The notes beneath the pieces were generated by a model, which saw only the letters and a list, made by a program, of their open reading frames with translations, was not told the DNA's origin and did not search any database. A stretch of 28,885 nucleotides of DNA, from IMG/VR virus record IMGVR_UViG_3300037963_000336, positions 1 through 28,885 of that record; one strand, given 5' to 3'. Origin of the DNA: a virus. Positions 1 through 28,885 of the stretch are shown here, one piece after another. A program made the translations under genes and the position numbers. Position 1 is the stretch's first letter; every line of letters begins with the position of its first letter.

Positions 1-188
1 GTTTACCCGCCGCCAAACTATAATACTACTACGGGTGTTTTAACTGCTACTGCTACTGGAGAATTTTATAATGTAGACTACGATATAGGTTTTATAAATT
101 TAAATAGCGCCGTACAAACCGTAACAGTTGAATGGCTGCATAATACAACCGCTATAAATCAACAAATATTTACAACTAACGGTGGTAC
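1..188. repeat. Terminal repeat, left copy (circular overlap)
   Basis: These 188 bases recur at 28698-28885, base for base except C78 versus T28775 and C111 versus A28808. Both differences are third-codon-position changes (Asp GAC/GAT, Ala GCC/GCA) in the tail gene that runs through the junction in one frame. The simplest reading is an assembly overlap of a circular or circularly permuted genome of about 28,697 bp, with the mismatches reflecting population variation. A true direct terminal repeat would normally be identical. Confidence 0.9.
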
Positions 189-1302
189 ATCAAATAATAA
201 TTTTGACTATCAAGGTAATTTTAATATTGCCTTAAATTCTGGAGATACTTTAACTTTAAGAGCTAAATCTACTATTAGCTCTGGAGTTGCAGTTTTTAGT
301 GGTTATATTTTTTGGGACTCAGGGGTTACGACAATAGCAAGTAATTCTATTTTACAAACTTTAAGAGGCGAAACAAATCAATGGAATTTTTTAAGCGGTA
401 TAATGACAATGTTTAATTTAGTTGCAGTACCAGACAAAAACAATCCTAATAACATTGTTATAGAGCCTTATAAAGATTTATTTGTTAAAAACACAAATAG
501 TCAAAATATTAACGATTTATCTTTAGAAAGCAGAAGCATACCTCAAGACTGGACGAATAAAATAGACGTAACCGATATAAAACTAGAGCCGTTAACAGAT
601 TTAAATAAGACAACAATATTTAGATTTGTAGAAGACGACGAAGACTACCCGTTTAAAAATTATAAAAATTCTTCAGGCGGGTTTTTGTATGGTAGTAAAA
701 TTTATGACGCTTCTGCTTTTACATTATTAGAGGGTAAAAAAGAAATAGTAGCTAGTCCTTTTGCAGCAACTATTGTAAAACCTCTTTTGGGTAATTATGA
801 TTTAATTTTACCAATGATTTATGGTGGTAACGAAGAAGAAGGTTTTGAAGCTTTTGAAAATGCACCAAGAATATTATCTAATAATGGTATTGTCAATATG
901 GCTACCACTACTTATTATGTACCAGCGCAAAACGGAGAATCTGAAGTTGCGGCTGAAACACAGTATTTACAATTTAGTCATTTTTCTGCTTTTCCAATAG
1001 TTACAACTCAGCCTCCTTCAACAACAAATACACAAGATTTTCATTTTGGTATTTGTCAATTAATTAATATAGGTAATCCAACATATTTTAATTTATTTAA
1101 TATGTACTGGTTGCCGTACTTTAGTGAGTTATATAATCCAGATACTAAAACTATGACTATTAAAGTAAATTTAAATGCTGGTGATATTAATACTTTTAAT
1201 TTTAACGATATTGTATACATAAAACAAAGGGCTTTTCGTGTAAATAAAATAGATTATAAACCGACTGATTTATCAACCGTAGAATTTATACTTATACCAT
1301 AA
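1..1302 (+). CDS. Large tail-tip/baseplate protein, 3' part (gene begins at 27282)
   Basis: Frame 1 is open from base 1 to the TAA at 1300-1302 and is the direct continuation of the gene starting at 27282. The ATG at 403 is an internal methionine, not a gene start: the 134 codons before it are open and in frame with the other end of the contig. The C-terminal part has a long stretch rich in Asn, Thr and aromatics and ends in a compact, probably beta-rich domain (around residues DIVYIKQRAFRVNKIDYKP). It overlaps the start of the fibre gene by one base (TAATG), which suggests translational coupling. Confidence 0.85.
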   Translation, partial: VYPPPNYNTTTGVLTATATGEFYNVDYDIGFINLNSAVQTVTVEWLHNTTAINQQIFTTNGGTSNNNFDYQGNFNIALNSGDTLTLRAKSTISSGVAVFSGYIFWDSGVTTIASNSILQTLRGETNQWNFLSGIMTMFNLVAVPDKNNPNNIVIEPYKDLFVKNTNSQNINDLSLESRSIPQDWTNKIDVTDIKLEPLTDLNKTTIFRFVEDDEDYPFKNYKNSSGGFLYGSKIYDASAFTLLEGKKEIVASPFAATIVKPLLGNYDLILPMIYGGNEEEGFEAFENAPRILSNNGIVNMATTTYYVPAQNGESEVAAETQYLQFSHFSAFPIVTTQPPSTTNTQDFHFGICQLINIGNPTYFNLFNMYWLPYFSELYNPDTKTMTIKVNLNAGDINTFNFNDIVYIKQRAFRVNKIDYKPTDLSTVEFILIP

Positions 1303-2165
1303 TGGCAAAAAAAACAATATTATCAGAAATACCATTTGTAAAAGGAATAGCAGTAAAACCAGAAATAATACGAGCTAATGGTCAAGTTATATTTACAGAC
1401 GGTACAAATACGGTTTCAGCAAATCAAGAACAATGCGAGGCTTACGGATATACTTATAATAAAGATACTTCAACTTGTACTGCTTATATACCTAAAACTA
1501 AAATTGATATAAATTCAGATAAAAGAAATAATAAAATTTTAGGCACTAATAATAGTATAGGTGTTGCTACATTTAATACACAAATAGTTGGGCAAAATAA
1601 TAGCACAAAAGGCTCATGTAGAAATAATCAAATAACGGGTAACAAAAACGAAATACAAAGAGGTATAAATAATGTAATTGTAAGCGGGACACTAGCAGAG
1701 GCAACTGCTAATAATAGCTTTGTTTTAGGCGGTAACGCAGCTGGAGATAATCTTGCAGAGAGACAGTCAATACAATTAATTTACGGAACTCAGACTACGG
1801 CTGGTTCAACAGTAGATAGTTATTTAAATAATGTTACAGACAGTTTTTTTGTTATACCTGACAATACTATAATGTATTTTCACGCTGACGTTGTAGCAGT
1901 TAGAGTAGGCGGTACAAATACTGGTAATACTGGTGATTTTGCGTCTTTTGTTGAGCGTGGCGTAGTTATTAATAAATCTGGTACATTAAGTATATCACGT
2001 GAAAGAGATGCAATAAAAAGTAGCGGAACAGTAACAGACTGGCGACCAGTAGCAAATATATCTGGTACAAATTTTAGAATGACTGTAAGGGGCGAAACTG
2101 ATGTAACGGTAGAATGGTGTTCTAATATTACATTTACACAAATTAAAACAAATGTTAGTTTATAA
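1302..2165 (+). CDS. Putative tail fibre/receptor-binding protein with NNxIxG repeats
   Basis: A 287-residue protein. Residues 75-145 hold a series of short repeats of the type NN-x-I-x-G-x-N (for example NNKILGTNNSIG and NNQITGNKNEI). This pattern is typical of left-handed beta-rolls in trimeric adhesin heads and phage fibres. Two Cys (about 45 and 59) flank a small Tyr/Thr-rich N-terminal segment. The C-terminal 110 residues look like a globular beta domain that could be the trimerised receptor-binding tip. It sits between the tail-tip gene and the tape measure gene. The fibre role is inferred from the repeat architecture and position; there is no catalytic motif. Confidence 0.6.
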   Translation: MAKKTILSEIPFVKGIAVKPEIIRANGQVIFTDGTNTVSANQEQCEAYGYTYNKDTSTCTAYIPKTKIDINSDKRNNKILGTNNSIGVATFNTQIVGQNNSTKGSCRNNQITGNKNEIQRGINNVIVSGTLAEATANNSFVLGGNAAGDNLAERQSIQLIYGTQTTAGSTVDSYLNNVTDSFFVIPDNTIMYFHADVVAVRVGGTNTGNTGDFASFVERGVVINKSGTLSISRERDAIKSSGTVTDWRPVANISGTNFRMTVRGETDVTVEWCSNITFTQIKTNVSL

Positions 2166-2175
2166 ATAAAAAATT

Positions 2176-4053
2176 ATGGCAGACGTAGTAGTAAACGCAG
2201 AAGTAAAAAGTAATATAGGTCAATTAAATAGAGACCTTAAAAAAACAAATGAAGAAGCGGTTAGTTTAAAAGACGCTTTTGGAGTAGCTGGGTCGGCAAT
2301 ATCTGCGGCTCAGGGTGCTATGAAATTATTTGGTATTGAAAGCGAGTCAACGCAAAAAGCAATACTACAAGTACAAGCTGCTATGTCTTTAAATCAAGGT
2401 ATACAGTCTTTATTAAAACAAAAAAGTACTATTACTGGTATTATTAGTCTTGTAGGTAAATGGACTGGTGCTACAAAACTTTTAGGCGTTGTACAAAAAG
2501 GTTTTAATTTAATTGTTGCAGCAAATCCAATAGGCGCTATTGTAGCTGGAGTAACCGCTTTAATAGCTTTAGGTACGACTTTGGTTAGTGTATTTAAAAG
2601 TAATAACGACGAAGTTGAAATTATGGATAATACTTTAGCAGATATTAACCATACAATGGGTGAAATTAACAAAAAACAAATAAAACAACAACCACAATTA
2701 GACGCTAACAAAAGAATAATAGACGACCAAACTAAATCATCAAAAGAACGACTAGACGCTTTAAAAGAAAATTTTGAAATACAAAAAGCAATTGACGCAG
2801 AATCAATGGCTGCTTTACAAGAAAAACTTGTTTTAGCAAAAGAAGAAACTAGACAAAAAGAAAGTTCATTAAATTTTGAAAAAAAGCAAGAGGCTTCCGC
2901 AGAAACAATAAACGATAGACAAAATGCTTTAAATACCGCAAAGAAAAATCAACAAGCAGTTGAAGCAGAAATATTAAAACTACAAAATAAACAAAATGAA
3001 TCTTTAAGATTATTTGGTGTTGAGCAAAAGAAAATAACTAGGGAATTTTTTACAAAAGCGTTTGAAGCAGCAAAAAAACGTAATGAAGCTAACAAAAAAG
3101 CGTACGAAGAACGTATTGCAGCTGAAAAAAATCTACAAGTTGAAATAAGTAAAATAGAAGACGAAATAACACTACAAAGTATTAAAAACGAAGATGAACG
3201 CGCAAAAAAAAGATTAGAAATAGATTTAGAAAACGAAAAAGAACGTATTAAAAAATCTAAAGCAAGTAAAAAAGTTCAAAACGAATTAATTTTATTATTA
3301 GATAAACAATACGCCGCTGACTTAAAAGCTATAAATGATAAAGTTGAAGAAGAAAATAAAGAAAAACAAAAAGAAGAAAATCAAAGGTTGCAAGATATTA
3401 GAAACGAAAATTTATTAGCAATAGAAGAAGACGAAAATAAAAAAGCTATGATGCTTTTAGAAATAGAAGAAAAAGCAGAATTAGAAGCTATTTCTAAATT
3501 AGAAAATAGAAAAGAACTAGAGTTAGAAATAGAAAAAAAATACGCTAGATTAAGAGGTGAAGTACAAGAAAAAGCAGTAGAAGACCAAAAGAAAATTGAT
3601 AAAGATTTAGAAGAAACTAAAATAGCTTTAGCTATGAATGGTTTAAAACTAGTTGAACAAATAGCTGGTGAGGGTACAAAGATAGGTAAAGCGGCTGCGG
3701 TTGCACAAGCAACAATAAGCGGTACACAATCAGTTTTAGAAGCATATAAATCTGGAGTTGCAAATATACCTATGATGGCTGCAACTGGTGGTAGTTTTGG
3801 TTTTATTCAAGCTGGTTTAGCAGCTGGTTTTTCTGCTTTACAAATTAGAAAAATTATAGCTGGTCAAGGTCCAAGCGGCACAGAGGGAACGCAAGATACA
3901 ACAGAAACAACACCAGCCCCGCAAATGGTTTCAGGCTCTTTTGATTTATCTAATGTACAAGCGCCAGAGCCGCTAAAAGCTTTTGTTGTGACTGACGAAA
4001 TGACCTCGTCACAAAACCAGTTAGCAAATATTAGGCGTAGAGCCACAATTTAA
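2176..4053 (+). CDS. Tail tape measure protein (short)
   Basis: A 625-residue protein with the usual tape-measure organisation. There is an N-terminal helical part, a hydrophobic Gly/Ala/Val-rich segment at about residues 103-140 (around NPIGAIVAGVTALIALGTT) that could act in membrane passage, a very long charged Lys/Glu coiled coil at about 150-490, and a Gly/Ala-rich C-terminal part (around AAATGGSFGFIQAGLAAGF). By the rule of thumb of about 0.15 nm of tail per residue, the tail would be near 90-100 nm. It lies after the tail-tip and fibre genes, whereas in most siphoviruses the tape measure comes before them. It is followed immediately by a late promoter-like element. Confidence 0.85.
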   Translation: MADVVVNAEVKSNIGQLNRDLKKTNEEAVSLKDAFGVAGSAISAAQGAMKLFGIESESTQKAILQVQAAMSLNQGIQSLLKQKSTITGIISLVGKWTGATKLLGVVQKGFNLIVAANPIGAIVAGVTALIALGTTLVSVFKSNNDEVEIMDNTLADINHTMGEINKKQIKQQPQLDANKRIIDDQTKSSKERLDALKENFEIQKAIDAESMAALQEKLVLAKEETRQKESSLNFEKKQEASAETINDRQNALNTAKKNQQAVEAEILKLQNKQNESLRLFGVEQKKITREFFTKAFEAAKKRNEANKKAYEERIAAEKNLQVEISKIEDEITLQSIKNEDERAKKRLEIDLENEKERIKKSKASKKVQNELILLLDKQYAADLKAINDKVEEENKEKQKEENQRLQDIRNENLLAIEEDENKKAMMLLEIEEKAELEAISKLENRKELELEIEKKYARLRGEVQEKAVEDQKKIDKDLEETKIALAMNGLKLVEQIAGEGTKIGKAAAVAQATISGTQSVLEAYKSGVANIPMMAATGGSFGFIQAGLAAGFSALQIRKIIAGQGPSGTEGTQDTTETTPAPQMVSGSFDLSNVQAPEPLKAFVVTDEMTSSQNQLANIRRRATI

Positions 4054-4057
4054 AAAT

Positions 4058-4089
4058 CAAATATATTAACTTAAAATCTATTATATAAT
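4058..4089 (+). promoter_or_regulatory. Late promoter-like element, copy 1
   Basis: CAAATA begins at 4058, and TCTATTATATAAT begins exactly 19 bases later at 4077, ending one base before the ATG at 4090. Preceding bases (TAAAAATCAAATA) match copy 2 at 6142 almost perfectly, although both lie just after unrelated stop codons. Being non-coding, this similarity points to function. The element touches the start codon, so a promoter here would give a nearly leaderless mRNA. Confidence 0.6.
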
Positions 4090-4800
4090 ATGCCTTGTAA
4101 AAAATGTAAAGACGGAAAATATAAGCACGGAGAAACTGGAGAATGTAAATACGATTCTAAAGCAGAGTGCGAAGAAGCTAATAAAGACTATTACGAGAAT
4201 CTAAAAACAACTCGTATCGTAGAATTAATTATTGAAGACAATAACCAAGAGTTGGCTATTGACGCTATTTCTCTAGTAAACAGTCCAGCAATAGAACAAG
4301 ATTTTGTTTATTTTGGTAAAGAAAAAAATAATCTCACTTTTGCTAAAGTCGACGAAGAAAAAAGAATGTTAGTTAGCCCAGCGCTAATACCTAACAAACA
4401 GATATTTAGATACGACCCAAATACAGACTCAGAATATTACGTATATTTTAGCCCTGAGACTGTCAGAAAAGCTAGTGAGTTGTACTTAAAACACAACAAC
4501 CATCATAAAGCTACATACGAACACCAAGACCGTGTAAGCGGCGTTTTAACGGTTGAATCTTGGGTAAAAGAAGGTGATATGGATAAGTCTAAATTATACG
4601 GTTACGACCTACCAAACGGAACTTGGTTTGTTAAAATGAAAATAACTAACGACGACCTCTGGTCTAAGATTAAGGACGGCGAACTAAAAGGATTAAGTAT
4701 CGAGGGGTATTTTGCTGATAAGTTCGAGGCTATGCAGCATAAAAAACATTCAGACGAAGAAGTATTAAAAGCGTTATTACAAATTATAAATAAAAAATAA
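4090..4800 (+). CDS. Prohead maturation protease, XkdF-like (peptidase S78_2 type)
   Basis: A 236-residue protein. Residues 45-210 match my knowledge of XkdF-type phage serine proteases: a conserved LVNSPAIEQDF segment (62-72), a candidate catalytic His in YEHQD (His145) followed by a conserved SW (157-158), and a candidate catalytic Ser in GLSIEGYF (Ser203). It would cleave scaffold and capsid proteins during head maturation, and it lies just upstream of the scaffold and major capsid genes. The N-terminal 40 residues are unusual: Cys3, Cys6, Cys19 and Cys27 form a small Cys cluster that may bind metal and resembles Cys-rich pieces in the portal C-terminal extension. The start at 4090 abuts the promoter-like element. 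Confidence 0.85.
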   Translation: MPCKKCKDGKYKHGETGECKYDSKAECEEANKDYYENLKTTRIVELIIEDNNQELAIDAISLVNSPAIEQDFVYFGKEKNNLTFAKVDEEKRMLVSPALIPNKQIFRYDPNTDSEYYVYFSPETVRKASELYLKHNNHHKATYEHQDRVSGVLTVESWVKEGDMDKSKLYGYDLPNGTWFVKMKITNDDLWSKIKDGELKGLSIEGYFADKFEAMQHKKHSDEEVLKALLQIINKK

Positions 4801-4801
4801 A

Positions 4802-5209
4802 ATGGACAAACATAAATTTTTTAAAGAAGTAAGTAAATTTAAAACTCATAAATTAGAATTATCTTTAAATGACGAAGCAAGACAAATATTAGATAATTTA
4901 TTTGAGTTTAGAGCAAGAATGATAAGCTTAGCTGAAAAAAATAATGAAGCTATGGAACAATATACAAAAGCTCAAGATTTATTTAGAGATATGTTAAGCG
5001 AAGGCGAAGATATGATGGGCAAATATAACAATACAAAAAACGAAGCGCAAAATTTAATATCAAATATAGAAAGTCAAGTATCAGATTTAGGTATAGATGC
5101 AGAAACTATACCTTACTATCGTAATTTAATAAATAATTTAAATGACACAAAAGAAGACGAAGAAGCGTTAAGTTTTTGGTTAAATAATTGGACTAATTTT
5201 ACAGTATAA
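4802..5209 (+). CDS. Head-region paralogue A, possible internal head protein
   Basis: A 135-residue, largely helical, charged protein of unknown function. It shares weak but repeated features with the next two genes: an N-terminal K-x-FF-x-E-V/L segment, a short hydrophobic motif LELSLND at 18-24 (compare NLSIVSD and NLSVVDD in the neighbours), and a motif LGIDAETIPYY near 96-106. The three therefore look like tandem diverged duplicates. They lie between the prohead protease and the scaffold, so they may be scaffold-associated or packaged internal proteins, with the N-terminal motif as a capsid-targeting or cleavage signal. This is inference only. Confidence 0.7.
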   Translation: MDKHKFFKEVSKFKTHKLELSLNDEARQILDNLFEFRARMISLAEKNNEAMEQYTKAQDLFRDMLSEGEDMMGKYNNTKNEAQNLISNIESQVSDLGIDAETIPYYRNLINNLNDTKEDEEALSFWLNNWTNFTV

Positions 5210-5210
5210 T

Positions 5211-5663
5211 ATGAATAAAAAAGAAAAAATACTAGCAAAACTAAGCGACCAAAGAAAAAATCTAAAAAAAATTAACTTATCAATAGTAAGTGATTTAAAA
5301 GAATCTATTAATAATTTAAATACTTTTGATATTGAAAGAGACTATGATGTAGCTATAAAAAATTATGAATACGCTTTAGGCTTAATGGAACAAGCAATAC
5401 AAGCGGCAAATGCTTATGTAGAATCTTACTCTAAATTTGAAGAAAATATTGGTTTTCACTTCGAGTCATATTCAGAAGCAAGTCGTTTGATGGGAGAATT
5501 AAGACTACAATTAGATTATTTAGGTGTTGAACCAAGTAGTGAAATAGAGTATTTTGATGACATAGTATTTGAAAACGAATCTTTAGCTCAAAATGCTTTT
5601 GACAAATCACAAAGCGACTTTGGTAAGCATAACGATTTAGTAGATATAAGTGATTTTAATTAA
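5211..5663 (+). CDS. Head-region paralogue B, possible internal head protein
   Basis: A 150-residue acidic helical protein that starts one base after the stop of paralogue A. It keeps the N-terminal basic helix followed by the motif INLSIVSD (21-28), and a YLGVEPSSEIEYF segment that lines up with LGIDAETIPYY in A and IGIDPNDIYYGY in C. It has no enzymatic motif, no signal peptide and no membrane segment. The C-terminal tail is acidic (around residues VDISDFN). Its context between protease and scaffold supports a head assembly role, but I do not recognise the family. Confidence 0.7.
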   Translation: MNKKEKILAKLSDQRKNLKKINLSIVSDLKESINNLNTFDIERDYDVAIKNYEYALGLMEQAIQAANAYVESYSKFEENIGFHFESYSEASRLMGELRLQLDYLGVEPSSEIEYFDDIVFENESLAQNAFDKSQSDFGKHNDLVDISDFN

Positions 5664-5675
5664 AAAATAAAAACA

Positions 5676-6137
5676 ATGACTAATAAAAATAAATTCTTTG
5701 CAGAATTAAAAAAGCAAGAAAACCTAGATAAATTCCATTTAAAATCTAAAAAATTAAATTTATCAGTAGTTGACGATATACAATCTAAATTAAACGATTT
5801 TAATATGGCTGAAAGCGAAGCAAGTTATTTAGCCTATGAATGGGGAGACCAAATTATTGACGCTTTTTCTGATTTACAACAACAATACAATATAGATGAC
5901 TATATAATTAACGGTAATACTAAATTTTTAGAAGAAGCGGCGGAGGGAATACGTGAAGATTTAGCTAAAATCAGACAAGCTGCTGACGAAATAGGAATAG
6001 ACCCAAACGATATATATTATGGCTATGATGAGCTTATGGATAGGGTTATAGCAGCTGGAGATATTTATAACGACGCTTTTGATAAATATATAGAAGTCAT
6101 TAATTATATAGGTAATAATAGCTTCTGGAATCGTTAA
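5676..6137 (+). CDS. Head-region paralogue C, possible internal head protein
   Basis: A 153-residue acidic helical protein, third of the tandem set. It begins with KNKFFAEL (4-11, compare KHKFFKEV in paralogue A), has the motif LNLSVVDD (27-34) and carries IGIDPNDIYYGY at about 106-117. The rest has diverged strongly. Its stop codon merges into the sequence TTAAAAATCAAATA of the next promoter-like element. The function is unknown; see paralogue A for the proposed role. Confidence 0.7.
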   Translation: MTNKNKFFAELKKQENLDKFHLKSKKLNLSVVDDIQSKLNDFNMAESEASYLAYEWGDQIIDAFSDLQQQYNIDDYIINGNTKFLEEAAEGIREDLAKIRQAADEIGIDPNDIYYGYDELMDRVIAAGDIYNDAFDKYIEVINYIGNNSFWNR

Positions 6138-6141
6138 AAAT

Positions 6142-6173
6142 CAAATAAACTTAATATAAATCTATTTAATAAA
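6142..6173 (+). promoter_or_regulatory. Late promoter-like element, copy 2
   Basis: CAAATA begins at 6142 and TCTATTTAATAAA begins at 6161, with the same 19-base spacing as copy 1. The flanking TTAAAAATCAAATA is shared with copy 1. Here a 10-base A-rich leader separates the element from the ATG at 6184. It would drive scaffold and major capsid expression. Confidence 0.55.
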
Positions 6174-6183
6174 AAAAGAACCT

Positions 6184-7029
6184 ATGGACATCAAAGAACA
6201 AATCATTAAAGCTCTAGGTTTAAGTAAAGAGCTTAAATTGAATTATCAATCAAAATCTGAAGACGGAACTATTTTTGTTTCTACGGCTGACGAACTAGTT
6301 AGTGGCGTAGATATTTCTGTATTAACTGAAGACGGTACAACTATTCCTTTACCAGCTGGAACGTATAAAACTGAAGACGGCGTTACTTTTAGAGTAGAAG
6401 AAGAAGGTATCGTTGCTGAAGTTATGCAAACTGAAACGGAAGAAGTTGTTACGGAAGAAGAAATGCAAGAAGAATCTGAAGCTGAAAAAGCTGACTGGGC
6501 TAAGTCTTACGAAGAATTAAAAGACAAAGTAGACAACTTAGAAGACGCTATTGCAGATATTAAAGCTAAAATGGGCGGAGATACTGAAGAAGTAGAAATG
6601 GCTGACGAAGAAGCAACTGAAGAAGTTGTTACTGAAGTAGTTGAAACAGTTGAAGAAGCGGTTGAAGAAATTGCAGCGGCTATTGACGAAGCAACACCAG
6701 CTGAGGTAACTCCAGAGTTAGCAGCTAAAGCAGCTGAAGTAGCAGTAGAAGTTATGCAAGAAAAAGCTGAAGAAGTAGCTGAAGACGCAGAGCCTACTGA
6801 TATGAAGAAGAAAAAAGATAAAATGAAGGATAAAAAGAAAAAAAGAGAATATAGCAAAATGTCTCGTTTAGAAAAACAAAACAAAGAGCTAAGAGAAAAG
6901 CTGAGAAGAAAACCAGCAGACAGTCCTTTAAGTGTTAATAAATTTGCTAGTGAGAGACCTTCTATATCAAGAAAAGAATACAAAAAATTGTCGTCAAGAG
7001 AAAAATTCTTATACGACATAGCAAAATAA
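6184..7029 (+). CDS. Probable capsid scaffold protein
   Basis: A 281-residue protein. Residues 1-80 hold a small compact domain with TEDGTTIPLPAGTYKTEDG, a pattern I associate with proteins encoded just before the capsid gene in Bacteroidetes phages. Residues 85-205 are extremely acidic and low-complexity (Glu/Val/Ala repeats with a coiled-coil character). Residues 208-235 are a Lys-rich block, and the C-terminus is basic. The acidic helical body, the basic C-terminus and the position between protease and major capsid protein fit a scaffold that is removed by the protease. The apparent long open frame on the opposite strand here is an artefact of Glu-rich codons. Confidence 0.7.
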   Translation: MDIKEQIIKALGLSKELKLNYQSKSEDGTIFVSTADELVSGVDISVLTEDGTTIPLPAGTYKTEDGVTFRVEEEGIVAEVMQTETEEVVTEEEMQEESEAEKADWAKSYEELKDKVDNLEDAIADIKAKMGGDTEEVEMADEEATEEVVTEVVETVEEAVEEIAAAIDEATPAEVTPELAAKAAEVAVEVMQEKAEEVAEDAEPTDMKKKKDKMKDKKKKREYSKMSRLEKQNKELREKLRRKPADSPLSVNKFASERPSISRKEYKKLSSREKFLYDIAK

Positions 7030-7061
7030 ATATAAATATTAATAATTAAAAACAAATTAAA

Positions 7062-8009
7062 ATGGCATCACCTAATGTAACGTCAAATTTTACGGGAAAA
7101 GCGGCTGGATTTTATATCAGCGCAGCTTTAAAACAAGCTAAATCTCTTGATTATTTGACTCTTATCGAAAATGTTAAATTCAAAAGTAACATACAAATTA
7201 TGGCTAAAGCTAACGACGGAGACGGACACGGCTTAGTTAGAAACGCAACTTGTTCGTTTGACTCAAACGGTCAATTAAATTTGACTGAAAAGCAGCTTAC
7301 GGTTGAGAATTTTCAAGTTAACCTTGAGCTATGTAAGAAAAATCTTTTAAGTAGCTGGGAATCTTTACAAATGAGAGCTGGAGCTGGAGCGCCACCGCCA
7401 CCATCATTTGAAGACTACGTTATCTCTTATATGGGAGAAATTATAGCAGACGCTATGGAGACTTCTATTTGGACTGGTACTAATGCAACTGAAGGACAGT
7501 TTGAAGGATTTTTATCTGCTGCTGGACTTTTATTACCAGCTCAAGATGCAACTGTTGTACAATCTTCAGCTTCTGGAGCTTATACTGCGGGGAATATTAT
7601 AGCTAACTTACAGACTTTGACGGCTGATATGGCTGCAAATATTTCTCCACTTTTAACTAAAGAAGACCTTCATATTTATATGAATCCTAAAACTTACGCT
7701 TTCTATATTTCTGCGGTATCGACTTTAGGATATGTTAACGCTTACAATATGAACGGAGACTATGAGCCAGTTTTTGAAGGCTACAAAATTGCAGTTTGCC
7801 CAGCTTTACCAGATAATCAAATGGTAGCAGCTACTAAGTCAAATCTTTACTTTGGGACAGATTTGCTTTCGGATGGGTTAGGAACATCTCCATCAATTAG
7901 AATTTTAGATATGGCTTCTTTAGACGCCTCAGACAATATGAGATTAGTTTGTCGTTGGGCGGCTGGAATCCAGTCAGGAATTGGAGCTGATATTGTTAGA
8001 CAATCGTAA
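7062..8009 (+). CDS. Major capsid protein
   Basis: A 315-residue protein, a normal length for a HK97-fold capsid without a long delta domain, which fits with a separate scaffold gene. It has an N-terminal region typical of capsid proteins (residues 1-20, Gly/Ala-rich), a proline run at 110-113 (APPPPS) that could lie in an extended loop, and a C-terminal half with alternating strands ending in a conserved-looking RLVCRWAAGIQSGIG segment. Codon use is cleaner than in its neighbours and the gene ends in a strong terminator, both consistent with high expression. Assigned from position after protease and scaffold plus overall character; no catalytic signature exists to confirm it. Confidence 0.8.
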   Translation: MASPNVTSNFTGKAAGFYISAALKQAKSLDYLTLIENVKFKSNIQIMAKANDGDGHGLVRNATCSFDSNGQLNLTEKQLTVENFQVNLELCKKNLLSSWESLQMRAGAGAPPPPSFEDYVISYMGEIIADAMETSIWTGTNATEGQFEGFLSAAGLLLPAQDATVVQSSASGAYTAGNIIANLQTLTADMAANISPLLTKEDLHIYMNPKTYAFYISAVSTLGYVNAYNMNGDYEPVFEGYKIAVCPALPDNQMVAATKSNLYFGTDLLSDGLGTSPSIRILDMASLDASDNMRLVCRWAAGIQSGIGADIVRQS

Positions 8010-8021
8010 ATAAATTAAATA

Positions 8022-8049
8022 GGCAAGGGTGTAAAAACCCTTGCTTTTA
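8022..8049 (+). terminator. Rho-independent terminator after major capsid gene
   Basis: An 8-bp perfect stem, GCAAGGGT (8023-8030) pairing with ACCCTTGC (8037-8044), has a 6-base loop and is followed by TTTTAT. It separates the capsid gene from the probable tail tube gene and would reduce read-through, setting their relative expression. Confidence 0.85.
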
Positions 8050-8070
8050 TAACCTTAAAAATAAAAAAAT

Positions 8071-8658
8071 ATGTCTTGTATAGCACTTACACGGTCAAGA
8101 GGTTTAGACTGCTCTAGAATAGCTGGAGGGGTTAAAAATATTTATTTTTCGGTTTACTCAGACTTCGGCAACACGGACTGGTCTTACGACGGTACGAACG
8201 CACAAGAAATAGACACTATTAACTGGAATAGTAAAAGTATTTACAAGTATGTAATGCCTTTAGGTGTTGCGTCAGTATCAGATACTATTACTGGTTCTAC
8301 GGAAAACGGAACTATTTTTTACACGCCTACGGTAAACATAATGTTAAATAAATTAACTAAAGAAGACCAAAACGAAATTAGACTTTTAGGACAGACTAAA
8401 GTTAGAATATTAGTAGAACTTAACGCAAAATTAGCTTCGGGACACGACGTTATTTTAGCTTGTGGTTTTGAAAACGGTATGGATTTAAACACGGGGTCAG
8501 CTGATTCTGGCGCTGCGTTTGGAGACAGAAACGGTTACACTCTTACCTTTACTGGTATGGAGTCAAGACCAATGGCGTTTTTGGAAGACTACGGTTCAGC
8601 AATTTTTGATAACGCAGGATTTACGAACAAAGGTACTCCATTTGTAGTACCCGCGTAA
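8071..8658 (+). CDS. Probable major tail tube protein
   Basis: A 195-residue, beta-rich protein lying alone between two strong terminators, directly after the major capsid gene. The length, the repeated Thr/Gly strands (for example TLTFTGMESRPMAFL near the C-terminus) and the expected high expression fit a tail tube subunit. A second major head protein (decoration protein) is the main alternative. No enzymatic motif is present. No promoter-like element is visible in the 60 bases upstream, so expression probably depends on read-through of the capsid terminator. Confidence 0.5.
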   Translation: MSCIALTRSRGLDCSRIAGGVKNIYFSVYSDFGNTDWSYDGTNAQEIDTINWNSKSIYKYVMPLGVASVSDTITGSTENGTIFYTPTVNIMLNKLTKEDQNEIRLLGQTKVRILVELNAKLASGHDVILACGFENGMDLNTGSADSGAAFGDRNGYTLTFTGMESRPMAFLEDYGSAIFDNAGFTNKGTPFVVPA

Positions 8659-8681
8659 TTTTATTAGTAGTTTCATGTATT

Positions 8682-8711
8682 AAAAAGGAGTAACTAATGT
8701 TACTCTTTTTT
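8682..8711 (+). terminator. Rho-independent terminator, probably bidirectional
   Basis: GAGTAAC (8688-8694), loop TAAT, then GTTACTC (8699-8705) form a perfect 7-bp stem. It is flanked by an A-run on the left and nine Ts on the right that can extend the stem. It closes the capsid/tail tube unit just upstream of the next late promoter-like element. Confidence 0.85.
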
Positions 8712-8720
8712 TTTATTTAC

Positions 8721-8752
8721 CAAATAAATTTATACTTTTTCTATTATATAAT
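8721..8752 (+). promoter_or_regulatory. Late promoter-like element, copy 3
   Basis: CAAATA begins at 8721 and TCTATTATATAAT begins at 8740, again 19 bases apart, ending directly before the ATG at 8753. It follows a strong terminator, which is where a new promoter would be needed. This placement is the best positional evidence that the element is a promoter. Confidence 0.65.
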
Positions 8753-9232
8753 ATGATACAAGCGGTAACAGAAACGGATTTAACTACATATTTACAAACT
8801 GAAGACAATAGAATAGATACAAGCGTTAGTTCAGATAAGATTAGATACTTAGTAAAGTTTACTAACGATATGGATAAATCAATACAATACGCTTACTCTA
8901 ATGTACATTTAGTTTACGACAGATATACTAAATTTAATTTTACTTATAACACTACTAAAGATGTATACGAAGGCAAGGTAAATTTTAAACCATCAGGATA
9001 TTATCAATACGAAGTTTATGAAGTTAGTTGGTCAGGAGCGGTTGCTATAAGCGCAGGAAATGCGCCAGTAAATGAAAATGATGTATTACCAGTAGGTCCT
9101 ACTCACGGAGTCGTACAAGGGCTTGTAACTAAAGGAAAAATGTATGTAGCAGATAAATCTGGAACGGCTCAAGTACAATACAATCAGCATACAGAAACAG
9201 AGGGAACAAATTATATATATTACGGAAATTAA
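8753..9232 (+). CDS. Hypothetical virion-associated protein
   Basis: A 159-residue protein of probable beta structure. The middle part (around YQYEVYEVSW) and the C-terminal part (around GVVQGLVTKGKMYVADKSG, 116-134) resemble a protein often seen near the head genes of Bacteroidetes phages, whose function I do not know. It is the first gene after a terminator and a late promoter-like element, and it opens a unit running through to portal, adaptor and lysis. It may be a head decoration or tail-associated protein. Confidence 0.6.
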   Translation: MIQAVTETDLTTYLQTEDNRIDTSVSSDKIRYLVKFTNDMDKSIQYAYSNVHLVYDRYTKFNFTYNTTKDVYEGKVNFKPSGYYQYEVYEVSWSGAVAISAGNAPVNENDVLPVGPTHGVVQGLVTKGKMYVADKSGTAQVQYNQHTETEGTNYIYYGN

Positions 9233-9243
9233 AAAATTAAAAA

Positions 9244-9522
9244 ATGGCAATAGAAAACGTACAACAATTATTAACAGAACAATTAGGTAAAAATGGTGGT
9301 ACAGAGATAGTAACATCTTCAGCAGCAGTAAGCTCTAAAGATTACTATTGCGTGTATTTTCCTGTAAATACCGTAGTTTCAGCGATAACAGTAGCAGATG
9401 CAACAGGCGAAAGCGCATTACAAACTACATTACCAGCAGGAACAACTTTATTTATGAATGTAACGGCATTGACGCTGACTAGCGGTATTGCAATATGTTA
9501 TGATGAAGGCTTAACTACATAA
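9244..9522 (+). CDS. Small hypothetical structural protein
   Basis: A 92-residue protein rich in Ala, Thr and Val with a predicted beta-sandwich character (around PVNTVVSAITVADATG). There are no charged clusters, no membrane segment and no catalytic motif. It lies one base before the lectin-like gene (TAATATG) and is probably co-translated with it. A small decoration or fibre-attachment protein would fit, but this is not proven. Confidence 0.6.
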   Translation: MAIENVQQLLTEQLGKNGGTEIVTSSAAVSSKDYYCVYFPVNTVVSAITVADATGESALQTTLPAGTTLFMNVTALTLTSGIAICYDEGLTT

Positions 9523-9523
9523 T

Positions 9524-10234
9524 ATGTTAGCATTAAAATTAGGACAAAACATTGGTGGTATTGCTAATAGAAATTCGTTTAGCAATGTCTATTCTTTATT
9601 ATTTGATGGTGTTGATGATTATGTTAATTTAAGTGATGCGCGCGGTGAAATAGACGTGCAAATTGGAACATTTTCTGCATGGGCTAAACTAGAAACAACA
9701 AGTATAAATGCACCGATATTTAAATTTTATGTAAATTCTAACAACCAAATTACTATAATTTATTTACACGCATCTAACCAGCTTAAATTTATGTATAAAG
9801 CAGCAGGAACAAATACGCAGGTACAGGCATCTTCTAGTGTTGAAAATGATGGTAATTACCACCACTTTGCAATGACTTGGAATGTTGATGGGAATGAATT
9901 TAAAGCGTATGTAGATGGAGTTCAATTTGGTTCTACTCAAACAACCTTTGGTAGTTGGTCAGGCTCTCCAACTGTATTTCATTTAGGACATAATGCTTTG
10001 TCTGGTAGTGATTTTTGGAAGGGTAATATAGATGAAATTGCAATATTTGATAGTGTAAAAAATGTTAGTGCTTTATACAATAATGGTATTCCTAATAATT
10101 TAGTTGGTGAAAGTGGACTTGTTGGCTATTGGAGAAACGAAGAAGGAGCAGGAACAACGATAGCAGACCAATCAGGCAAAGGCAATTCAGGTACTTTAAT
10201 TAATGGAACAAACTTTAGCAGAGTAGTGCCTTAA
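9524..10234 (+). CDS. LamG/concanavalin A-like lectin domain protein
   Basis: A 236-residue protein. Residues 25-200 form a LamG-like jellyroll: the SLLFDGVDDYVNL opening strand, YHHFAMTWNVDGNEFKAYVDG in the middle and GNIDEIAIFDSVKN near the end are hallmark segments of this fold. The C-terminal GLVGYWRNEEGAGTTIADQSG motif is often repeated in such proteins. The domain binds carbohydrate on the host surface or in extracellular matrix. The gene is in the head/portal region, not beside the tail fibre, so it may decorate the capsid; a neck or tail fibre is possible. Confidence 0.85.
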   Translation: MLALKLGQNIGGIANRNSFSNVYSLLFDGVDDYVNLSDARGEIDVQIGTFSAWAKLETTSINAPIFKFYVNSNNQITIIYLHASNQLKFMYKAAGTNTQVQASSSVENDGNYHHFAMTWNVDGNEFKAYVDGVQFGSTQTTFGSWSGSPTVFHLGHNALSGSDFWKGNIDEIAIFDSVKNVSALYNNGIPNNLVGESGLVGYWRNEEGAGTTIADQSGKGNSGTLINGTNFSRVVP

Positions 10235-10244
10235 AATATAAAAT

Positions 10245-10463
10245 ATGAAATACGTAATTTTTGAAATGATAAATGCAAACTTAATTGATTTTAGCCTTGT
10301 AGAAGAAACAAGTTTAGAAACATTAAGACTTTCACTAGATACAACAAAATGTATTTTAAAATTTAAAGGTGAAACCCCTGCATTTTTAGTAGGTTTGCAA
10401 GAATACAACCAACAAGAAATACTGCAAATAACTAGCAACTCTGATTGGTACAAAGACGAATAA
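10245..10463 (+). CDS. Small hypothetical protein
   Basis: A 72-residue soluble protein with no recognisable motif. It lies 10 bases after the lectin gene and one base before the portal ATG (TAATATG), so it is probably translationally coupled to the portal. The C-terminus (QQEILQITSNSDWYKDE) is acidic. Compact size and context suggest a minor virion or assembly protein. Confidence 0.6.
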   Translation: MKYVIFEMINANLIDFSLVEETSLETLRLSLDTTKCILKFKGETPAFLVGLQEYNQQEILQITSNSDWYKDE

Positions 10464-10464
10464 T

Positions 10465-12639
10465 ATGAACGATAAAATACTTTCAATAAATTTAGAAACT
10501 CAAACCGCTCCTATAATAAAAGAGGTTAACGGTAAAGATTATATAGAATACGGTACTGAAGACTGGAAAAACTTATATCCACAGTTTTTAATTGACCTTT
10601 ACTATAATTCTAGTACACACGCGGCAATTGTAAATGCTACTGCGGATATGATAGCTGGTGAAGACATAGTTATAGAGGCTGACGAAGACGAAAATTTAGA
10701 TATGTATGTCAAGCTAAAAAAGTTTTTTAGACACGCTAACGGTAAAGAGACATTACACCAAGTAATAAAAAAGATAGCTTTTGATTTTAAACTACAAGGA
10801 GCTTACGCTATTCATATAATTTGGAATCAAGAAAAAACAGAAATAGCAGAAATTTATCACGTTCCAGTCGAAAGGGTTAGGGCTGGTCGTGTTAACGAAT
10901 TGGGTAAAGTAGACACTTATTATATAAGCGCTGACTGGTCTAATACAAGAACTCATAAACCGTACCCTATTGCAGCCTTTAATGTAAACGATAGAACCTC
11001 TGCTAGTCAATTATTATATACTGGTTCGTATAGTCCAAATATGGATTGCTATCACACGCCAGATTATATAGCGGGTTGTAACTGGGCTTTAATTGACCAA
11101 AAGGTAGCAGAATTTCATTTAAACAATATAGAGAATGGTTTTAGCGGTTCGTATTTCATTAGTTTCGCGAATGGTATTCCATCTGCTGAAGAGCGCCACC
11201 AAATAGAGCGAAGCCTTGTAGACAAGTTTACAGGCGCAAAAAACTCTGGTAAGTTTATTTTAACATTCTCAGATGATAAAACTAGAACGCCAGAAATAAC
11301 ACCAATTAGTGTAAGTGACGCTGACAAACAATACTTAGCGCTGCAAGAACTATTAGTACAAAACATTCTCACGGCTCATAGGGTGACTTCTAAGACACTT
11401 ATGGGTATTGATAGTACTAATGGTTTCTCAAGCAATACAGACGAGCTTATAAACGCTGCAAACTTCTACGTGCAAACTGTCGTTCGTAGCTTCCAATTAA
11501 ACATACTAGACACTTTACAGACTATATTCTCTGTTAACAATATGGATTTAGAAGTTGGGTTTATACAATTAAAACCAATTACAGTACAATTTGACTCTAA
11601 AACTGTTCGTGAGGTTATGACCCAGAATGAGATAAGAGAGGATTTAGGTTTACCAGCCTTAGACGAAGAAGAAACAGTAGAAGAAAAATCTACATTTAGT
11701 AAAGTTGGTACTATGATAACTGACGGTATCGAGATGCCGCTATACGAAACAATAGAAGAAGCTGAGGCTGAAGCTGAAAGGTTGGGTTGTACTGGTTATC
11801 ACGAACACACGCAAGACGGCAATACTTACTATATGCCTTGCGAAGACCACGAACAAATAATGAATCTTAGCAAGTGTAATTGCAAAGAAGAATTTATTAC
11901 TCCTAACCCTTGTACTGAAGGTTACGAGCCTTACGGACATAAAATAAAAGACGGTAAAAAAGTACCAAACTGCGTACCTATAAAAGCAAACAGACAAAAC
12001 TTATCTAACTTTATTAAAGAATTTGGCGAAGACATAGATGAAGACTGGGAACTTGTAGATGAAGAAGTGGTACATGGAGAACACCAAGATTTTAATTTTG
12101 AAGAAGAATTAAATATTATGGTTAATGATAGGTTAGATTTAGCGTCTACTGGGACGGCTAGACCTAACTCTAGGAGTGAGCAAGACGGCGTAAATGAGTC
12201 GTTTAGTAATTATTACAAAGTAAGATACGAGTATAAAAAAGCGTCTGGTACTGGTAGTACCGCTAACAGTCGAGACTTTTGTCGAGGCATGATGTCGGCA
12301 GGAAAAATTTTTCGTAAAGAGGACCTTTTAAGGCTAACAGATATACAAGTAAACGATTCTTATTTTTCTGAAAGACAAGGGCGCGAGATAGGTTTTGGTC
12401 CTAATGGAGCTTTGAAATATAGCATATGGCTTTTTAAGGGCGGACCACGCTGCAAACATTTTTTTAATCGTTTGATTTTCAAAACTTCTTTAAGAGGTGC
12501 TAGGTCAAATATTAATGATAGTCAACTAATAAGTGAAGCAAAAGCAAGGTCTGAAGGTTTTACTTTAGAAATGAACGACGATTTAGTAGCAACTGCGCCT
12601 ATAAATATGATTAATGAAGGATTTTTAAAACCAAGATAA
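10465..12639 (+). CDS. Portal protein with long C-terminal extension
   Basis: A 724-residue protein. Residues 1-405 are portal-like: a GTEDWKNLYPQFLIDLYYNSS entry, a helical stem region and a conserved stretch around TSKTLMGIDSTNGFSSNTDEL. The portal dodecamer would form the DNA entry channel and bind terminase. The last 320 residues are an unusual extension: a Cys/His module (GCTGYHEH near 441, YMPCEDH near 457, CNC near 470, CTEGYEPYG near 481, NCVP near 500) and then a separate domain at about 550-690 with SRDFCRGMMSAG and GGPRCKHFFNR. I have seen similar domains attached to various head proteins of Bacteroidetes phages; their function is unknown to me. Confidence 0.88.
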   Translation: MNDKILSINLETQTAPIIKEVNGKDYIEYGTEDWKNLYPQFLIDLYYNSSTHAAIVNATADMIAGEDIVIEADEDENLDMYVKLKKFFRHANGKETLHQVIKKIAFDFKLQGAYAIHIIWNQEKTEIAEIYHVPVERVRAGRVNELGKVDTYYISADWSNTRTHKPYPIAAFNVNDRTSASQLLYTGSYSPNMDCYHTPDYIAGCNWALIDQKVAEFHLNNIENGFSGSYFISFANGIPSAEERHQIERSLVDKFTGAKNSGKFILTFSDDKTRTPEITPISVSDADKQYLALQELLVQNILTAHRVTSKTLMGIDSTNGFSSNTDELINAANFYVQTVVRSFQLNILDTLQTIFSVNNMDLEVGFIQLKPITVQFDSKTVREVMTQNEIREDLGLPALDEEETVEEKSTFSKVGTMITDGIEMPLYETIEEAEAEAERLGCTGYHEHTQDGNTYYMPCEDHEQIMNLSKCNCKEEFITPNPCTEGYEPYGHKIKDGKKVPNCVPIKANRQNLSNFIKEFGEDIDEDWELVDEEVVHGEHQDFNFEEELNIMVNDRLDLASTGTARPNSRSEQDGVNESFSNYYKVRYEYKKASGTGSTANSRDFCRGMMSAGKIFRKEDLLRLTDIQVNDSYFSERQGREIGFGPNGALKYSIWLFKGGPRCKHFFNRLIFKTSLRGARSNINDSQLISEAKARSEGFTLEMNDDLVATAPINMINEGFLKPR

Positions 12640-12640
12640 T

Positions 12641-13219
12641 ATGGCATACGTTTTATTTATATCAGAACAAAAATTAAAAGATAGTACGGCAATAAACCTT
12701 AATGTCGATACAAGTTTATTACTACCGTATGTACGTCAGGCGCAAAAACTTTATGTAGAACCAAAACTTGGTACGCAGCTTTTTGATAAGTTAAAAACAC
12801 TTATAACTAATGGCACAATAAGTAACGTAGGTAACGAAGCATACAAAACCTTGTTAGACGATTATATAGGAGATATGTTACCAAACTGGGCTTTTTATCA
12901 CGCTATTCCATTTTTAAGATTTAAAATCGAGAACGGTAATATTTTTTCTAAGACATCTGAGACTGGAACGGCTTTAAGTACGGCTGAAGCGCAACACTTA
13001 AGAGAGGAGGTTAGGAATACGGCAGAATATTATACTGAGCGTATGATAAAATACATAAAAGATAATTTAGCTAGTTTTCCAGAATATAATCAAAATTCAG
13101 GTTCGGACGTTAATCCAGACCCTAACGCTTATTACGCTGGTATGAATTTAGAGCGACCTAGAAGACAAGGTAATAAATTAACTTTAAGAGATTTTTTAAA
13201 TTCAAGTGATTATCTATAA
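12641..13219 (+). CDS. Head-tail connector (adaptor) protein
   Basis: A 192-residue, mostly helical protein starting one base after the portal stop. The N-terminal segment LLPYVRQAQKLYVEPKLGTQ (27-46) and the downstream helices resemble a Bacteroidetes phage connector family (I believe DUF6712, stated from memory). Such proteins bind the portal ring and provide the surface for tail attachment. The C-terminal tail after residue 150 is polar and probably flexible. The position directly after the portal supports the call. Confidence 0.65.
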   Translation: MAYVLFISEQKLKDSTAINLNVDTSLLLPYVRQAQKLYVEPKLGTQLFDKLKTLITNGTISNVGNEAYKTLLDDYIGDMLPNWAFYHAIPFLRFKIENGNIFSKTSETGTALSTAEAQHLREEVRNTAEYYTERMIKYIKDNLASFPEYNQNSGSDVNPDPNAYYAGMNLERPRRQGNKLTLRDFLNSSDYL

Positions 13220-13338
13220 TGAAAAAATATTATAAAACAAAAACAATAAACATAACAAAGCTAAAATCCTACTTGGACAAGCTAAAAACAAAAAAAGATG
13301 AACGACCTAAGAGACACGATACAAGTAGGAATAGCTAA
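13219..13338 (+). CDS. Small basic ORF (39 aa)
   Basis: The ATG at 13219 overlaps the adaptor stop (TAATG), and the frame runs 39 codons to TAA at 13336-13338. The product is strongly basic (KKYYKTKTINITKLKSYLDK at the start) with no membrane segment. It overlaps the holin-like gene by 41 bases. Stop/start overlap supports translation; the small size and unknown family keep confidence low. Confidence 0.4.
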   Translation: MKKYYKTKTINITKLKSYLDKLKTKKDERPKRHDTSRNS

Positions 13339-13453
13339 CGGAAGTGCTATTGGTTTCAGTATAACGGATTGTAACGAAGTTTTAACTCTTGTTTCTCTAA
13401 TACTAGCAATAGCTTTTACAATATATAAATTTATAAAATTTGACAGAAATTAA
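13298..13453 (+). CDS. Small membrane protein, probable holin
   Basis: A 51-residue ORF. It has a short polar N-terminus (MNDLRDTIQVGIANG), a hydrophobic region at 15-45 with one clear membrane span (EVLTLVSLILAIAFTIYKF, about 27-45), and a short basic tail (KFIKFDRN). Such a single-span protein with a charged C-terminus, next to a cell-wall-active enzyme, fits a small holin that would permeabilise the inner membrane for lysis. It overlaps the next gene's TTG start by 14 bases. Confidence 0.65.
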   Translation: MNDLRDTIQVGIANGSAIGFSITDCNEVLTLVSLILAIAFTIYKFIKFDRN

Positions 13454-13958
13454 AAAATGGCTCGTAAAGCTACTACAAACACTTATAAATCTTCTAGAAA
13501 AAAAAGAAAAGGAAGACATAGTAAACAAGACAGAAATACCTATCGTGGACAAGGGCGTTAATTTACTTATAATTAGAGATACATTTACAGATAAATCTAC
13601 TTTAGGTAAATTATACGTTAACGGCGAAATGTTTTGTGATACTTTAGAATTGCCTTATAGAGACAATCAAAGAAGTATATCAAGCATACCTGCTGGAGAA
13701 TACAAAGTAAATTTAAGACCAGCAAGACAAAGCGCAACTAGAGACTATTTACACATGATAGTCGAAGAAGTACCAAACCGCTCATATATATTATTTCATA
13801 GAGGCAACAAGCCCTCACATACTAGAGGTTGTATTCTAGTAGGACAAACTCGCCAACAGGACTTTGTTGGTAACTCAACTTTAGCTATGGATTTGTTAAT
13901 GAAAGAAGTAATAAATTTAGGCGGCGAAAACATTAAATTAATAATCAAAAATAGATAA
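13440..13958 (+). CDS. DUF5675/YkuD-like lysis-associated protein
   Basis: A 172-residue protein, TTG start at 13440 overlapping the holin gene by 14 bases; no better in-frame start is visible upstream. Residues 5-20 are a hydrophobic/basic helix that could anchor it to the membrane. Residues 40-170 match DUF5675: LLIIRDTFTDKSTLGKLYVN, an SSIPAGEYKV strand, and HRGN (His120) followed by SHTRGCILVG (His127, Cys131), which resembles the His/Cys active site of L,D-transpeptidases. It probably acts on peptidoglycan and would serve as the lysis enzyme here, since no classical endolysin is visible in the window. Confidence 0.75.
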   Translation: MTEIKKWLVKLLQTLINLLEKKEKEDIVNKTEIPIVDKGVNLLIIRDTFTDKSTLGKLYVNGEMFCDTLELPYRDNQRSISSIPAGEYKVNLRPARQSATRDYLHMIVEEVPNRSYILFHRGNKPSHTRGCILVGQTRQQDFVGNSTLAMDLLMKEVINLGGENIKLIIKNR

Positions 13959-13960
13959 CT

Positions 13961-14104
13961 ATGGAATGGAAAGAAATTTTATTAGCAATTTTAGCAATCG
14001 CTGAAATTATCGTAAGGTTAACGCCAACAGAAAAAGACAACTCAATATTAAATAAAATTATGTGGGTTGTAAACAAATTAATCCCTAACAAGATTAAAAA
14101 GTAA
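13961..14104 (+). CDS. Small membrane protein (47 aa), lysis cassette
   Basis: A 47-residue ORF (ATG 13961, TAA 14102-14104) beginning MEWKEILLAILAIAEIIVRL, i.e. an N-terminal membrane helix, then TPTEKDNSILNKIMWVVNKL and a basic tail NKIKK. I have seen small proteins of this layout in Bacteroidetes phages. It may be a second holin-type or an anti-holin protein. Its stop overlaps the ATG of the phosphoesterase gene (TAATG), so the two are coupled. Confidence 0.6.
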   Translation: MEWKEILLAILAIAEIIVRLTPTEKDNSILNKIMWVVNKLIPNKIKK

Positions 14105-14787
14105 TGAAAAAAATAAATAGACTTATCGTTGGAGATGTTCATTTGCCTTATACGCATAAAAAATATCTTTGCTTCGTTAAGTCTATTTATGACAAATATT
14201 CTTGTAACGCCGTTTCTTTTACTGGAGATTTAATTGACTCTCATTTTGCGTCATTTCATCATACGTCTACTGAGACAGATGGTAAGTATGAATTATCTAT
14301 GAGTATTGAAAAGGTAAAAGAATGGTACAAGGTATTTAATAATGACACCGTACCGCACGGTATAACGGTAACTTTAGGAAATCACGATTTGATTATAGCT
14401 AGAAAAGCTGAAGACTCTGGAATAGATAAGCGCTGGGTAAGAAATTTAAACGAAGTACTTGGTTGCCCAGACTGGATATTTGAAGAACAATTTGTACACG
14501 ATAACGTCTTATATACACACGGTACGGGTTGCTCTGGTAAAGGTATTATGAAAAGAGTACAAAACTGGGGGTCTTCTATGGTACAAGGTCATATACATAC
14601 ACAAGCTTTTATAGATTATACGGCATCTTTAACAGACTTAAAATTTGGTATGCAAGTACCAAACGGCATAGATTATAAGTCTTTTGCATACGGCTATGCT
14701 AAGTTTCACACCGCTAAACCTATACTTGGATGCGCCGTTATTTTAGATAATGGTCGCTTACCTATATTAGAATTAATGCCTTTATAG
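14104..14787 (+). CDS. Calcineurin-like metallophosphoesterase
   Basis: A 227-residue protein with the complete metal-binding motif set of the family: GDVH (10-13), GDLIDSH (41-47), GNHD (92-95), THG (138-140) and GHIH (162-165). These residues coordinate two metal ions for hydrolysis of a phosphoester. The substrate cannot be told from sequence: nucleotide second messengers, nucleic acid ends and phosphoproteins are all known substrates. It is the last gene of the late unit before the early promoter, an unusual position next to lysis genes. Confidence 0.9.
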   Translation: MKKINRLIVGDVHLPYTHKKYLCFVKSIYDKYSCNAVSFTGDLIDSHFASFHHTSTETDGKYELSMSIEKVKEWYKVFNNDTVPHGITVTLGNHDLIIARKAEDSGIDKRWVRNLNEVLGCPDWIFEEQFVHDNVLYTHGTGCSGKGIMKRVQNWGSSMVQGHIHTQAFIDYTASLTDLKFGMQVPNGIDYKSFAYGYAKFHTAKPILGCAVILDNGRLPILELMPL

Positions 14788-14852
14788 TTCTAATTTTTAC
14801 ATAAACTCTTATCTAGTATTTATTTAATTATTAACATTTTTTGTTGATATAT

Positions 14853-14883
14853 TTGTTTATATCATTTATTTTACTTATCTTTG
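14853..14883 (+). promoter_or_regulatory. Early promoter, Bacteroidetes type (-33 TTG / -7 TAnnTTTG)
   Basis: TTG at 14853-14855 and TATCTTTG at 14876-14883 are 20 bases apart. This matches the known Bacteroidetes primary-sigma consensus (-33 TTG, -7 TAnnTTTG). Transcription would start near 14890, just at the 5' strand of the structured RNA. It is the only clear example of this promoter type that I found, and it is placed to drive the whole early operon. Confidence 0.75.
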
Positions 14884-14891
14884 TATTACAA

Positions 14892-15091
14892 AAGAACGAG
14901 TTGTAGTTAGGACGGAAGGTGGAAACAGAAACAAGAAACGGAAACAATTACTTGAACTAACTAGCAAAAGTCAAAAACCCGTAAGGTTGGTGATGGACTC
15001 AAAGCAACTGAGGTGCAAACCCTAGACAAAATTAATAGTTGCGGAATAGTATTGCGATACTACCTAGTGTGAAGCCCCACAACTTGTTCTT
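14892..15091 (+). ncRNA. Structured RNA, about 200 nt, family not recognised
   Basis: A 13-bp closing stem, AAGAACGAGTTGT (14892-14904) with ACAACTTGTTCTT (15079-15091), has one G-U pair. Inside are helices 14905-14910/14957-14962 (AGTTAG/CTAACT), a small hairpin AACC/GGTT (14976-14979/14985-14988), a 6-7 bp stem GCAACT/AGTTGC (15004-15009/15037-15042) and a hairpin TAGTAT-TGCG-ATACTA (15047-15062) extended by GG/CC across an AA bulge. A GAAAC-rich single-stranded tract lies at 14920-14945. No open frame covers the region. It begins right after the early promoter and lacks a terminator, so it is either a processed ncRNA or a structured 5' leader of the early operon. Confidence 0.75.
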
Positions 15092-15114
15092 ATTTATTAA
15101 ATAAAAAATAAATA

Positions 15115-15336
15115 ATGACAACAGAACAATTAAAAAAAAGGTTAATAGACAACCAAGAGTTGTTAACCTTTAGTAATGAAAAAGATGTATTTGATATTGG
15201 AACTATTGGTGGTAAAATAAGATTTCAAATTAATGGTAAAAGCCAACCAAGAAAAACAAATTTTGATAAGTTTTGGACTATCAAAGATATTGAAGAAATT
15301 ATAAAAGAAAACAATTTACAATTAGAAGAAATATAA
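15115..15336 (+). CDS. Hypothetical early protein (73 aa)
   Basis: A 73-residue basic protein, first gene of the early operon, beginning 23 bases after the structured RNA. The ATG lies in a very AT-rich stretch in which TTATTTATT (15090-15098) can pair with AATAAATAA (15107-15115), which may mask the start codon. No motif is recognised. First position after the early promoter suggests a host-takeover or regulatory role, but the sequence itself gives no proof. Confidence 0.65.
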   Translation: MTTEQLKKRLIDNQELLTFSNEKDVFDIGTIGGKIRFQINGKSQPRKTNFDKFWTIKDIEEIIKENNLQLEEI

Positions 15337-15357
15337 TTATTAACTAAAACATTAAAA

Positions 15358-15609
15358 GTGAAATACGATTACAAAATGCTAGAGGCAACAAATAAAGATG
15401 AAGCTATTGTCTCTATATTAGACGCAGTAAAGCATAACGCAGTATGGTTAAACAAATGCCAAAGCTATGTAGCTAGAACTACAATAGGCTTAAAGACTGA
15501 ATTAAAACAAAAGTTTTTAGATTTATTACCTGAACAAGATGTTATTGATTTGTTTGTAGAACTGAAAACCGAATACTATAACTTTTTAGATAATACAAGA
15601 TGGGCTTAA
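15358..15609 (+). CDS. Hypothetical early protein (83 aa, GTG start)
   Basis: An 83-residue protein with a GTG start at 15358; the next in-frame ATG (MLEATNKDEA) lies five codons downstream and is an alternative. It is helical, without Cys clusters or a membrane segment. It overlaps the next gene by 10 bases. No family is recognised. Confidence 0.6.
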   Translation: MKYDYKMLEATNKDEAIVSILDAVKHNAVWLNKCQSYVARTTIGLKTELKQKFLDLLPEQDVIDLFVELKTEYYNFLDNTRWA

Positions 15610-15947
15610 TATGTAAAGAATTTCACTTCTATAATAACGGAGTATATAAAACTATAAGTAAATTAGCTCCAGAGGGTTGGTTTACAGATATTGAAAAGGT
15701 CGAGCCTAGTATAAGAATATTTGGTACACCAGAGCAAGTAGAACAAGCTTATCAAGATTATGTTAAAATGACTGGTCTTAACCTAAATGAAACATACGAC
15801 TTTAAAGTTGAGCCTAAAGGTTCTTGGTGGTATAATATTTACGGTAAAGACGCTGATAATATAAATAAAAAGACTCAAGATAAACTTGATAAATATGAAA
15901 AACTATATAATAAACAAAATAAAAAAGCACTAATAACTACAATATGA
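15600..15947 (+). CDS. Hypothetical early protein (115 aa)
   Basis: A 115-residue protein, start ATG 15600 inside the end of the previous gene, stop overlapping the next ATG (ATGA). The N-terminal half has aromatic, beta-type residues (ICKEFHFYNNGVYKTI) and the C-terminus is a Lys-rich helix. No motif is recognised. Tight overlaps on both sides support that it is real and co-translated. Confidence 0.65.
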   Translation: MGLICKEFHFYNNGVYKTISKLAPEGWFTDIEKVEPSIRIFGTPEQVEQAYQDYVKMTGLNLNETYDFKVEPKGSWWYNIYGKDADNINKKTQDKLDKYEKLYNKQNKKALITTI

Positions 15948-16330
15948 CAACTGAAAAAATAAAAGACGCTTATAATAAATACGGACTGACAAGAGACGAC
16001 GTATACAAACATCAACACTATATAATAATAACTCGTAGCGGTATTGAAAAAATACAAGCTATTGAAAATATAAAAATCGACTACGAAATAGTAAAATGCG
16101 AAAAAGACTTTTGTGTAATAAAAGCAATTGCTATAAAAGGTAAAGAGATTATACAAACTTTTGGCTCTGCTTTAAAAGGTACGGGGTTTAAAGACGGTAA
16201 TACTATGTCGTGGTATGTAGTCGAGATGGCTGAAAAAAGAGCTATGTCTAGGGCGGTGCTTAAAATGACTGGTTTATATGAGTTAGGAGTATTTGGCGAA
16301 GACGAAAGCGAAGAATTTAAACGTAAATAA
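15944..16330 (+). CDS. Hypothetical protein, possibly ssDNA-annealing/recombination-related
   Basis: A 128-residue protein. The C-terminal stretch SWYVVEMAEKRAMSRAVLKM (residues 89-108) and the GSALKGTGF segment before it loosely recall the conserved core of ERF/Rad52-like annealing proteins, where a GSA strand precedes a basic YA-RYAL helix. It is encoded two genes before the SSB-like protein, which fits a recombination role. The similarity is weak, so this stays a suggestion. The charged C-terminus is GEDESEEFKRK. Confidence 0.6.
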   Translation: MTTEKIKDAYNKYGLTRDDVYKHQHYIIITRSGIEKIQAIENIKIDYEIVKCEKDFCVIKAIAIKGKEIIQTFGSALKGTGFKDGNTMSWYVVEMAEKRAMSRAVLKMTGLYELGVFGEDESEEFKRK

Positions 16331-16344
16331 TTAAATAAATAAAA

Positions 16345-16554
16345 ATGAAAAAGTATAAAGTAAAAGATTTATCAAAACTAGCAACTAAACAAAAAATGCA
16401 TGAGTTAAAAGATTATGTAATTCTTATAAAAAAATGGGAAAAAAACGGAGTTGTAAGATGTAAAGTTGAAAGTCCTAATGGCTATGAATATATAGTACAC
16501 GCTGACAACTTAGAAGAAATTAAAACAAAGTCTAACAAAAAATCAAAGAAATAA
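16345..16554 (+). CDS. Small basic hypothetical protein (69 aa)
   Basis: A 69-residue Lys-rich protein with a possible small beta-barrel core (YVILIKKWEKNGVVRCKVES, then YEYIVHADNLEEI) and a disordered, very basic tail (TKSNKKSKK). The stop overlaps the ATG of the SSB-like gene by one base (TAATG). Nucleic-acid binding is plausible from charge and context, but no family is recognised. Confidence 0.6.
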   Translation: MKKYKVKDLSKLATKQKMHELKDYVILIKKWEKNGVVRCKVESPNGYEYIVHADNLEEIKTKSNKKSKK

Positions 16555-16880
16555 TGCAAATAGAAGGAAAATTAATTAAGATACTTGAAGCTGAAGGCGG
16601 CACAAGTAAAAATGGAAAAGCGTGGATAAAGCAGTCTTGTATAGTACAAACAGAAAACGAATACAATAATCAAGTATGTATAACTGCTTTTGGAGACGAT
16701 AAAGTACAAAATTTAAATAAATTAAAAGAAGGTCAAGATGTACAAATTTGGTGCAACGTATACTCAAGAGAATATAATGGTAAATACTATAATCAAATTG
16801 ACGGCTGGAGGTTTTCTAAAAGCGGCTCAGATTTTAAACCTCAAGATATGATTACTTCCGATAACGATATGCCTTTTTAA
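16554..16880 (+). CDS. Single-stranded DNA-binding-like OB-fold protein (DUF3127-like)
   Basis: A 108-residue protein that would coat ssDNA during replication and recombination. Residues 1-90 read as an OB fold: GKLIKILEAEGGTSKNGKAW, then KQSCIVQTE, a VCITAFGD strand and an IWCNVYSREYNGKYYNQIDGW segment. This pattern resembles DUF3127 proteins of Bacteroidetes and their phages. It ends in the acidic tail DNDMPF (103-108), which closely mimics the DDDIPF tip by which bacterial SSB recruits partner proteins. The tip strongly supports the SSB assignment. Confidence 0.8.
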   Translation: MQIEGKLIKILEAEGGTSKNGKAWIKQSCIVQTENEYNNQVCITAFGDDKVQNLNKLKEGQDVQIWCNVYSREYNGKYYNQIDGWRFSKSGSDFKPQDMITSDNDMPF

Positions 16881-16881
16881 A

Positions 16882-17397
16882 ATGACAAGTAAATATAATT
16901 TTAGAGCTATTTGTGATTTAACAGAAAATGTTTTAAATCTTGAGAAAGGTCAATTAAAACATAAAAGCAGAAAAAGACCATTACAAATAGCTAGGCAAGT
17001 TGCAGCTATGATAGCAAGAAACGAAGAAGACATACATCAAAAAATAATAGGCTCGATTTTAAATAGAGATAGGTCGTTAATTTATTATTATGAACATAAA
17101 CACGAGGGTAACTATAAATATTGTTCTTTATATAGAGACGCTTATAATAAAGTTTATAAAGCATATAAAGACATAGAAAGCTCAAAAGATGTTTTTATAA
17201 AAGGTAGTCATATAAAAAACTATTTATTAAAAAAAGGTATTAAAGAAGCTCCGTTAAATTTAGATGATGTTATTATAGCAGTTTATAGTGGCGAAGCATC
17301 TACATTAATAAAAGTTACTTATTTAGATTTTGCAAATCAATTAGAAAATATTAAGTTAGCACTAAAAAATTATCATTATAAAATAGAAATAATGTAA
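16882..17397 (+). CDS. DnaA domain IV-like DNA-binding protein
   Basis: A 171-residue protein. Residues 20-74 follow the pattern of the DnaA C-terminal DNA-binding domain: a KHKSRKRPLQIARQVAAMIAR helix (compare R-x-x-x-x-ARQ-x-A-M-x-L in DnaA), then IGSILNRDRSLIYYYEHKH in place of the DnaA signature IG-x-x-F-x-x-RDHSTV-x-x-A. There is no AAA+ domain. Residues 80-171 are an unknown region. It lies between the SSB-like and initiator-like genes, so it may bind the phage origin or compete for host DnaA boxes. I saw no TTATCCACA box in the window. Confidence 0.65.
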   Translation: MTSKYNFRAICDLTENVLNLEKGQLKHKSRKRPLQIARQVAAMIARNEEDIHQKIIGSILNRDRSLIYYYEHKHEGNYKYCSLYRDAYNKVYKAYKDIESSKDVFIKGSHIKNYLLKKGIKEAPLNLDDVIIAVYSGEASTLIKVTYLDFANQLENIKLALKNYHYKIEIM

Positions 17398-18014
17398 TGA
17401 ATAAACCTAACTATTACGCAATACTTCCGTCAACAATAAGATATGACGAAAATCTTAAACCAAATGTTAAGTTGTTATATGCAGAAATTACTGCTTTATG
17501 TAATATGAACGGAGAATGTTTTGCTAGTAATAGATATTTTGCAGAGCTTTATGGTAAAAGTAAAGGAACAATTTCTGGTTGGGTTAGTGATTTAGTAAAA
17601 GCTGGTTACGTTAAAATTGAATATACTTATAAAAAAGATAGCCGACAAATAGAACATAGATATATCAGAATTATCGCAGGGGCTATACCAGAAAAACTGA
17701 ACGACTTATACGATAAAAGTTTAAAGAGTAATAATACAAGTATTAATAATAAACTTACAGTTAGTAATAAGAAGCGCTTTAAAAAACCAACTTTAGAAGA
17801 AGTTAATCTTTATTGTAAAGAACGTAATAATAATGTTAGCGCAGAAACTTTTATAAATTTTTATGAATCTAAAGACTGGTATGTAGGAAAAAATAAAATG
17901 AAGTCTTGGAAGGCTGCCGTAAGAAACTGGGAGTCTCGAGATAAAAGTAAGCAAACTATGAGTAAAATTGATAAACAATTAAACCAATACTTAGACGGAA
18001 AAAAATATTTATGA
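17397..18014 (+). CDS. HTH replication initiator-like protein
   Basis: A 205-residue protein. Residues 3-90 form a winged HTH of the type seen in phage replisome organisers: YYAILPSTIRYDENLKPNVK at the start, then ECFASNRYFAELYGKSKGTISGWVSDLVKAGYVKIE. Residues 125-185 (KPTLEEVNLYCKER, NFYESKDWYVGKNKMKSWKA, AVRNWESR) resemble the C-terminal domain of DnaD/O-type initiators, which contact ssDNA or a helicase. The protein would open the origin and recruit the host replisome, since no phage helicase or polymerase is encoded. Its start overlaps the previous stop (TAATGA). Confidence 0.75.
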   Translation: MNKPNYYAILPSTIRYDENLKPNVKLLYAEITALCNMNGECFASNRYFAELYGKSKGTISGWVSDLVKAGYVKIEYTYKKDSRQIEHRYIRIIAGAIPEKLNDLYDKSLKSNNTSINNKLTVSNKKRFKKPTLEEVNLYCKERNNNVSAETFINFYESKDWYVGKNKMKSWKAAVRNWESRDKSKQTMSKIDKQLNQYLDGKKYL

Positions 18015-18379
18015 AAACACTAAAACAAGAAGACCTAAAAGAATTAACAGAAAAAGTATACGAGCTTTTACATAAAACTGCAATAGAGATAGGTCAAAAC
18101 CCAGACGGTAAAACAATAGCAGCTTTAAGTAAAATATTTGCAAATGATTTACAAAAGGAAAACAGATTTAAAAATTTGACTTTTAATCAAATAGTAGATG
18201 CCTTTAGTTTAGGGGTTAGATTTGGTAAAGACGAACCATTTTTAAATATAAGAACTTTTTATAAGTGGACTTACGAACACAAAAAAACAATAGACAATGC
18301 TTATTATCAAGTACATACTTTGGGTCAGTCAAAAGAAAAAACACTTTATTATCAAGAACCAATAAAATTAATTAAATGA
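18011..18379 (+). CDS. Hypothetical replication-region protein (122 aa)
   Basis: A 122-residue, mostly helical protein with a 4-base overlap (ATGA) to both neighbours. The stretch NLTFNQIVDAFSLGVRFGKD (around 56-75) and the FLNIRTFYKWTYEHKK helix look conserved-type, but I do not recognise the family. It follows the initiator-like gene directly, so a helper of replication, for example a helicase-loader adaptor, is possible. Confidence 0.6.
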   Translation: MKTLKQEDLKELTEKVYELLHKTAIEIGQNPDGKTIAALSKIFANDLQKENRFKNLTFNQIVDAFSLGVRFGKDEPFLNIRTFYKWTYEHKKTIDNAYYQVHTLGQSKEKTLYYQEPIKLIK

Positions 18380-18708
18380 AAAAACTAATAACTAAAATTA
18401 AAAAATTAATAACTAAAATGAGAAAAATAATTATAAAAAAAGACGAAGTAAAAACTCAATCAGACGCAATACTCTGGCATCTAAAAACTTACGGAGCTAT
18501 AACAAGTTACGAAGCAATTAGAGAATACGGAGCTACAAGATTATCTGCAATTATTTTTAATCATAGAAAAGACGGATATGTTATAGATAGCGTACCTTTA
18601 ACAAAAAAAACTAGATTTGGTAGAAACACAACAATATCAAAATACGTTTATATTAAACCAATTTCTTTAAATGAACAACTAGGAATGTTTTGTGAAATCG
18701 ATAAGTAA
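18376..18708 (+). CDS. HTH_39-type winged-helix DNA-binding protein
   Basis: A 110-residue protein. Residues 27-70 fit the small HTH_39 domain: TQSDAILWHLKTYGAITSYE followed by AIREYGATRLSAIIFNHRKDGY. It probably binds DNA as a regulator. The N-terminus is odd: KKLITKIKKLITKMRKIIIKK contains a duplicated LITKIKK/LITKMRK unit, and the DNA repeats TTAATAACTAAAAT. The internal ATG at 18418 (MRKIIIKKDEV) may be the true start, in which case the repeat is upstream DNA, possibly regulatory. Confidence 0.7.
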   Translation: MKKLITKIKKLITKMRKIIIKKDEVKTQSDAILWHLKTYGAITSYEAIREYGATRLSAIIFNHRKDGYVIDSVPLTKKTRFGRNTTISKYVYIKPISLNEQLGMFCEIDK

Positions 18709-19096
18709 ATTAAAAAAAGAATTAGACAAATGGTTTAGTTTGTTTATAAGATTAAGAAACGCAACTGAGTACGGTCTAGCTCAATGTTTTACTTGCGGAA
18801 AAGTAGACCATTATAAAAAATTACAATGCGGACATTTTCAAAGCCGTAAACATATTAGCACAAGATTTGACGAAAAAAATTGTCAAGTCCAATGCGTAGC
18901 CTGTAATATGTTTAGAAGCGGTGAACAATATAGATTTGGTTTAAATTTAGATTCTTTTTACGGAGACGGAACGGCTGAAGAATTAGAGGTCGTTTCAGGG
19001 TTTACTATAAAAATGAGTAAACTAGATTATGAAGAAAAAATAGTTTATTACAAATCACTTGTTAAAAACTTAAAAAAAGAGAAAGGAATAGAATAA
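18692..19096 (+). CDS. ninG: NinG/Rap-like recombination endonuclease
   Basis: A 134-residue protein with a GTG start at 18692, overlapping the preceding gene by 17 bases. It carries a compact zinc-binding nuclease module: CFTC (Cys32, Cys35), CGHFQSRKH (Cys46, His48), then CQVQCVAC (Cys64, Cys68, Cys71). It matches the layout of phage lambda NinG (Rap), a structure-specific endonuclease that processes recombination intermediates. It is shorter than lambda NinG (about 200 residues), which seems usual for Bacteroidetes phage versions. NinB-like and SSB-like proteins in the same operon point to a lambda-like recombination set. Confidence 0.8.
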   Translation: MKSISKLKKELDKWFSLFIRLRNATEYGLAQCFTCGKVDHYKKLQCGHFQSRKHISTRFDEKNCQVQCVACNMFRSGEQYRFGLNLDSFYGDGTAEELEVVSGFTIKMSKLDYEEKIVYYKSLVKNLKKEKGIE

Positions 19097-19119
19097 GTTA
19101 TTTTGTATATAATTGTCGT

Positions 19120-19476
19120 ATGTCAGAAGTTATATACGCAAGTAGCGAACATAAACAAACGGTTGAGTTATACATCAACACTTGTAAGCAATTTGCAAAA
19201 GATGTTTCTACCAAATCTAAATACAATAACTTTGAAGACGTTATTAAAACAATCAAAGAGTATCATAACGGTTACGGAAAAGGAGTAAAAGAAAATAATT
19301 ACTATGACTGGTTAATGATAATACCTATAAATTTATCAGTAGCTACAAATAGTTTTTTTGCTGGTTTAGAATCTAAAAATAACAGGGCAACTATAAGGGC
19401 TTACAAAGTTGTTTTAGAACAATTATTAATAGAAACCGTAGATAAAATTGAATTACTAGAACCAGAAAATGAATAA
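19120..19476 (+). CDS. Hypothetical protein (118 aa)
   Basis: A 118-residue helical protein. The central segment NNYYDWLMIIPINLSVATNSFFAG (around 63-86) is mildly hydrophobic but not a clear membrane helix. No family is recognised. An alternative frame from 19103 is open for 61 codons but has no coding character. The stop lies inside the start of the sigma-like gene (8-base overlap), suggesting coupled expression. Confidence 0.6.
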   Translation: MSEVIYASSEHKQTVELYINTCKQFAKDVSTKSKYNNFEDVIKTIKEYHNGYGKGVKENNYYDWLMIIPINLSVATNSFFAGLESKNNRATIRAYKVVLEQLLIETVDKIELLEPENE

Positions 19477-20074
19477 GATTTATACAGAAATAGCAAATCT
19501 TACAGAAAAGTTTAGAAAAATGGCTTTTGGTATAACTCAAAACGAAAACAAAATAAATAATGCAGTACAAGAATTAATGCTTTATTTTTTACAAATGAAT
19601 CCAAAAACACTTAAAAATATATATGATAAAGACGGTATTGAAGGTGTTACAAGATATGGAGCAGTTGCTCTAAAAAGAGCGCTTACAAGCACAAGGTCTA
19701 ATTTTTATTACAAATATGAAAAATATTATACGCATATTAATAGCTTCAATTATGTTCATAGTACAACTGATGATAATAATTGCAAGTTGGAATCTCACGC
19801 TAACCCTAAAATTTTATTCAATCTTGCAGAAAATAAAACTTCGTACGATTACGAAAAGGAAAAGAAAATTATTTTAATAGAATCTGAAATAGATAAATTT
19901 CATTGGTATGATAAAGAAATATTTAAACTTTATTATTACGAAGGTAATACACTTGATAGTTTAGCTAAAAAAACAAAAATAAGTAGAAATAGTTTATTTA
20001 CTACAATAGATAAAGTAAGGACAGAATTAAAAACAAAATGTAATGAGGTTATACAATCCGAAAATAAAGAATAG
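19469..20074 (+). CDS. Sigma-70-like (ECF-type) transcription factor, putative late regulator
   Basis: A 201-residue protein with the size and layout of small sigma factors. Residues 8-75 could form a region 2-like helical bundle, followed by a linker of about 60 residues. Region 4-like sequence at 145-190 reads DKEIFKLYYYEGNTLDSLAK then a recognition helix KTKISRNSLFTTIDKVRTEL. The typical order E-I-F-x-L-x-Y-x-E-G-x-T-L-x-x-L-A is well kept. It would redirect host RNA polymerase. As it sits in the early operon, it is the natural candidate to read the late promoter-like elements. A sigma-like HTH protein without sigma activity is the alternative. Confidence 0.75.
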   Translation: MNKIYTEIANLTEKFRKMAFGITQNENKINNAVQELMLYFLQMNPKTLKNIYDKDGIEGVTRYGAVALKRALTSTRSNFYYKYEKYYTHINSFNYVHSTTDDNNCKLESHANPKILFNLAENKTSYDYEKEKKIILIESEIDKFHWYDKEIFKLYYYEGNTLDSLAKKTKISRNSLFTTIDKVRTELKTKCNEVIQSENKE

Positions 20075-20081
20075 TTTTATA

Positions 20082-20174
20082 ATGCAATTTGGTTTTCAAA
20101 GTCCAAACTGGAATAGATGTAGCGTAAATAGCTTAGAATTACAACATAAAACAAAAAAGAAAAAAAAGAAATGA
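20082..20174 (+). CDS. Very small ORF (30 aa) with Lys-rich tail
   Basis: The ATG at 20082 lies seven bases after the sigma-like gene and the frame ends in TGA at 20172-20174, overlapping the next ATG (ATGA). The product is MQFGFQSPNWNRCSVNSLEL followed by a short Lys run. Overlap suggests a real translated unit, perhaps only a coupling peptide. No family is recognised. Confidence 0.4.
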   Translation: MQFGFQSPNWNRCSVNSLELQHKTKKKKKK

Positions 20175-20575
20175 AATTTTTTGTAGCTAACGAAGTATAT
20201 AAAGAGCGTATGTCTATATGCAAGTCTTGTAAACACTATTTAAGTTTGTTAGGTAATTGCGGAATTTGTAAATGTTTTATGAAAGTAAAATCAAGGATAG
20301 CTCCTATGGAATGTCCTAAAGGCAAATGGTTAAAAACAACTGAAGTAGAAAAACCAAAAGATTTACCTAAAGATATTATAAAAGAGATATTAGAATTGTA
20401 CCCTAAAATTAAAACTGGTCGAGCAAAAAATTATGACGATAAAACTAAATTGATAACTTTATATAATACAATATATAATACTAATTATAGCACAGGAACA
20501 AATTGCAGCTCTTGTTTAAATACTTGTTTTGACGCTATAACAAAACTTTACGAAAAATATAATACAAATGAATAA
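20171..20575 (+). CDS. Cys-rich zinc-ribbon protein
   Basis: A 134-residue protein. The N-terminal half carries six Cys: CKSC (17, 20), CGICKC (30, 33, 35) and Cys48 in APMECPKGKW. It resembles small zinc-ribbon domains common in Bacteroidetes phages. A second Cys group CSSCLNTC (112, 115, 119) is near the C-terminus. The middle (about 60-105) is a helical linker. Two metal sites in one small protein suggest nucleic acid or protein binding. The specific function is unknown. Confidence 0.65.
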   Translation: MKFFVANEVYKERMSICKSCKHYLSLLGNCGICKCFMKVKSRIAPMECPKGKWLKTTEVEKPKDLPKDIIKEILELYPKIKTGRAKNYDDKTKLITLYNTIYNTNYSTGTNCSSCLNTCFDAITKLYEKYNTNE

Positions 20576-20804
20576 TATACCAAAATACTATATAGGTAAA
20601 AAATACAAAATAGAAGCAAGAAAAGTAGTTGAAGACTTTCAGGGAGATAATTATAATTTAGGAACGGCTATAACATATTTATTAAGAGCTGGAAAAAAAG
20701 AAGGTAATTCAATAGAGCAAGATATAAGAAAAGCAATAGAACATTTAAAATTTGAGCTTGACAGAATAGAAATTAAGACAAGAACTGGAGCTTTATCAAG
20801 ATGA
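20568..20804 (+). CDS. DUF3310-like protein
   Basis: A 78-residue protein matching the small DUF3310 family (often labelled phage nucleotide kinase without strong proof): PKYYIGKKYKIEARKVVEDF at the start, then YNLGTAITYLLRAGKKEGNS with the characteristic N/G-x-x-x-x-YL-x-RAG-x-K, and EQDIRKAIEHLKFELDRIE. It overlaps the previous gene by 8 bases and the next by 4. The role is probably in nucleotide metabolism or in a complex with host enzymes; the family's biochemistry is poorly settled. Confidence 0.75.
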   Translation: MNNIPKYYIGKKYKIEARKVVEDFQGDNYNLGTAITYLLRAGKKEGNSIEQDIRKAIEHLKFELDRIEIKTRTGALSR

Positions 20805-21058
20805 AATATAAGTGCGAGTGCGGAGAATATGAAAAAGAGATTAGTAAAATTTCTATTGTTTATCGTCAAGGAAACTGGGTTACAAAAGGTTCAGAATGTC
20901 CTTGTGGTAAATATATGACTAGCGAACCATTAGAAGGTATGCCAGAAATAAAAAGAACTGAAGACTCTTTGAGTGTAAAAAAAAGAGGTGACAAACTATG
21001 GTCATCTGCGAAAGAAAAGTTAATAGGCGAACGAGGTATAAATGAAGACTTTGCATAA
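20801..21058 (+). CDS. Small zinc-ribbon-like protein (85 aa)
   Basis: An 85-residue protein with CEC (Cys5, Cys7) near the N-terminus and CPC (Cys33, Cys35), a four-Cys arrangement that probably binds one zinc. The C-terminal half (about 45-85) is charged and probably helical. It overlaps both neighbours by 4 and 1 bases. The family is not recognised; association with the NinB-like gene suggests a DNA-related role. Confidence 0.6.
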   Translation: MKYKCECGEYEKEISKISIVYRQGNWVTKGSECPCGKYMTSEPLEGMPEIKRTEDSLSVKKRGDKLWSSAKEKLIGERGINEDFA

Positions 21059-21441
21059 TGAATTTTGTAATACATACAAGTCAAGATAAACAGACTCTAT
21101 ATAATTATTTGAAAGAGTTGGATAGCGGATATATAGTTAAAGTAAGTAAACAAAGAAATAATAGGTCAAATATGCAGAATAATTACTATTGGGCTTGTAT
21201 TGTACAACCGTTAGCAAATGAGTTAGGATATTTTCCTGACGAAATGCACGATACACTAAAAGTAAAGTTTGCTAGTCTTTGGGAAAGTATAGAAGTAAAC
21301 GATAAACAAATAGGCTTACAAAAAGTAAAAAGTACGGCAAAAATGAATAGTAAAGAATTTGAGATATATGCAGACCAAATTAGAATTTGGGCGCTTATAG
21401 AATTAAATATCAAGTTAATGTTACCAAACGAATACGAATAA
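21058..21441 (+). CDS. ninB: NinB-like recombination protein
   Basis: A 127-residue protein close in layout to phage NinB (lambda Orf): KQRNNRSNMQNNYYWACIVQ (35-54, compare R-S-x-x-QN-x-x-YW in NinB), then GYFPDEMHDTLKVKF (60-74), and TAKMNSKEFEIYADQIRIWA (96-115). Lambda Orf binds ssDNA and SSB and helps load recombinase. An SSB-like protein with the acidic tip and a NinG-like nuclease are encoded in the same operon. It is the last gene before the terminase genes; its end contains the CAAA box of a late promoter-like element. Confidence 0.8.
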   Translation: MNFVIHTSQDKQTLYNYLKELDSGYIVKVSKQRNNRSNMQNNYYWACIVQPLANELGYFPDEMHDTLKVKFASLWESIEVNDKQIGLQKVKSTAKMNSKEFEIYADQIRIWALIELNIKLMLPNEYE

Positions 21442-21457
21442 AATCTATTATATATAA
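21425..21457 (+). promoter_or_regulatory. Late promoter-like element, copy 5 (variant)
   Basis: CAAACG begins at 21425 within the end of the NinB-like gene, and TCTATTATATATAA begins at 21444, exactly 19 bases later. A 27-base leader follows before the terminase small subunit ATG at 21485, so this copy has an ordinary leader. It lies at the early/late gene boundary. Confidence 0.5.
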
Positions 21458-21484
21458 AGACTTGATTAATCAAATTATTTCAAA

Positions 21485-21745
21485 ATGAATACACACGGAG
21501 GTAAAAGAATAGGAGCTGGTCGTAAACCAAAAGCTGAAGAACAAAAGTTAATAGAAAAATTAACACCTTTAAACGACTTAGCTTTAGAGTCATTAAAAAA
21601 AGGTTTAGAGAAAAAAGAACAATGGGCGGTCAAGTTATACTTTGAATATTTTTACGGTCGACCTCAACAAAGAGTAGATGTAACTAGCAACGAAGAAACT
21701 TTAAATATGCCGCTAATAACATTTATAGATTCTGAAACTGAGTAA
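21485..21745 (+). CDS. Terminase small subunit (putative)
   Basis: An 86-residue protein. It opens with HGGKRIGAGRKPKAEE, a basic N-terminal motif typical of small-terminase-like proteins, followed by helices (LIEKLTPLNDLALESLKKGL, then EQWAVKLYFEYFYGRPQQ). It would recognise packaging DNA and bind the large subunit, encoded just after it with a 14-base overlap. It is shorter than most small terminases (often 100-180 residues), so it may contain only the DNA-binding and contact helices. Confidence 0.75.
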   Translation: MNTHGGKRIGAGRKPKAEEQKLIEKLTPLNDLALESLKKGLEKKEQWAVKLYFEYFYGRPQQRVDVTSNEETLNMPLITFIDSETE

Positions 21746-22934
21746 AAAATATAATCCGCTATTTGATTCAGACGCTAGATACTTTATAATAACTGGAGGT
21801 CGAGGGTCAGGTAAATCTTTTGCTGCAACTGTATTTCTTACGTTACTTACTATGACCGCAGGTATACGAGTATTATTCACGAGGTTTACTATGGTATCTG
21901 CGCACCTATCTATAATACCAGAATTTTTAGAAAAGATAACCTTGTTAGGTTATGACAATATATTTAGTATAAATAAAGCTGAAGTAATAAACATTAAAAA
22001 CAATAGTGATATTTTATTTAGAGGTATAAAAACAAGCGCTGGTAACCAAACTGCAAGTTTAAAATCTTTACAAGGTATAAGTTGCTGGGTACTAGACGAA
22101 GCTGAAGAATTAATAGACGAAGACATTTTTGATACAATAGATTTAAGTATAAGAGAAAAGGGAGTACAAAATAGAATCATACTTATACTGAATCCTGTAA
22201 CAAAAGAACATTGGATATATAAAAGGTTTTTTGAAGACAAAGGCGTACAAGCTGGTTTTAATGGCGTTAGAGACAATATATGCTATATTCATAGTACATA
22301 CCTTGACAACAAAGATAATCTGTCTAAGAGCTTCTTAGAGCGCGTAGAAGCTATAAAACACAGAAACTTTAAAAAGTACAAACATAAAATACTTGGGGGC
22401 TGGTTAGAAAAAGCAGAGGGCGTAGTCTTTGAGAATTGGTCAATAGGAGAATTTAATCCAGACGGATTACAAACTAGCTGCGGTATGGACTTTGGTTTTA
22501 GTGTTGACCCAGATAGTTTAGTAGAGGTAGCAATAGATAAAAAGAAAAAAATAATATATCTTAAAGAACACTTATATAAAAACGGTTTAAAGTCCCACCA
22601 ACTAGCAGAGTTAATTTTAAAAAAAGTACAAGACAAACTAATAATAGCAGATAGCGCAGAGCCTAGACTAATAGAAGACTTGAGACATTTAGGTGTAAAT
22701 ATAAAACCAGTTAAAAAAGGAACTATTGAAAGTGGTATAACTAGAATGTTAGATTACGACATAGTAATAACAAAAGAGTCAATAAATTTAGCTAAAGAAT
22801 TTAATAACTATATATACGCAGATAAAGGTTCTAAATTATTTGTTGACGCTTATAATCACGGAATTGACGCTACAAGATATAATATAATTTATCATTTAGA
22901 CAATCCTAATTTAGGTAAATATTATGTACAATAA
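21732..22934 (+). CDS. terL: Terminase large subunit, non-ATG start
   Basis: About 400 residues. ATPase motifs: Walker A GGRGSGKS (22-29) and Walker B LDEAEE (121-126). Nuclease residues: Asp253 in GMDFGFS, Asp307 in IADSAEP, and Asp372/Asp379 in VDAYNHGIDATRY. It powers DNA packaging and cuts the concatemer. The first ATG, at 21852, lies after Walker A and cannot be the start. The open frame begins after a TAG at 21726; the only candidates are ATT 21729, CTG 21732 or CTG 21738. CTG 21732 gives M-K-L-S-K-K-Y-N-P-L-F, a natural terminase N-terminus. It overlaps the small subunit gene by 14 bases. Confidence 0.93.
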   Translation: MKLSKKYNPLFDSDARYFIITGGRGSGKSFAATVFLTLLTMTAGIRVLFTRFTMVSAHLSIIPEFLEKITLLGYDNIFSINKAEVINIKNNSDILFRGIKTSAGNQTASLKSLQGISCWVLDEAEELIDEDIFDTIDLSIREKGVQNRIILILNPVTKEHWIYKRFFEDKGVQAGFNGVRDNICYIHSTYLDNKDNLSKSFLERVEAIKHRNFKKYKHKILGGWLEKAEGVVFENWSIGEFNPDGLQTSCGMDFGFSVDPDSLVEVAIDKKKKIIYLKEHLYKNGLKSHQLAELILKKVQDKLIIADSAEPRLIEDLRHLGVNIKPVKKGTIESGITRMLDYDIVITKESINLAKEFNNYIYADKGSKLFVDAYNHGIDATRYNIIYHLDNPNLGKYYVQ

Positions 22935-22967
22935 AGGGGAAGCCCCGCACGTTCAAGCCTCCCCTTT
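22933..22967 (+). terminator. Terminator-like hairpin after terminase
   Basis: AAAGGGGA (22933-22940) pairs with TCCCCTTT (22960-22967), a perfect 8-bp stem around a 19-base loop, overlapping the terminase stop codon. An alternative small hairpin GGGG-AAG-CCCC (22936-22946) is inside. The T-tract is short, so termination may be partial. It is followed by a late promoter-like element. Confidence 0.6.
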
Positions 22968-23009
22968 CAAATTAATTTACTAACTAAAACGCGGCAAATA
23001 TAACACTTT

Positions 23010-23043
23010 AAACTAAATATCAACAATTTCTATTATATAATAT
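23010..23043 (+). promoter_or_regulatory. Late promoter-like element, copy 4
   Basis: TCTATTATATAAT starts at 23029 and is identical over 13 bases to copies 1 and 3. The upstream box at the 19-base position reads AAACTA (23010), not CAAATA, so it is degenerate. The ATG at 23044 follows two bases after the core. It lies after the terminase terminator, before the tail genes. Confidence 0.55.
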
Positions 23044-23640
23044 ATGAAAGTACAAATAAAAGATAAGGGCAAAAAAAAAGAATATAATGTAATAACAAAC
23101 TGGTCTGACGTAACGCTTGAAAAATGGGCTAAGCTACTTAAAATAAAAAAAGTAAGTAAAGTACAAGAAGCAAAACAAACCATATTAGCTTTGTCAAATA
23201 TACCAGAAAAATTATTAGATAAATTAGAATTGTATCATATAGCTATGATTACAAAAAGTTTATCTAATATGCAGCAAAATGAAAATAGTTCTTTAAAACA
23301 AATTATAGAAATAGACGGTAAAGAGTATGGTTTTCACCCAGACTTAGATAGTCTAACATTGGGAGAATATGTAGATTTAGATACATATTTAAAAGACATA
23401 GAAAATAATATGCCAGAAATAATGGCTATATTATACAGACCAGTAACAAATAAAAAAGATACTTTTTATCAAATAGAACCCTATGATGGAGATATTAAGT
23501 TGCGGACAGAAATAATGCGAGGTTTACAAGCAGAAAAAGTGCAAGATGCGCTGGTTTTTTTTTACAATTTCGGCGCAATATTATTACCGATTTTGCTATC
23601 GTCTTTGACAAAGGAGCTAAGGGAAACGATAATGCAATAG
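23044..23640 (+). CDS. Tail assembly chaperone, short form (G-type)
   Basis: A 198-residue protein in the normal frame. It has an N-terminal small domain (NVITNWSDVTLEKWAKLLKI), a segment EIDGKEYGFHPDLDSLTLGE followed by YVDLDTYLKDIENN that I associate with Bacteroidetes phage tail assembly chaperones, and MPEIMAILYRPVTNKK. Such chaperones bind the tape measure and guide tail tube polymerisation. In this frame it ends in 25 residues after the slip site that look accidental (hydrophobic FFYNFGAILLPILLSSLTKE). The second frame downstream is open without any ATG; see the frameshift site. Confidence 0.75.
   Translation: MKVQIKDKGKKKEYNVITNWSDVTLEKWAKLLKIKKVSKVQEAKQTILALSNIPEKLLDKLELYHIAMITKSLSNMQQNENSSLKQIIEIDGKEYGFHPDLDSLTLGEYVDLDTYLKDIENNMPEIMAILYRPVTNKKDTFYQIEPYDGDIKLRTEIMRGLQAEKVQDALVFFYNFGAILLPILLSSLTKELRETIMQ
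23556..23562 (+). promoter_or_regulatory. Predicted -1 ribosomal frameshift site (T TTT TTT)
   Basis: In the 0 frame the sequence reads GTT TTT TTT TAC, so the heptamer T TTT TTT has the exact X XXY YYZ form. A run of nine T (23555-23563) surrounds it. Slipping back one base allows reading for 85 more codons to TAA at 23817-23819. I see no strong hairpin directly downstream, only weak pairing. Confidence 0.75.
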
Positions 23641-23819
23641 CAGATAATGACTTTGCAAAAAAATGGAGTTGGTTTGGTGTTATATATAGATTAACAAATG
23701 GTAATATAGTGGATTTAGATAAGGTAACAAAATTAAATTTAATAGAAGCGTTAACGTGGTTAAGCTACGAAACAGACTTAGATAATCAAAATAAAGTAAA
23801 AACAAATTATGTCGGTTAA
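23562..23819 (+). CDS. Tail assembly chaperone, C-terminal extension in -1 frame (GT form)
   Basis: An 85-codon frame with no ATG start, reachable by -1 frameshift at 23556-23562; the fusion would have 173 + 85 = 258 residues. The extension reads like a real protein: IVFDKGAKGNDNAIADNDFA, then KKWSWFGVIYRLTNGNIVDL and a helix NLIEALTWLSYETDLDNQNK. The small C-terminal domain after a frameshift is the hallmark of G/GT tail assembly chaperones, where the T part recruits the tape measure. It overlaps the next gene's ATG (23809) by 11 bases. Confidence 0.75.
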   Translation, partial: LQFRRNIITDFAIVFDKGAKGNDNAIADNDFAKKWSWFGVIYRLTNGNIVDLDKVTKLNLIEALTWLSYETDLDNQNKVKTNYVG

Positions 23820-24357
23820 TAACAAAACATATAATAACGTGGTTAATTTTATGGCTAGGCTAGGAGAATATCACGACCAAATATCTACTGTATCAGTTGG
23901 CGATATATATGATGTTGCTATTGATAAGAATTTAAAAATGCCTTTGCTACATATAAATCCTGTAAACGTAACAACTGGAGATAGTGAGCTTATATACAAT
24001 TTTCAGCTTTTTATTATGGATTTAGTAGATACTAATATGGGTACTGAAGTAAAACCTATTGCAGATTTAACTAAGTTAATTAATAGAAATAACAACCAAC
24101 AAGAAGTATGGAATAACACTTTAAATATTGCTACTGATTTCATAAGTATGTTGCGACACAGTTCAAGACAATCATTAGCTGGAGTTAACGATATTAATTT
24201 TCCAATATATTTTACAGAAGACCAATTTACAATAGACCCATTTCAAGAACGATTTGACGATTTAGCTAGTGGCTGGGTTTTTAATATAGGCGTAAAAGTT
24301 ATGAACGACTTTGATACTTGCGAAATACCAGTATCAACTAACGGGGCTGGTTACTGA
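23809..24357 (+). CDS. Putative tail completion/terminator protein
   Basis: A 182-residue protein. It has the segments SELIYNFQLFIMDLVDTNMG, NTLNIATDFISMLRHSS and PFQERFDDLASGWVFNIGVK, in the order that I recall from a tail-completion-like family in Bacteroidetes phages. The sequence ends NDFDTCEIPVS. It would cap the tail tube or join head and tail. The position after the tail chaperone and before the gp10-like gene supports a tail/neck role. Family assignment is from memory and moderate in certainty. Confidence 0.6.
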   Translation: MSVNNKTYNNVVNFMARLGEYHDQISTVSVGDIYDVAIDKNLKMPLLHINPVNVTTGDSELIYNFQLFIMDLVDTNMGTEVKPIADLTKLINRNNNQQEVWNNTLNIATDFISMLRHSSRQSLAGVNDINFPIYFTEDQFTIDPFQERFDDLASGWVFNIGVKVMNDFDTCEIPVSTNGAGY

Positions 24358-24422
24358 TGAAATTTAAAATAGGTAAATATAAAATAACAATAGGTTTTTT
24401 TAAAATAACAATACATATATGA
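24357..24422 (+). CDS. Micro-ORF (21 aa) overlapping both neighbours
   Basis: The ATG at 24357 overlaps the previous stop (TGATGA) and its TGA at 24420-24422 overlaps the next ATG (ATATGA). The product MKFKIGKYKITIGFFKITIH-I is a basic, beta-prone peptide with an internal repeat (FKIGKYKITIG / FKITIH). It may be a coupling peptide or a tiny structural protein. Confidence 0.4.
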   Translation: MKFKIGKYKITIGFFKITIHI

Positions 24423-24805
24423 ATTACGAAGATTTATTAGAAAAATTAGAAGCAATAAGTATAAAGTTTGAAACTTATAATGACTACCCAGAGAGTGCTA
24501 GTAATAATGCCTGTAAGGTTTTACGTTGGATAGATGAACACGGTAGGGACGAAGTAAAAGGAATGACAAAAACTGGTTTAACCAGAGCTAACCAGCTCTG
24601 CTCAAAAACTAAGATTTCGAGAGACACGATTTCAAGAATGGCTTCATTTAAAAGACACGAAAAAAACGCAGAGGTTAGCGCTGAAAATAAAAGCACTCCT
24701 TGGAAGGATAGGGGTTATGTAGCTTGGTTAGGCTGGGGTGGTACAAGTGGCGTTAACTGGGCAATTAAAAAATTAAAACAAATAGATAATAAAAAGAAAA
24801 AATAA
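24419..24805 (+). CDS. Conserved phage domain protein (DYPE...NNA / RMASFKRH / WGGTSG)
   Basis: A 128-residue protein consisting of a single domain that I know as a frequent appendix of phage head proteins (portal, protease and MuF-like): YNDYPESASNNACKVLRW (20-37), GLTRANQLCSKTKISRDTIS (53-72), RMASFKRHEKN (73-83) and GYVAWLGWGGTSGVNWAIKK (99-118). Here it is a stand-alone gene in the tail region. Its function is unknown to me; the conserved His, Trp and Arg suggest nucleic-acid or protein binding. Confidence 0.75.
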   Translation: MNYEDLLEKLEAISIKFETYNDYPESASNNACKVLRWIDEHGRDEVKGMTKTGLTRANQLCSKTKISRDTISRMASFKRHEKNAEVSAENKSTPWKDRGYVAWLGWGGTSGVNWAIKKLKQIDNKKKK

Positions 24806-24807
24806 TT

Positions 24808-25257
24808 ATGGCAGATTTAGTAACAACAATTTCAGAATCAGTAACACTTAACGGCTCAGTTAGAGGTTCTTCAAATACAACAACAATAACAGATATTACA
24901 GATGTTTTTGAAAGAATAGTAACTTGTCCTCATACTGCAACTACAACAGTTGCAACTTTTTCGGCAAACGTATATGATAGCGCAGGGGCTATTGATACTG
25001 AGAACGTAAGGTATGTAAGGGTAACTAATTTATCAACTTCGATAGATTTAGAAATAGGTGTTGGTGGCGCAGCTACAAGTTATACGGTTTTATTAAAACC
25101 TACAACTTCGCATATTTTAGCAAGAACTGATGACGGTATGTTTGCTAGAGCAAACGCAACCCCAGTTTATGGCTCTTTAGCAGATATTGCAAAAATAGAA
25201 GCTAGACCAGTAACAAGTACAGACGTAGATGTAGAAATATTTGTAGCTTCTATATAA
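24808..25257 (+). CDS. Hypothetical virion protein (149 aa)
   Basis: A 149-residue, Thr/Ser/Ala-rich protein of probable all-beta fold with a repeated strand pattern (VTLNGSVRGSSNTTTITDIT, then VRYVRVTNLSTSIDLEIGVG, and TSYTVLLKPTTSHILART). The composition resembles small tail or decoration proteins. No catalytic motif. It overlaps the gp10-like gene by one base (TAATGG) and so is part of the same translational unit. Confidence 0.6.
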   Translation: MADLVTTISESVTLNGSVRGSSNTTTITDITDVFERIVTCPHTATTTVATFSANVYDSAGAIDTENVRYVRVTNLSTSIDLEIGVGGAATSYTVLLKPTTSHILARTDDGMFARANATPVYGSLADIAKIEARPVTSTDVDVEIFVASI

Positions 25258-25856
25258 TGGGCGCATACGAGTATAATCATTTACAAAATTACCTTAAAAG
25301 CTGGGGTAAAGAAGTTGTACAAGAAGCAAAAGATAATTTAAGAGCGGCTGGTAAATCTGGCGGTCCTTTAGATAGGTCTATAAAATCAAGAGTTTATACG
25401 ACTGGCGAAGACTATGTAGTAGAATTTAAAATGCTAGATTACGGTACTTTTGTAGATAAAGGAGTTAGTGGAATAGGTGGTACTATAAAAACTGGCTTAC
25501 AAGCTGGTACATATTCAGGTATTAATAAGTTTGTAAATTATAATAGTGATTTAAAAAATAGCCCTTACAGATTTGGTAGCGGCTCTGGACCACGCGGAGG
25601 TATGACAAAAGGAATAGCAAAATTTATCAGAAAAAACACTATAAACAGAGATTTAGAAACAGGAAAATTTATACCAGCTAAAAGCATAGCAATAGCTATA
25701 ATGAAAGTATTATGGATAAAAGGTATAAAGGGCGTAAGTTTTTTTCAAGACTCTTTGATGTTAGGTTTATCTGATTTTAAAGTAAATGTAGCTCCAGAAA
25801 TTAAAGAAGACATAATAGATACATTAGTAACTTTTCCTAATATAGAACGAGCATAA
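25257..25856 (+). CDS. HK97 gp10-like neck/tail completion protein
   Basis: A 199-residue protein. The segment YGTFVDKGVSG (62-72) after the paired basic helix and strand elements (KDNLRAAGKSGGPLDRSIKS, YVVEFKMLD) is typical of HK97 gp10-like proteins, which sit at the head-tail junction. A Gly-rich loop (FGSGSGPRGGMTKG) follows. The last 80 residues are longer than the minimal family and may form an added domain. It is adjacent to the tail completion-like gene, as expected for neck proteins. Confidence 0.7.
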   Translation: MGAYEYNHLQNYLKSWGKEVVQEAKDNLRAAGKSGGPLDRSIKSRVYTTGEDYVVEFKMLDYGTFVDKGVSGIGGTIKTGLQAGTYSGINKFVNYNSDLKNSPYRFGSGSGPRGGMTKGIAKFIRKNTINRDLETGKFIPAKSIAIAIMKVLWIKGIKGVSFFQDSLMLGLSDFKVNVAPEIKEDIIDTLVTFPNIERA

Positions 25857-25866
25857 AAAAAATAAA

Positions 25867-27282
25867 ATGGCTAACTCAGTAATAGAACAAAAACCAAGAT
25901 TTTTTATGACACCAGTAGGTGCTGAAATAATCTTTGTTATATCAAATAACGACGCAGTAGCAAATGAAACTCAAGTTAAGTTTGTAGCAGAAGTACATAT
26001 TAGTACACTAGCACCAAACGTAAATAATACTGCAACTCAAATCGGTACTTTTAAAACAACTCCAAATAATGCTGGAGTAGGTATTTTTGATTTTAGTAAT
26101 ATAATAGAAAATTATGTTAGCGCAGATAATTTAGCTGCGGTAGGTAGTTTATATAAAGGTAATGCTATAACAGAAGACAATAAAGTACCTTTACATTTGA
26201 CAGATAAATATTCTTTAAACGAAAATATATTTAGATTTTTACAAATAAAATTTAGTGTTGAATATTTACAAAATAACACAGTATCTTTAGCTACTGGTAC
26301 TGAAGTAGTTAGCGCTATGTATAAAATATTTAATGGTTATGTAAAAAACGACGATATACTTACAACGAACGGAATAGATTTTGGTTTTGATTTAGAAGAA
26401 TTTAAAGTAGGTTCTACGTCAAAAAAATTCTTAACAAATTCACCTACGCAACTTTACGCTAATATTGACGATTACGGAACTTTTGCTTTTTTACAAAGTT
26501 CTGCTACATTAGCAAACAAAGTAAACGATTTACTTTTTACATATTATTCTAGTACTGGTTCGTTGCTAGGAACTGACGTTGTAACAAAAAATACTGCAAA
26601 CGGCGCTTTTCCTATATCTGCTTTCTTTTTCTTAACAAGTAGTGATAGGTTTATATTATACGCTGGAGTTTACCCAGCTAATTTAAGAAACGATAGCACA
26701 AGTACTTTTTCTAGTTTAGTAACGGCTGGTACCATACAGGGTGGTTATTATACAGTTGTAGCTAGAGATTCTACTCCTACCGCTATGACTCAAACTTATA
26801 CAATAAATTTAAATTGCCCTAGTGAAAAACAATACGAAAGTGTACGTTTATGCTGGTTAAATCAATGGGGTGCTTGGGACTATTACACTTTTGTTTTAAA
26901 ATCTACTAAAACAATTAATACGTCAAGTACAACTTACAACCAGTTGCACGGAACTTGGAACGAAAGTAAATATCGTAGTTACAGTCATAGAGGCGGTAAA
27001 AAAACTTTTAGAGTAAATGCAACTGAATCTATGACAATAAATACTGATTATATAAGCGAAGACGATAATACTATTTTAGAAGAACTTGTAAACAGTCCTG
27101 AAATATATATGTTAAAAGGCTATAAAGATATTACAGAAACAGACTCTTTAAAAAACGAGTATGTAACACCCGTAACGCTTACAACAAGTTCGCATACAAG
27201 AAAAACAGTAGCTAACGACAAGTTGATACAATATAGTTTTAATATACAATTTACGAGAATGTTAAAAACACAATCTATATAA
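25867..27282 (+). CDS. Large tail protein (distal tail/baseplate-like)
   Basis: A 471-residue protein, mostly beta. The C-terminal region (about 315-345: CPSEKQYESVRLCWLNQWGA then WDYYTFVLKS) and the ending LIQYSFNIQFTRMLKTQSI are of the kind I associate with large tail proteins of Bacteroidetes phages. It lies between the neck gene and the 905-residue tail-tip gene, and it overlaps the latter by one base. A distal tail or baseplate hub role is likely; a specific homologue cannot be named from sequence alone. Confidence 0.65.
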   Translation: MANSVIEQKPRFFMTPVGAEIIFVISNNDAVANETQVKFVAEVHISTLAPNVNNTATQIGTFKTTPNNAGVGIFDFSNIIENYVSADNLAAVGSLYKGNAITEDNKVPLHLTDKYSLNENIFRFLQIKFSVEYLQNNTVSLATGTEVVSAMYKIFNGYVKNDDILTTNGIDFGFDLEEFKVGSTSKKFLTNSPTQLYANIDDYGTFAFLQSSATLANKVNDLLFTYYSSTGSLLGTDVVTKNTANGAFPISAFFFLTSSDRFILYAGVYPANLRNDSTSTFSSLVTAGTIQGGYYTVVARDSTPTAMTQTYTINLNCPSEKQYESVRLCWLNQWGAWDYYTFVLKSTKTINTSSTTYNQLHGTWNESKYRSYSHRGGKKTFRVNATESMTINTDYISEDDNTILEELVNSPEIYMLKGYKDITETDSLKNEYVTPVTLTTSSHTRKTVANDKLIQYSFNIQFTRMLKTQSI

Positions 27283-28885
27283 TGAGTTTACAACTAATTT
27301 TATTTCCTCAGTATTTTGACGGTCTCACTTCTTTAAGTCCGCAGGGTAACGAGTTTTATACAGACGGTACTCAGTTTACAACTTTCAATGCCTCTAGTTC
27401 AGATACAAATATTACAAGCGTAGATAACTTTATTAATACAAGCTCTATAAATATAAATAGTTTTAGACGATTTAGTTTTAATACAAATTTACCAACTGAA
27501 AGCTCAGGTGGCGTTACATTATTAAATGATACTGGTTTTGCGCAGAAGTTATCTAATCTACAAATTGGAGTAAATTATATTTTGTCTATTGATATTGCAG
27601 TTAATATTACTGGCTTACAAGTTAGACATTATAGCGGTAATAATGTATTTGTTAATTTTTATTTTATTGGCGCTGGTTTATCTGGAATACAAACCATACC
27701 TTTTTCTGCTCAAAGCACTACTGATATTATAACAATACAAACTTTTGGTGTTGGAGTTGGTGGTTTAAATAGTGTATCGATACAACAAACTAATTTTACG
27801 CAAAGCGGCGCAATACAAAATTTAAGTACTGGAGAAGTTTTATTAGACTTGTACGAAGACGAAAATATACCATTGACTCTAAGTGTTGATGATTTTAAAA
27901 ACGTAGCAGAAAAAGTACAATCATATAGTAAAGCTTTTAATATACCAGCAAGTAAAAGAAATAATAAAATATTCGATAATATATTTGAAATTACAAGAAC
28001 TACAAGCGGATTAAGTTTTAACCCGTATGTAAAAACAAAGTGCAAATTAAAAGAAGACGGTTTTATAATATTTGAAGGATATTTACGATTAATAGATATA
28101 AACGATAAAGAAGGTGAAATTAGTTATAATGTAAATTTGTATTCTGAGGCTATTGCTTTAGCAGATTTATTAAAAAACAAAACTTTTAACGATATAAATT
28201 TATCAGAATTAACGCACAGTTACACTTATTCAAATATAGAAAACAGTTGGGCTGACGGTACGGGCTTACAATTATCTACTGCTTTATCTACAAGTAGTTT
28301 TGCTTACGACGCTACTTTAGGTACTGGAAACACTAATGTTTTAAAGTACCCTTTTGTTAATTGGATAGGAGATATAAACTTGTCAGACGGTACAAACGGT
28401 ACTATTGATATGCCTGAATTGTCAAGACTAGAAGACGTTTTTCGACCTTTTATACAAATAAAATATCTTATAAATAGAATATTTGAACCAACGCCTTTTA
28501 CATATACAAGTGAGTTTTTTGATACAGTAGAGTTTGAAAAATTATTTATGGATTTTAATTGGGGGTCAGATAACAACCCAGCTCCAGCTGGTGTTGACGC
28601 TAGTTACGAAACTTTTAAAGATTTTGACCCTTTAAACCCATTAGCTGCGGCGGTTTATATAGGAACTTCTTATACAAATATACCGATACCAAATGGTGTT
28701 TACCCGCCGCCAAACTATAATACTACTACGGGTGTTTTAACTGCTACTGCTACTGGAGAATTTTATAATGTAGATTACGATATAGGTTTTATAAATTTAA
28801 ATAGCGCAGTACAAACCGTAACAGTTGAATGGCTGCATAATACAACCGCTATAAATCAACAAATATTTACAACTAACGGTGGTAC
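27282..28885 (+). CDS. Large tail-tip/baseplate protein, 5' part (gene crosses the window ends)
   Basis: The gene starts with the ATG at 27282, overlapping the TAA of the preceding tail gene by one base, and stays open to the window end. Joined through the circular overlap it continues at position 1 and stops at 1302, giving 905 residues in total: 472 codons to 28697 and 433 sense codons from 1. The N-terminal 150 or so residues are rich in Ser, Thr, Asn and Gly and look like a beta-rich, carbohydrate-binding-type module. A more conserved core follows (around DLYEDENIPLTLSVDDFKN) of a kind I associate with tail proteins of Bacteroidetes phages. It lies between another large tail protein and a fibre. 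The tail-tip role is inferred from size, composition and position. Confidence 0.8.
   Translation, partial: MSLQLILFPQYFDGLTSLSPQGNEFYTDGTQFTTFNASSSDTNITSVDNFINTSSININSFRRFSFNTNLPTESSGGVTLLNDTGFAQKLSNLQIGVNYILSIDIAVNITGLQVRHYSGNNVFVNFYFIGAGLSGIQTIPFSAQSTTDIITIQTFGVGVGGLNSVSIQQTNFTQSGAIQNLSTGEVLLDLYEDENIPLTLSVDDFKNVAEKVQSYSKAFNIPASKRNNKIFDNIFEITRTTSGLSFNPYVKTKCKLKEDGFIIFEGYLRLIDINDKEGEISYNVNLYSEAIALADLLKNKTFNDINLSELTHSYTYSNIENSWADGTGLQLSTALSTSSFAYDATLGTGNTNVLKYPFVNWIGDINLSDGTNGTIDMPELSRLEDVFRPFIQIKYLINRIFEPTPFTYTSEFFDTVEFEKLFMDFNWGSDNNPAPAGVDASYETFKDFDPLNPLAAAVYIGTSYTNIPIPNGVYPPPNYNTTTGVLTATATGEFYNVDYDIGFINLNSAVQTVTVEWLHNTTAINQQIFTTNGG
28698..28885. repeat. Terminal repeat, right copy (circular overlap)
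   Basis: This is the second copy of the 188-base end sequence; see the left copy. It lies in the same reading frame: 28698 is a first codon position of the gene starting at 27282, and position 1 is a first codon position of the frame ending at 1302. Joining the ends at 28697/1 restores one uninterrupted gene. Confidence 0.9.

Follow-up and report, generated by a model that had tools for sequence, protein, structure and literature searches.

Analysis of a 28,885-nt (28.9-kb) virus record, referred to here as the window, revealed a noncoding stretch of 200 nt (14892 to 15091, plus strand) directly behind a putative early promoter. We tentatively read this stretch, with somewhat less than even confidence, as an accessory RNA cassette, i.e., as the first noncoding product of the early transcription unit, which would act as RNA. 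This reading is based on the promoter, the noncoding nature of the stretch, a closing stem that joins its two ends, its presence in the window and absence from close relatives, and the recurrence of unrelated RNAs at the same position (the slot) in other phages.

The gene content of the window (portal, terminase, tape measure, NinB, NinG, a DnaA-like HTH protein, and an SSB-like protein) and its promoters are of the marine flavobacteriophage type. A noncoding gap of 327 bases separates the end of a metallophosphoesterase gene (14787) from the start of a 73-aa open reading frame (15115 to 15336, plus strand), and it contains a Bacteroidota-type promoter and the 200-nt stretch. The promoter (14852 to 14883, plus strand) consists of TTTG (14852 to 14855), a 20-nt spacer, and TATCTTTG (14876 to 14883) and was assigned from the sequence, the relatives, and the published consensus. 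The TTTG/TAnnTTTG consensus is known from Bacteroides, and its -7 box is also known from Flavobacterium (PMC7366714). The early promoter proposed upstream of the RNA in the preliminary description was confirmed, as it fits the Bacteroidota consensus and a promoter of the same type occupies the same place in 110 distinct slots of relatives. Judged from the promoter spacing, the transcript would start at about 14889 to 14892, which delimits a putative noncoding RNA or leader at 14889 to 15091 (plus strand). The stretch 14892 to 15091 had also rightly been described as noncoding, because it holds no open reading frame of at least 40 aa on either strand. Its GC content is 0.40, compared to 0.31 for the whole window, and is among the top 3% of 200-nt windows. 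A tRNA/tmRNA scan of the window gave no match. An 11-codon frame (ATG GAC TCA AAG CAA CTG AGG TGC AAA CCC TAG) is present inside the RNA at 14993 to 15025, with AAGG about 8 nt ahead of it; this frame probably arose by chance but might encode a leader peptide. The interior of the RNA is purine-rich (63% purine), and at 14909 to 14946 it holds GAAAC four times as well as several GGA triplets, which could be protein-binding or decoy sites.

Folding analysis verified the 13-bp closing stem between AAGAACGAGUUGU (14892 to 14904) and ACAACUUGUUCUU (15079 to 15091), both on the plus strand, which includes one G-U pair (14898 with 15085). The stacking energy of the stem is about -20.8 kcal/mol, and every pair except the outermost has a pairing probability of at least 0.82. 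When the first 25 nt of the leader were searched against its last 40 nt, a stem of this strength was obtained in 0 of 1,000 dinucleotide shuffles. Stems of equal strength that span 100 to 300 nt occur only four times in the 28.9-kb window. The closing stem alone is thus not unique, and the evidence lies in its place, with its two strands bounding the noncoding stretch and the first of them coinciding with the predicted start of the transcript. The minimum free energy gave a z score of -0.7 for the whole RNA and -1.8 for a longer stretch. In pseudoknot-free folding, 97.5% of shuffles are more stable than the interior (14905 to 15078; z score, +1.75), which argues against the accessory RNA and leaves the claim of at least four further helices nested inside the stem unsupported. 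The TAGTAT-TGCG-ATACTA hairpin (15047 to 15062, plus strand), which had been singled out among these helices, is poorly supported, with a pairing probability of 0.15 to 0.19 compared to 0.71 to 0.74 for an incompatible helix. The latter, which pairs AGGUGG (14917 to 14922, plus strand) with CUACCU (15060 to 15065), is the best-supported inner helix predicted by the model and crosses a weak helix (14905 to 14910 with 14957 to 14962). 

Comparison with close relatives revealed that near-identical phages do without the stretch. In the loci L003 and L004, the phosphoesterase is 97 to 100% identical to that of the window, the downstream 83-aa gene is 99% identical, and the promoter region is kept; both loci lack the RNA and the 73-aa gene, and about 470 bp were gained or lost. 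The preliminary description had argued that in so compact a genome a 200-base structured region must earn its place. This argument is weakened, because L003 and L004 lack the RNA. The interpretation as a noncoding RNA is strengthened by other phages, which hold different noncoding RNAs in exactly this slot. The 73-aa gene, which has no Pfam or PHROG match, was gained or lost along with the RNA. The two are separable, since the copy of this gene in L002 (86% identical) is the first gene after the promoter, with the RNA missing and a leader of 30 nt. Near-identical 14-nt direct repeats, ATTTAATTATTAAC (14822 to 14835) and ATATAATTATTAAC (15331 to 15344), flank the segment that was gained or lost. 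These repeats could have served the exchange if the stretch is spacer DNA without function that illegitimate recombination brought in along with the 73-aa gene, its stem and its higher GC content being accidental. Such an origin would agree with the interior that folds worse than shuffles, with the z score of just -0.7 for the whole RNA, and with the failure to find homologues. We consider it improbable, because a closing stem absent from all 1,000 shuffles lies exactly at the ends of the leader, because the GC content is in the top 3%, and because noncoding RNAs are kept in the same slot elsewhere, one of them more conserved than its flanks. A conserved noncoding block, GGCACTTTC...TATACTAGACAGCACTTAAAGTCGCT, lies upstream of the early promoter in many relatives (e.g., L013:3681-3760, L064:3740-3810, and L268:2264-2400) and is missing from the window, L003, and L004.

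The slot was surveyed in 191 loci that contain the 3' end of the phosphoesterase gene, and 110 distinct promoter-leader slots were measured. The leader, measured from TTTG to ATG, has a median length of 30 nt and a 90th percentile of 78 nt. This median is close to the median 5' untranslated region (UTR) of 32 nt in B. thetaiotaomicron (PMC7366714). Sister phages fill the slot with small accessory genes or, in a minority, with unrelated RNAs. Leaders of 189 to 362 nt were found in 6 of the 110 slots: L195, L240 (228 nt), the window (231 nt), L245 (255 nt), L223 (identical to L222 and L213; 360 nt), and L263 (362 nt). In two further slots, L007 (identical to L254) and L266, the leader measures about 105 nt and includes a closing stem with a U run behind it.

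These leader lengths bear on the reading of the stretch as a cis-acting 5' leader, in which the RNA would stay joined to the early mRNA and either the stem would slow decay or the leader would tune translation of the 73-aa gene and the operon. The stretch lies between the promoter and the first gene, and no terminator that would separate it from the 73-aa gene or the operon was found, so that it may be nothing more than a 5' UTR. An A/U-only hairpin (15091 to 15098 with 15107 to 15114, plus strand) does lie between the RNA and the 73-aa start codon; it has no U-tract and is therefore not a standard terminator, and its position immediately before the start codon would suit a leader. The stem that begins at the predicted 5' end and the smaller 5' stem-loops in the leaders of L033, L049, L057, and L058 are likewise consistent with a leader, and 5' UTRs of more than 100 nt occur in 13.5% of Bacteroides mRNAs (PMC7366714). 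However, leaders of 25 to 36 nt suffice for the homologous 73-aa gene in L002 and for the 83-aa gene in L003, L004, and L009, and a protective stem needs far less than 200 nt. Overall, a cis-acting leader is a serious but rather unlikely explanation, and it would make the stretch a modest curiosity.

The best-characterized RNA in the slot of another phage is a structured RNA of about 310 nt directly behind the early promoter (L213:2088-2400, the same in L222 and L223, and L263:2150-2465). It resembles the window RNA in its slot, its noncoding nature, its closing stem of 13 to 14 bp, and the lack of an Rfam match (L213 copy), and it differs in its length and its good fold; its sequence is not significantly similar to that of the window RNA. 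The L222 and L263 copies are 91% identical, while the upstream region and the 83-aa gene behind the RNA are each 75% identical and the next 600 bases are 69% identical. The RNA is thus more conserved than the neighboring gene, which indicates that it is under selection or was recently transferred as a unit. The closing stems comprise 14 bp (0 of 1,000 shuffles) and 13 bp (2 of 1,000 shuffles), and the z scores of the minimum free energy are -2.3 and -2.7, respectively. Pairing is lost in just one of 118 pair cells between the two copies, whereas 32 to 50% stay paired when the partner is slid, and one two-sided compensatory change (U-A to C-G) was observed. This conservation of pairs in two sequences is suggestive of a structured RNA. 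RNAalifold on this pair is weak evidence, as the shuffle control is uninformative with two sequences.

The L222/L263 RNA represents a comparable cassette that moves between phages, with identity beginning near its inverted repeats. This would also fit a short mobile or once-mobile element in the window, in which the 13-bp stem represents the terminal inverted repeats of inserted DNA and not an RNA helix. The terminal inverted repeat and the presence of the stretch in the window versus its absence in L003 and L004 are in line with such an element. Against it, no other copy was detected in the window, in the relatives, or in about 800 genome searches, no target-site duplication was obvious by inspection, and the insertions would always have hit one functional spot. 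We regard a mobile element as quite improbable.

Two other noncoding leaders in the early slot, L240:343-570 (228 nt) and L245:2246-2500 (255 nt), had no database match. The L240 leader folds better than shuffles (z score, -2.05) and the L245 leader does not; in the shuffle test, neither has a significant closing stem. Since they also share no significant sequence with the window RNA, these two leaders argue against the reading of the latter as an accessory RNA. The short leaders of L007 (3824 to 3900) and L266 (2397 to 2470) contain RNAs of about 70 nt that end in a hairpin with a U-tract, which has the form of an intrinsic terminator. With terminators of their own, these would be free small RNAs, and the placement of a terminator so soon after the early promoter implies that it is read through or that antitermination occurs. 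The L266 RNA can form a crossing helix, UAUUGAC/GUCAAUG. Rfam scans at the gathering score gave no match for L213, L195, and L007, and when the thresholds were relaxed for L213, L240, and L245, all matches were at chance level.

Sequence comparison of the window RNA with L240, L245, L222, and L263 gave z scores of 0.7 to 1.1 against shuffles, which is not significant. A likeness to L245 within the first 44 nt at the 5' end (UUAG...AAGGUG...GAA.CAGAAA), together with a similar crossing helix, was rejected as not significant (P = 0.056). The slot RNAs thus have their position and, in some cases, a closing stem in common but no sequence, and we do not present them as a single family.

No homologue of the window RNA was detected in anything searched (IMG/VR seeds, relatives, Bacteroidota genomes, phages, and plasmids), which argues against the favored reading. 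The relatives comprised about 225 stretches of related phage contigs, and the Bacteroidota were covered by about 800 genome searches. All matches of four exact 16- to 18-mer seeds in IMG/VR were inspected, and these, like the matches of one 18-mer exact seed in genome_contigs (84,980 species genomes), appeared to be coding or due to chance; with exact seeds of this kind, many homologues with less than about 90% identity would be overlooked. Searches with blastn gave nothing against two public collections of phages and plasmids and nothing convincing on 395 Bacteroidota genomes. Nothing convincing was obtained with blastn and a single-sequence covariance model (R1) on 50 whole relatives or with R1 on loci L142 to L301 and 397 Flavobacteriaceae genomes. 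The window itself (266 bits) was the sole positive control for these searches. In L092, a near-match of 28 nt sits in a coding-looking stretch and was dismissed as chance.

The preliminary description recognized no known family in the stretch, and a scan of the window against Rfam 15 agreed with this, with 0 matches at the gathering score and just three minus-strand matches at chance level when relaxed to an E value of 10. The families that it had named for testing were not found: a HEARO/omega-RNA has no Rfam match and no IscB/TnpB was present among the proteins scanned (part of the open reading frames for Pfam), no reverse transcriptase of a retron msr-msd was present among the neighboring proteins scanned, and a group I intron has no Rfam match even at an E value of 10, while the stretch interrupts no gene. 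Rfam models of 6S RNA, GOLLD, and ROOL gave no match. No second copy in the window, relatives, or genomes and no obvious target duplication by inspection pointed to a miniature inverted-repeat element, and no antisense pairing of at least 11 nt was found between the RNA and the phage's own mRNAs.

Like GOLLD and ROOL of phages and prophages (PMC12286853), the window RNA would be a phage noncoding RNA gene to which no function has been assigned. It differs from them by its length of about 200 nt (many GOLLD RNAs exceed 800 nt [PMC12286853]), the lack of an Rfam match and of nearby tRNA genes, its position at the start of the early transcript, and its low inner structure. The long 5' UTRs and 5'-derived small RNAs of Bacteroidota (PMC7366714) share with it the promoter type and the place before the first gene, and the normal UTR length matches that of the slot. 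Unlike these, the window RNA is phage borne, has no homologue found, and is spanned by one stem end to end, and sister phages have unrelated RNAs in its place.

We therefore return to the accessory RNA, for which the following course of events is conceivable. The stretch would be transcribed early, from about 14889 to 14892, so that the closing stem would be formed by the exact 5' end of the RNA. A stem at the 5' end of an RNA should hinder 5'-end-dependent decay, and the transcript would accordingly be protected. The RNA may then work in trans early in infection by binding or titrating a host factor. Action in trans is favored because the 73-aa and 83-aa genes of other phages need no such leader, because the slot swaps unrelated RNAs, and because two such RNAs carry their own terminators; it appears likelier than action in cis, with a cis-acting leader nearly as likely. 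The window RNA is probably a swappable accessory element.

A broader proposal, which we consider doubtful, is that the marine flavobacterial phage lineage keeps the slot as an exchange site for unrelated trans-acting accessory RNAs (about 70 to 320 nt) that would serve in the first minutes of infection, e.g., against host defense, the window RNA being one of them. Such a site would resemble the swapping of small anti-defense proteins by other phages. The broader pattern of unlike RNAs swapped at a single early promoter is the more interesting result; it rests on a handful of phages. If the proposal is correct, the order of phosphoesterase gene, TTTG/TAnnTTTG promoter, RNA, and 83-aa gene would provide a fixed address for collecting phage RNAs by position and not by similarity, and RNA-based early phage weapons would become a testable question in an environmental lineage.

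A separate small RNA of about 90 to 105 nt recurs behind TAnnTTTG promoters of related phages (L178:4974, L212:4318 [identical to L215:4316], L180:4315, L202:2449 and 4485, and L206:6792) and has no Rfam match. In most copies, the loop of a 5' hairpin pairs with that of a terminator-like hairpin at the 3' end. This loop-loop helix shows compensation among the copies (GUGAGACG/CGUCUCAC, GUGGAACG/CGUUCCAC, GUGGACG/CGUCCAC, GUCGUCG/CGACGAC, and GUGAGACC/GGUCUCAC), and the RNA looks like a new small RNA family with covariation.
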